Of a DNA stretch of 64,000 nucleotides, positions 1 through 64,000 are shown one piece after another. This DNA is from Strix aluco. Lineage: Eukaryota; Chordata; Aves; Strigiformes; Strigidae. The DNA lies in assembly GCF_031877795.1 (NCBI RefSeq), contig NC_133970.1, forward strand, positions 46,379,287-46,443,286, in the 5' to 3' direction. Made by a program: the position numbers and the translations under genes. The number at the start of each line of letters is the position of its first letter. Position 1 is the stretch's first letter. The notes beneath the pieces are model-generated. The model made no database searches. It was not told the origin of the DNA and saw nothing but the letters and a program-made list of their open reading frames with translations.

Positions 1-3000
1 AGCATGATGGGTCTCAACTCCTATCAGACATACTAATGAAGCTTCTGTGGAAGCTCCAGACATAACTGGCAGCATTGAAAGACAACACCACTTTCTTAAT
101 ACTCCCAAAACTAAATTGTACATCAAATTCTCAAAACTGCCCTTTTTCCTAGTGAGATGTCAATTGCTTGAAAGGAGGAGAGGGAATGTGAGATAAGTAG
201 CCAATTAAGAAAACATTTCCCAGAACGATTTTGAGATGTTCTCAGGCAATGGTCTGATCAGAGCTACTGGCATTGTGCCATGCTGTTAAAGGAGCTAAAC
301 TGTGACATTAGTCAGCCTTTGTGCTGAACTGTGCCACAGACACCACCTTTCACTGAGAAGATGCTGCCTGCAGCCACCCAGAGGTCGCTGCTCAAGGCAT
401 TCCCGGCCCTCACAGCTACTACAATACTGTACAATAAGGAGGTATGGTCCTTTGGATGTTAGGGCTTTTTTTAGGGTCTTGAAGATCAAGTGAAGCAGGA
501 AATTAATGAAAGTTTAGTGGGTTTCTACATTTTAGCTGAATAGCTAAGATGAGGATCAATGTTCTGAACCAGTCAAAGTTTCTGGGTGAGCACTAGACCT
601 ACCTGCTCAGAGAACTGCACAATGGCCTTGAGATGAAAAAAAATAAAACCGTCTGCCCTGGGTTAAGAAGGCAAGCAGAGAGATCTGGCTGGCCAAAGTG
701 AGAGAAGAAATTCACCCCTTCTACCTGATTTCAAGACCCGAGTCCAGGATACCATAGCCAAGTATCAGGGGGCTGTTTTGCAAGTGCTAGAACAAGAAAC
801 TAATTATCTGTTTATGAAATACATTTTCTCTAAGTGAGGGAAGGTGATACCCATCATCCCCTCTAGTCAATTTGTATGGATTTGCCAAGTTTACCCTGCA
901 CTCAGTCACTCTGCTGTAGAACTACTCCCTTGCTCCAAATATTTCTGCTCTGTCTTTTCATCCATTGAAGGTCACTGGATACTCATTGCATGCTGTGTAA
1001 ATGCTGCAGACATGAAGAGAATTAACAGATGGAGGGGAAAAGGTATAATCCCAGTGTTTTGTGAAATCATTAGCACCCTGGTCCTCATAGCTCTGAAAAA
1101 AAAGAGCTGCAAGTCACCGTAAGAGGGTTGATCAACTGCTTTATCACAAGGGTGGGCCAGTTATGCCCTAATTTTGACACTGGGGATAACTGCAGGAGGA
1201 CAGGAAATTTTACTGAGAAGGAAATCCAGACCATGTGCTGTTTGGGAAAGATATCTTAAAAAGGGAAATGAGGATAGGTGACAAAGTTTCAAAATAAATT
1301 CAATTGTAGGTAAGTATGTCTGACACAAAAGCAATTCTGATAACAGAATCTTACATTTACGTCCTCTGAAATGTCAATGTAATATTTTCATATGTATATT
1401 TTTATATTTTCAACACAACATTTTTTCTGAGTGCCATTTTGAGCATGCACATCAATCTTCCCCACAGCACTCTAATGAAGTTACTTTGGCAATATTTTTC
1501 TCTCTGAATTTCCTATATTTTTAGTTCAAGAAACTGAATATGATATACTGCGGTGTTAAAGTAACCACAGAATACAGATGTGCAGCTCAGACACTGCTCA
1601 GTAAGAGCAGATAATTTCCATAGATGAAGAAAAAGTCTCATAGGAAACTTTAAAATGGGGAAAAAATTATGGAATTTACCTTACCATATGGAGGCCTACA
1701 TATCTCAGTACAGTGGTGATATCCAACATGTTTATCTGTACTCCCACTTGACTCTACGTCTGTCTAGCTATTCAGGAGAATGATGCATCTGAAAAGGTTG
1801 AATAAGCCAAGGGAGTTCACATGTATTTTGCAATGTTCTTGAGAAAATTTACTGAAGAGAGGTCAACATGGGTTTTTTTCTTGCATCTCTTTGCATTAAA
1901 TAAAAACATATTGTACATTATTTGAACATCCTGAGATCTGTTTTTTTTACTAGGAACACAGAAACATATTTGAAAGAGTTTACTTTGGAGAACCTTGTAT
2001 GCAATGGGAATGCTCGAGAGGGCATAATAGGAAGGTTAGTACTGGGCAACAGATGTAGATGAAAAGAAATAAAACAGTATTTTTGATGGAACAGATTGCA
2101 GCGGAAAATGCTTTCTGAACAAGTTCATGCAGTTGCAATCCAAAAATTTGCATCTTTGCTAATTATGGGAGTAATTATGAAAAAATTCTCATCAGAGCAA
2201 AATTAACAATGAATATAGTGAGTAAACATTTTAAAATATTGATTAAAAAAGAGAAAAATATTTCTGTATTCTTTAAAGATCAAATACTGTATAATGAAAA
2301 ATATATTCACAAATATCATTGAGTTTCAGAAGCCTAAGCTATTTTCTTTATTATTAGGTTACTGACCCATGGAGTGGTCAGAAGTAAAAGTTTGATTATT
2401 TGTTTTAAAAAGTCAGAAAAAATATGATATTAGAGAAATTTGATTACTTGCACTGTGACTAAGACCAGTTGGTGATGGCCTCCAAATCTTAATACCTCTA
2501 GTTTAATAACTGTGAGAACTGAATAGATCTTTGTAAATCAATGAGTCTACTAGGATTTCTAGAGCAGGATGTTTTACCTGCCAAGTGGTGCCTCTTCATT
2601 GCCTGGAAGAGGAAAGTCAACTTTCCTGCCTCATTATCCTTTCAATTGCTTTCTCAAATTTAAATAGCATAGTGTGAAAAAGGAAATTATTTTTTCTGCA
2701 GCTAGGTGTAAGACACCCCAGTAAAAAGCTGGTAACCACTTAACAAAAACTGTGTATTTGAATGCCCAGCCAGTAACGTCTATATCATTGGTTTACCTTC
2801 GCTATGGAAAGAAATGATTATTTCTGGATCAATCTTGAACCATGACTGCAAGGCAGAACAGTTGTCATGGTTAAGCAGTAGATACTCAGCAACTGGCACG
2901 ACTCTGGTAGTGTAGCTCATACTCTAACCAGTTAGTCTTTTACATTTGAAACAGATCTGACATTGAAACACAGAGAACTCTTCAAAATAGTTAAGGAGAT

Positions 3001-3550
3001 GATCTGACATCACATGCATGTTCTGATTTAGGATATCTGCTACACTTGTTACAGTTAAAGACTTTTAAAAAAGTAATGTGTACCTTCAATCAGACAGATT
3101 TTTGCCAGTTTAATTTTAATGAACAATGCAACATACCTTTATCGGTTTTGATATCCTAGAGTTGTAAATCTTAAGTCACTGGTTCTTGCCCTATAATATA
3201 GCCGAAAATGCTGATCCATGAAGATACACCACTTCAGAACATTCTTCCACTTATAAAAACAACTGTAAAAACAATTTTTTTCCTAAAAAAGAGAAACAAA
3301 AATGACTACATTTTTTTACATCTATAGGAATTCAAAGCATCTAATTTAGCATCAAATGACATTACTTTGAATAAAGTACAACAGCATCCTTCCTTATTTA
3401 AACAGCATGGTCCAGGGCAGTGTCAGTGAGGACAACCTAATGATCCAAAGGTTCATTTGCAAGTAATGTATTTTTCAGATACGCTATTCAGCTACTAGTG
3501 ATATCAGAAAATTACTTTACACATCAATTATTCACTACCAGGGTTGCTGG
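1..3550. other. non-coding, nothing recognised
   Basis: AT-rich sequence with only short ORFs in all frames. I see no repeat termini, exon-like ORF or RNA gene. It could be intergenic or intronic. Confidence 0.5.
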
Positions 3551-3555
3551 GCTGA

Positions 3556-4170
3556 TGTGGTGGTTTGACCTTGGCTAAATGCCAGGTACCCACCAAGTCG
3601 CTCTATCACTTCCCCCCCCTTCCCCCTTTTTCTCAACAGGGCAAAGAGGGGAAAGAAAATAAGATAGGGAAAAAAAAAAACAAACAACCCTTGTGGGTAA
3701 AACAAAAGCAGTTTTAATATAAGCAAAGCGAAGCAAAGGTCCTCGTGCGGAAGCAAAAAAAAGCAAACAGATTTATTCTCTACTTCCCATGAACAGGCGA
3801 TGTCGGGCCTTCTCAGGAAGCAGGGCTCCCATACGCGGAGGGGTTGCCTCGGAGGACCAAGGGTGACCCCACCCCCTTCCTCCTTTCTCCCAGCTTTATA
3901 CTGAGCAGCCGTCAGATGGTCTGGAATATCCCTTTGGTCAGTTCGGGTCAGCTGTCCTGGTTGTGTCCCCTCCCAAGATCTTGCCCACCCTGTCCCACTG
4001 TGGGAGGGGGGGAAATGTCGGAAAGAGCCTTGGTGCTGTGTAAGCACCACTCAGCAGTAGCCACACCACCAGGGTGCTATCAACACCCTGCCAGCTCCCA
4101 GCATCAAACACAGCACCATGGGGGCTGCTACAGGGGAAAAACCAATTCTGGCTCAGCCAGACCCGGTACT
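3556..4170 (-). mobile_element. solo LTR, ERVL family A
   Basis: A 615-bp LTR in minus orientation, same family as the LTRs of the ERVL provirus at 46926-53324. The plus strand starts TGTGGTGGTTTG, which is the complement of the LTR end. It closes with the complement of the TGTACYGGGTCTGGC start, whose last base is mutated. The 5-bp TSD GCTGA is present at 3551-3555 and 4171-4175. On the minus strand a TATAAA motif and an AATAAA signal lie in promoter/polyadenylation order. ORFs of up to 171 codons across it are chance readings of LTR sequence. Confidence 0.93.
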
Positions 4171-4175
4171 GCTGA

Positions 4176-4975
4176 AACTAGTCCAAACCTAACAAAGGGG
4201 TCAAATTTCAACATTTAAACCAGATCATAAACTTTCCCAAATTTGATTGCTTGAAGTGGCAAAACTTCTGGTTTCCATATTACCCAGTAGTTTCTCTTTT
4301 GAAGCGGCAGCTGTGGAATATCCAAAGTACTTAGAAACTTCTCTCTACATCTCTGGGTGTAAAGTGGCCAGCACAAAGTTTATAGGCTATATCTTTACAT
4401 GCCAGTAAAGGCATGAGCCCCATAGCTATCAAAAAAATCCCACATTCTAGTGTATTTGAGCACTTCACAAAAGTTAACACACCCCCAAAGCCCCATATCT
4501 ATGTCCAAAGCAGCAGCAAAACAGTATCACATCCATGGAGAGGCTCAGAGAGTAGAAGAAGCAAAGGCCAGAGATAGGACTAATATTCAAGAATTCATTG
4601 TTCACATCTGTGTTTCCCCCCTTACCAGTTATCGCTTTTGAAGTCAAAATGATGCATTGCTTCAGGATGCTGGTGAGCAGGGACTTTCCAGCAATTGTAA
4701 GGCCGTGACAACGTGTGTGACACAGCTCTGAGCTCATCAAGTCCCTGGAGAGGGCCATGCGCTCATGTTTCCTTCACTCCACTGACCTTCATAGGAGCAC
4801 ACTCTGAATAGCAGTGACTTGGGGCATAAAACTCAGACCCGGGGAAAAAATTAAAATGTTTCCTAAGTTTTCGATAGCATTTTTGTGAGCAAGGAACACC
4901 CTCTCCCTGTCCCCAGACAGCAAGAGCAGGTTAACCTTGGCAGTTAAAGAAACACAAGGGTAAGAACAGTGGGGA
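4176..4975. other. non-coding, nothing recognised
   Basis: Unique-looking sequence between two solo LTRs. It has short ORFs only and no terminal repeats or RNA gene that I can see. Confidence 0.4.
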
Positions 4976-4980
4976 ACCAG

Positions 4981-5518
4981 TGTTAAAGGATTTCACCAGA
5001 CTGTGGGTATCTCTAGGCTTGCTTTATTAACAACTCACCTCAGTGAGTGGCAATAGCTAACAAAAAGCGCCCTCTATATATATGATATAACATACAATAC
5101 AAAGAGTCTTTGGGGATTTTCCAGGAACTTTCAGCTCTCAATTTATCATCAATTTCAAAAGTCCATTGTATTCCAGTTTTGACTAGTTCTTATCGTTCCG
5201 TTCCAATTCCTCTTCGGACACCAGTGCTCACTGATGCAGTCTTTGGCCATCATGGTTACTTATCTTCTGAACAATCTTCATCATAATTCACTTTTAGACT
5301 TCTGAGAAAAGACTCAAAATGTTCTATTTAACATATACTTAATCTATGTTTAGCTTTTCATTACCTAGCCTTTCCAAGTTGCTTAAACTGTCAGTATTGT
5401 TCCTAGAGCACCTGTGCTCTATTAATTAAATCTATAAAACAGTATCTATTTATAAATTATTCCTGCTATCAATAATATCCTAAGAGAAAAGAGTTTTCTA
5501 AAGCTTGTTCCTTTTACA
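4981..5518 (-). mobile_element. solo LTR, minus orientation
   Basis: A 538-bp segment with LTR-like ends: TGTTAAAGG on the left and CTTTTACA on the right. It is flanked by the repeat ACCAG at 4976-4980 and 5519-5523. The complement of TTTATTAAC near the left end supplies an AATAAA on the minus strand, which sets the orientation. The family is unidentified. The repeat can be read as 6 bp because an A precedes it on both sides. Confidence 0.65.
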
Positions 5519-5523
5519 ACCAG

Positions 5524-6876
5524 CACATTGTAAATGGCTTCCCATGCCCAAAATCCAACTCCATTGTCACTTAAACCAGCTTTGAAACCTATCATTCACC
5601 TTGCGCTTCTGAACTAGACACCTGCACTGGCAATCTGATGCCCTTCCTGGGACACAACACACGGCACAGCCCCGCCACAGTTGCCCAGGGCCTGGCTTGC
5701 CAGCTCTAAGGGGAACACCACATGCTCAGGCACAGGTGGTCCCATTACTGAGGCGAGCCTGTATGCCCGAAAGCACAGGGGGGACAGTCGCTGTTACATG
5801 GAGGTACTTCTCTGAAAGAAGCAGTAGGGAGGTCTAAGTGGCGCGCTGGGGAAAAGGCCTTGCCCCGGGAAAGGGGAGGCCTTTCACATCTCCTCCATCA
5901 GATCAAGGAGTAGGCTTTGATCTGCCCAGGATGACAGTGCACCAAACTGACTCTCATTCAAATGAATCTGCCAGACAGTTAGGAGACATTCCTCAAAGGG
6001 TCACCAGCAAAGGGCTGCAAAGGAGGGTGGCTCCTGCCCATGTTCCTTTATGTCTCCTCACTGCCTCATATGTCTGCCAAACAGGCCTGCTGTGATTTCC
6101 CCCCTACATCCAGGCTCAATTTGTATGCAAATCCTCCCTCATTTGTTCTTGCTCCCTTCAGAAAGAACAAATTTAGTATAATAACTGGAATTGCTTTAAT
6201 AACATGAAAAAAATGACACCTTTATGGGACCAACAATCAAAGATTGAAATTGTAACACAGCATGACAGGTGTGGAGGCATGCCACCATTACTGATGTTCA
6301 CATTTCAGTATTTCTTTCATGGTCTTGAAAAGTGCTTATCTCAGTAAACCAGGCATGGACGGATTGTGGCTCTTGAACCCCATGTAGTTTGTAACAACTT
6401 ACGTGGGGCTCCCACACTAAATCCATGCCACTGGTGAGCAGTGGGCTCTGCCGGGACAGCAGCTGCTGGGCATTTGAACCCCTCTCTGGAGGAAGACATG
6501 GGTTGGTATGACCTGGTGAGGTAGAGCCACTATCAATATCTCCTCAAATTTGCATCTCTCCTCAGGCTCTGTGGTGCACATATTAAATATCTTATGGTCT
6601 ACAGGTCATAGGTTCAGGCAGATGGTAATCTCTGCTTCCCATCAGAGAGACGGAGGTCTCAGTGCCATTTGCAACAGTGGCCTATATCTCCAATTACACT
6701 AGAATAACCTTCTGTGCCCTCCCTGCTGAATTAGCCTATGGCTATTCTTGGCAACTTTTCTGGTTTAATTCCAAGATTATCAAATGAGAATCCATTTTCA
6801 GCATCAGTCAGCTGGACCTGGGCATGCCCAATCTTGGCCTTTAGTTATACTCAAACCCACTAAGTTACACTTTCTA
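5524..6876. other. non-coding, partly GC-rich
   Basis: The part at about 5640-6080 is clearly richer in G+C than its surroundings and has an 85-codon open frame, but I recognise no protein. It may be an old decayed repeat. Nothing else is recognised. Confidence 0.35.
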
Positions 6877-6881
6877 GTTAT

Positions 6882-7540
6882 TGACTTGCGGAAACACAAC
6901 TCCCCAACCTATAAGGTTATAAAGTAGGTATGTTTATTCAGCGCTGAGACGCACGGGGGATCACTCCACCACAAACGTGCGCCCCTCTCGTGGCACCTTG
7001 TCTTGGCTTTATGCTACAAAGCATCACATATTCATAATACGCCTATACATATGCATGACCTATCCCCGCTTCGTATTACAATGAGCCTGAAAGTCTTTTT
7101 CATATGTTCCGCCCCGGTCTCCTCCTAGTCGCGTCTGCGCAGTGTGTCCAGGTGGTCATGGGCTGGAGTCGCAGAGATGAAGTAGCTCCTCTTCCTCACT
7201 GTTGAACTTTTTACCTCCATTCCTTGCGCAGTCTCTGTAGCCTCCTGGACTCAGGCCGGACCATAGGGTTGGTTTTGACCAGTTTTTAGGGCTGTCTTCC
7301 TATTCCATCAGGAAGCGTTCCCTCACAGCTTCCATTAATCAAGGTTTCCATATTGTTCTGCTCTCTGGCCCATCGACTATGATCTATTATCCTATTCAAT
7401 CTTAGTTATCTTTTAACTAATGGGCCTCTAGCCCCTAGCCTGATCTCTAAGTCTTCCATCTTTATCTCTAAACTAAGTTATACCTTCATTTCTTGAGTGC
7501 CTAATTTCTATATCCTATTTTAATTTCCTAGCTCATCTCA
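6882..7540 (-). mobile_element. solo LTR, family B, minus orientation
   Basis: A 659-bp LTR starting TGACTTGCGG and ending CATCTCA on the plus strand. GTTAT is duplicated at 6877-6881 and 7541-7545. The minus strand has AATAAA (complement of GTTTATTC near 6930), so the LTR is antisense. It is related by eye to the LTRs at 27854-28546 and about 22.6-23.5 kb, which share the GCAGGTATN-TTTATTC region followed by a CTCCACCACA block. Confidence 0.7.
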
Positions 7541-7545
7541 GTTAT

Positions 7546-8713
7546 TATTTGCATTGTAACCTATAATTTTAATCATAAAACTGAACCTCAGAGCTAGTCC
7601 TCCTGTAATAGCTCCTGCTTTACTAAAAGATACACCCATCATCAAAGATCAGCTATTGCATGAACCAGATTTCCAAACCAAAATATGCAGATAGAGAAAT
7701 GCAGAAAGATGGTGAGAAATGGGTCTTCATGCACACTCAGGTAGAGAGGCCACAATACTGTGGCTCATCTGGAGACAACTGGGAATGAACCGATCCTTTT
7801 GAGTTCAAGGTGAACTCTATGTCTGCTTCAACAACCACTCTGAGGGTACACTTGCATGACACGGGAGTATTGTATAAACAGATGTGAACACCGAGGGGTT
7901 TTTTTTAAATCTTACATGCAGGCAGGAATCAAAGGATCACATCAGTAACTAAAACCATCGATTAGTAGAGACCACCTCCTTCAGGCCTTAATTAGGTTAG
8001 ATGCGAAGTGGTTCTCATAGATGAACTGCTTGAGAACACGCAAATCACCAGTATCCAGGTATTATAAAATACCAAACTTAAAAGAGGAAACAGTTTCTCT
8101 TCCGTTTGATTTGACCCAAACCTAAAGGGAAATCTGCCTGCTGAATCTCTCAGAAGCAATCAGAACAAGATTCACCATCCCAAAGCAGTTCTATGGAAGA
8201 TTTGTCCTCAGCATTGAGAACAGAAAAATCAAATAAGAGATTTTTTTCTCTACAAAACATTGTATGCATTTTCTTCAATGTCCAGGTCACCAATATGTCA
8301 ACATATGAAAACATCAGACAACATTTGAACTTGATATTAACATTCTTTAGAGATCAGAAGCAACCACTAAAAATAGGCAAGATATTTATATCGCCCGTAA
8401 TAGTAGACTCCGATATTACAAGTACCTCTCAGTGGAGATAGGCCTGAACCAAAACCTCAGGTCCCCACATCAGACCATAAAAAAACCCAAAACAAATAAA
8501 CAAAAAGCTAAAGTTCTGTCTCAGATCTCAGAGCTGGGGCTACCAGGAATGTTCCTGGTTCTGATAGACTTTGTTGATTGAGTATTTGGTACTCTTCATG
8601 CTACAGGGAAAAAAAAAAAAAAGCAAAAAAAAAAGCTCTTTAGTCTGAGAGTGAGCACTAAAGTCAGCTTGCCATGTGAATGAAACGAGGGAACCCAGAG
8701 GAACAAAATCTCA
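7546..8713. other. non-coding, nothing recognised
   Basis: AT-rich unique-looking sequence with an A-rich tract at about 8609-8633 near the next LTR. No gene or repeat is recognised. Confidence 0.4.
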
Positions 8714-8718
8714 GCAAC

Positions 8719-9335
8719 TGTACCGGGTCTGGCTGAGCCGGAATTGGTTTTCCCCTGTAGCAGCCCCCATGGTGCTGTGTTTGATGTTGGGAGCTGGCAG
8801 GGTGTTGATAGCACCCTGGTGGTGTGGCTACTGCTGAGTGGTGCTTACACAGCACCAAGGCTCTTTCCGACATTTCCCCCCCTCCCACAGTGGGACGGGG
8901 TGGGCAAGATCTTGGGAGGGGACACAACCAGGACAGCTGACCCCAACTGACCAAAGGGATATTCCAGACCATCTGACGGCTGCTCAGTATAAAGCTGGGA
9001 GAAAGGAGGAAGGGGGGGGGTCACCCTTGGTCCTCCGAGGCAACCCCTCCGCGTATGGGAGCCCTGCTTCCTGAGAAGGCCCGACATCGCCTGTTCATGG
9101 GAAGTAGAGAATAAATCTGTTTGCTTTTTTTTGCTTCCGCGCGCGGACCTTTGCTTCGCTTTGCTTATATTAAAACTGCTTTTGTTTTACCCACAAGGGT
9201 TTTTTGGTTTTTTTTTTTTTTCCCTATCTTATTTTCTTTCCCCTCTTTGCCCTGTTGAGAAAAAAGGGGAAGTGGGGGGAAGTGATAGAGCGACTTGGTG
9301 GGTACCTGGCATTTAGCCAAGGTCAAACCACCACA
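8719..9335 (+). mobile_element. solo LTR, ERVL family A
   Basis: A 617-bp plus-strand LTR of the same family as the provirus LTRs at 46926 and 52719. It starts TGTACCGGGTCTGGC and ends CAAACCACCACA. The 5-bp TSD GCAAC is at 8714-8718 and 9336-9340. A TATAAA motif (about 8988) is followed by AATAAA (about 9110), as in the other copies. ORFs inside it on both strands are non-genic. Confidence 0.95.
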
Positions 9336-9340
9336 GCAAC

Positions 9341-11585
9341 ATACAGATATTTTGGGTAAACATTTAAAAATAATACTGTTGACGTCAGTGATTGACAATT
9401 GAACCCCATTTATCACTGACAACTAAGATTATTTTTTCAGCTGTGGATCATGTTAATTGTGGAAGCCAATAGGGATTAATGTGAGGTAAATGGTCGCAAT
9501 ACCTTTAGTATATGTGATGACTTTACTAGATTTGCAGTACTGTATTTACTGTAACCAAAAGGTCATGCTCTATATTTTAAAGGTAAACAGTGAACTTTCT
9601 GCATCAGTCACACTCCTGAAAATCATGTACAAAAAATATTTTTAGAAAAGGCAATTACCTTTTTTTTGGTAATTAACCTTAGTTTCAGATACTTGAAGGA
9701 AGGCTTTCAACTTTAACCAACACATGTGTAAACCAGCAAGGATTCCAATTATCTCATTGGCAAACAAAGAAACTTAGTAAAGATGGACTAAGGCTGTTAT
9801 ATGAGTGCTCATTTCTTTCTCTGTAGCAAGGTAAATAGAGGCAATGATGAAATTGCATTGTTCATTCCACTGTTAAATAAAAAAAGCAATTTACCAGATA
9901 CTGCAGTTTAACCAGTGTTAAAATGGTACAATCCCATTCACATCTTGAATCTCTACATCTTAAAAAGACACCATACATGGGAAGGCTATAATAAAATAAT
10001 TCTGATATAGTTTTGCTAATAGACATTTGTTGTTACAAACATTAAAAATATATAATTTTGATACTGGCAGAAATGTGGTCCTTGAAAGGTATACAATAAC
10101 ACTATGTAGAAGTTCAAGAAAATTGAATCTACTTGTAATTTGGTGACGTAACCTTCTCCAAGGATATGCTATTAAACATGGTAGTACACAAAGCCTGCTA
10201 TAAGATGTATATGAATTTTTTGTTTAAAAAAATAGCAAGATGTGCATTAGTGGAAAATGGATATGTGCTTTCAAGTAAATTAGATAAGGTGACACAGGAA
10301 AGGAAATGCTATTTTAGCATATGGTAACAGAATGCAGAATTGATTAATTTCTAGAAAATAAATTTTTAAAGTGCCAACCTTAACACACAACAGGAATTGC
10401 TGCTTTAAAGGGACTGTGTCAAAGTTGACAGGCCCAAAATGTAACCTACCATAAAAATAAACTTTTTATTAAATGCCCTTTTGATCCTGAAAAATCTATC
10501 AACCTTCCAAATCCAAGACTGTCACATTGTTAAAATACAAAGTACTTTGCTGTATGATTGGCCATTAAACTTGGTTTGGTTTCGAAACATGTATATGTAA
10601 GTCATGATTTTGCTCTCCCCTCCACACTGTCTTTGGGACTATGCAAGATATTCATAGCATTTAGACAGTGCCAGATCTTTTGCTTGGGATTTCCATGATT
10701 TAGCATTTCAGTTAGTGGTAATTGATAAAAAAGCTCCAATGGTAAATGTCTCCTTAGAAAGAGGACAGTTCTTCATACATAAAAGTTGCCAAACCACAAA
10801 AGGATTTATTTTTGTCTTGTTTTACTTAATACATGCAAATACTTTCCAGTGCACACTGAAATGCAATAAATTATAGTTACATGGCATAGTGATAAAAATG
10901 AACAACAGCATTTCACTATTTCAAGGTGACAGGTGAAAAAGAAGTGTTGTGATTGCTGGTTTTATTTTTTTGTCAGCTTTAGCTCACAATCTAATAGTGA
11001 GAATTGAGAAGATTAATTGTGAATTGCTTTCCTTATATTGCACACAAGCATAATAGAAAGCTACAATTCATGCCTCTTACTTATTAGCATGTGTGCAGGT
11101 TCTCAAATATAGGGGTTTACTATAAACCTGACAACCAGATTATTAAAATCTGTCCCTTCTGCTCTCCCCATCTTATTGCTATATAAAACTGGAGCTGCAC
11201 AGACTACTGTTAGCATCAATATTCACATTTGAACATCTGCCTTTTCTAGACAGTTTCAGTGATTCAAAAATGAAGGCATATTTAAGACATCATAAATGGA
11301 AGTGCTCAACATGCTTGATGCACAAACATACACACCACAAAAAAGGCTGTCCTGAATATATTCCATCAAAACCCACCAGAATACCACATATTATATTTTC
11401 CTAAAATATATTATAAGCAGCTAGTATTAAGCATAAATAGTCTCATAACTAGTTAAATTAGACCTGATCTTCAGTCCAACTCACACAATGAAGTTAGTCA
11501 GTTCACCCATGAGGGCTGAGGATTGAGAACGGTAATGATCTTTTTCAGTCTCTTCACCTAACAGAATTCAGCAGCCCTACTTGAA
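9341..11585. other. AT-rich non-coding
   Basis: AT-rich sequence without ORFs above about 60 codons. No repeat ends or RNA genes are recognised. Confidence 0.4.
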
Positions 11586-11589
11586 TTCA

Positions 11590-12438
11590 GGGCTCCAAGT
11601 CGGACCTGCCTGAGCCAATTAGTGACAGTGGCCATGCCTCTGTGACAAGGTATTTAAGAAAGGGAACCTGGGAGGAGGAGGGGGACATCTGTATGAACAC
11701 CAAGGTCAGTGGAAGGAAGGAGGGGAGGTGCACCAGTGCAGAGCCCCCCTGTATCCCGTGGTGAGACGGCAGGGCCACCCTCCCTGCCACCCATGGAGGT
11801 CTACAGCAGAGAAGATGCCGACTTGCAGCCTGTGGGGGCCCCACACCGGGACAGGTGACTGTGCTCAAAGGAGGCCAGGACCCTGTGGGAAGAAGGCCCC
11901 ACTGTTGTAGTTTGGCCCTGGGAGGATTGCAACATGTGGGGGTGACCCACACGCCCGTGGGAGTGACTCATGTCAGAGAGAGTTTGTGGAGGACCTGTGA
12001 GAGGGGGACTGCAAAGGAGCAGGGGAGGAATACCAAAAGTCATGTTCCCACCCCCCCACCCCCCTCCCCGAGGTGGAAGAAGCTGACTGCACCCTCCCCT
12101 TCCCTGCCCCCTGTGGGAGGAGGAAGTAGAGATATAGGGAGCAAAGCTGGAAGAAGGGAGGGGTAGAGGGAAGGTGTTTTCAGGATGTGGTAATGCTTCT
12201 CATGGCCCTACTCTGTCTGTTAAGTGTTGTTGTTGTTAGTGTCTGTATTAAATTGATGTTCTTTTTTCTTCCCCTAATGAGCCTGTCTTTTGTCTGTACC
12301 TTAAAGTATGAGATCATCTCTCCCTGTCCTTATCTCAATTTCCTGGGCCTTTTGCTTTTTCTCCTTCCCAGTGCTGGGGGGAAGGGGGAGTGAGCAGCTG
12401 CATGGTGCTCAGTTGCCCTCTGAGCTCAAACCATGACA
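11590..12438 (+). mobile_element. older ERVL-type LTR, 5' end unclear
   Basis: GC-rich block ending in the ERVL-type terminus CTCAAACCATGACA at 12438. It is preceded by the pattern of avian ERVL LTR 3' regions: a T-rich stretch with ATTAAA near 12250, then TCTCTCCCTGTCC and a GGGGGAAGGGGGAGTGAGCAG segment. I could not find a convincing start or a TSD, so the left edge is approximate and the copy may be truncated. Open frames of 80-120 codons in it overlap on both strands and are not genes. Confidence 0.6.
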
Positions 12439-15400
12439 AGATGCAAACTTTTGTAATATAAATTAATTTCCATTACAGAAGGGCAACTGTATGGTACAAA
12501 AATCTGCAACTTCTATAAATATAATGAAATGCAAGAAGTTAACTGAAATAATACATCACAGATTTTTGTATAGCACATTTGAAGAGGGAAGCTAAGATAC
12601 ACATGGAGCATTATACAGCAAGAAAGAATATAAAAACCCACTAAGATTTAATTTTTTTCCATACAAATGCTAGAAGTACAAGTACAGGACTCAGCATGGA
12701 AGCAGTAAGATTACCAGCTCAGAGTGGGTAGACAAAGAAGTCTTATTGACAAGTTCTAAGCATTAGGCAGCAGACAGAAGCTTGTCAAAACCAGCTGTTG
12801 TTGGATACTGATTGATAATGTTTTCATTCTGATGGCTGAGACACTACAGACAGCCACGGGTCTGAGAAGCAGCCCAATGTGAGCATATACACATACACAC
12901 ACAAAGTAATTTAACAAATGTCTAAAGAACATTAAAGCACAATATCTTTTTTAAAAAGACAATGTTCACTCCTTAATGAACTTGCATATAAAGTAGAGCC
13001 TAGTGCCCAAGTTTATTTCATCTAAATGATGAACACATGTGAAAGTTTTTAAAAAAGAAAGAGAAAAAAAAGAAGCAATTGAGATTGGTCATCTGAATAA
13101 AAACTGCATGACGCTTACATATTCTACTATAGCCAGACCATTCAAGAACACTTAGACAAGGAAGTGTGACATGAGCTGCTATGAACATTTTTAATCCCTC
13201 CATAAAAAAGTGAAGGTATTTATAGACATTAAGAAGGTACACATCCATTAAATCCATCTGCAACACAAAACCACAGAACTACATTCAAAGTAAAGTTAAG
13301 CATTGGTCTTAGCCTTAAGCAGCTATGAGGTATTGTTTCAACCTGTGGTGAGGAATCATCACTACAGTAGTAAGAAAAAGCATATTCAAAATAATTTGGG
13401 GGAAAAAAAAAAAAAAAAAAAAAAATCACTGCTCCTGTGCAGTTGGCATTTTCCTAAAGAAAAAGGATTAAGCATCAAAAGGTCCTAGTCTAAGTGGACA
13501 TTGGTGTGTGCCAAAGCCATATTCTCATTGACTAGTTGGGCCTTTTGTATGTTAGTCATGTAGCACCTTCCAACAGTGCACAGTTGGGAAATCATGACCA
13601 AAATATAACTCAAACTCTAAAGTCTTTGGACCAGACTCACTGATGGCACAAGTACAGTTCCTGGAATGCAATATAGTTGGGCTTATTTTCACTTGTACCT
13701 TTTGGTCCATAACATGTGGGAACAAAGGGGAAAAACAGTGAAAAAAATTTATCTCTCATCTTCTAACTAATGCTCAATGAAAAAGCAGTAAAAGCTCTGA
13801 ATCCCTTTTTACCTCCCCAAACTGCTCTGCCTTCTCTGGGAAATTTTTCACTCACTCCTTCCCACCACTTCTTATTTGTCATTGTCCCTAAACAGGACAG
13901 AAATCCAGGGACCTTGTGGAAATCTGGGGACTCTGTAACCTCTAAGCTCATGTCAGCTAAGAGAGAGAGTTTAAAACTGTAAATCAGATCCAGTTCCTCT
14001 TGACATCCAGGGAAAGGAGTCTCCTTAACCCATACAAGAGAAACTGATAGGCAGCTGGGTCCCATCTAAACTGTGCAGAGAGAACTGGAACCAACATAGG
14101 GCTCCTCTCTGTATTTTAAAATGAACAGTTCCAGTTCTTGGGTATTTCCAAGAGTATGAGGAGTGAGGCAATTGACCTGGCAGGAAAGAGAAATAAAACA
14201 AAGCAAGAAGAGATGCCCTTCAGGCTTTCTGCCTATTCTATCACAAAATTAAGGAGCTTACCAGTTTTACAGTCTGTGGAAATTGAAAAGTAAACAAAAA
14301 GCCTTATAAAAACATTTTGTTTAACAAAGAGTACAATTGCAAGTAATAGAGAAGTGGCTTTTATAAGTCTTTAAAACCTGATCCTTTCTATTTTCTTATT
14401 CCCAAATAAACTACAGAAACTACAATAAACTTTAAACTTAAAAAATAAATGCTCAGAGTGGAAAGATATGTTGCTTAAAGCCCTGAAAAAAGTTACAAGT
14501 TTCAAAATACAAGCAGAATTGATGAGGAACCACTGACACATCACTACAGTTCGTGTTTGTAGACACTCATGCATGAGGGTAGCTGAATGCACAAGGCACA
14601 ACATTCAAGGTGTATATCAGTCCAGTGACTGATCTGCACATACCCTGTTGTGACTGACTTAATGGTGAACCAGTGACCTGGCATGTTTCTTCAATGGACA
14701 AAATTGGTTTATAAGGTTTTAAAAATCAACAAAAGGCATCCAAAAAACTGCAAGCCTACAATGTGGAAAACTTGGAAAGAGGAAATATGCACTGTGTTAC
14801 TGGAACCAAATGGGATTTTTCCAAATGTATTACAAGTGTTGTTTCCAATGAATAAGTTTTTGTCTTTGTAACATTTAGCCCAGAGGAAGTTTGAAAGAAC
14901 AAGTTATAATCCCTTGAAAAGAGAAACATATAGTACAAACACTGGAAGGCCCTTAATTATAGTATAGATGCCTTGGCACTGTTACAATAACAGTAGTATT
15001 CTATGAATGAGTGATACAGGAGGTAATCCTTATTTAATATCAGTCACACTTCTAACTAGTAATAAAGCCTCCACAGCTGAATTAACAGATATTTGCTTTG
15101 CTTCTCTTCATTGAAAGTAGTTTTCTATAAAATTATTACTTTATCCAATTTTTGTGTATTTTCTAAAAATATTGTTACTTAGACCACCTGCTTATGTCAC
15201 CTATTCTTCATGAATACTGTTACCTGCACACATCTGTGTGCTAATTTCCCTTTCAGGAAAATTCCAGTAAAATAATGGTTCTGCCTTTGACAAGGTTATG
15301 CAGTGACTTTAGAAGAGGAATCAACTAACATGCCAGCTGTGTTTTCATTTAGTAAAACTTCAGACTAACCTTTGAATTACCATGAAACTCCTTGCCTTTA

Positions 15401-16683
15401 AGGTATCCTATCAAGATTCTCAGTATCTGTGCTTTCCAGACTGTGGGGTCAGTAAACAAGCTAATACAAATTAGTCTCACAAATCCTTAAGACATTAGTT
15501 ATTTTTTAAAAAAACAAGGTATCAGGTAGAATTCCTCCTTTGCAGCTATGTTATTTTTGTGCATGCAAAATTTCCTATCAAGGATGATGGTAACATCAGA
15601 AAGCAACATGTAGTGTGCAGAACTAGTGATAAACCAAGAGGAACTCCCTATTTCAGTAGTGTAGACAACTTTACTGAAAATAGTCATGTACCTGATTCAC
15701 AGGATATTTATTTTAACAAAAGGACATTCTGCACTAACTATGTATAAACAACATATCACAGCACAGTCTTAATACCACACCATAATTAAGCTGTGAGCAG
15801 AATGAGCAGGTACGGTGATGCCTGAAGAACCACTATTCTCTCTTGTGTTTCACATTCTGGAAGGTTCTAAGTCTCACTCTTCTAACAAGTTTATAAGAAG
15901 GGAGAAGTTGTCTTTTACTGCCTTCATATCATCCAAGGAGCAGGGTTTAAGAATCCAGCACTTTCCATGTGCAAGTGGCTCAAGTTCAAAATCTTTTTTG
16001 ATCTATTAAGAAAAAAAAGAGACACCAATGTATTAATACTATAATGACAACACACTGTCTCTCTCTCGTCTAAAAAAAAAAAAGCACCTCTCAAAACATC
16101 AAAAACAACATATAAAAGATCAGTATACTAATTTTTAGAATCTTTCCCACAGCTGTTCTTATAATACAGGTTATGTGATGTGACCTGAAAGTGTTTTCTT
16201 TAGGGGTGAGTGACCTGCTTGGAAGCTACTGTTTTACCCATACATTTAACAGCATGGGAGGTCTGGGGAAGAATTATAGGAACATAAGGCAAAGAGCAAA
16301 GCACATGAAGCAAGTGTTCAAAAACATAGCCAAACCAGCAAAAGTAACTAAGAAATGTTAGGTTACATCTGCACTTTAATGTTAAAGCTGTATGTTTCAT
16401 CATACTCTTATTGGTAAACACTTAAGATGGAGAATTTGTTTCTTAAATTAATTTTGTTTTTTAAATTAACATAGCAGACTAGCACACTAATGTGATTAGA
16501 ATAGTAATAAGTATTATATGTGAGACATGATGGTTTTCTATGATGGTCTTTGTTCAAAATCCAGCATGTTCTAGCAGTCTTCAGCTGCTTATTAACAATA
16601 CCTAATAATGCCTATAAAGAAGGAAGCCTTTTAATTAAACTAATTCCATTTCAATTTCTGCAGCAACCATGCAGCAAGGAGGC
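12439..16683. other. AT-rich non-coding with an (A)23 tract
   Basis: Long stretch with no recognised gene or transposon. It holds an uninterrupted A tract at 13403-13425. Short ORFs only. Confidence 0.4.
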
Positions 16684-16704
16684 ATAAGAATATGATGCAA
16701 TATA

Positions 16705-17210
16705 TGTAATAAAACATATATGGTATTTGTTATTCAAATCTCAAGGGGAAAAAGAAGTTGTAGTCAGGATGTTGTGGCCGAACAGTTTTGTAATTCTCTT
16801 ATGTAAATAAGAAATAAGATATATGTATATAGTTTCTATTGTTAAAATCAGTTGTTAGAAGGGAGCTAAAATGGCCCCCATCTTCAAGCCACTACAGAAA
16901 CCCCTGTGCTGAGTCATCCCCCCTTCTGTGACGGAAACCTGAGAAAAGCCCGGGAAAACCTGAGAAAAGCCCGGGAAAACTTGTTTACACCTTTGCAGAC
17001 CCCTCAGGGTACGCCCATCATGAATATGGATGAAGCCTACACTAGAAAGGGACTCGGTTCTGCCGGGTCAGGTGTGTGTGCTGGTAGAGCAGAGACTCCC
17101 GGCACACCCAGCGCTGTTTTGCTCACTCGCCGCTTGCTAATAAATTTATTATTGATCACTAAAAATTGAGAAGTGGTTATTTCCCACTAAATTACTTTTA
17201 ATCTATAACA
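16705..17210 (+). mobile_element. solo LTR, 506 bp
   Basis: Starts TGTAATAAAACATA, ends ATCTATAACA, and is flanked by ATATA at 16700-16704 and 17211-17215. Inside are a 19-bp tandem duplication (two CTGAGAAAAGCCCGGGAAAA-like units near 16940-16978) and AATAAA near 17140, which indicates plus orientation. Because the TSD is AT-rich, the left edge is less certain. A start at TGTTGTGGCCG (16770) was considered but lacks a matching repeat. Confidence 0.6.
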
Positions 17211-17238
17211 ATATAGAATAAGAATATGATGCAATATA

Positions 17239-18590
17239 GAATTTCAAGTTTTAAGGTGATTATAAGCCTTTGACAAAATAACCAAGGAAGATGCAGTTTC
17301 TTGGAAAGACCAATCGTCACTGACACTAATTACACCAACTGTCAAGGCAGAAACACAGACCCACAGAAAGACTGAAAAAGAAAAGATTTCATTTAGTATC
17401 ATACTCCAATCACTTTTCAAAATAGCAAGTACAATATAAAAAGATATTTTTGATCCTATTAATGCCTTTTAGGAGAAGACAGAAGTATGCAGGTTATTTT
17501 GGTCCACAGATTGATTACATTTTTCATAAAAATTTTAGTCTTTGATAGTATTTGATCCAATAGTATTTGATCCAAAAGTCTACTCGTGTTTGACTTGTCA
17601 AAACAGACATTTAGTTTTTATATCCAAAATTACATCCATCAATACTTGCTATTCTCAACATACCAACAGAAATATTTAGTGCTTAGTTTGCACATTCTTG
17701 TTCCTTGTAATTATTGCCAAATATTCTTAATTTTCTTTTATCACAGACTGAGCCACAAATACACAACACAACAGGAGCAGTTACTTGTATTGTGGTAGGC
17801 AGTAGAGGCCCTAGACAGGCAACTGGAGCCACACTGTGTGAGGCTCCATGTGCAGGGGACAAAAAAAAAAAAAAAAAAAAAGCTTCCAAAGCCCAAACAA
17901 GCTGCAACATCTCTATGCAGCTCTTACAGTGTCTATACAACAGTTTTATTTATCTAATAATGTATTCTAATAGAAGAAACTGACTGTAGTTATATCAACT
18001 CACATAAATCAGAACTCAACTGTGACAATGCATCAAGAAGGGTTTCTTATTTTTTAGAAAGTAATTTCAAGCAGAGCTTCTAGTGACAAATATCAGAAAA
18101 AAATGGTGGTTTTGAGACAGGAACTTCTGCTTCCCACAGCTAAGATACAGGTGAAACCTTTAAAAATATATTTTCAACAAAGCAGAATTGTATCAATAAC
18201 AACCTGCAAACATTTGAAAATGAAGCATGGTACTTGACATTCACTTCCCCTCAAACAAATTTCAGAAAACACACAAGTTGAAATAAATGGGACTTCAACA
18301 ACCAGTATTTTAATATTAACATACTTACTTTTTAGCATTGCTATCTTAGTGCCATATTAGCATCTGATATGTTAACATGGTTATATGTGATCAGAAACTA
18401 AATACTAATCTCTATAAGGGATATACTGCAATATCTCCTGCAGCTGAACTGACACCAAATTGAATTTACCCCCATTATGTTGTGCGATTTGGTATACCAC
18501 CTATATAGAACTTGTTTAGCATAACTTGCTTAACATTAGTAGCTAAATTTGCTGAAGCTTTAGACTGCAAGCTGTGAACTTTCACCTAGA
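17239..18590. other. non-coding with an (A)21 tract
   Basis: AT-rich sequence with an A tract at 17861-17881. The tract follows a short GC-richer segment and could be the tail of an old retrocopy, but I recognise no parent. Nothing else is seen. Confidence 0.35.
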
Positions 18591-18780
18591 TATGTTGAAC
18601 TTTTATCTACTCAAGCAAAAGAAGGCCCCAGAGCCGGTTAAAGCCAGAAGATAAGGAAGCTACATTCATTAACAGAAGCTGCAACCTTAGAGATAGGAAA
18701 AGAAATGGCCCGCCTAGAGACAATGAAAGGACCCAATGAAGAATGGGAAGACCCCAGACCCTGATATTACTATTGGTCCA
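18591..18780 (+). mobile_element. probable LTR, left piece, split by CR1
   Basis: This segment ends in an ATTGGTCCAATCA promoter-like motif immediately before the CR1. Beyond the CR1, 21506-21670 has a TATA-like GGGTATAATTGCCC and then AATAAA in the same orientation. The two pieces look like one LTR interrupted by the CR1. The outer boundaries are not resolved and the family is unknown. Confidence 0.4.
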
Positions 18781-19409
18781 ATCACACAGAATCACAGAAT
18801 CATCTAGGTTGGAAAAGACCTTGAAGGTCATCCAGTTCAACCATTAACCTAACACTGACTGTTCCCACCTACACCATATCCCTCAGCGCTATGTCAACCC
18901 TGCTCTTAAACACGTCCAGGGATGGGGACTCCACCACTGCCCTGGGCAGCCCATTCCAACGCTTAACGTTCTGTAAAGAAATGCTTCCTAATATCCAGTC
19001 TAAACCTTCCCTGGAGCAACTTGAGGCCATTCCCTCTTGACCTATTGCTTATTACTTAGTTAAAGAGGCTCATCCCCAGCTCTCTGCAGCCTCCTTTCAG
19101 GTAGTTGTAGAGGGCGGTGAGGTCTCCCCTCAGCCTCCTCTTCTCCAGACTAAACCCCCCCAGTTCCCTCAGCCGCTCCTCGTACGACATGTGCTCCAGA
19201 CCCTGCACCAGCTCCGTTGTCCTTCTCTGGACACGCTCGAGTCATTCAATGGCCTTTTTGTAGTGAGGGGCCCAAAACTGAACACAGTCATCGAGGTGTG
19301 GCCTCACCAGTGCCGAGTACAGGGGTAAGATCCCTTCCCTGTCCCTGCTGGCCACGCTATTTCTGATGCAAGCCAGGATACCATTGGCCTTCTTGGCCAC
19401 CTGGGCACA

Positions 19410-20920
19410 CTACTGGCTCATGTTCAGCCGGCTGTCAATCAACACCCCCAGGTCCCTCTCTGACTGGCAGCTCTCCAGCCACTCCTTCCCAAGCCTGTAG
19501 CGCCGCTGGGGGTTGTTGTGGCCCAAGTGCAGCACCCGGCATTTGGCCTTATTGAAACTCCTCCAGTTGGCCTCAGCCCATCGCTCCAGCCTGGCCAGGT
19601 CTCTCTGCAGAGCCTCCCTACCCTCGAGCAGACCAACACTCCCACCCAACTTGGTGTCATCTGCAAACTTACTGAGGGTGCACTCGATCCCCTCATCTGG
19701 ATCATCAATTAAGATGTTAAACAGGAGTGGCCCCAAAACTGAGCCCTGAGGGACACCACTCGTGACTGGCTGCCAACTGGACTTACCTCCATTCACCACC
19801 ACTCTTTGGGCCCGGCCATCCAGCCAGTTTTTTACCCAGCAGAGCGTGTGCCCATCCAAGCCTCGAGCAGCCGGTTTAACCAGGAGAATGCTGTGGGAAA
19901 CGGTGTCAAAGGCCTTACTAAAGTCAAGGTAAACTACATCCACAGCCTTTCCCTCATCCAATAAGCAGGTCGCCCTGTCGTAGAAGGAGATCAGGTTTGT
20001 CAAGCAGGACCTGCCTTTCATAAACCCATGCTGACTGGGTCTGATCATCTGGTTGTCCCACCTGTGTTGTGTGATGGTACTCAGGATGAGCTGCTCCATC
20101 AGCTTCCCAGGCACCGACATCAAGCTGACAGGCCTGTAATTTCCTGGATCATCCTTCCGACCCTTCTTATAGATGGGCGTCACATTGGCCAGTTTCCAGT
20201 CTGGCGGGACCTCCCCAGTCAGCCAGGACTGCTGGGAAATGCTGGAAAGCGGCTTTGCGAGCACCCCAGCCAGCTCCTTCAGCACCCTCGGTGTATCCCA
20301 TCCGGTCCCATAGACTTGTGTTTGTCTATGTGATGCAGTAGGTCACTGACTGTCTCCTCCTGGATTGCGGGGGGGTCGTTCTCCCAGTCTCTGTCTTCTG
20401 GCTGAGGAGGCTGGATTCCCTCAATACAACTAGTCTTGTTATTAAAGACTGAGGCAAAGAAGGCATTAAGCACCTCAGCCTTTTCCACATCACTTGTTAC
20501 CATGTTTCCTCCCGCATCCAGCAGGGGATGGAGACTCTCCCTGGTCTTTCTTTGGCTGCTCACATACTTATAGAAACATTTCTTGTTATCCTTGACTGCT
20601 GAAGCCAGATTAATTTCCAGCTGGGCTTTAGACCTCCTGATTTCCACCCTGCATAGCCTCACAGCCTCTTTGTAATCACTGTGAGTGGCTAGCCCCTTCC
20701 TCCAAAGGCTGTAAACTCTCCTTTTCTCCTTGAGTTGCAGCCAAAGCTCCCTGTTCAGCCAGGGTGGTCTTCTCTGTCGCCGGCTTCTCTTACAGCACCT
20801 GGGGACTGCCTGCTCCTGAGCCATTAACACTTCCTTCTTAAAGAGTGCCCAGCCTTCCTGGACCCCTATACCCTTCAGGATCGTCTCCCAAGGGATCCTT
20901 TCAAGCAGGTGCCTAAACAA
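19410..20920 (-). pseudogene. CR1 ORF2 reverse transcriptase, broken
   Basis: ORF2 of a CR1 LINE encodes an endonuclease and a reverse transcriptase for target-primed retrotransposition. Here the RT is split into two overlapping frames: 20279-20920 (region before the catalytic core) and 19410-20285 (291 residues). The second frame carries the non-LTR RT motifs [31 protein letters not shown] and the catalytic FADD. The break near 20280 and the stop before the C-terminal region show that it is dead. An EN-type GHSDHEIIEF motif lies upstream, near 21000. The identity of the family is certain, and no function is expected. Confidence 0.93.
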
Positions 20921-21038
20921 GTCAAAGTCAGCACTTTAAGTGTCCAGGATGTCAGTTCTCTGTCCCCTCTCCTGGCTTCTCTAAGAATAGAGAACTCTAT
21001 TATTTCATGATCACTGTGCCCTAGTTTGCCTCCAACCG

Positions 21039-21478
21039 TGTTGTGGTTTGAACTCAGCCGGTAGCAAATCGCCATGTGGCCAGTTGTTTACTCCCGCCCC
21101 GCCCCCCCCCCCCCCCCGGTGAAATAGGGGAGGGACAAAAAAGAAGAAATTTGTAGGTTTAAAAAAAAAAAAAAATTACTAGCAAAAGCAACAGTAACGA
21201 TAGTAGTCCAAAACAGGTAAAATGCAGTAGTGGCTCACTCAGCGGCGACCGGTACAGAGCCCGTCCCCAGCAGCGATCTGACCGCACCGGTGAAACTCCA
21301 CCCAGCCGATCCGGAAACCGAAAACAAAACAAACAACGCCCGTGAGAGAGCAGGCGCCCGCCTATATGCTGAGCATTGCATCACATGCCATGGAATGCTC
21401 CAATGATCGATCTGGACCCAGCCCTTCAGCTGTGCTCGCCCAAGGAAAGTTAACTCTATCCTGGCCAAAACCAGGACA
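21039..21478 (-). mobile_element. solo LTR inside CR1, family C
   Basis: A 440-bp LTR in minus orientation. The plus strand starts TGTTGTGGTTTGAA and ends GGCCAAAACCAGGACA, so the sense strand begins TGTCCTGG, a common avian ERVL-type LTR start. The TSD AACCG is at 21034-21038 and 21479-21483. A (C)16 tract at 21102-21117 is shared in position with the relative at 45807-46122. Removing the LTR rejoins the CR1 endonuclease reading. Confidence 0.9.
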
Positions 21479-21505
21479 AACCGCCACATCATCCACCAGT
21501 CGTGT

Positions 21506-21670
21506 GAGGGGTGGGGAATTTAGGGTATAATTGCCCAGGGATTTCTTTGTTTGAGATCTCTCTTTGGAGGCACCCACATCGAGCTGTAATGCTATTAATA
21601 AAAAGGACTTTATAGAAGAATCTCCTTTCAGTTTATTGATTCAGTGGAAACCTAGAGTCAAACCCTGTTA
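21506..21670 (+). mobile_element. probable LTR, right piece
   Basis: See the left piece at 18591-18780. This piece has TATA-like TATAATT near 21526, then TATTAATAAAAAGGACTTTA with an AATAAA polyadenylation signal near 21597. The right edge is not defined by a TSD. Confidence 0.4.
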
Positions 21671-22640
21671 TGGTGGCTGGCATGCATAATTTCCATACAA
21701 GTTAATATATTGAATTAATGTCACTGATCATAATATTGGAGAAGCAGGATAAGAAATCTGTCTTGCCTGTTTCAGTAACAGCCTCCTTGACTACTAAATA
21801 AGGGGAGGAAGTAAAAGCTGCACAGAAACATAACAAAGCAAAATGTGAGTGCAGCTAGCTGATGGAGCAACCTGCTGGTGTTAAACTGACAAACATGGCT
21901 GAGTAATTTGAGATATTTCAGACCCACAACCTGGAGGATGTCCACCACACCCCCTCTACTGGAAGACTATTGCCATCAGCCCCTTGAGCTCACTGAAGTC
22001 TGTCTGCAATCTTATTTTCATAGCCTCTTGAATTAAGACTATACCATATGAAGAAATGATTAGGAAAAGGTCATTACATAGTAAGGACAATACTTGGGTT
22101 TTAAAGCATTAAATATCTAAACTTCTACTTCAGCAGTAAAACAGCATCAACTCATTTAGTAAAACAAATTTTGCAGAGAAATTATTTATTTCAATGTCCA
22201 ATGTTGATTAAATTTTATTTTTCACTATTTCTTGGTGTGTAATCAAAATGTAACAAAATCAGCAATGTGCTGTCATCATTTTCCACACCTAAGGAACAGT
22301 TCAGAGTGTCTGCATTAATAGGCCCTAAATAAATGCTGAAATTAGTGATTGTTAAATCAGTGGCTTTTGAAATGAGAAGTTTTGATAATGGCATGAAAGC
22401 ACAGCTGCTTGTATTCACTTAAGTAACAGCTATTTTGTTCATACCTACAGAGAAAAAAGATTTTCTAGATGACTTGTCTCTAATCCAAATATAGAAGAAT
22501 AACACTTATCAGTTTACAAATAATAAAAAACTAAACCAGAAGTAGCACTGAAATGATTTTCCACAACCCAAGGGACACTGTGTGGTATGTTACTATTTTT
22601 CCTCATTTAAACTTCACACTACAGCAGAGTTTTGCACTCC
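21671..22640. other. non-coding, nothing recognised
   Basis: AT-rich sequence with short ORFs only. No recognised repeat. Confidence 0.4.
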
Positions 22641-22644
22641 AGAG

Positions 22645-23466
22645 TGAAACAAAGAGGTTCACTCAACAGTCAGAATTGAGTATAAGTGTTAAGCAGGTAT
22701 TCTTTATTCGCAGCACTGGGCAGCACTGGGGATCGCTCCACCACAAGTGCCACACTTACTAACAAAATGCTCTGACTAATATACACAAAAAGCATACATA
22801 TGCATTAGATTTCTTAGAAAAGGCAGTCTTATGCTAATGGGTTCTCAGAATTCATTTACATAATCTGAGCATGTGTAGTAAAAATAGAGTGAGGGTCTTC
22901 TCCCATCCTTAGGGGTCCACATAGCCTTCCTCACACTGTCCCTTAGTGAACTTAAGGTTTCTTGTGTCCATACGTGGTCATAGAGTTACTTCATCCATCC
23001 TTCAGCTCCTGTTTGTTCCAAGGAGGTTAGTTTAGACCAGCTTCTAGTCACTTATCTTGACACTGGCTTCTTCTTAGGCCCTTATTTTCTTTAGGTTTCT
23101 GCTATTAGGAATGTACTCAGGGAGCTTTTCAGACTGTCCAAGGACTGTCTTATCTCCACTAGGCAAGGAGTTAAAGGTTTCAAAACACCTTACAAGTGGG
23201 TAATGACTACAGAGGGTAGTTAGGAAAAAGTATAAATGAAATTATATACATTACAGTAAAATACAGAAAAAATACAGGAAAAAATAAAAGCTAGCAAAAC
23301 ATAAGTGATGTCTGACATTAAAACTTATTTTATAGGTCCCTGTACATTAACAATTTCAAGTATACTTGTAGCAGCTTCCCTTCAAGAGCTTTGCAAGCGG
23401 GCTCTACTACTTTGAAAGTTCCAGAAAGAAGTTTGCAGACACAAATATTTTCCAATTTACTATAAC
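22645..23466 (-). mobile_element. LTR, family B-like, edges approximate
   Basis: Shares with the 6882 and 27854 LTRs the block GCAGGTATTCTTTATTC followed by a GGGGATCGCTCCACCACAAG segment, and is antisense (AATAAA on the minus strand). Just right of it, CTCCCCCCTTT at about 23469-23479 is the complement of a purine tract like those next to 3' LTRs, so this may be a 3' LTR with a stub of internal sequence. I found no TSD. Confidence 0.5.
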
Positions 23467-23479
23467 TTCTCCCCCCTTT

Positions 23480-23943
23480 AACTCAGAAGATGTCATTCAG
23501 TTCTAAAAAAAGTAAGTTTTTTCAGACTTAAAAAGGAACCCTTTTTTACATGTAAGAGATAAAAAAACTACATGAAAAAAGAACCACACAAGTTGTCCAC
23601 TGGAATACTCAGCTCTCCATCTGCTTTCCTTTTGTTTCTCTAGTTGCTTTCTGCCCCGATGGCCATCATTCACACTTGTTCCCCACCAGGTTTCCTACGA
23701 GGATGAACACTAATCACTGAAAATGTCCAAAGGAAGCTGAAATTCTCTGAATACTCACCTAGGTAGTACTTGCATAATCAGATAATCAGCAGTAACTATT
23801 TTACAGCTCCCTTCAACTGCACTAGTACAAAAGGGGTGAGATCCTAAGAGAAACTCTTTTGTCTTCCCCTTGCATAAATGGTGAAAAGCTTTCTGCCTGT
23901 TCATGGATGCCAAAGCAAAATATAAAGACTGAAATATGCTTCA
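23480..23943. other. possible ERV internal remnant or unique DNA
   Basis: Follows the polypurine-like tract next to the preceding LTR, but I recognise no retroviral protein in any frame. Could equally be ordinary non-coding DNA. Confidence 0.3.
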
Positions 23944-23948
23944 GATGT

Positions 23949-25193
23949 TGTTTTGCTGATTAAGGATATCAATGAAACTCAGACACCAGAGTGAAAAGAG
24001 CAGGCGTATTTTACTGGTGATAACCAAATAAAGTAACAGTGTAATACAGAAAACATGCAGGAAGAAAAGGCAGAATAGTGCACTTAAAGCAACAAACAGG
24101 AAAATACAGGGTAATGCATCAAATCATTACTACATGAGAGAGAGAAGAGTGATCAAGAAAGATCCATCACCACTTGCATACGTTACCATCATCCAGACCC
24201 GCAGGCGCTGGGCAGCCCCGGTTACAGCGAGGATTTGGAGAGCCTGTCCCGGCAAGTGGGAAATCCTACGCGGTGCGTCCACCCGTAGGTGAGGCTTCCA
24301 AAGTCGCTGTGAGCGGGTCCAGCCTTATATACCAGAGATCGACAAGCCAGAATAGCTGGCACCTTTGTTTTGAGCGGAAAGTTTCTGGTTTCATTCTCCT
24401 GTTGGATTCCACCTGTGGGAGGCATCGGCCTGTCAGCCTTGCACAGCCTCTGAGAAACAGGCCTTGGGAGAAAGATCAGAAACTGCTGAGCTGTGCCAAG
24501 GTGGCAGGGAAAAACAACGGCCAGCTGCAACACTGAGCTGTGGCAAAGTACTGGACTGTGAGAAGTTACCGCCGCGTGAACAGCGCGTGAACGAGAGGGT
24601 GATTGGTCTGCACAGCGCGTGTTAGAGTGGTCTGATGCTGATAGGAGAAAAGGTTGATAGCTGTCTGATTGCTGATTTGTTAACTATGAAGTAAGAGCTT
24701 TGGCGAGAGCATAAGTATGTACTATTGGAAAAATAAACGGCTTTGCTTGTTATAACTCTCATAGAGTTGTGCAGGTCCAATATCCTCCCGCAACATCCAC
24801 CCAAAGCCTGGCCAGGGCTCGGGGGGGAACCAAGGGAGTTTCTAACAAGGCCAAATACGTGGGTTCTCAGCCTTGAACAAGGCTAAACAAGGGAAGTTGG
24901 ATACATTCTCTCAGCATTTCATCCTCACTACTGATTATATTCTAAGCTGCATCTTTCCCTAGTGAGCTTACATACTTTGTTAATGATTACATACTAAGTT
25001 AGCAGCTTCGGCTCGGGGCCTGTTGTTCAGGCTGCAGTATTTCAATGCTTTAGCACTTTTTACACCAGCATAAGTGGGTTGTTATAACTTAGTACAATAC
25101 CTACTAGCACAATGGTTATCAGTTATAAAATATACAGGATTCATCTATAGGTCAACTCTGGCTTGGGCCTGTTGTCCAAGCCTTAGCACTTCA
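23949..25193 (-). mobile_element. solo LTR family D with a nested LTR
   Basis: Plus strand starts TGTTTTGCTGATTAAGG and ends CCTTAGCACTTCA, with GATGT duplicated at 23944-23948 and 25194-25198. Without the insertion at 24414-24795 the LTR is about 857 bp and closely matches the copy at 59341-60178. Orientation is minus: the complement of CCTTATATACC near 24325 gives a TATA box. ORFs conserved between the two copies (for example the one starting near 24174) reflect LTR identity, not a gene. Confidence 0.9.
24414..24795 (+). mobile_element. solo LTR family E nested in an LTR
   Basis: A 382-bp insertion starting TGTGGGAGGCATCGG and ending CTCCCGCAACA, with the 6-bp TSD TCCACC at 24408-24413 and 24796-24801. 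The uninterrupted sister copy at 59341-60178 has one TCCACC at this point, which proves the insertion. AATAAA near 24731 gives plus orientation. A 6-bp TSD fits class II (beta/alpha-like) integrases. A related, reversed fragment is at about 57290-57484. Confidence 0.93.
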
Positions 25194-25198
25194 GATGT

Positions 25199-25974
25199 CT
25201 GACACATTAGACGTGCATTTACATACTGGCTTTTCATTTTTAAGTTTACTTTGGGATTCATAAATTTTTAAGATATAACCTTAAAAGAAAATACAAACAA
25301 TTAAAACCACATAACTTTAAGACTTCTTTACTACTGTTTTACAGAATCTCACTGTATGTTTTGACTCCACATGGGGGGCCTTGTTTTATAGAGAAGCTGA
25401 CATTGTATTTATGCCACATTCTGAAGTCAATAAAATCTAACAATACACATTTTCAATTATTCCCACTGTTCCCACACTCCACCTCCTAAGTCCTATTCTA
25501 CTGGCACAATAGGCTAAGCATATGGTTATCAAATGTTGCTCAACCTACACACTAGAAAAGTCAAGACACAATAAAAGGCTTGATGCCCAGAACCTCAGCT
25601 GGTGTAAATTAGCATAGCAGCATGGAAACTGATGTTACCGAATTGATCTACTTCAGCTGAGTAACCAGGTCCTGCTGAAAGATTTATATGTTCTATTACT
25701 GAACCTCATCTAACCAGTTCACAACACACATGAGCATAAGACATATAGGAAAACCTAGATACTGTAATATATGAATACAGAGACATTTCTGTTACTCAAC
25801 ATGAAAAAAAAAGCTGCTTGAATGTATTATTTTTAATTCAAATTCAAAATATTAATACCAAATTTCACCAACACAAAAATGCTTCCAACCTGCTATGATT
25901 AATCTGTTGTAAACAAATACAAAATGCAGGCAGTCACTTATATTACCAGGCTGTATTTAGAGAATTTAATGGAT
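25199..25974. other. non-coding, nothing recognised
   Basis: AT-rich spacer between two LTRs without a recognised element. Confidence 0.4.
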
Positions 25975-25979
25975 AAAAT

Positions 25980-26879
25980 TGTCACGGATGAAAGTATTAA
26001 CACAGTAATGATTTAGCAGCAAATCAAGGTTTATTAATGACTAGCAGCACTTAATCATTAACCAATTTAAAGATTTACAAAATAATTAGGTAAAATGTTA
26101 TGATTGAAATAGCAACTTGACTACAGATCCAAAAAAGACAAAATTCACACTAACCTATTATACAGTACCTTAAATCTATACATATAGACATGCGCATTCA
26201 CAAAATACAAAACGTACAAACACACAGACAGACAAAAGTATTTGGATCCAGTAAAATATGCATGTGCCCACACTCGTGAAAATAACTGTGTATACCTAAA
26301 CACATCAGTAAGCAGAGAGCAAGAGTGGGTGAAAGAGAAGCTAGCTCGAAGTTAAAATTTCCCTCCTCTTGAATTTGGAGTAAATACTCACAATGCCTTG
26401 GCATTCCTCAACAGGCGTTAATTGAGACTTGAGCTGAGTGGGTTGACTTTGCTCTGGCCTTTTGTTGGCTCTATCACTGGACAGTCCCTCGAGGAGTTAA
26501 TACCTGAGAAGCGTCCCAGCTCAGGGGAGATGCTGGTCATAGGCCCCTGCGGTCCAGGAATGCTCAAAGGGTCTCACTTGGGGCTGCTGTTTATAGGGTC
26601 CAAGATAATTGACTTTTGTCAGATACCTATCACTCCATCTTAGCTCGGACAATGAGGCATTCTGTTGTCTTCTGCCAGTTGTACAAGAACTTGATGGGTG
26701 TGCAAGTCTGTTGTTCTCCCAGGCCCTTAGAAGGTGATGGGCTGTTATAACCCTTCCCAAGCCAGGTCTGTCAAAGGGTCATCTTAATGATCTAAGTACT
26801 GACATCAGCAGTAATTATCTCCCCAGATTGATATGTGGCCCAGGAGTGGGGGAAGGGGGGAGGGAATTGCACCACCACA
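25980..26879 (-). mobile_element. solo LTR, 900 bp
   Basis: Plus strand starts TGTCACGGATGAAAG and ends GCACCACCACA, flanked by AAAAT at 25975-25979 and 26880-26884. The minus strand has AATAAA (complement of GGTTTATTAATG near 26030) and TATAAA (complement near 26590), in the right order for a minus-strand LTR. The 5-bp TSD is consistent with an ERVL-type insertion. The family is not otherwise recognised. Confidence 0.8.
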
Positions 26880-26884
26880 AAAAT

Positions 26885-27850
26885 ATTTTATCATCCATTG
26901 CTGTGTTACTGAACAATTTTGCTGGGAATAAAAAACCGTGTAATAACACATGTATATTTTATCTAATCAAAAACTGCACAGCCATGTCAGTGTCCTCACT
27001 AATCTGAATTTTTCAAAGACATTTACAGGATTAAGCAAGTCCTTCTGCAGGAGGGTGAGTGGTGGAGGCATGAATTAAACTAAAATTGTCTCATTTGCTG
27101 AATCCATATATTAACCACAAGAAATGGTTCATTTATTTATCTCAAATCTGCATGGACAAGAAATGCAGTAATAACAGAATACTGGGGTTCCCCATATTCT
27201 TATTGCAAATGTTTCATTGAGCTGTGATGCTGAGATTACATTTTTGGACACCATAAAAATCTGCCTTTTGGAGCAACAGTTTAGAAGACCCAGGAGAGCA
27301 AGGCAATTTTGATTGCCAAGTCCATGAACAACAGAAGAACTGACTGTAACAGTGACCAAAGCATACACAGGTTCAATATATTTGGAGAAGATAAAAAGGC
27401 AAAAGTCCATCGCATAGCATTAAGTTTTAAAAAGGGAAACTACATAAAATAAGTAACTTAAAGAAAATTAACTCTGCAGCTAAAAAGGTAAAATGCTTGC
27501 AGGTGGCATAGAAAAAAAAAATACCATAATTAGAGACTCACAGTATATTTACATTGCTACAGAAGAGTTTTTAAAAAAAGCTTTCAGCAGTTGTAATAAG
27601 GAAAAGGCTGGTATTAGAGGTAAAAGAAGTCATGTCTAAAAAAGGAAAACAGAAAATAAAAGAAAGGAAATTCTGGCAAATTAAATAGAAACCACAAATG
27701 TTGACCTATTAACTATAGAGTGGAACTCATTCCTTAAATCACAACTGCTGATACTTCACATATGCCTGCTTGTACACTTCTTCATAACAGTGATCTCATG
27801 TCTAGAGGGATGCCTGTAATGCACCTATGTCTAATAAGCACTCCTGAAAC
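26885..27850. other. non-coding, nothing recognised
   Basis: AT-rich sequence with no recognised features. Confidence 0.4.
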
Positions 27851-27853
27851 ACC

Positions 27854-28546
27854 TGATTTGCAGAAACAGACTCTACAACTCAGAGAGTTATACAGCAGGT
27901 ATGTTTACTCCGGCGCCGGGGTGCAAGGGGATTTCTCCACAAAGCTTGCACACCCATCGCACATTTTACCAGAAACTTATCGAGTGTGGCTATACATATT
28001 CATTGGATTACATAACAGACATACATATGCATGAGTAAGGCTGGGTTAGTTCTAGAGGCTGGTGTCAGCAGTTTATGTTCTCTTTGCACCTGCGCATTGC
28101 CTCCTGGGGGGCATCTTCGGGGGGGGGGCTTTGGGAGGAAGGCTCACAGTCCTCCTCACCTTGTACTTTTCCCTGGAGCATGCGCAGACTCTCTTAGCCA
28201 ATTTCTTAAACAACAAGAGTGGTTCCAGCTGGTTTACCACCTCTATCTTATCTAAAAGCACCAGTATATCAATTTCTACCACCCATAGATGGCTATCTAT
28301 CCATAAACTTGCTAGAACACATCTGCTTTCCAAGGACAAGAAACATATTTTTGTCAAATATAGTAATTCTTGGTATGTTTCCACAGAAAACTGCTTTGTT
28401 TTGATTAACACAGTAGCCCTTGGTAAGCTTCCACAGAACAGTCAGGGCAGGCAGGATTATTAAGCAATATTCAAAAATCATTATAAATTGCTATAAGTTG
28501 CTATAAGTAAATAAGTTGCAAAACAGGTGATCATTTCCTTGTATCA
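27854..28546 (-). mobile_element. solo LTR, family B
   Basis: Starts TGATTTGCAGAAACAGAC and shares with the LTR at 6882 the GCAGGTATGTTTA segment and the following TTTCTCCACAAAG region. The right end is GTATCA. CACC flanks both sides (27850-27853 and 28547-28550), readable as ACACC if the last A is counted. Antisense orientation is by homology to the 6882 copy. The TSD is short, so the edges are moderately certain. Confidence 0.6.
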
Positions 28547-28550
28547 CACC

Positions 28551-28977
28551 TATACCTCATATTTATTGACTCCATATGGAATACCTCTTATGCAACAGGG
28601 AGGGGAATGGAAGTGCCTCAGTTGATGGGAAGGGATGGTGATATGCTGTGGTCTGGAGCAGACCTCCACAGCAGCCTATGCACAGGGCTATTCCAAGGAA
28701 CATTAGTTTGAGGTTAAACAACACTATCAACCATCAAAATACTCTTAAATTCTAGTTCTTTGAAGTTAAATATTTATTGCCAGCTGACTTTTATGTGCCA
28801 CTGAATCTAAAGTCTGTATGCGCAATATTAAAAATTTGCAATGAATCAATTAAATACATATTATGATAATCAGAATTATGTAACTGAGCTGTGTTTTTGG
28901 GGGGTTAAAAGTATGACCTGCTGAAGTAAAACCAAAAGAAAACCCAAGACTGTCTTCTTCAGTATTTCTGTGTGATG
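28551..28977. other. non-coding spacer
   Basis: Unique-looking sequence up to the target site of the gammaretrovirus-like provirus. Confidence 0.4.
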
Positions 28978-28981
28978 GTAC

Positions 28982-29503
28982 TGTTATAAATTGAGACCAC
29001 AATGGACTATAATTCACTCTTTATTAATTATAGCAAGTAGAATATGAGCAAAGACAGCGCTGGACGGCAGGGGAGTCTGCGCTCCGCCAACTGCCGTGCT
29101 GAGTAGTTCAAATAGTCCCCTTTTTATACATCTTTACTTCCGTGCTCATGAGGTAGTGGAGGTACTCCGCGCATGCTTCAGTTGTTGTTAGGGGGGTCGT
29201 TTCCTGCCTCCTGGTATTTGTTGAGGCTGAAGTAAGAAGTCTTCCCTCTTTGTCTCATAGTTGATCTTTCACTCATATATCCTTATATGGGCTGTCTTGT
29301 CCTGTTTCTTGTCGCTTCCTGGAAATCTGGTGGTTATCTTGCATGAGCAGTATCTGGTTCAGTTTGTGTGAGCGATTACAGTTATCTTATCTCACACAGG
29401 CGGCGTCCAGTGGTTGTTTGCATGAGTGGTTTCTGTCGTCTAATTTTACATTGAGCTTAACATAAATCTTAATAAACAATACCTTAGTCCACAGTTTCTC
29501 ACA
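28982..29503 (-). repeat. 3' LTR of the gamma-like provirus
   Basis: 522 bp, ending TGAGAAACTG...TAACA when read on the minus strand as TG...CA. AATAAA is present on the minus strand (complement of CTTTATTAATT near 29020), and a TATAAA-like element lies near 29124 (complement of TTTTTATAC). Nearly identical to 37609-38130. Confidence 0.96.
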
Positions 29504-29526
29504 ATCCCCCCTTTTTCTTTTTATCC
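29504..29526 (-). promoter_or_regulatory. polypurine tract
   Basis: On the minus strand an uninterrupted-looking A/G run (with one T near each end) directly adjoins the 3' LTR. It primes plus-strand DNA synthesis in retroviruses. It lies between the env stop (29536) and the LTR, leaving almost no 3' untranslated internal sequence. Confidence 0.9.
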
Positions 29527-29535
29527 TATTGTTTA

Positions 29536-31659
29536 TTAGGTGCTACTTTCATCTTCATTCTTGTGAACAATTTCTTTTTCACAATTTCGACATTTATTAT
29601 AGCACTCACAATAATGATTTTCGCGTGGCATAATGCATTCACAATAATTTTCATCTTCATTATTAGATACACTTTCATATTCTACTCTCGAGGTTAAAAT
29701 AAGCAATTTAGCTGCGTCAAACCATTCTTTAATAAAATGAAAAATATAGCGTAATATACAAGGCCCAAATATAAGTCCCAGGATCAACATAATAAGCGGT
29801 CCTGCTAAAGCCGACAACAAAGTGGTTAGCCAAGGTGAAACATTAAACCAGTTTTCATACCATGACCTGCCCGCTTCACGATCCTTTCTACGTTGGTCTA
29901 ACCTTTTCCGAAGTTCGGACATGGTGTCTTGGACGACTCCCGTATGGTCAGCAAAAGAACAACATTCTTCACTGAGAGCTACACATAACCCTCCTTCCTT
30001 CAAAAACAATAGGTCTAATCTTCTTCTATTTTGTAGTACTACTTCTGATAAAGACTTTACTGAAGTGGCTAAATTTTGGATAGATTGTTCTATTTTTGCT
30101 AAATCCTCATCTACAGCCATTTGCAAACCTTGTAATTCCTGACCTTGTACTAGAGAGGCTATACCTGTGCCTGCTCCAACTCCACCCGCTATCAGTAGTG
30201 TAGCTAGGGTTACCGCTGTAATTGGTTCTCGTTTTTGTCTATTCCGGTCTCCCTCAAAGTGATGCAATATTTCTTCCGAGGTGTGATAGATTAGACGAGG
30301 AACAATAATTACCTGCATGCAAAACTGAGATTGATCAAACACATTTAGAGATAGACAAGGCGTTATTCCGATGTCTGAACAAACCCATTTAGCTCCTGGT
30401 GTCGGGATAGCCCATTTGTCCTTTTGATTTTTGTGTTTCTCTATATTGGTATTAGTGACTGTTCGGTTGCATAAAGGCTGATACTTTTCGGGCACTGTAC
30501 CTATACATTTTCCTTGACCCATTACTAATTGAATAGTAATTCCTTGCGTATGATTCCTCCGGCCATCCCATGGACATTCTCGTGGGTTTGAACCGTTAGA
30601 CCATCGAATCCTTCCTGGTTTTCCAATTGCCTCAAAATATGGTGGTCTAATATTATAACATAACCAGCATTCTTCAGTTAAATTTGGTTTGCTTTCATTA
30701 AGGGTACGATAAGAGGCTTGCATTAGATTCCATAAAGGGTCTTTGGATTCTAACAACTTTAAATCCCTGGATAAGGAGAATTCAGTCATGGTACCATTAG
30801 CTGTTTTCAAGAAGGAGTCTGGGGAAGGGGTTGCGATGTTCACGGGGACAACCTTTTTTTTAGAGAAAGTGGGTGGATTCAGGACCGGATTTGGTCCTAC
30901 TGGTAAAGGATCGTGGGGTATCCTTTCTTTTATTATTTTGAAAAAGCTTCCTCTATCTGCTCCAGGTTCCCAATATCTAATTCCCCAGGTACGGCCAATT
31001 AACCATGTGTCATCTTCTGGTTGTTTAACTTCAATTTCTATTCTGTCGCATTCTGATGGAGATGATTTCACCCCCCTTACGGATCCCCAGACCCCGGAGC
31101 CGTCAGATCCATGTTGTGGTGGAATGCAACCTGGAGGTCCCCAAGTGATACTTATATATTTGTCTCCTTTTGTTGGCCAGTCTGAGGCTATTGTCTCGCA
31201 ACCCCAATAACCGCAATAAAAATGGCCTGGATAGTTGCAATAACTCTTTCCAGGATTGGAAGCTGGACACACATAGAAGGCTTTGGAGTTGGCTTCCGTC
31301 GCCTCCCAGCCTCTCTGGATATCGACCGGAATCATTGAGACTAATTGGACAGTAAAATTCCAATTTCCCGGAGAGGTCTGATTTTGTATTAGTCTAGATT
31401 CCTGTAAGTTATATAGTTTCCAGAGCATTGGTTCATGGGGGTTTCCATTTGCTTGGGTTATTATCAATAACAAAACTAGCGGTACACCAGAAAAAAAGGC
31501 GTCTGTCAATTTTGCCAATTTAAGTATATTTTTATCATCCCTGGGGAAGTTTGGCCATTGTTGCTTTTGTGTCCCATTGTTCTGATTCTTTTCTCCACAG
31601 TTTGTTCCTCCTCTGCCTCGCCCGTCGACTCGGTTGCTTCGAGCCACGGGGTGTACCAT
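29536..31659 (-). CDS. env: envelope glycoprotein, open (707 aa)
   Basis: Class I fusion envelope of the gamma-like provirus, uninterrupted. A hydrophilic, basic N-terminal stretch of about 50 residues precedes a hydrophobic signal segment (about 51-72). The surface unit has many N-glycosylation sites and a CWLC motif, which in gammaretroviruses isomerises the disulfide bond to the transmembrane unit. A furin-like site RQKR is followed by a hydrophobic fusion peptide. The transmembrane unit has the LQNRR-type immunosuppressive region, the CX6CC motif and a membrane anchor near the end. The tail is long and unusual, with two YCEC repeats and an acidic end. The frame overlaps no other retroviral gene except a short ORF at its 5' end. 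It is probably expressed from a spliced transcript, which I cannot confirm. Confidence 0.95.
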   Translation of the reverse strand: MVHPVARSNRVDGRGRGGTNCGEKNQNNGTQKQQWPNFPRDDKNILKLAKLTDAFFSGVPLVLLLIITQANGNPHEPMLWKLYNLQESRLIQNQTSPGNWNFTVQLVSMIPVDIQRGWEATEANSKAFYVCPASNPGKSYCNYPGHFYCGYWGCETIASDWPTKGDKYISITWGPPGCIPPQHGSDGSGVWGSVRGVKSSPSECDRIEIEVKQPEDDTWLIGRTWGIRYWEPGADRGSFFKIIKERIPHDPLPVGPNPVLNPPTFSKKKVVPVNIATPSPDSFLKTANGTMTEFSLSRDLKLLESKDPLWNLMQASYRTLNESKPNLTEECWLCYNIRPPYFEAIGKPGRIRWSNGSNPRECPWDGRRNHTQGITIQLVMGQGKCIGTVPEKYQPLCNRTVTNTNIEKHKNQKDKWAIPTPGAKWVCSDIGITPCLSLNVFDQSQFCMQVIIVPRLIYHTSEEILHHFEGDRNRQKREPITAVTLATLLIAGGVGAGTGIASLVQGQELQGLQMAVDEDLAKIEQSIQNLATSVKSLSEVVLQNRRRLDLLFLKEGGLCVALSEECCSFADHTGVVQDTMSELRKRLDQRRKDREAGRSWYENWFNVSPWLTTLLSALAGPLIMLILGLIFGPCILRYIFHFIKEWFDAAKLLILTSRVEYESVSNNEDENYCECIMPRENHYCECYNKCRNCEKEIVHKNEDESST

Positions 31660-31937
31660 CTTCTCGGCAGCAAGGGAATTCTTCAGGAGAACAGCTGTTT
31701 CGGGCTTTCTGCCTGTTTATATAGGCTTCCCACTTTACAGCTTTAACTAATGGGATGAGGCAAGGCACAGTTGGTACTTCCCTTCTTACACTTTATAGCC
31801 AAGATTTCAGTTACAAAGGGGATTGGTTCGTTGGAATAGTAACAATAATATTGAGGGTTTATTCCTTTGGTAAAAATTTCCCACCACTCATGGGATTCTT
31901 AAATAATTTCTTGTTTAGACTCTAATTGCTTTGATTT

Positions 31938-32153
31938 TCACTCAGTGAGAGTTCTTTGGATTTTCCAACACTGTGTGCAAACCCCTATTGAAGGGTATCC
32001 ACATTCACAGTGAGTCCACCATTTATCCTGGCATACCATACACTTGGAACAAGCAAACGGATAACAATTGCGGTTCAAATTATTATACTTAATTCGTATA
32101 TCTAGAGTGTTTATATCAACATATTTTCTATATTCAATATTGTGTGGTTGCAT
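31938..32153 (-). CDS. small Cys-rich ORF between pol and env (71 aa)
   Basis: An ATG-started frame lying wholly in the interval of about 640 bp between the pol stop (32303) and the env start (31659), same strand as both. Its C-terminal half has eight cysteines with spacing C-x4-C-x2-C-x2-C-x7-C-x-C-x7-C-x2-C plus a WW pair, which looks like a zinc-binding module. The N-terminal half is polar and Tyr/Asn-rich. Simple gammaretroviruses usually have no gene here, and in them env overlaps the end of pol. I recognise no family. It could be an accessory or transcription-regulating gene as in complex retroviruses, or a chance ORF in a spacer. The cysteine pattern argues mildly for a real protein. 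Confidence 0.45.
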   Translation of the reverse strand: MQPHNIEYRKYVDINTLDIRIKYNNLNRNCYPFACSKCMVCQDKWWTHCECGYPSIGVCTQCWKIQRTLTE

Positions 32154-32302
32154 GAGTTTAACAATTTCCTTTAGTACATTTTGTATGCTTCCATATATAA
32201 TATACGAAGAGAGAAATAATTATTGCGAATATAAACAACAATACACACTTTATACCAAAAGGTAATGCGACAAAATGATCAAGCAAAGTTTTTATCATTA
32301 CT

Positions 32303-35300
32303 TTATCTTTTCAGGGTTATCTTGGTGTCACCTGGAGTACTGATTACTTTCCAGTGGGGTCTTGTCACTGGGCCTTTAACGCGACTGGCATGAGTCCATC
32401 CACGCTCAGCAGTCCGGACAGCTGTTTCTGTTGTAAGCAAAATAAGATAAGGTCCCTCCCAATTGGGTTTTAGGGTTTCTTCTTTCCATGTTTTAACTAA
32501 TATCCAGTCCCCCGGTTTGAAAGTGTGAATTTTTAAGTCCAATGGAGGTCGTTGCACAATCAGCCCATGTTCCCAAAGTTTGTTACGATGCTCTGCTAAT
32601 TGTGAAACATATTCATTAATTACACGATCTCGAATTAAAACATTTGTTTGTGGACTTTCAATTCTATAGGACATTCCATATACCATCTCAAACGCTGATA
32701 TTCCTATATCTGCTCGGGGTCTGGTTCTGAGTATTAATAGTGCCATGGGTAGGCACTTGATCCATGATAGTTTGGTTTCTATCATTAATTTAGTCAAAAT
32801 AGTTTTGATTTCTCCATTCATCCTTTCAACTTTTCCCGAACTTTGTGGATGCCATGGCGTATGGTATTCCCACTTAATTCCCAGGTTTTCTGCTAGATCT
32901 CTAACAATTTTTGACACAAAATGTGTTCCTCTGTCTGAGTCGATTACATCAGGTACTCCATATCTAGGTATAATGTGTTCAAGTAATACCTTAGTAACCT
33001 GGTTAGCAGTTGCCTTGGAGGTAGGAAAAGCCTCAACATAATGTGTTAAATGATCCACCATTACTAATAAATATTTGTAACGCCCTACTCTGGGTAGTTC
33101 AGTAAAATCCACTTGTATGTGTGAGAAAGGTCTGTATGCTGAGGAACGTCCTCCAAGAGGTTTTTGTCTCGTGTTGTTTCGATTAACCTTTTGACAGGTC
33201 TCGCAGGCTGCTGTGACTGTCTTTGCTATATTATATACGCCTATACAGGCAAACTGTTGATTGAAATGATCAACTAACGCCTGGGTTCCCCAGTGGGTTT
33301 TACTGTGTATTTTTGAAAATATTTCGAGTGCTATGCCCTTCGGCAAGACTTCTCTCCCATCTGGTAATACGTACTTACTATCCCGTTCCTTAGCTCCCAT
33401 TTGTTCTAGTTTTTCCTTTTCTGCAGACTCAAAACTCAAATTTTTACTAACAGGTACTGGTTGTATAGTCAAAATCGTATTATAATTGCCTGCCACTCGT
33501 TTTGCTTCTATATCAGCTGCGTTATTTCCCCTGACTTGATAATTTGTACCTCGCTGGTGTCCCTTTATATGTACAACTGCTATTTTATTCGGCACTTTCA
33601 ATGCCCCCAGAACTCGCCGAATTAATTCCGGGTGTATCAATTCTTTTCCTTGTGAGTTAATAAATCCTCTTTCCTCCCATATTTTTCCAAAGGTATGTAC
33701 CACTCCAAACGCATAGCGTGAGTCTGTATATATAGTTCCATCCTTTCCCTTCAGTGACACTAATGCTTTCCACAATGCATACAGCTCACAGGCTTGAGCT
33801 GACCAGCTGGCACTCAGGGGGCCTGATTCTATTGTCTTAAATTCTCCTTTTTCCAACTTAACGATGGCATATCCGGACAATCGTTTACCTTCCACTATTC
33901 GTGATGACCCATCTATAAATAATACTTCCCCACATTGTAGTTCTTCTTCTTCTAAGTCTGGCCTAATGCGTGTCTGTTGTTCAATTGTTTGAAAACAATT
34001 GTGTAATAGTTCATTACCTTCTCCTGGGTACAAAAATTCAGCGGGGTTAACTGCTCCAATAGTTTTTAAAGAAAGTTTAGGGGATTCTATGAGTATTCCT
34101 TCATACTTCAATAGTCGGTTATCTGTAAGCCATTTTTCCGCTTTTTGTTGTAACACTCCCCTGATGTTATGAGGTGCATATAAGACAACTTCTCCATTAA
34201 AGGTAATGCGATTCGTTTCCTCAAGTAATAAGGCAGCAGCGACAATGATTTGTAAACAACTTGGCCAACCCCTGCTCACAGGATCCAACAGCTTCGATAA
34301 GTATGCCACCGGCTTCTTTTGTCCGGCCCATTCCTGAGTTAATACTCCGAATGCCGTTCCTTCATGTATGTTAACGAATAAATGGAATGGCCGCTTTAAA
34401 TCTGGGAGGCTTAAAACCGGTGCTTGACTTAGCTCCCTTTTGAGATTAGCAAACTGCTCTTGATCCCGAGGGGTCCACTTGAGTATTTTGTCTTTAGACA
34501 ATTGTTCGTATAAAAATTTAACTTTAAAGCTGTAGTTCTCTATCCATTGTCTACAATACCCAAATAGCCCTAATGCCTGCCGAATTTGCCTCTTAGTGAC
34601 AGGCATAGGTAATTCTAGAATTCCTTTAATGCGCTCTGGGTCCAATATTTTTTTGCCATTAAACAAATAATGTCCCAAATATTTCACTTTTTCCTCCACA
34701 AATTGTAACTTCTCTTGTGATACCCGTAGTCCCTTTTGTGCAAGAAAGTTTAGGAGTCGAATGCTTTCTTTTCTTACATCCTCCTTATTGTTCCCTGCTA
34801 TGAGCAGATCATCTACATACTGTAACAGCACGTTTCCCGTTTGTACCTGGTATTCTTTTAAGAGTTCTTCCAGGGCCTGTCCAAACAGATTAGGGGACTC
34901 AGTGAACCCTTGGGGGAGCACGGTCCATCTCAATTGCTGTCTTCGGCCTGTCTCTATGTCTTCCCATTCAAAGGCAAAATAATCACGGCATTCTTCTGCC
35001 AATGGACAGGCCCAAAAGGCATCTTTTAAATCAGCCACACTATACCAGGAGTTATGGGGTCCTAGCTTGCTTAACAGTGTGTATGGATTTGCTACTACAG
35101 GGAACCGGGTGATAGTTCTTTTGTTTATTTCCCTTAAGTCATGTACAAGCCGATATTTCCCATTTGGCTTCCTTACAGGCAAAATAGGAGTGTTAAAGGG
35201 TGACATACAAGGTTCTAAGATTCCTTGTGTTAACAATCGATCAATTTCTGGTTTTAATCCCCTCCATCCTTCTAAGGATATAGGATATTGCCTTACCCTT

Positions 35301-35785
35301 ACAGGTATGTGGGGTTCGGAAATTTGAATTTTAATCGGTGGGATTTTTAATTTACTTATTGTATCCGGAGAGTACCAGACATCGGGGTTGATTTGTTTTT
35401 GATCATCCATGGTCAAGGGATAAGCAGACACCGTTAGCTCTTGATTTTCTACTTTGATTTCTAATTGCAGTTCAACAATTAAATCCCGTCCCAACAGATT
35501 AAATTCTGCTTCAGGGACGAGCAAGAGTTCACCCATTCCAAATTTATTTTCAGTTTCGAATATCACATTTTTGATTTTGCTTACTTTAAAGGGTTCTCCT
35601 TTTGCCCCTATTACTTGTACTTTTTCAGGGGAAGCTTTACATCCCTCAGGTATTTGCCTAATAGTCGATTTCTCAGCCCCTGTGTCTACTAAAAAGGTGA
35701 ACTCTTGTTTATGGGGACCTATTTTTAACTTTATCAAGGGCTCATGATGACTCCGGTCCCCTAAAATATAGAGCCCCTGACTCTC
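32303..35785 (-). CDS. pol: Pol polyprotein (protease-RT-RNase H-integrase), open
   Basis: Continues the gag frame after the UAG at 35786-35788 and is open to 32303 (over 1140 residues). Order: aspartic protease with the LVDTGAEKS active site near the start (about 35680); reverse transcriptase with LPQGFTESP and the catalytic YVDD (about 34815); RNase H with FIDGSS (about 33905) and a YTDSRYA segment; integrase with an HHCC zinc domain (about 33280-33170), a D,D-35-E type core (VDFTE, DSDRGTHF, GKVERMNG) and a C-terminal GPY-type domain ending in the HASRVKGP pattern of gammaretroviruses. No frame break is visible. In this virus group it would be made as a Gag-Pol fusion by readthrough. Confidence 0.96.
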   Translation of the reverse strand, partial: ESQGLYILGDRSHHEPLIKLKIGPHKQEFTFLVDTGAEKSTIRQIPEGCKASPEKVQVIGAKGEPFKVSKIKNVIFETENKFGMGELLLVPEAEFNLLGRDLIVELQLEIKVENQELTVSAYPLTMDDQKQINPDVWYSPDTISKLKIPPIKIQISEPHIPVRVRQYPISLEGWRGLKPEIDRLLTQGILEPCMSPFNTPILPVRKPNGKYRLVHDLREINKRTITRFPVVANPYTLLSKLGPHNSWYSVADLKDAFWACPLAEECRDYFAFEWEDIETGRRQQLRWTVLPQGFTESPNLFGQALEELLKEYQVQTGNVLLQYVDDLLIAGNNKEDVRKESIRLLNFLAQKGLRVSQEKLQFVEEKVKYLGHYLFNGKKILDPERIKGILELPMPVTKRQIRQALGLFGYCRQWIENYSFKVKFLYEQLSKDKILKWTPRDQEQFANLKRELSQAPVLSLPDLKRPFHLFVNIHEGTAFGVLTQEWAGQKKPVAYLSKLLDPVSRGWPSCLQIIVAAALLLEETNRITFNGEVVLYAPHNIRGVLQQKAEKWLTDNRLLKYEGILIESPKLSLKTIGAVNPAEFLYPGEGNELLHNCFQTIEQQTRIRPDLEEEELQCGEVLFIDGSSRIVEGKRLSGYAIVKLEKGEFKTIESGPLSASWSAQACELYALWKALVSLKGKDGTIYTDSRYAFGVVHTFGKIWEERGFINSQGKELIHPELIRRVLGALKVPNKIAVVHIKGHQRGTNYQVRGNNAADIEAKRVAGNYNTILTIQPVPVSKNLSFESAEKEKLEQMGAKERDSKYVLPDGREVLPKGIALEIFSKIHSKTHWGTQALVDHFNQQFACIGVYNIAKTVTAACETCQKVNRNNTRQKPLGGRSSAYRPFSHIQVDFTELPRVGRYKYLLVMVDHLTHYVEAFPTSKATANQVTKVLLEHIIPRYGVPDVIDSDRGTHFVSKIVRDLAENLGIKWEYHTPWHPQSSGKVERMNGEIKTILTKLMIETKLSWIKCLPMALLILRTRPRADIGISAFEMVYGMSYRIESPQTNVLIRDRVINEYVSQLAEHRNKLWEHGLIVQRPPLDLKIHTFKPGDWILVKTWKEETLKPNWEGPYLILLTTETAVRTAERGWTHASRVKGPVTRPHWKVISTPGDTKITLKR

Positions 35786-35788
35786 CTA
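35786..35788 (-). promoter_or_regulatory. gag UAG stop, candidate readthrough site
   Basis: Gag ends in UAG and pol follows in the same frame. The next bases on the minus strand, GAGAGTCAGGGGCTC, resemble the purine-rich spacer after the murine leukaemia virus gag UAG and are followed by G-rich and C-containing stretches that could form a pseudoknot. Gammaretroviruses decode a few per cent of such UAGs as an amino acid. Confidence 0.75.
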
Positions 35789-37209
35789 TTCTGCTTTCAA
35801 TATTTCCTCATCTCTGATCCTTTCTCTGCAATTCTTCTTTATGTGTCCCTTCTTTCCACAGTAAAAACAACATCTCTGTTCCTTCTTTACTACTGCGTTC
35901 CCTTGTTTTATTCCAGCAGATCTGTGTTCACCAGTCCGCCCGTTGCGATCCTCTCTGACAGCTGCTACCATCATTTTTACTTGTCGCTTGCTGCTCTCTT
36001 CTTCCCGCCTTACGTAGACTTTCTGAGCTTCCCTCAATAATTCATCCAACCCTCTATTTTGCCAGTCTTCTAGCTTTTCAATCTTTTTTCTGATATCTTC
36101 CCATGATTTTGCTACAAACTGAGTTTTTAGGAGCGCTTGCCCTAAAGGGTCGTCTGGATTTACCCCAGAGTACAGTTGAAGGACTTTCCTCAGTCGTTCC
36201 AGCCACTCAGTAGGGCTCTCATCTTTCTTTTGCATTTCATTAAATGCTTTATTGATATTCTGGCCACGGGGTACTGCTTCTCTAATCCCCTGAATTACTA
36301 TAGTTCTCAGATCTTGCATATGAGTTCTATGCACCGGATCCTGATTATCCCAGTTAGGTCTTTGGAGTGGCCATTTGATATCTGCTTGGGGTCCCTGGGC
36401 ATGCTGAACATCCCACAGTCTCATTCCTGCTCGTCTAATCATATCTCTTTCCTCGGTAGTAAATAATTGACCAAGGATAGATTGCATCTCATCCCAAGTA
36501 TAAAGGTTTGGTCCCAAAAATTGATCTAATCTTTCTGCCACTCCAAGTGGGTCCTCAATCAAGTTTCCCATCTCGGTTCTTTTAAAATCTCGTAGGTCAG
36601 CCGAGTTTAGGGGTACAGAAATATATCCAATCATAGGCTGAGGTCCCCCCATGGGCATTTCCCTTAGAGGATACATCTGAGCTGCCCCTTTTTGACTTCT
36701 AGTCATGCGTCTAGGAGGAGGGGAAGACCCTTGTTCCGACTCCGGTGGGGGAGTGGGAGCTCTGGGGACCTCGGGAGGGGCTGCGGGAGCAGGAGGAGGA
36801 ATGTAAGGAGGGGGGGTTAGAAGGGTTTCGTCTAACTCTTCCTGCTTTTTCTTTTGTTTAGTTTTTACTTCATTCAGTGGGTAAAGTTTAGCTCCCGGTC
36901 TTTTTATCCATACTTCCGCATACTGACTCTCCTCCGGGTTAAGGTTTTTTTTTTTTTATTATTGACCCAGAGGTTTAATTGCTGTCTTACCCAATCTTCT
37001 TCTGACCCATAGACTGGCCAAAAGGTATTTTTAGAAATCTTCTTCCCTCCCCATATCTTAGTACAGTATTCTATCATTTTCTGCTTATCTTTCCATAGGG
37101 TTCCAGGGAAATACCTCCAATTGTCTAAGACATATGCCAAAGGGGTATTCTTAGGTACAGTGTGTACCCTTCCCATGGGAGTCGAAGGCTTGCTGCCCTT
37201 CGCCCCCAT
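35786..37209 (-). pseudogene. gag: gag, split by a homopolymer frameshift
   Basis: The Gag start is MGAKGSK at 37209, with Gly2 for myristoylation. The matrix part runs to 36904 in this frame. The downstream frame, open from about 36940 to 35786, holds a proline-rich segment with a PPPY late-budding motif at 36803-36814, a capsid with the YSGVNPDDPLGQ region, a charged KKIEKLEDW stretch and one CCHC zinc knuckle (CFYCGKKGHIKKNC). The two frames meet at a 13-base T tract on the plus strand (36945-36957), so a single-base slip would explain the break. The start at 37239 is GTG and is less likely. Confidence 0.93.
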
Positions 37210-37585
37210 CTTCTGGAATATCCACAAACATACACTCACTCACTCCCCTTGTTCCTGGCCCAATCCCTCGCGGGAGATGGGAAACGCAGTACTTAAGAGT
37301 CCACACTCGCTTGGTTCAGTATATCGAACCTCTCATTCGTTATATTCCAGGAAACCCAGTCCCGCCCGAACGGCAAACCTGCGAGCAAATTCGCAATATA
37401 CTTACGCGTCCTGCGTCTTCGTCCGGACTCCCGTGCACAGAATTTTTATGGGATCTTACCGGTTTTCTCCTTTGCTCACTATTCTAGAATTTAGGTTTGT
37501 CGGTAAGGTTGAGGTAGGCTGTCAGTCGCGGGGCCGCGCATTGCCGCGGGGCGCCTCCCCGGAGGACAGAAGCCCACCGTTCCTT

Positions 37586-37603
37586 ATCCGAGTCACGGCA
37601 CCA
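37586..37603 (-). promoter_or_regulatory. primer binding site, tRNA-His
   Basis: On the minus strand TGGTGCCGTGACTCGGAT, 5 nt after the LTR. It is the complement of the 3' end of vertebrate tRNA-His as I remember it, matching all 18 bases. The same primer is used by the HERV-H group and by epsilonretroviruses. Confidence 0.93.
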
Positions 37604-37608
37604 GGAAT

Positions 37609-38130
37609 TGTTATAAATTGAGACCACAATGGACTATAATTCAATCTTTATTAATTATAGCAAGTAGAATATGAGCAAAGACAGCGCTGGACGGCAGGGG
37701 AGTCTGCGCTCCGCCAACTGCCGTGCTGAGTAGTTCAAATAGTCCCCTTTTTATACATCTTTACTTCCGTGCTCATGAGGTAGTGGAGGTACTCCGCGCA
37801 TGCTTCAGTTGTTGTTAGGGGGGTCGTTTCCTGCCTCCTGGTATTTGTTGAGGCTGAAGTAAGAAGTCTTCCCTCTTTGTCTCATAGTTGATCTTTCACT
37901 CATATATCCTTATATGGGCTGTCTTGTCCTGTTTCTTGTCGCTTCCTGGAAATCTGGTGGTTATCTTGCATGAGCAGTATCTGGTTCAGTTTGTGTGAGC
38001 GATTACAGTTATCTTATCTCACACAGGCAGCGTCCAGTGGTTGTTTGCATGAGTGGTTTCTGTCGTCTAATTTTACATTGAGCTTAACATAAATCTTAAT
38101 AAACAATACCTTAGTCCACAGTTTCTCACA
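37609..38130 (-). repeat. 5' LTR of the gamma-like provirus
   Basis: 522 bp. Contains the promoter and polyadenylation signal in minus orientation, and differs from the 3' LTR at two positions by eye. Confidence 0.96.
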
Positions 38131-38134
38131 GTAC

Positions 38135-40714
38135 GGTAAGCAGTTTCTCCAGATCAGCTTTCACAACCATCAGAAGCCTTTTCGTGCAACTCTTCATAGG
38201 TAGTGGTGAATGCTTTAGAAATTAGTATTTCTAGTTTGTACAGCTTTCCAATTTTTAAATTTTTTTTTAATTTTGCTTTTTACAAAAGATTATCTGAAAC
38301 ACTTCCAACTGAGTTTTGCACTTAGCTTTATAATAGACCTGGCCGATATTTTTGGCTCATAAGTCTTTACAAAGAGGAATACAGTGACTTATACACATAT
38401 TCCACAAAATAATTTACACAGTGGTTTGTGGAACAGATGCTATCTTCAGTGGCCACAAGTCACCACCCTTTTCAGATTGCAAGTGACTGCTGAAAGAAAT
38501 GTATTTTAAAGAAGATTCCTAACTGTTCTGAATGAAGAAATAGGCAAATCAGCATAGACAAGCCATTCCAAACAGAGAGCACACAGTACTGTGAAATGCA
38601 AAGACAAGAAAAAGGGGAGTGAGCTAGAGAGCTGGAAGAAGAATACAGAGGGGTGCTTACTATAAAATATAAAATATTGCATAATCTATCAGGATGGAGA
38701 GAGTGGAAGATTTTTTACACGGATAAGATACAGATACATACAGTCATGTAATGATGGGTGTGGAACAAATAAGACTGATGAGAATGAGGATAGAAAACTG
38801 CTGAGGGTGTAAACAGACTACTGAGATTTGCATGTATGCATGTGGATGAAAGCAAAGATAGACTTTGAGGCTCTACTAGCATCTATCAGTTCTTTTCATG
38901 CAAATCTTCACCTTGCAACATTTCTTTGATTTCTTTGGTTACATTCTGTTAATTTGTTCAGCAGAAATAGTAAGAATCAGGTAACTGCCAAAAACATATA
39001 CCTATACTTTGTCTTCCATGTCTCATTCACCCAGCATATTCTGTTTATATAAGCATGTGCTTTTCCTATGACAGGAAGACATACAGATAACATGAGAACA
39101 GCAGCAGCATATCTATATAGAGAAAACCAGAATTCCAGATGTAGATTCATAGAATCAGTGCTGGGCTAGACAACCAAGACAGGGGCTCCCAGTATTCAAC
39201 CCCCAAAGTGAGCATCCCTTCTTGAGTGATGAGTGAAACAACGAGAACAGAGAAGGAGGCATTGTACAAAAAAGCATGCAATGAAACCGCAGTAAAAAAC
39301 CATTTTCCTTCAATATCTACAGTTTTAATTTTTATTAAAAAAAATATTCCAAAGAATTAATCAGGAGAGAAGTGGAAATCAGATAACAGATTTTCAAATG
39401 CAGTATTAACCTGTAATTTCTCTGTATTGGACTGTACATTTTCACCCCACAACTAACTCTTTAAGTTACTGCTCCTATTGCTTCCTCTCTTACTCACTGT
39501 GTTTTCCAAAGTACTTTGGGTTGCAACAGATACTGTCTGACAGCTACATACTTACAGGTAAAGTGTTAGAATACAAAATCCTAAAGAGTAATGCTGAATA
39601 TTAGCCCTGGTTAAAGTCAGATATTTGGAGGACATCTAAAAATGACATTTTTTTTCCACATACTACATAGACACAAAAATGCCAACTTACTGCATATAAG
39701 GAGTTTTCTAGACAAGTTTATTCTTAGCATATCCAAATATATTCTTAAGATATCCTAAAATAACTGATTGAATTTAAGATCAATTTAAACTTAGGATAAT
39801 TACACAGCTCAAGTCAGACACAGTCCTGTACAGAGGGATATAGAGAATACCCATGTGCACAACCGATCCAAAATGTTAGGAAATGCATGAAGAATCCTAG
39901 ATAAGGCAAGAAGGGAGCACTTTACACTGAGAGAGGATGTTTTTAACCAGGTAACTGAGCTATTTCTAGTGTTGGGAGGCAATGGCAGTGAACTACTGCA
40001 GAAGTTTGCAGTGATGATGCTGGAAAAGCCAGGGATGACCAGAAGGATTTTGAGAAGGTGGGTGAACACAATGAGATGTTGACGAACTGTATGGTTCTTT
40101 TGACTTAAAGGTAATAGGCTAGAATCTCTCTTTTTCCAAGCTCCATCATTATTCCTTCCATTACCATAAGTTGTAGTAGGGAGTTCTACCTGTTTGAGAA
40201 GTCTTTTAGTAAAAAGATCCCATGGGAAGGGACAAACAAAAGAGTAATGAATATTCTTCACTCACTGCACCAAGATACCACTTGCCCTACATTATCCTGA
40301 CCCACACTTCAAGGAAAAGATGAAATAATAGGCAGTAGATCAAGAGCTGCCTACACAGAAAAGAAGAAAAATCACACTGTTATATCAGGATATCAACCTT
40401 CACATAAAAAAAACCCCATACCCAAAGAAACCACACTCCTCTCCAAAGAATGCCCAAATTATAGGACAGACAGCCAGCATCTATTAAACTTATGGTCTCC
40501 TTGAAGGAGAACTACTGATAATAATACTGAAGATGCTTAAAACAGGATCTGTAATGAAGCTATTGTTACTGTGATTAAGTGAATTAAGGATTGGCCTTGT
40601 ACGCCTACACTGTGGAGTGCCTCTACAGTGTCACTGAAAAGCCAAATTTCTTCTGAAGAAAAGCACCAGAAGGCAGGAAGATTGGATCTTGATGATGCCC
40701 CAGTTCTCATGATT
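38135..40714. other. non-coding, nothing recognised
   Basis: AT-rich sequence. A 150-codon open frame on the minus strand at 39809-40261 has no recognisable domain and is probably chance. No repeat ends recognised. Confidence 0.4.
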
Positions 40715-40719
40715 ATATC

Positions 40720-41279
40720 TGTGCTGGATTTGGCTGGGATACAGTTAATTTTCTTCATAGTAGCTGGTATGGGGCTATGTTTTGGATTTGCGCTGATAAC
40801 AGTGTTGATAATACACAGAGTCAAGGCCTTTTCTGCTCCTCACCCCACCCCACCAGCGAGTGGGCTGGGGGTGCACAAGAAGTTGGGAGGACACACAGCT
40901 GGGACAGCTGAACCCCCCTGACCAAAGGGATATTCCATACTGTACTACGTCATATTCAGCATATAAAGCTGGGGGAAGAAGGAAGGGGGGATGTTCAGTG
41001 TGATGGCATTTGTGTTCCTAAATAACCGTTACATGTGATGGAGCCCTGCTTTCCTGGAGATGGCTGAACACCTGCCTGCTGATGGGAAGTAGTAACTGAA
41101 TTCCTTGTTTTGCTTTGCTTGTGTGCGTGGATTTTGCTTTACCTATTAAACTGTCTTTATCTCAACCCGTGGGTTTTCTCACTTTTACCCTTCTGATTCT
41201 CTTCCCCCCCATCCCACTGGAGGGGAATGAGCGAGTGGTTGTGTGGGGCTTAGTTGCTGGCTGGGATTAAACCACGACA
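40720..41279 (+). mobile_element. solo LTR, avian ERVL type (family C)
   Basis: Starts TGTGCTGGATTTGGCTGGGA and ends GGGATTAAACCACGACA, the hallmark ends of a very common avian LTR group. TSD ATATC at 40715-40719 and 41280-41284. TATAAA near 40963 and ATTAAA near 41145 are in sense order. 560 bp. Confidence 0.95.
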
Positions 41280-41284
41280 ATATC

Positions 41285-44200
41285 AATGAAAAACAAAAGC
41301 AGGCATTTGTCAATTGATTCCAGCAGAAAGGGAAACCCTGGTTCTGCAGGCTAACAGGCAGCTTCTTCCCTCTACCTCTGAATCTGACTTGCAGTTTTAT
41401 CAACAGGTCCTAGTGTTACACCTTGGGTAAGCTTCTCACCGGAAAGGAAATCATATATATCAAATATATAAATGACATTAACTTTTTAAGCAGATGAGAA
41501 GATTAACACCATTTGACTAAAACGTCTTTGTGAAACAGATTTTTCTAAGCACTCTCCTCTCCACTCACCTTACAGAATAACCTACCTATTTAAAATTGTG
41601 GTCTAATGAAGGTATAATTAGCTCTTTAAATTTTGGGGTTCAGTGCTCAAGATAAGTCTCAATTCTGCACATTTGCAATTACTAATTGAGTTTTCTTTAC
41701 ATTAGAAATCACCATATGATAAGTTTGCTGACCAGTAGTGGCAAACTAAAATGTTATAGTGTATCACTAGCTTTATGAAAACGTACTCAATATTTGCACC
41801 ATTTTACCACTTCTTAATAATTAACTATTAAATATGACTACAGCTAAAAAAACCTTAACTAAGTATCAGGCCAGGAAAGGTTCTGTATATTGAAGTTAAT
41901 GAGTTTAAGTCCCAAACTCACATATAAGTAATAACCAATTATCCCATCTGAAACACAGGCTAGTAAAACTCCCAGTTACTTGTAAAACGGTCTGCTACAC
42001 ACGAGTAAGATGTTGTTTAAATGACTTGTTTGGCTAGATGCATTCATCATGAAACTGATCCTTTTAAAGCATTATTTTTAAACTTGATAGAAATTAACTG
42101 TGTAAACTGAAAATGCAAAAAAAAATCTGTCATGATAAAGAGTAGGTTTCAGTATGAGTCTAGTATTTTATGAGGTTTAGGGTTACTTGAATGAGAAACT
42201 CATTAAGACCAAATAGTAATTTGTAGGGCAGTAATTGAAATCTTTGATATGATTAAACTGTTCTGCCATTTCTATGCCAAGATGTATGGTATAGGATCTA
42301 GTGTTATTTCACCACAGCCTGTGCAGGTCCAAAGTAGCACAAAGATGATAAAACAATTGATAGAACATCTTTCAGCTATAAGCACCCAAAATAAATGAGT
42401 TGCTATTTTTCTATAGTCTGAAAGTAGCACTATATTGTGGTTTTACACCTGACACTTCCAGTTAGATTTAGTATTACAATTTTGTTATGTCTTTTAGGCA
42501 GTGGGTGGCATGAGAAGGGGATAACTAGCAACAGACCACTGAATATTCCTCAATATCCAGCTCAGGGACTCGGTTTTCAACTTTACAGTGATCCAGATTT
42601 CAAAGAAAAAGAAGAAACCATTGCAAAGAGGTCATGGAGTTTAATATATAAAAAAACCTCACAGCTAAAAATATGTTCAATAGCATTTTAGATCTAAATG
42701 TTTAGTGTGGTCCTATAAATACAGGCAGATATACTAAACCAGGGTTACTGAACAGATTAGATTTTGAAAAGTAATGTTTTATGTTTGCTTCCATAACTGG
42801 AAAATGTTACTATTGGTTTATAATGAATCAGTGTACTAACGGTACATTGCTAATAATTCACAGATGCTTTAGTGGCTTAAACCAAAAAAAAGTCTATGTG
42901 GTAATAGTTAAAATTTGAAATCTTGCTAATGGAACATTTCCAATTGTCCTCTCAAAAAAGAAATTACCTCATTACAAGATGAAGCACTAACAATAGGGTT
43001 TTTTTAAAAAAATCAATACAACAAATAAAATGTTTTATATATTGGTTCAGAAAAGCTGGAAAAATACTATGCTGCCTACTGCAAACCTGTTTTGGAGAAG
43101 AATCAAATTCTCACTTTGAATAAAGAAGTATTTGCACATTGTACAGCAGTTTACTCAACATCCAGTGAAGAGTGCTACCAGCCACGCTGTTTTATAAGAC
43201 CAGTTGTAGATAGATTATTAGAAAGGACAGTGTCATCATCATGTCAGTCAGACCACAGGCAGTGCAGCAGGAATTGGAGAGGGGAAGTAGAGAGGTGTGA
43301 AGAGATCAACCACATAAAATGGCTTTAGATGACTTAGAAGCAATAAAACATCCTGCTTCTAAAGATGTCTTATCCATCACAGCAGAAATAACATCATATT
43401 AAAAGAAAAAAATTCCAGCCCAGTGTATCAGCTTGATGTTTGCCAACTAGAAAGCACAAATCTGCAAATGGACTTGAGGGTGCTTGAAGCAGAGTATACT
43501 GAAAAGTAGACAATGCTCAGAAAATCAAGGTGAACATTTGTCTTAGGAAACAAAATATGATTAAATTGTTCCCTTGATAAGAGTTAAAATGCATCAACAG
43601 CAGCTATCAGTAAAAATAAGGTATAAATGCAATCAACTGGGTTTAGGTTAAAGACAAATACAGGACAAACAAGTACTACTGGATCCTATAACAAAAAATC
43701 CACTGGCTGGTGGTCTGATTGGATCTTCAGCTATTCTTGGGGGAGGGGAGAGAGCAGTTCTGCTTATTTCATACAAAACACATGCAACACCATAACGTTT
43801 CTAGTAGGATTTGTATATTCCATTTTGTATTAAAGGTTAACATATGCGAATATTATTAATTTTACCAGAAGTATTAGTTAAAACACTAAGTTCCTTCCCT
43901 TTTAGCTTTGTCTGCATTTATGGATAGAGTATATGAAGATAAAAAGCCAATGAAATTATTTTTGAAGATAAGTTGTTCTGCTAATATAGCCTGTACACTC
44001 ACAGGTCACATATAAACCAATCCTTACTTCTGTGAACACACTCAGTCATTTACTTTGCACAATGAATTTTATAACCTAAAGGGTAAACATGAACAGTTCA
44101 ATTATTTGCTTTTCATTATTCACAGTATATGATTTATCAGTTAAGTCGTTTGGTTTTCCTTCTTCAATGGATGACATTTTAAAACATGGCAGTAACAGAC

Positions 44201-45662
44201 ATAACAATAAACAACAACACTTGTGTTTGTGCACAAATATCCTGCGTGACAGGCAACTTCTCATTCTCTAACTTCTTTTCACTAACATTCAGAGATGACA
44301 GTAAGATTATTATCAGTTATGTAATTTACTCACACTTGATACAACAGTATAAGAAAGATACAGGATTGCACTTCAGCTATACTGGAGACATCAACTACAC
44401 GTTAATCTAGAGGCAAGAAGAACATCTCAATTTGTATCATATAAAAAGGAAAAGTGACATTATCATTAAAATGGCTGCACAAAAATGACTAACTGAAGCA
44501 AGAGAATAGAGAGGTATGTCTTGTTAATGTCATATCTAATACTGTTTCACCTCATTAAGCACTCCCAAGATCTTGATGGGCTATAAAGAAGTAAAAACAC
44601 TTGGTCAAGTAATTTTTTTTCATGAACAGTTCATCTACCTGTCACCAGTCCCAATCCGTGGAGATATGTACACATCCAGTGCAACAGAAACCCATTTTAT
44701 AGAAAGAAAAAAGCATCTATGGTCTTATACTTCAATATTGGCACATACTTGTGCATAGTACATTTTTACCACTGCAAGTTAGACTCAAGTCCATTTGTAA
44801 TCACACACCTGTGCTAACTGAACAATATATACTAGTGAATGGTTGACTGCATGGAAAAGTGAGGAGAAGGGAGAGAGAGTAAAACAGGAGTTGTCTGCTG
44901 GAAATAATAACATTGTTTGGAACAGGCACAATTCAAAAAGCTTTTAGATTCCTTCTTATAAGTATTCTTTGTGAGGGAATAGTACTATTTAATTTAATTA
45001 CTCATTGCCCATTCAAACACATTTTAAAGATATTTCTTTCTACTGGTAGAAACAGCTACTGTTCAGACCTCTCCATAGTGCACTGGTCTTGGCTGCACAA
45101 TACTAACCTCACAACAGACATCCTTCCAAAACCAGAGGAGAGAGAAGAGGGCAGCAACACCTCTCCCAGCTAACAACAGTTTGTGTGATTTTTTTATTTG
45201 ATTATTCTTTTAAAAACACTACAGATTGCAAGACACTGTGATACTGCAGTGATATAGACCATGCCTGTATCTGATACAGATAAATCTGGAACATTTTGAA
45301 TCCTGGTTTGTACTTAAAGCTGAAGATATTCAGAAGCAGGAAACTGCAAGGTGAAAAGTTAGTAGAGGGACATCAAACAGAAGAAAAAAACCCCAACCCT
45401 TTCCATACAATTTCTAGCATCCTACTGGAGAACAGGTGATTTTCTGCTCAGGAGAAAATCTTCATATTTGACATTTAGACTCTAACTTCTTGAATCCTTT
45501 GACAAATATATTTTAGGACTGTGATCTAGGTCACCTTCCTGCAGAAGGAAGTTTGTGCAAAGAAGTGGAGGTCAAGCCTAGAGTGACATGGTTCACTGAA
45601 TGACCAAAAAGAGGTTTACGTGTTTTCTTTATGGATGCTGGCACTGGTTTTGGCCTCTGATC
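41285..45662. other. AT-rich non-coding
   Basis: No gene or transposon is recognised. A segment at 45420-45503 is duplicated at 53439-53522 (see findings). Confidence 0.4.
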
Positions 45663-45732
45663 CCTTCTGGAGCCATTCATAAGTGATTAAGATCCAACAA
45701 TACAGCACTTTGATCCACTGAGCTACAGAAGG
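45663..45732 (-). pseudogene. decayed tRNA-like relic (Tyr-like)
   Basis: On the minus strand a 70-nt segment starts CCTTCTG and ends CAGAAGG, a perfect 7-bp acceptor-type stem. After the first arm comes TAGCTCAGTGG, an exact match to the RNA polymerase III A-box consensus. The B-box region is only weakly similar. The acceptor arm and a CTGTA in the anticodon region resemble tRNA-Tyr. It could be a tRNA pseudogene, an old tRNA-derived SINE head, or chance. Confidence 0.35.
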
Positions 45733-45806
45733 ATTGCATGTTTCTTGAAGGAGTCATTTCAGGTGAAAGGGGAGGAGAAGAAAAGAAGGGAATTTTCCTG
45801 ATCGGA

Positions 45807-46122
45807 TGTCATGGTTTGAAGTCGGCCATTAGCCAATCACCACGTGGCCAGTTGCTTACTCCCCGCCACACCCCCCCCCCCCCCCCCCCACCCGGTGAAA
45901 AAGGGGAGGGACAAAAAAAAAAGAAATTCATAGGCTGAATTGAAAAAAATTTAGTAATAGTAACAAAACAACAGTAACAATAGTAAGTCCAAAGGGGTAC
46001 TATACAATGCAGTTGCTCACCAACTGGCAACCAGTACACAGCCTGCCCCCAGCAGTGACCCAACCCCACCAAAAATCCTGCCACGCTGACTGGAAAACTC
46101 TATCCTGGCTCAAAACAGGACA
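45807..46122 (-). mobile_element. solo LTR, family C relative, deleted
   Basis: Plus strand TGTCATGGTTTGAAGTCGG to GGCTCAAAACAGGACA. Flanks TCGGA (45802-45806) and TCGGG (46123-46127) are a TSD with one mismatch. A (C)19 tract at 45871-45889 corresponds to the (C)16 tract of the copy at 21039-21478. 316 bp, shorter than its relatives. Confidence 0.85.
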
Positions 46123-46127
46123 TCGGG

Positions 46128-46920
46128 TCATTCTTATTGAGACAGCACTCTTCTCACATCTAATGTGCACTCTTGAGAGTTTTGAAGCTCTGGAAATATG
46201 ACAAATGACAGATGACCGAGGTATGGAAAAGAAAAGTGAATTGTGGTAACAGTGTTTCAAGTACAAAGAATGAATGCATTTTTTTGAAGATGGAATAAGA
46301 TTAATTTTCAAGAGAAGGAAATTGAGGTAGCTGTTGCAAGCCATATTGCAACAAAGAAGGACATATAAACGGATAATAATTACAGCAAATTGGATAGCAT
46401 CTTTCACATATACATTTGAAAAGCTTGTGGTACCATAGTCATAAATACATACTTCCGCACTCTGATGTAGCTGAAAACAGCAGGAGATGTATGGGTAGGT
46501 CTATTAAAAAAAAATCTCAGAGAATGAACACCTGGTTCCTTGAAAGAAATCTCTATCTCGACACCAACATACTTCATATAACTAAAGATAATTAAAGGCC
46601 TGTTTGAAGTTAGAAGAGCATGTACATGACATACCATTTGGAGGAGTATTTACTTTTTTCAACAGACATAAGTATTAAGCACAGGTGATGGATTCAGATC
46701 CACAGGAATGAATGGAAGCTGGAATGTCTAGACAACCAGGAAAGCATAACACGGGTGTGAAAACTCTGCTCGACTATCACATTCCAACATTTTCAGTATA
46801 AAATAAGTAACTTCCATCATATCTGGCTTTGTCTACTACAAATGTCTACTCGAATAATTTATTTTGGAAGCTAACCCTCCTTTTAATATTTGGGTTGGAT
46901 GCTTCCAAGTCCACCTGGGG
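46128..46920. other. non-coding, nothing recognised
   Basis: Spacer between two LTR elements, short ORFs only. Confidence 0.4.
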
Positions 46921-46925
46921 ATGGC

Positions 46926-47532
46926 TGTACTGGGTCTGGCTGAGCCAGAATTGGTTTTCCCCTGTAGCAGCCCTCATGGTGCTGTGTTTGATGTTGGGAG
47001 CTGGCAGGGTGTTGATAGCACACTGGTGCTGTGGCTACTGCTGAGTGGTGCTTACACAGCACCAAGGCTCTTTCCGACATTTCCCCCACACAGTGGGACG
47101 GGGTGGGCAAGATCTTGGGAGGGGACACAACCAGGACAGCTGACCCCAACTGACCAAAGGGATATTCCAGACCATCTGACGGCTGCTCAGTATAAAGCTG
47201 GGAGAAAGGAGGAAGGGGGGGGGTCACCCTTGGTCCTCCGAGGCAACCCCTCCGCGTATGGGAGCCCTGCTTCCTGAGAAGGCCCGACATCGCCTGTTCA
47301 TGGGAAGTAGAGAATAAATCTGTTTTTTTTTTCTTTTGCTTCCGCGCGCGGACCTTTGCTTCGCTTTGCTTATATTAAAACTGCTGTTGTTTTACCCACA
47401 AGGGTTGTTTTGTTTTCCTATATTAATTTCTTTCCCTTCTTTGCCCTATTGCGAAAAAAAAAGGGGAAAGGGGGGGAAGTGATAGAGCGACGTGGTGGGT
47501 ACCTGGCATTTAGCCAAGGTCAAACCACCACA
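46926..47532 (+). repeat. 5' LTR of ERVL
   Basis: 607 bp, TGTACTGGG to CCACCACA. TATAAA near 47194 and AATAAA near 47313 define the promoter and polyadenylation signal. Confidence 0.95.
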
Positions 47533-47540
47533 GTCTTTTT

Positions 47541-47558
47541 TGGCGCCCAACGTGGGGC
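47541..47558 (+). promoter_or_regulatory. primer binding site, tRNA-Lys
   Basis: TGGCGCCCAACGTGGGGC, eight bases after the LTR, is the complement of the 3' end of tRNA-Lys(CUU) (the Lys-1,2 primer). Confidence 0.94.
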
Positions 47559-47681
47559 GGGACAACAGCAGTTTTATATTAATTGTGCTATAGCTATAGC
47601 AGTTAGTAAGCGACAAGCTCTTGTGCTGGTCACGGGTTTGTTGGTTGCGCTGCTTATCTTTATTTTGCTAAGCTCGGGAAC

Positions 47682-49271
47682 ATGCTGGAAGAAATTGGGA
47701 ACATCATGAGTGGTTTTATTCTGCAGGCTCCCAAGGTACTTATTAATCCTTATGTTAGCTCTTTGATACTGTTCATTAATGCTATTCGCCTATTGTGGGT
47801 TGTGTGGAGCTCGTTAGGTTTTTGGTGTAAGAGAAGGCAAATTTTGGGTGAGAGAATACCAAAATGTGCCCTGAGGCGGCCTGTCCCTGGGTGGCAGGGG
47901 GAGTGGAAGGATTTGGGCAGATTCCTAGGACGGTTATCACCTCCTGTAGCCTGGGATCTTACCCCTGAACAGGCAAGCAACCCTGCAAAATTGACACAAC
48001 ACCTGATAGAAGGGTGCCTTGTCTATCCCGATGAAAATCAGCAACTCCTAGCGCTGTACTGGGGCCTGGCCTGTGCTTATCGAGCTGCAGTTCAGTGCTC
48101 TCAAAGGACTGTGGTGGAAATGGGAACTCAAACAAAAACAATAACAGCAGAGATTGCCCCAGTAGTAAAAAAGAAACAGTGGACAAGGAGAACAACAGGC
48201 CCATACCCTCGATTAAGAAGGGAGGAGAAAGAAGAGGAAGAAGCGGGTCCTTCAGCAAAGGGGTCAGAAGAGGGAATAACAGAACTCAAACAGGAGGCAG
48301 AAACTACCCGGTCCCTGACGTCATCAGAACTGCGAGATCTGCGGAAAGACTATCGCCGCCAGCCGGGTGAGCGGATTGCTGCCTGGCTGCTTCGATGCTG
48401 GGATAATGGGGCTGATGCTCAGCAGCTGGAAGGTAAGGAAGCCCAACAGCTGGGTTCCCTTGCTAGAGATCGAGGAATTGAAAGGGGAATTGGAAAAGAG
48501 ACAGCAATTTGCAGTCTGTGGAGACGTCTCCTTTCAAGTGTTAAAGCAAGATATCCTTTCCAGGAAGATCTTACAGACAACTCCCCAGGGAAGTGGGCTA
48601 CTGCAGATGAAGGTGTCCAGTACCTGAGAGAATTAGCAGTGCTGGAAGTCATCTATAGTGATCCAGATAATGATGAAGCCCCTAAAAATCCAGAGGATGT
48701 CCTGTGCACACGGGCCATGTGGAGGAAGGTGATTAAAGGTGCACCATCCTCGTATTCTGCAGGCTTGGCTGCGATGTACTATCCAGAAATGGATGTGGGA
48801 GAAGGACTAAGATGTACGCCAACTGTGGAGGCAGTCTCTTCCTGGCTTCAGAACTTTGAAGAGAGTCTTGGTACCTCCTCATCTCTACGGGCGAGCGCCC
48901 TGGATGTCAGGAGCACCCCAAGAAATCAGTTCTCTTCCACCCCAGTCAGAGGGAAAGGGAACCCCAGGCGCATGACACGTGGCGAACTTTGGTTCTTCCT
49001 GCGTGACCAGGGGGAGGACATGAGGATGTGGGATGGTCAACCCACCTTCAAGTTGGAAACTCGTGTACATGAATTGCGAGGAAAGACCCCTGCCAAGAAG
49101 AAGACATCCAAGAAGGTTGTTAATGTAGCTGGTGTGAAACCGCAAGAAAGTAATCAGCGATCTCCCAGATACAGGAAGACTGAGATCACCTCCCTTGGCC
49201 CTGATGAAGGAGTTTCCGGCCTGGCACAGCAAGGGTCAGACAGTGAATACTCTGACCAAGAACAGGAATAG
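47682..49271 (+). CDS. gag: ERVL Gag, open (529 aa)
   Basis: Starts at ATG 47682, 124 bp after the primer site, and ends in UAG at 49269-49271. A hydrophobic segment near residues 12-48 is followed by a basic patch (WCKRRR). A long acidic/basic linker around residues 150-200 precedes a helical region (QPGERIAAWLLRCW) typical of ERVL capsids. The C-terminus is Ser/Asp/Glu-rich (SDSEYSDQEQE). I see no CCHC zinc knuckle. The reading frame is intact despite the age of the element, and pol follows in the same frame. Confidence 0.9.
   Translation: MLEEIGNIMSGFILQAPKVLINPYVSSLILFINAIRLLWVVWSSLGFWCKRRQILGERIPKCALRRPVPGWQGEWKDLGRFLGRLSPPVAWDLTPEQASNPAKLTQHLIEGCLVYPDENQQLLALYWGLACAYRAAVQCSQRTVVEMGTQTKTITAEIAPVVKKKQWTRRTTGPYPRLRREEKEEEEAGPSAKGSEEGITELKQEAETTRSLTSSELRDLRKDYRRQPGERIAAWLLRCWDNGADAQQLEGKEAQQLGSLARDRGIERGIGKETAICSLWRRLLSSVKARYPFQEDLTDNSPGKWATADEGVQYLRELAVLEVIYSDPDNDEAPKNPEDVLCTRAMWRKVIKGAPSSYSAGLAAMYYPEMDVGEGLRCTPTVEAVSSWLQNFEESLGTSSSLRASALDVRSTPRNQFSSTPVRGKGNPRRMTRGELWFFLRDQGEDMRMWDGQPTFKLETRVHELRGKTPAKKKTSKKVVNVAGVKPQESNQRSPRYRKTEITSLGPDEGVSGLAQQGSDSEYSDQEQE
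49269..49271 (+). promoter_or_regulatory. gag UAG in frame with pol
   Basis: The frame stays open from 49272 into the protease, so only this UAG separates gag from pol. The following bases AGGGCCCCTGCCTCC are G/C-rich. Readthrough is a possible mechanism for Gag-Pol, or the UAG could be a mutation in an ancestrally fused frame. Confidence 0.6.
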
Positions 49272-52200
49272 AGGGCCCCTGCCTCCAGCCAGGAGGAGGA
49301 AAGGGATGATCGGGTGTATTGGACAGTGTGGATTCGATGGCCTGGCACATCAAATCCACAGAAGTACCAGGCTTTAATCGACACCGGGGCACAGTGTACA
49401 TTAATGCCATCAAGCTATAGAGGGGCAGAACCTATCTGGATCTCAGGAGTGACAGGCGGATGTCAAGAACTGTCAGTACTGGAGGCCGAGGTTAGCTTGA
49501 CCGGGGACAAGTGGGAAAAACATCCCATTGTAACTGGCCCAGAACCCCCTTGTATCTTGGGCATTGACTACCTCAAGAGGGGGTATTTCAAAGACCCAAA
49601 AGGATACCGATGGGCTTTTGGTGTGGCCAGTGTGAACACAGAGAAGGTCAAACAGTTGTCTAATCTGCCTGGCCTCTCGGAAGATCCTTTTGTTGTAGGA
49701 CTGTTGCGAGTTGAAGAACAACAGGTGCCAATTGCCATGAGGACCGTGCACCGACGGCAGTATCGCACAAACCAAGACTCTCTGGCTCCCATCCAAGAAC
49801 TGATCCGTCAACTGGACAGCCAAGGTGTCATCAGTAAGACACATTTGCCTTTTAATAGCCCAATATGGCCAGTGCGAAAGTCTGACGGAGGGTGGAGGTT
49901 GACAGTAGACTATCGTGGCCTGAACGAAGTGACGCCACCACTGAGTGCTGCTGTACCAGATATGTTAGAGCTCCAATATGAACTGGAGTCAAAGGCAGCC
50001 AAGTGGTACGCCACAATCGACATCGCCAATGCATTCTTTTCAATTCCTTTGGCAGAAGAGTGTAGGCCACAGTTTGCTTTCACGTGGAGGGGTGTCCAAT
50101 ATACCTGGAATCGACTACCCCAGGGGTGGAAGCACAGCCCCACTATTTGTCATGGACTAATTCAAACTGCACTGGAAAAGGGTGATGCCCCTGAACATCT
50201 ACAGTACATTGATGACATCATTGTGTGGGGCAACAAGGCAGAAGAAGTCTTCAAGAAAGGACAAAAAGTATTTGAGATTCTTCTGAGAGCTGGGTTTGCC
50301 ATAAAGAAAAGCAAGGTCAAGGGACCAGCACAGGAGATTCAGTTCTTGGGAATAAAATGGCAAGATGGACGCCGCCATGTGCCTATGGAGGTTGTCAACA
50401 AGATAGCAGCTATGTCTCCACCGACCAACAAGAAGGAAACACAAGCTTTCTTAGGACTTGTGGGATTTTGGAGGATGCACATTCCAGGTTACAGTCAGCT
50501 GGTGAGCCCTCTCTATCAAGTAACCCGAAAGAAGAACCATTTTGAGTGGGGTCTTGAGCAACAACAAGCCTTTGAGCACATCAAACAGGAGATAGCTCGG
50601 GCGGTAGCTCTTGGGCCTGTTCGGACAGGACCAGATGTGCAAAATGTACTTTACACATCAACTGGGGAGCATGGCCTCACATGGAGCCTCTGGCAGAAGA
50701 TACCAGGTGAAACTCGGGGTCGACCATTAGGATTTTGGAGCCGGGGATATCGAGGATCAGAAGCCCACTACACTCTAACTGAAAAGGAGATACTGGCAGC
50801 ATATGAGGGGATTCGAGCCTCTTCCGAAGTTGTTGGTACAGAAGCACAGCTCCTCTTGGCACCACGATTGCCTGTACTACATTGGATGTTCAAAGGAAAC
50901 ATCCCTTCTACACACCATGCAACCAGTGCTACCTGGAGTAAATGGGTGGCGTTAATCACGCAACGAGCTCGACTGGGAAAACCCAACCATCCAGGAATCC
51001 TGGAAGAGATCATGGACTGGCCAGAAGGTAGAGATTTTGGAGCACTGCCTGAGGAGGTGGCTCGTGCCCAAGAAGCACCACCATATAACGAGTTACCAGA
51101 AGATGAAAGGCGGTATGCTCTGTTTACTGATGGATCCTGTCGTGTGGTAGGAAACCATCGGAAGTGGAAAGCTGCTGTGTGGAGTCCCACAAGACAAGTC
51201 GTTGAGGCCAGTGAAGGAGAGGGCGAGTCAAGTCAGTTTGCAGAAGTAAAAGCGATCCAACTAGCCCTAAAGATTGCTGAACGAGAAAAGTGGCCAGTAC
51301 TGTATCTCTACACTGACTCCTGGATGGTGGCTAATGCCCTGTGGGGGTGGCTACAGGAGTGGAAGAAGACCAATTGGCAGCGCAGAGGTAAACCCATCTG
51401 GGCTGCTGCACTGTGGCAGGACATCGCTGCCCAAGTGGAAAACGTGGCTCTAAAGGTACGTCATGTAGATGCCCACGTGCCCAAAAGCCGTGCCACCGAA
51501 GAACATCAAAACAATGAGCAAGTAGACAAGGCTGCCAGAATTGAAGTAGCTCGGCTGGACCTGGACTGGGAGCGCAAGGGTGAGCTATTTGTAGCTCGAT
51601 GGGCCCATGAAACATCCGGGCATCTTGGGAGAGATGCGACGTACAGATGGGCTCGTGATCAAGGGGTGGACTTGACCATGGAGGCCATCTCACAGGTCAC
51701 TCATGAATGCGAAACATGTGCTGCAATCAAGCGAGCCACACGAGTAAAGTCTCCCTGGAACAGAGGGCGATGGCTGAGTTTTTGATATGGCGAGGCCTGG
51801 CAAATTGACTGTATTGGACCAATGCCAGAACACACCAAGGCAAGAACTACATACTCACCATGGTGGAAGCAACTACTGGTTGGCTCGAAACGTACCCTGT
51901 AAATCATGCCACTGCCCGAAATACCATCTTAGGTCTTGAAAGGCAAATTTTATGGCGACATGGTACTCCTGAAAGAATCGAATCAGACAATGGGACCCAT
52001 TTTCGAAACAATCTCATAAACTCCTGGGCAAAGAAACATGGCATTGAGTGGGTGTATCACATCCCTTATTACCCACAAGCGTCTGGAAAGATTGAAAGAT
52101 ACAATGGACTGTTGAAGACTATGTTGAGAGCATTGGACAATGGGGGATGGAAACACTGGGATATAAATTTAGCAGAAGCCACTTGTCTAATTAATACCAG

Positions 52201-52450
52201 AGGATCTGTTAACCGTCCTGGTCCTGCCCAAACCAAACCCCTTCATACTGTGGGAGGAGATAAGGTCCCTGTAGTACACACAGGGCAATGGCTGGGGAAG
52301 GCAGTGTGGATTGCTCCTCCCTTGGGAAAAGGCAAGCCCACTCGTGGGATTGTTTTTGCTCAGGGACCTGGATGTACTTGGTGGGTAATGCGGGAGGATG
52401 GGGCTACTCAGTGTGTGCCTCAAGGAGATTTAACCTTGGGGGGGAAATAA
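49272..52450 (+). pseudogene. pol: ERVL pol, broken in integrase
   Basis: Protease ALIDTGAQC near 49380. Reverse transcriptase with LPQGWKHSP and the catalytic YIDD near 50208. RNase H with TDGSC (about 51126), the AEVKAIQLA helix and YTDSWMV (about 51315). Integrase with an HHCC domain (about 51600-51720). The frame stops at 51783-51785, where the integrase reading carries on beyond the stop, and a frame change occurs near 51835-51860. The rest of the integrase, with DNGTHF and a KIERYNG motif, is open at 51860-52450. Two lesions therefore inactivate pol. RT sequence and domain order fit avian ERVL. Confidence 0.94.
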
Positions 52451-52700
52451 TCTGTGGGTTGAGTTGTATGTTGCAGGAAGTGATGGAGGAAGTAGGAACA
52501 ACGAAGAGTGAACCAGATACGTGCGATGATGACCCAAACCTAGCCGGTGCTGGAGTCCAACAGTCAAACATACTGCTCCCGTCCTGAACATCCATCTTGA
52601 CAGATGGGAGCCAAGTCACTGAACATCTGGAGGAGTGAAGAAAGCTTACGGAATGGATAAATGAGTGTTATGTGGGACCTGGGCATGACGTAAATGGTAT

Positions 52701-52717
52701 GGAATAAGGGGTGGAGA
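52701..52717 (+). promoter_or_regulatory. polypurine tract of ERVL
   Basis: Purine-rich GGAATAAGGGGTGGAGA directly before the 3' LTR. Confidence 0.85.
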
Positions 52718-52718
52718 C

Positions 52719-53324
52719 TGTACCGGGTCTGGCTGAGCCGGAATTGGTTTTCCCCTGTAGCAGCCCTCATGGTGCTGTGTTTGATGTTGGGAGCTGGCAG
52801 GGTGTTGATAGCACACTGGTGCTGTGGCTACTGCTGAGTGGTGCTTACACAGCACCAAGGCTCTTTCTGACATTTCCCCCCCCACAGTGGGACGGGGTGG
52901 GCAAGATCTTGGGAGGGGACACAACCAGGACAGCTGACCCGAACTGACCAAAGGGATATTCCAGACCATCTGACGGCTGCTCGAGTATAAAGCTGGGAGA
53001 AAGGAGGAAGGGGGTGGGGTCACCCTTGGTCCTCCGAGGCAACCCCTCCGCGTATGGGAGCCCTGCTTCCTGAGAAGGCCCGACATCACCTGTTCATTGG
53101 AAGTAGAGAATAAATCTGTTTGCTTTTTTTTGCTTCCGTGCACGGACCTTTGCTTCGCTTTGATTATATTAAAACTGCTTTTGTTTTACCCACAAGGGTT
53201 GTTTGGTTTTCCTATCTTATTTTCTTTCCTTTCTTTGCCCTATTGAGAAAAAAAGGGGAAAGGGGGGGAAGTGATAGAGCAACTTGGTGGGTACCTGGCA
53301 TTTAGCCAAGATCAAACCACCACC
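52719..53324 (+). repeat. 3' LTR of ERVL
   Basis: 606 bp. Starts TGTACCGGG and ends CCACCACC; the final base differs from the 5' LTR. Confidence 0.95.
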
Positions 53325-53498
53325 ATGGCTCAGATCTCTGACTATCCAGTACAACAGTTTTTGGTTCAGGAAACATTTTAAATTCTCTGTCAATGGTTTA
53401 GCCAGATTGCTCATACTTTAATGCTTTTTATGTGGCTATCCTACTGGACAACAGATGATTTTCGGCCTAGGAGAAAAATCTTCATATTTGACATTTAG

Positions 53499-53815
53499 AC
53501 TCTAAGTTCTTGAATCCCTTGAAAATGTATGTGTACTATGATTCCTCACATCCAAATGAAGCAAAACACATTCTTTCCTCAGATGATTTTGAAAACCAAC
53601 AACAATGTAGAGCTGCACTGACTACCAACAGCAGTAAAGTTGAGGTGAAACCAAAGGGAATCAGCAAGGTGGTAAACACCAAACTAAAATCTATTGTCAG
53701 AATTTGCAGTAAAAGGGGGTTTGTGACCAGTCTTGCACCATGAAAGAGACTACCACCCACTACACACTACTAAATTTTATAGCACTGTAATGTCAGATGT
53801 ATATTAAATAAATCT
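53499..53815 (+). CDS. possible terminal host exon (weak)
   Basis: A frame open for about 80 codons ends in TGA at 53741-53743 and is followed by ATTAAATAAATC (AATAAA at about 53806), the layout of a last exon. A possible splice acceptor TTTGACATTTAG precedes 53499. I recognise no protein. The acceptor region and first codons are duplicated, in degraded form, at 45420-45503. It may be a real exon, a processed remnant or chance; codon use gives little help. Confidence 0.2.
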
Positions 53816-53889
53816 TGAACTACTGTGTTTCTGTACATAAGTAAGGCAATTATAATGTATCTGCTCCTTAAAGTAGGACCACAGAAAAA

Positions 53890-54064
53890 AATATATGGAA
53901 CAAGCATTTTGGATGTAAGGAAGAAATTCTTCACTATGAGAGTGATGAGACACTGGAACAGATTGTCCAGAGAAGTGGTGGCTGCCCTCTCCCTGGAAGG
54001 GTTCAAGGCCAGGTTGGACGGGGCTTTGAGCAACTTGGTCTAGTGGAAGGTGTCCCTGCCCATG
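53890..54064 (+). mobile_element. CR1, plus strand, left piece
   Basis: Encodes the C-terminal end of CR1 ORF2 (the HWNRLSREVVAALSLEGFKARLDG pattern is split over the frame ending at 54043). It breaks off at TGTCCCTGCCCATG, and the continuation GGCAGGGGGGTTGGAACCAG is found at 63215. The minus-strand CR1 inserted between them. Confidence 0.85.
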
Positions 54065-55958
54065 TCACAGAATTTTTTATCACAGAATCATCAAGGTTGG
54101 AAAAGACCTTGAAGATCATCCAGTCCAACCATTAACCTAACATTGACAGTTCCCAATTACACCATGTCCCTAAGCGCTATGTCAACCCTACTCTTAAATA
54201 CCTCAAGGGATGGGGAATCCACCACCTCCCTGGGCAGCCCATTCCAACGCCCAACAACCCCTTCTGGAAAGAAATACTTCCTAATATCTAGTCTAAACCT
54301 TCCCTGGTACAGCTTGAGGCCATTCCCTCTTGACCTATCGCTTGTTACTTGGTTAAAGAGACTCATCCCCAGCTCTCTGCAATCTCCTTTCAGGGAGTTG
54401 TAGAGGGCGATGAGGTCTCCCCTCAGCCTCCTCTTCTCCAGACTAAACAACCCCAGTTCCCTCAGCCGCCCCTCGTACGACATGTGCTCCAGACCCTGCA
54501 CCAGCTTTGTTGCCCTTCTTTGGACACGCTCGAGTGATACAATGGCCTTTTTGTAGTGAGGGGCCCAAAACTGAACACAGTAATCGAGGTGCGGCCTCAC
54601 CAGTGCCGAGTACAGGGGCAAGATCACTTCCCTGTCCCTGCTGGCCACGCTATTTCTGATGCAAGCCAGGATGCCATTGGCCTTCTTGGCCACCTGGGCA
54701 CACTGCTGGCTCCTGTTCAGCCGGCTGTCAATCAACACCCCCAGGTCCCTCTCTGACTGGCAGCTCTCCAGCCACTCCTCCCCAAGCCTGTAGCCCTGCT
54801 GGAGGTTGTTGTGGCCCAAGTGCAGCACCCAGCATTTGGCCTTATTGAAACTCCTCCAGTTGGCCTCAGCCCATCGCTCCAGCCTGTCCAGGTCTCTCTG
54901 CAGAGCCTCCCTACCCTCGAGCAGATCAACACTCCCACCCAACTTGGTGTCGTCTGCAAACTGACTGAGGGTGCACTCGATCCCCTCGTCTAGATCATCA
55001 ATAAAGATGTTAAACAGGAGTGGCCCCAAAACTGAGCCCTGAGGGACACCACTCGTGACCGGCCACCAACTGGATTTAACTCTGTTCACCACAACTCTTT
55101 GGGCCCGGCCATCCAGCCAGTTTTTTACTCAGCGAAGCGTGTGCCCTTCCAAGCCACGAGCAGTCAGTTTCACCAGGAGGATGCTGTGGGAAACGGTGTC
55201 AAAGGCCTTACTAAAGTCAAGGTAGACAAGGTCCACAGCCTTTCCCTCATCCAATAAGCAGGTTGCCCTGTCGTAGAAGGAGATCAGGTTTGTCAGGCAG
55301 GACCTGCCTTTCATAAACCCATGCTGACTAGGCCTGATCCCCTGGTTGTCCATTATATGACTTTTAATGGCACCCGAGATGACCTGCTCCATGACCTTCC
55401 CTGGCACCAAGGTCAGACTGACAGGTCTATAGTTTCCTGGATCCTCCTTTCTGCCTCTCTTGTAGATGGGTGTCACATGTGCCACCCTCCAGTCCAATGG
55501 GACCTCCCCAGTTAGCCATGATTTCCGGTAAATCATGGAAAGTGGCTTGGCGAGCACATCTGCCAACTCTTTCAGCACCCTTGGTTGTAACCCATCCGGT
55601 CCCACAGACTTGTGTGCATCCAAGTGGTGTAGCAGGTCTCTGACCACCTCCTTTTCAACTGTGCTGACCTCATTCTGCTTCCCCTCCCCATCTCCCATCT
55701 CATGAGGCTGGGTGTCCAGGGAACAGCCAGTTCCACTGCTAAAGACTGAGGCAAAGTAGGCGCTGAGCACTTCAGCATTTTCCTCATCCTTAGTTACCAT
55801 GTTTCCCTCTGCATCCAGTAAAGAGGGAGATTTTCCCTAATTCTCCTTTTGCTGTTAACGAATTTATAGAAACATTTTTTATTATCCTTAACAGCTGTAG
55901 CCAGGTTGAGCTCTAGCTGTGCTTTGGCTCTCCTAATGCTCTCCCTGCATAACTTCAC
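54065..55958 (-). mobile_element. CR1, minus strand, 3' piece
   Basis: The 3' end is at the left (TCACAGAATTTTTTATCACAGAATC). Reads through the 3' half of ORF2 until it is cut by the class II provirus at 55959. It continues at 62932-63213. Confidence 0.93.
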
Positions 55959-55976
55959 TGTGGGAGACATGGACAT
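54157..55976 (-). pseudogene. CR1 ORF2 reverse transcriptase, broken
   Basis: Frames 55129-55800 (RT with GNYRPVSLT and DFSKAFDTV motifs) and 54157-55092 ([11 protein letters not shown], the catalytic FADD, and a complete C-terminal region of 311 residues) are in the same phase, separated by a stop where the CR1 reading continues. A further piece before 55800 is in another frame. The part nearest the ORF2 start lies beyond the provirus, at 62866-63156. Confidence 0.92.
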
Positions 55977-56337
55977 GCAAACAACCAGATTGATTAAGCA
56001 ATGCCAATTTTATTATGGTGGAACAAGCCTTTTATAATGCAGGTGAAAATCACATGGTACAATCACATGGTACAATTCTTTCTGATTGGACAGTTAGCTT
56101 TGCACATGCTCCTTAAGCTCTCTTCTGATTGGATGAGAACTGCCACATCGACATTGTACAAACTCCTTCTCCGCCCAGACCCACACCCTGAAGTTGTTTA
56201 ACTTCCTGGGTTCTTCCTCATTCTTCCAGGGCCATTTCATCACATCCTTGCTGACGCTGAGGCTTTACCAGTCTTGCTCATATGCAGGATTGCTCACATG
56301 CCCATTTCCCCGCAGGAAATCCATCCGAATCCCCACA
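55959..56337 (-). repeat. 3' LTR of the class II provirus
   Basis: 379 bp. Plus strand starts TGTGGGAGACATGGACA and ends CGAATCCCCACA. Close to the copy at 62547-62925, with several differences. The complement of CCTTTTATAATG near 56030 gives a TATA-like or polyadenylation region on the minus strand. A polypurine tract (minus strand) lies at 56338-56357. Confidence 0.93.
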
Positions 56338-56879
56338 GATCCCTCTTTTTGTTTTTGAGCAATCCAAACTCCTTGCAAGCTTTTCTGCAGCGATTGTCTA
56401 ATACAAGAGATTAAGCACGGCAAAATAATAGCAAGCACAATAATCACAATAATCACAATGATTCTCCCTTTTAACAATTCTTTGCTCATAATAAATTGAC
56501 CTTGCCAAAAGGTTGTGGCATTGGTGCCGGCCTGGGTAATTTGAGCAATGTCATTGGCCTGTGAAAATTTCATTTTTGCCCAACTATCGTCTGACACAAA
56601 CCCAATGAATTCTTGTGGGTCAGAGTGAGGGATTCTCAATAAACATGTTCTGAATGGGTCCGACGGAGTAGCCATCGAAAGGCAGAAGGATTCTTGACCT
56701 GTCTCATTAGCTATAGTTACCCATATATTTGGTCGGGGAAACACTACTTTTGCTGGATGAGCATTAATCGCTGTTAGAACCATTACAAGGCTTGGAATCA
56801 CAAACTTGATCTCTTTTCCAAGGCCGCACCCAGCGAGATGGATCCCATCTAGTGCCGGTATCGGTAATAACGCAGGCAT
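56265..56879 (-). pseudogene. env: env, internally deleted (204-aa open frame)
   Basis: Starts by overlapping the integrase C-terminus. An N-terminal hydrophobic segment (about residues 26-42) is followed by the start of a surface unit (FCLSMATPSDPFRTCL). It then passes to the last part of a transmembrane unit: a helix around WAKMKFSQANDIAQITQ, a very hydrophobic anchor (RIIVIIVIIVLAIILPCLIS) and a tail reading into the 3' LTR. Several hundred residues normally found between these parts, including cleavage site and fusion peptide, are absent. Despite that the frame has no stop. It is a remnant and cannot act as a normal envelope. Confidence 0.8.
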
Positions 56880-57290
56880 AGCCTCGACCCGCCATTGTTA
56901 GTTCCACAGGTCCTTTCCACTCTCCTATAGCAACATCTTTGTACTGAGCAAAAGCACTATCTCCACACCGGCTTATACCGGATTTCAGACATACACCGCT
57001 TTTGCAAGTAGTTCTGCAACGATTTCAGACATACACCGCTTTTGCAAGTGGTTCTGCAACAGCCAAGCTCTCTCCCCCTTTTTGTTTTTGCAAAAGCACC
57101 TTTAAAGTTTTGATGCTCTCTCTCCACCGTGGCTTGCCCCGTGGGGGAATGTGGTATACCTGTGATGTGACGTATACCCCAGAGTTGACAAAAAAGAGCA
57201 AATTTTTGAGAGGTATAGGCTGGTCCATTATTAGTTTCATGGGTCAATTGAACTAATTTCCCATATTCTCTGGCACATTCCGCCCTACCG
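56880..57290 (-). pseudogene. integrase fragment of the class II provirus
   Basis: Contains NNGPAYTSQKFALFCQLWG (integrase core, with the usual D of the DNGPAYT motif replaced by N), IPHSPTGQATVEREH with the catalytic Glu, and further on a GPVELTMAGRGYACV C-terminal segment. A 40-bp tandem duplication at 56981-57060 breaks the frame. Upstream it is joined directly to LTR-like sequence, so the core's N-terminal part, RT and protease are lost. Confidence 0.88.
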
Positions 57291-57484
57291 CGATGGTAAC
57301 TTCTCACAGCTTAGTGCTTTTTCACAGTTCAGTGTTACAGCTGTCTGCTGTTTTTGCCCGCTACCTTGGCACAACTCAGCAGTTTCTTATCTATCTTCCA
57401 AGGCCTGTTCTTCCTAGCTATTGCTCAGAGGCTGTGTAAAGCTGCACCTGCAAGACTTATTTCGAGACTTTATCAATTAAGGGT
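57291..57484 (-). mobile_element. LTR family E fragment, reversed
   Basis: The complement matches the interior of the LTR at 24414-24795 (for example CACAGCCTCTGAG, ACAGGCCTTGG, AACTGCTGAG and CTGTGAGAAGTTACC in the same order), with many substitutions. It lies between the integrase fragment and a plus-strand LTR. Confidence 0.75.
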
Positions 57485-58160
57485 TGTGGCAGGTGCATCC
57501 GCCCAGTAAAAGCAGAGCTTCCTGGCTGCTGAAACATGGCAGCTTCTGGCTGTCTTTGTTTTCAAGGTCTCGTGGTAGTTGAGACCTTTGACCAATGGGA
57601 GCCACTATTGACTACAGGTCAGATTCGGTCTGGGTATAAACGGAGTCCCCTGGGGGAGCCATTTTGAGCTCATCCCCCTGGAGCAGTACGCTGCGGTCAG
57701 AGGACTCTCTCCTTGGGTTCGGGACGCCTCCCAGGGAAACTCCTCGAGGTGCCTTGGGTCGGGACGCTGCCCTGAGCAGGTCCTCAAGGTTGAGAGCCCT
57801 CACTTTCCAGGTGAGTGATAGAGCGTTTTGGGTTGTCGTTAAACCCTAGGGAGTGAAGTTTTGTTTACGTTTGGGGTTGCCATTAAACCCCTGGGGTGTG
57901 AGGCTTTGTTTTATGTTTCGGGTTCCGTTAAACCCCAGGAAGTGAAGTTTGCATTTAGGGGTTGCTGTTAAACCCCTGGGGAGTGGGGCTTTGTAAAGTA
58001 TTTTGGGTTATTGTTAAACCCCAGAAAGTTATTCTGTTCTCCTCTTGCGGACATTCGGATCTGTAATCTACGGAGAGCTGACTGGTGGTTTTAATAAAAA
58101 ATAAATTTATTTATTTTTTTAAATTGGTGGTGGGTTGCTCATTTGGAAGCCTCCGTAACA
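57485..58160 (+). mobile_element. solo LTR with five hairpin repeats
   Basis: 676 bp, TGTGGCAGGTGCATCC to GCCTCCGTAACA, with the 4-bp TSD GGGT at 57481-57484 and 58161-58164; 4 bp suggests a gamma/ERV1 integrase. GGGTATAAACGG near 57631 is a TATA box and AATAAA is near 58095. Between them AGGTGAGT (about 57809) resembles a splice donor, followed by five tandem units at 57830-58022. Confidence 0.85.
57830..58022 (+). repeat. five tandem GGGTT...AACCC units
   Basis: Units at 57830-57846, 57873-57891, 57920-57936, 57958-57976 and 58005-58022. Each has the form GGG(G)TT-loop-AACCC(C), separated by similar spacers with GTGAAGTTT or GTGRGGCTTTG. The period is about 40-47 bp. Confidence 0.85.
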
Positions 58161-58164
58161 GGGT

Positions 58165-58775
58165 TAGGCAAGCTTCAAAACACAGCATACTTAAAAAAGT
58201 TTCACAGAATGCTTGAAACAATACAGCAGTTACAGTTACTAGAGTAAGCTAATTGCAGTACCCATAACGAAGGGATATGACGAAATACTACAAAAGTAAA
58301 TAGTAAGGCAAAATATGAAATAGCACACTCACTTAATGGGGTACTAACATTCAGATCCACAATTGCTGGGGAACCCTGGATGCAGCGAGAATTTAGAGTG
58401 CCCTTCCTCGCAAACCGGAAATCCTACGCGATGCGTCCATCCGTAGGTGAGGCATCCAACATCGCTGCAAGCAGGTCCAGCCTCATATATCTAAATCAGC
58501 AGGCCAAAATAACTGGCAACTTTCTTTGAGCGGAAACATCTGCTCTCATCCTCCTGTTGGGTTCCACCCAGAGCCTGGCCACCACTCAAGGGGGAAAACC
58601 AAGGGAGTTTCTAATAAGGTTAAACACTTGGGTTCTTCATACTGCTAAACAAAGAAAGTTGAATACACACATTCTTATAGCATTTCATCCTTATTAATAA
58701 CTACATTTTGTCTAAGCTACATCATCTTTCACTAGTGACTAGTAAGCCTATATATTTCATCAAGGAGTTGCAACT
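58165..58775 (-). mobile_element. LTR family D, diverged copy
   Basis: The part 58395-58680 is clearly homologous to the LTRs at 23949 and 59341 (AAATCCTACGCGATGCGTCC, GGTGAGGCATCCAAC, then GTTGGGTTCCACCCAGAGCC), with many substitutions. The ends are not clear. It could be the 3' LTR of the second class II element. Confidence 0.65.
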
Positions 58776-58974
58776 ACTGTTAGCGTTTTCTCTGAAAAGA
58801 ATTGGCAACGGTAGTGTGATTAAGGACCGAGATAGTGTATTTTGTCCTTTTGCAGCAGCAAGCATTACCCATACATTCTGCTTAAATGATCAGTCGAAGA
58901 GACCACAAACTGTCGGCACAGGGGCACCCACAGCACCCACAGCCGGCTCCTGAGTGTCCACCAAAAGCTGCCTC
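58776..58974. other. ERV-internal, unassigned
   Basis: Between a diverged LTR and an integrase remnant. No protein recognised. Confidence 0.35.
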
Positions 58975-59214
58975 TCACGCCTCAGGTGTAGTTGCACACA
59001 GCTTGCTGGTAATCACCTGCGGGGACTGTGACCTGTGAAGACACAAGCATAACCTCTTCCCCAGGTTGCTTAAAGGATATGGTCCTTCCCAGTTACCACT
59101 TTCCAGGTTTTTTGCTAACACTTGAGCCTTATGACACTTGAAACACTTAGTTCGAACAAACAGGCTGCACCGATGACCCAGCGGGCACTCGGGCGCTCTG
59201 TCAGAGAGCTCCAC
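58975..59214 (-). pseudogene. class II integrase C-terminus remnant
   Basis: The NWEGPYPL segment followed, across a frame change, by GRGYACV-like and PASxV-like readings resembles the C-terminal DNA-binding region of class II integrases. It probably belongs to the second element whose matrix start is at 60436. The rest of pol is missing. Confidence 0.55.
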
Positions 59215-59335
59215 GCTCTGCAGCTGCAGCTGGGCTGCGTCTCACACCCGCAGAACAATCACACAAAGAGGCCTCTTACACTTATCACTCACACAACATA
59301 AAATGACAAACACTACAAACATCAAAAGACCATTA
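59215..59335. other. ERV-internal, unassigned
   Basis: On the minus strand includes a short hydrophobic reading (FVVFVILCC). No assignment. Confidence 0.3.
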
Positions 59336-59340
59336 AGAAT

Positions 59341-60178
59341 TGTTTTGCTGATTAAGGATACCAATTAAACCCAGACACCAGAGTGAAAAGAGTAGGCGTA
59401 CTTTACTGGTAATAACCAAGTAATGTAACAGCGTAATACAGAAAACATGCAGTAAGAAGAAGCAGAACAGTGCACTTAAAGCAACAAACAGAGTAATGCA
59501 TCAAATCATTACTACACGAGAGAGAGAGAGAGAATAGTAATTAAGAGAAATACATCACCACTTGCATATATTATCATCATCATCCAGATCCGCAGGCGCT
59601 GGGCAGCCCCGGTTACAGCGAGGATTTGGAGAGCCTGTCCCGGCAAGTGGGAAATCCTACGCGGTGCGTCCACCCGTAGGTGAGGCTTCCAAAGTCGCTG
59701 TGAGCGGGTCCAGCCTTATATACCAGAGATCGACAAGCCAGAATAGCTGGCACCTTTGTTTTGAGCGGAAAGTTTCTGGTTTCATTCTCCTGTTGGATTC
59801 CACCCAAAGCCTGGACAGGGCTCGGGGGGGAACCAAGGGAGTTTCTAACAAGGCCAAATACTTGGGTTCTCAGCCTTGAACAAGGCTAAACAAGGGAAGT
59901 TGGATACATTCTCTCCCCTCTACTGATTATATTTTGTCTTTCACCAGCAAGTTTACATATTTTATTAATGACTACATGCTAAGTTAACAACTTCAGCTTG
60001 GGGCCTGTTGTTCAGGCTGCAGTATTTCAATGCTTTAGCACTTTTTACACCAGCATAAGTGGGTTGTTATAACTTAGTACAATACCTACTAGCACAATGG
60101 TTATCAGTTATAAAATATACAGGATTCATCTATAGGTCAACTCTGGCTTGGGCCTGTTGTCCAAGCCTTAGCACTTCA
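59341..60178 (-). mobile_element. solo LTR family D
   Basis: 838 bp, TGTTTTGCTGATTAAGG to CCTTAGCACTTCA, with AGAAT at 59336-59340 and 60179-60183. Almost identical over long stretches to the LTR at 23949-25193, but lacking its nested insertion. Inserted into the remnant of the second class II element. Confidence 0.92.
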
Positions 60179-60205
60179 AGAATATATAAAGCCCTTGCTA
60201 GTTGA

Positions 60206-60436
60206 TTATGTGGTGCGTCCAGAAAATCCCCCCTTCTTTGTTTTATACCGTTCACCTATTTCAGCCCGTTTTGCTGGTTCAAAGGCTGTGAGGGTATCGG
60301 CAGGATGGTCGTGGTTTCCGCACCATTTAAGTAACCTTCGTACAGAAGTTTCATTATAAGTTATCCCTCTCTTAGAGAGTATATGCAGCAGGAGTCTGAC
60401 AGTGGCCGTCTCCTCTGTGGGCTTGTTCTGCCCCAT
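60206..60436 (-). pseudogene. matrix (Gag N-terminus) of a second class II element
   Basis: MGQNKPTEE start (Gly2, possible myristoylation) followed by a helical matrix domain (VRLLLHILSKRG, VRRLLKWCGN). It is homologous in layout to the matrix at 62114-62326 but clearly different in sequence, so it is a different family. It runs into non-gag sequence after about 70 residues. Its ATG lies within the tRNA-Lys-like segment at 60430-60461. Confidence 0.8.
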
Positions 60437-60461
60437 GCTCTACCGACTGAGCTCGCCGGGC
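60430..60461 (-). other. 5' half of tRNA-Lys(CUU)-like sequence
   Basis: Minus strand GCCCGGCGAGCTCAGTCGG followed by TAGAGCATGGGGC. Compared with my recollection of vertebrate tRNA-Lys(CUU) it matches 30 of the first 32 nt (differences at nt 8 and 31), covering the acceptor 5' strand, the D arm and the 5' side of the anticodon stem. The ATG of the anticodon stem is the gag start. Neither the rest of the tRNA nor a B box follows. Confidence 0.85.
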
Positions 60462-60480
60462 TCCTTATTAATAGCTAGGC

Positions 60481-62326
60481 TCATAATAAGTTGTTAAAAA
60501 ATGGTGCAACCACTTCACACACTGCAGCGGCATAGGCTGCAACGTTAGCCTGTTGCATTCCTCTGTTGGTTAATTCAATCATGTCAGCTACAGATGCTCC
60601 CTGTGGGAGGGTCACTAACAGCTGTTTGGTAGATGGATTGGCATTTTCGAAGGCCATTAACTTAAACATGTTTTCCTTCATCTCTTGGGTCATGTCAGGT
60701 TGTTGTTCTAGAGAGTCATAAAGACAATCTACAAATTTTGAAAAAGGTTCATTAAGTCCCTGTTTTACTGTTACAAACTTGTCTTGTTTCTTTCCTTCTG
60801 TGTCAGGTACAGACATTAGGGCCTGACAGGCTATTGACTGTGATAGCCGTAACACTTATTTGGAAAAATTGACCTGTAGATCTTCTGCGGCGAAGGGCCC
60901 TGTACCCAATAGCATTTGTGCTTGGACAAGATAAAGGGGATCACCCTGTGGGCGCGGACGAACCTGCTCTTCGTTAGCTAACTTCGTCCATGCGCTTTCG
61001 AATAGCATTTTTTGAGATGGAGTTAAAATAACTGCCGCTATTTGATCGATATCTTTTGGGATTAACAATGATGACGAGAAGATATAGTTAATGATTTGCT
61101 TGGTTAATTGATGGTGGAGACCATTTTGAACTACTGAAGCCCTAAACTTTTCAAGCAGCTTCCAATCTAAGGGATCCCACTCATTGGCACCAGCAACAGT
61201 ATTAAAAGAAACTGGAAATGCTTGTACGCTTTCTGGGATAAAAGATCCTTCTACTATAGCATCTCTAATAATTCCTTTTCATCGGTGCATAGCTACAGAG
61301 GCACTCTGCATCTGTGAAGAGAAAAGATGTGAAGCTGCAGGGTGAGATGGTGGGGGCACAGTCGCCGTCTGTGATAATGACGAGAGGAAGGAATTAGTAG
61401 CAGGCACGGGAACGGAATATTCGAGCGATGGATCAGGAGGAGCAGATGGTTGTAGTCCCATGTTTGACGAAAAGGTATATGGTTTCTGCTCCATCTTCTC
61501 TTCCTGTGTTGCAGCCAATTTCTCAAGGCTGTTTACAATCTGCAGGAGTAAAGTTTCAGTGTTTGAAGAGCCATGTTTTGAGGCGGGGGTGTGTTCTTCT
61601 GTGGTGTTGCCTTGTGAGGGAGGGAGAGGCGGGTACAAGTCCCTGCCCTCATCTGCGTCCCGCCCACTACTGGAGTCGTTAGTCTCTTTCGGTTTCTCCT
61701 CAGTCCCTTTCCCGTTGGCATCAGATACACTTCTGCTGTTTCCAGCCCCTGATTGCACAGTTTTGGGTTTAGCCCCCGCTGCTCACCGCGGTCCCGGCGG
61801 CACAATCGATAAGGCAAACGGATTTTTCGGCTGACCCAACGTGGCGGGAGCCGCAAGCAGCGTAGAGCACCCCCCTCCCTCGTCTCTCTGGGGCGAGGGG
61901 ACCGAGGGGGGGGAAAGGGCCCCTCTGGCCGTGGCTGGGGCAGGGCGGTAGCGGCGGCAGTGGTGGCATGGCTGATATATCAGAGTTAGAAGCCGCTCCG
62001 AGAACTGCAAAGGCAGAAGCCGCAGCCGCACGCTCACTACTCCTCTCCTGCAATGTTTCTCGGATTAATTTCCATAGCGTGGTGTAACCGCTCACTTCTT
62101 TTGCCGACTTTCCTCAATCACTAACCGAGTCCCATAGCTGTTTCCCTATGGCTTCCCAGGTAGCTGCTTCAAATACAAGCCCTACACTGGGGATAAGTCC
62201 CTTCTCTCGGCTCCACTTTAATAAGCCTTCTAAATTGGACTTGTCATATTTTATCCCTCTCACGGAGAGGATCAGTTGGAGGAGTTTCACTACTGCTTGC
62301 TCATCTCTAGTAAGCGTAGACCCCAT
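60481..62326 (-). pseudogene. gag: class II gag (matrix to capsid), broken
   Basis: Matrix 62114-62326 (MGSTLTRDEQ start, LLKWSREKGLIPS). Proline-rich linker at 61769-62095. A further linker with PPLPPS and PSAPP motifs at 61279-61758. Capsid at about 60481-61278, including VQAFPVSFN, WKLLEKFRASV and the major homology region QGLNEPFSKFVDCL. Stops at about 62114, 61279 and 60856 and one frame change near 61760 inactivate it. The frame ends after capsid; nucleocapsid zinc knuckles are absent because the second element begins there. Confidence 0.9.
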
Positions 62327-62337
62327 TCCTCCCCGGC

Positions 62338-62398
62338 CGCTGCCTCTCGCAGCTCCCTAGCCGGCGCCTCTCGCGGCGCCTTAGCTGCCTCTCGTGGC
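62338..62398 (-). promoter_or_regulatory. three GAGAG-loop hairpins in the gag leader
   Basis: Minus strand. 62338-62352 folds as GCTGC-GAGAG-GCAGC. 62362-62379 folds as GGCGCC-GCGAGA-GGCGCC. 62382-62398 is a weaker AGC-rich hairpin with the same GAGAG centre. They lie between primer site and gag start, where packaging and dimer signals are found. Confidence 0.45.
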
Positions 62399-62526
62399 TC
62401 CTTAAGGGGACAGCGCGCTGATTCTCACTTTCAGACACCGGGGCAGCGTCTGGAACAGTTTCGACCAGCTTTCCACCCGTGATTGCACCTCACCGAGTCC
62501 TCGTCAGACTTGTGCGAATCTGTGGG

Positions 62527-62544
62527 TCCCTGTGTTGGGTGCCA
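62527..62544 (-). promoter_or_regulatory. primer binding site, tRNA-Lys-like, mutated
   Basis: Minus strand TGGCACCCAACACAGGGA, two bases from the LTR. 13 of 18 bases match the Lys-1,2 primer site seen at 47541. Two of the mismatches are G-to-A at CpG positions. Confidence 0.6.
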
Positions 62545-62546
62545 TA

Positions 62547-62925
62547 TGCGGGAGAGATGGACATGCGGACAACCAGATTGATTAAGCAATGCCAATTTTA
62601 TTATGGTGGAACAAGCCTTTTATAATGCAGGTGAGAATCACATGATACAATCACATGGTACAATTCTTTCTGATTGGACAGTTAGCTTTGCACATGCTCC
62701 TTAAGCTCTCTTCTGATTGGCTGAGAACTGCCACATCGACATTGTACAAACTCCTTCTCCGCCCAGACCCACACCCTGAAGTTGTTTAACTTCCTGGGTT
62801 CTTCCTCATTCTTCCAGGGCCATTTCATCACATCCTTGCCGATGCTGAGGCTTTACCAGTCTTGCTCATATGCAGGATTGCTCACACGCCCATTTCCCCG
62901 CAGGAAATCCATCCGAATCCCCACA
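62547..62925 (-). repeat. 5' LTR of the class II provirus
   Basis: 379 bp, TGCGGGAGAGATGG (first TGT mutated to TGC) to CGAATCCCCACA. Pairs with 55959-56337. Confidence 0.93.
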
Positions 62926-62931
62926 CTTCAC

Positions 62932-63213
62932 TACATCTTTATAGTCTTCATGAGAGACCTGCCCCCTCTTCCAAAGGCAATAGATTCTCCTTTTGTTCTT
63001 GAGATCCAGCCAAAGGTCCCTGTTTAGCCAGGCCGGTCTCCTTCCCCGCCTGCTTATTTTTTGGCACATGGGAACAGACTGCTCCTGTGCCTTTAAGACT
63101 TCTCTCTTGATGTCCAGCCTTCCTGGACTCCCATATCCTTCAAGGCAGCCTCCCAAGGGATTTTGTTAATCAGTCTTTTGAACAGGTCAAAGTTTGCCCT
63201 CTGGAAGTCTAAG
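62932..63213 (-). mobile_element. CR1, minus strand, 5' piece
   Basis: Continuation of the CR1 at 54065-55958 beyond the provirus. Encodes the pre-RT part of ORF2 (PAWLNRDLWLDLKNKRRIY). The 5' end is truncated at about 63213, where the plus-strand CR1 resumes. Confidence 0.9.
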
Positions 63214-63283
63214 GTGGCAGGGGGGTTGGAACCAGATGATCTTTAAGGTCCCTTCCAACTCAAACCATTCTATGATTCTCTGA
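63214..63283 (+). mobile_element. CR1 3' end, plus strand, right piece
   Basis: GGTTGGAACCAGATGATCTT to ATTCTATGATTCTCTG, the classical CR1 3' terminus. Completes the fragment at 53890-54064. Confidence 0.88.
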
Positions 63284-63888
63284 TTTTTCATCTGTGTGTT
63301 AATTAGATGTTGATAAGGAGGTTTCCTCCAGTTCTAATAAACACAGTTCACAGGAAAAAGATGGGACTTGTTTTGGAAGGCTTACCTGTGGCTTATGCTT
63401 AGGGACTAAGAAGTATTAACATCTGCTGATCCCCAAAAGAATCTTTGCTGAATCTTCCTCTTTTCCTTTACCACAGAAGTATCTGCATGCACCTCAGCCT
63501 GCCTGATGGCCTACTTTTGGCTCTCCACACTTGGTACTAAGCTCTGTGGAGAACATCTGTCACAAAGACACTGCAGAGGAAGCTTCAGAAGGAAGGTGAC
63601 ACCCAGGAATGTCAAGAGCAGAATATCATGACTGATATTAATATTTCACCAATATGTAACGGCAAAACTAATCAGGAGTGAATTTAGGTGAGATTTTTCA
63701 AATGAGATACCTACAATTAGATTCCTAATCCGGATCTGAATGTTGACTTGAGCACTGGCCAGCTTTCAGAGTGTTGAGAACTTGTAAAGTTCAGGGTTTC
63801 AGAACTTCAACATCACTGAAACATCAAGCTGTTTGTTGAAGTGCCTAAATGCAAATTATGTAACATAACTTCAGGCTGGACTGATTGG
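63284..63888. other. non-coding, nothing recognised
   Basis: No gene or repeat recognised. Confidence 0.4.
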
Positions 63889-64000
63889 GTATATGGGCGT
63901 CCACATGGCACACCTTCACAACGAGGTTCTCCACCCGGGCTGCAATGTCCTGCCATACTTCTGCGGCCCAGACGGGTCTGCCCTTGCGTTGCCAGTTGTT
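63889..64000 (-). pseudogene. ERVL pol RNase H fragment at window edge
   Basis: The minus strand aligns with the RNase H end of the ERVL pol at about 51371-51480: NWQRKG, PVWAAEVWQDIAARVEN and HVDAH patterns in the same order. It is cut by the window end. The reading stops matching at about 63889, so the element is truncated there or broken. Confidence 0.8.

Follow-up and report, generated by a model that had tools for sequence, protein, structure and literature searches.

A tRNA-Lys(CUU) 5' half at a gag junction of a mosaic class II endogenous retrovirus family in Strix aluco, probably a patch copied from primer tRNA

The provirus and its features

The window analysed here, a stretch of 64,000 nucleotides of Strix aluco DNA, contains a class II (betaretrovirus-like) endogenous retrovirus (ERV) that is bounded by LTRs, flanked by a 6-bp target duplication and equipped with Gag_p24 domains; its LTR pair is 97% identical over 300 nt, and its features are compiled in Table 1. 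The gag capsid ORF of one class II element, with PF00607 and PF19317 at the capsid end (the latter in the ORF 60481-60855), stops just upstream of a segment resembling half a tRNA, and within this segment lies the ATG (60436-60434) of a 76-codon ORF that begins with MGQNKP. A separate provirus at 29536-36955, likewise on the minus strand, has a Gag_p30 resembling that of gammaretroviruses, pol, and an env frame of 726 codons with a match to TLV_coat.

Table 1. Features of the mosaic provirus (window coordinates)
Feature	Position	Strand	Basis or remark
tRNA-Lys(CUU) 5' half, nt 1-30	60432..60461	-	29/30 here, T8->G; 30/30 at 18 places
GCCCGGC, tRNA nt 1-7; upstream-switch microhomology, 7 nt	60455..60461	-	native to parent A, 7/8 fetched; L088 GCCCAGC
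tRNA nt 8-22 (D arm)	60440..60454	-	neither parent gives nt 8-11 (TAGC) or nt 20-22 (TAG; MGQNK leader GGGC)
AGCATGGG, tRNA nt 23-30; downstream-switch microhomology, 8 nt	60432..60439	-	native MGQNK gag start, 15/16 sampled
5' LTR, mosaic provirus	62547..62925	-	LTR comparison
3' LTR, mosaic provirus	55959..56337	-	LTR comparison
Target-site duplication GTGAAG, upstream copy	62926..62931		flank reading
Target-site duplication GTGAAG, downstream copy	55953..55958		flank reading
Primer-binding site region	62527..62544	-	13/18 to tRNA-Lys(CUU); 18/18 in L037, L041
Capsid of 5' element, Gag_p24 N- and C-terminal domains, two ORFs	60481..61278	-	domain search
MGQNKP matrix-like ORF, 76 codons + stop	60206..60436	-	matrix segment internally deleted relative to L055; homologue P0001
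16-nt direct repeat TAGyTATTAATAAGGA, first copy	60462..60477	-	between CA and tRNA half
16-nt direct repeat, second copy	58688..58703	-	L052, L053: CA runs straight into following sequence, without tRNA/MA insert
Later insertion, probably solo LTR (inferred)	59341..60177	-	missing from other family copies compared
Later insertion	57486..58159	-	missing from other family copies compared

Identity of the tRNA segment

The minus strand at 60461-60430 reads GCCCGGCgAGCTCAGTCGGTAGAGCATGGGgC and matches the 5' half of tRNA-Lys(CUU) in 30 of 32 positions, whereas the best of 200 first-order Markov controls modelled on the window reached 22/32. The segment is thus a tRNA-Lys(CUU) 5' half, as originally predicted, and the match is well above chance. 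In the same genome tRNA nt 1-30 are matched at 100% in 18 places; position 8, which is G in the window, is T in 28 of the 31 rows of the junction alignment, the remaining three being the two rows of the window and L003, which has A. No whole tRNA, and hence no complete cloverleaf of a functional tRNA gene, was detected by ARAGORN in the window, and Rfam listed none in 59500-61500, with sub-threshold matches only; both results are expected because the segment is half a tRNA. A genome search with the tRNA-Lys sequence did not find a nuclear tRNA-Lys(CUU) gene; a genomic copy of tRNA-Lys(CUU) with CCA (L058) is identical over nt 1-56.

A multi-copy family

The genome searched was a 1.41-Gb assembly of 202 contigs that includes the window. 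A 431-base junction query returned 376 candidates, all 40 that were scored reaching at least 95%, and the join of capsid (CA), tRNA half and MGQNK start was the same in 31/31 printed loci, corresponding to 30 places because the window appears twice, as L001 and L002. A probe of tRNA half plus MGQNK matched 53 places, as did a capsid-end probe, and 50 of these coincide when the lists are compared by eye. The possibility of a private junction, by which the original prediction could have failed, is therefore dismissed.

The copies examined are LTR-bounded proviruses. Among 11 copies, five have exact 6-bp target-site duplications and one has a duplication matching at 5/6 bases, while the other five have none. 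Since six copies have target duplications of their own, they are independent insertions; C118, C177, C182, C30 and C27, by contrast, share the same flanks with no target duplication and are therefore copies of one insertion. Spread by tandem or segmental duplication alone is accordingly rejected for the former six and accepted for the latter five. The LTR pairs are 95-98% identical in the five individually inserted copies measured and 87-88% identical in the group with shared flanks. All 25 copies L006-L014 and L016-L031 are located ≈ 10-150 kb from a contig end; identity over 3.4 kb is 98.5-99.9% for L006 and 13 others, and the contig-end copies read further (C118, C177, C182) have identical flanks. 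This arrangement suggests a subtelomeric duplication carrying one provirus.

Origin of the gag start codon

The matrix (MA) sequence is far more widespread than the tRNA half: the MA probe matched 163 places, ≈ 110 more than the 53 tRNA-bearing ones. Sixteen native MGQNK copies, chosen as lying outside the tRNA list, were sampled from the 100 MA-probe matches listed, and in all 16 an ordinary leader ends in GGCAGC directly followed by the ATG. The protein search gave a single match, P0001, a protein from an ENA contig with the same matrix start. It had been asked whether all members with the MGQNKP matrix carry the tRNA half, and proposed that the start codon was drawn from the ATG of the tRNA; neither idea survives. 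The gag start codon is the virus's own, as follows from the 16 native leaders, and ATGGG is therefore a microhomology shared by virus and tRNA. A family that natively carries the tRNA half is likewise rejected.

At the gag start, AGCATGGG is present in 15 of the 16 sampled leaders (L072 differs). In 12/16 it is preceded, at a distance of 3-4 nt, by TCARTCGG, which matches tRNA nt 12-19, and exact TCAGTCGG occurs in 3/16. A tRNA-like element native to the MGQNK leader was considered and rejected: for six leaders the resemblance outside AGCATGGG did not exceed that of shuffled sequences, 59 to 207 of 300 shuffles reaching the real value.

An earlier junction and its parents

Three of the 53 tRNA places, L055, L056 and L057, have no coincident capsid end. 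The junction of L057 is flanked by an insert of other sequence that matches window 54079-54257. L055 reads ...CTCTTACCTGCCTGCGGCCGAGCCCGGCTAGCTCAGTCGGTAGAGCATGGGGCAG... and has a longer matrix ORF of 152 codons; here the tRNA joins the MGQNK leader to a sequence referred to as parent A, in which an MGQNK-like tail is fused to a capsid. In L056 an LTR, probably flanked by a 5-bp duplication (4/5 bases, L076, by eye), breaks the L055 context, and L056 shares its matrix deletion with the window. The L055-type junction is thus represented by one clear copy, plus L056 with its LTR insertion.

Capsid sequence immediately preceding the L055 tRNA, used as a probe, gave 76 matches at ≤2 mismatches (reversed control 13). 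All eight parent A places fetched continue ...GCGGCCGAGCCCRGCACYGC... with no tRNA, and seven of them contain GCCCGGC, identical to tRNA nt 1-7 (L088 has GCCCAGC). In about half of the 100 listed among 160 places, GCCGAGCCCGGCACCG follows, by eye, a different, MGQNK-tail-like upstream sequence that resembles the tail of two native MGQNK copies, L095 and L096. GCCCGGC is therefore present without the tRNA, which disfavours the view that parent A arose from the tRNA form by deletion. The two native tails read, L095 and L096, have ATCTGGC and not GAGCCCGGC at the matching place, so that the MGQNK family varies at this tail position. Downstream of the matrix, the CCAAAAGCGGCAG region is common to L055, parent A, L095 and L096, and this side of the exchange may therefore reflect ordinary homologous switching.

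The original prediction that the segment marks the junction between two class II elements is borne out to the extent that the capsid of another element lies upstream and the MGQNKP ORF downstream. As to the join itself, L055, in which the tRNA follows a different capsid fusion, makes the CA/tRNA join of the window look like a later rearrangement, and after L055 and L056 the creation of the tRNA half at the present CA junction is rejected. L052 and L053, which lack the insert, are either deletion products, or the window family is a recombinant of such an element and an L056-like RNA.

Primer-binding sites and other tRNA-Lys copies

The 5' LTRs of 11 copies were sought for a survey of primer-binding sites (PBS), and ten were found (C3 gave none). 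The PBS matches tRNA-Lys(CUU) at 18/18 in L037 and L041, at 16/18 in L043 and at 11-13/18 in the seven others, five of which belong to one duplicated insertion. For the proposal that tRNA-Lys(CUU) primes the class II provirus, two of ten family 5' LTRs thus offer an exact site, the window's own PBS scoring 13/18. Given the two exact sites, packaged tRNA-Lys(CUU) would be expected for some family members. Within this one family the PBS differs (L033, L035, L037, L039, L041, L043, L044, L048, L051 and the window; sequences other than the exact tRNA-Lys(CUU) site include TGGCTCCCTCTGCAGGGA), which suggests changes of primer.

Beyond the 18 places, the tRNA-Lys search found 17 further ones, 13 of which were looked at. 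In nine of these (L058, L059, L081-L085, L098, L099) CCA is followed by A-rich sequence that appears LTR-like by eye, L081 being unclear; an LTR alignment was made for L058 only. L079 and L080 are an identical pair with CCC in place of CCA, and L086 and L097 are unlike the other 11 places. L058 (G000:C40:21840000-21840700) is a complete tRNA-Lys(CUU) with CCA in antisense orientation that abuts a family LTR (≈ 90% identity) via the primer-binding site. Its positions 57 and 58 are changed (A58->T), and A58->T is also found in L082; a T at position 58 is the mark expected of reading through m1A58. Passages of PMC13191261 tie full-length copying of the primer to missing tRNA modification. To judge from its sequence, L058 looks like a full-length primer tRNA copy fixed in the genome. 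In L059 (G000:C1:74011900-74012700), tRNA-Lys nt 7-73 and CCA lie between two apparent inverted LTR copies (by eye), forming a palindrome centred on the primer tRNA. The long or full copies L079-L085, L098 and L099, which likewise adjoin sequence appearing LTR-like by eye, may represent a recurrent class of aberrant reverse-transcription products. Another patch is possibly seen in L097 (G000:C5:65032160-65032360), which covers internal tRNA-Lys positions (nt 10-46, 95%) and shows no evident LTR in the 201 bases read.

Proposed mechanism and alternatives

Very probably the segment is a patch for which primer tRNA served as template while co-packaged class II ERV RNAs were being reverse-transcribed. 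When parent A, the MGQNK leader (parent B) and the tRNA are aligned, an insert from a third RNA is seen between two viral sequences, with seven diagnostic letters and with microhomology at both switch points, 7 nt (GCCCGGC) and 8 nt (AGCATGGG); by formula, overlaps of these lengths are expected at random breakpoints with chances of ≈ 4e-4 and ≈ 1e-4, respectively. Only seven tRNA letters (nt 8-11 and 20-22) are diagnostic, because the MGQNK leader also has TCARTCGG near AGCATGGG; these seven letters and their exact spacing nevertheless make the tRNA much the best template. With nt 1-30 matched in full at 18 places and parents that lack the tRNA, the template switch onto tRNA put forward in the original prediction is the best explanation.

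Minus-strand synthesis would have proceeded through gag of the MGQNK element towards its 5' end as far as the start codon, switched at the 8 nt of AGCATGGG onto nt 23-30 of tRNA-Lys(CUU) and continued to the tRNA 5' end, where a switch at the 7 nt GCCCGGC would have led into a second RNA, one in which capsid and MGQNK-like tail had been joined beforehand. This double switch would yield a product resembling L055. Deletion of a matrix segment (L056) would have come next, followed by further recombination that supplied the present capsid of the window family and the 16-nt repeat; the mosaic would then have retrotransposed to several sites, the contig-end copies probably being multiplied by duplication. 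The direction of synthesis is not readable from the product; we infer it, as well as the strand, the whole mature tRNA (not a fragment) as template, the origin of the parent A tail and the order of events.

The same three partners could also have met by a plus-strand switch, in which plus-strand strong-stop DNA, extended past m1A58 to a full copy of the primer tRNA and ending in the complement of GCCCGGC, pairs with parent A and is copied back before a switch at AGCATGGG. The copies of tRNA-Lys with CCA joined to LTR-like ends (L058 and others) indicate that such DNAs were made, and the 7-nt pairing falls exactly at the tRNA 5' end; this route is nonetheless unlikely, as it needs a rarer intermediate, and in the passages of PMC13191261 full copying is associated with unmodified tRNA, only the shorter stop products being active templates. 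Direct recombination of parent A with the MGQNK leader, the few added or altered bases being merely tRNA-like, would draw GCCCGGC from the former and TCARTCGG and AGCATGGG, nearly in the right register, from the latter, and is compatible with a leader likeness outside AGCATGGG that does not exceed shuffles. However, TAGC would have to arise, GGGC to become TAG, and all seven letters and their spacing to coincide with tRNA-Lys(CUU), for which the letters alone give ≈ 6e-5 (4 to the power of -7), so that we consider it very unlikely.

Capture of a tRNA-derived SINE or of a genomic tRNA gene in DNA, to which the tRNA A box might point, is extremely improbable: the segment begins at tRNA nt 1 and stops inside the gag microhomology, with the gag ORF directly after nt 1-30, and B box and SINE body are missing, as only nt 1-30 are there. 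A further proposal, compatible with an origin as a patch, is that the tRNA half serves as a tRNA-like or start-codon element under selection. The ATG beside it is kept in 31/31 alignment rows. Translation of 11 copies with the tRNA half gave the 76-codon ORF in seven; the reading frame ends after 32 codons in L003 and L056, is shifted in L054 and extends over 152 codons in L055. Against this, the tRNA half is missing from native leaders, the ORF, itself truncated, is found ≈ 1.9 kb downstream of the first gag ATG, and in eight window-type copies the tRNA segment (5/30 sites variable) compares with 11/90 upstream and 32/228 in the ORF. The same eight copies give no sign of coding constraint on the 76-codon ORF, with 14, 11 and 7 variable sites of 76 by codon position. 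A function under selection is thus highly improbable.

The patch copied from primer tRNA, then, preserves in a natural germline an instance of reverse transcriptase taking the tRNA species of its primer as internal template. In a single genome the two parents, the microhomologies of both switches and an early product can all be recovered, and the product has since multiplied. A broader and rather doubtful idea is that in this lineage co-packaged ERVs repeatedly exchange gag across a primer tRNA, recombination on that template being a regular route to new mosaic families, because primer tRNA is packaged, lies near the leader, and shares short words of its end and stems with gag starts; if so, the LTR-linked tRNA-Lys copies would be a second manifestation of this promiscuous copying. 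As a search rule, we suggest looking for sense-orientation tRNA 5' halves inside ERVs, which would give the frequency of bridging by packaged tRNA.

Comparison with known systems

The tRNA-Lys-like element of HIV-1, situated near the 5' part of the viral RNA, is a case of mimicry by viral sequence, with a proposed function; the segment described here, in contrast, is an actual copy of a tRNA with no sign of function. Mosaic endogenous retroviruses are common, to go by the title of PMC4724089, and the present family is a mosaic as well. In the literature searched, much of it in extract, we found no ERV junction reported as bridged by half of a primer tRNA. The closest parallel is retroviral patch repair with host RNAs and microhomology, a 7SL patch included, as presented in passages of PMC4997597: in such tertiary-template insertion, as proposed here, two unrelated viral sequences are bridged by a packaged host RNA that happens to share microhomology with them. 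In the 7SL RNA case (Hajjar and Linial 1993, as related in PMC4997597), a recombinant provirus similarly contains a copy of a small host RNA that is packaged, but the RNA is a different one and the case is experimental, whereas the present one is natural. Unlike the patch repair described in those passages, the patch here stems from the primer species of tRNA and its product is a multi-copy germline family; as far as our searches show, what is new is that primer tRNA forms the bridge, and does so in a natural family of germline copies that has since multiplied.
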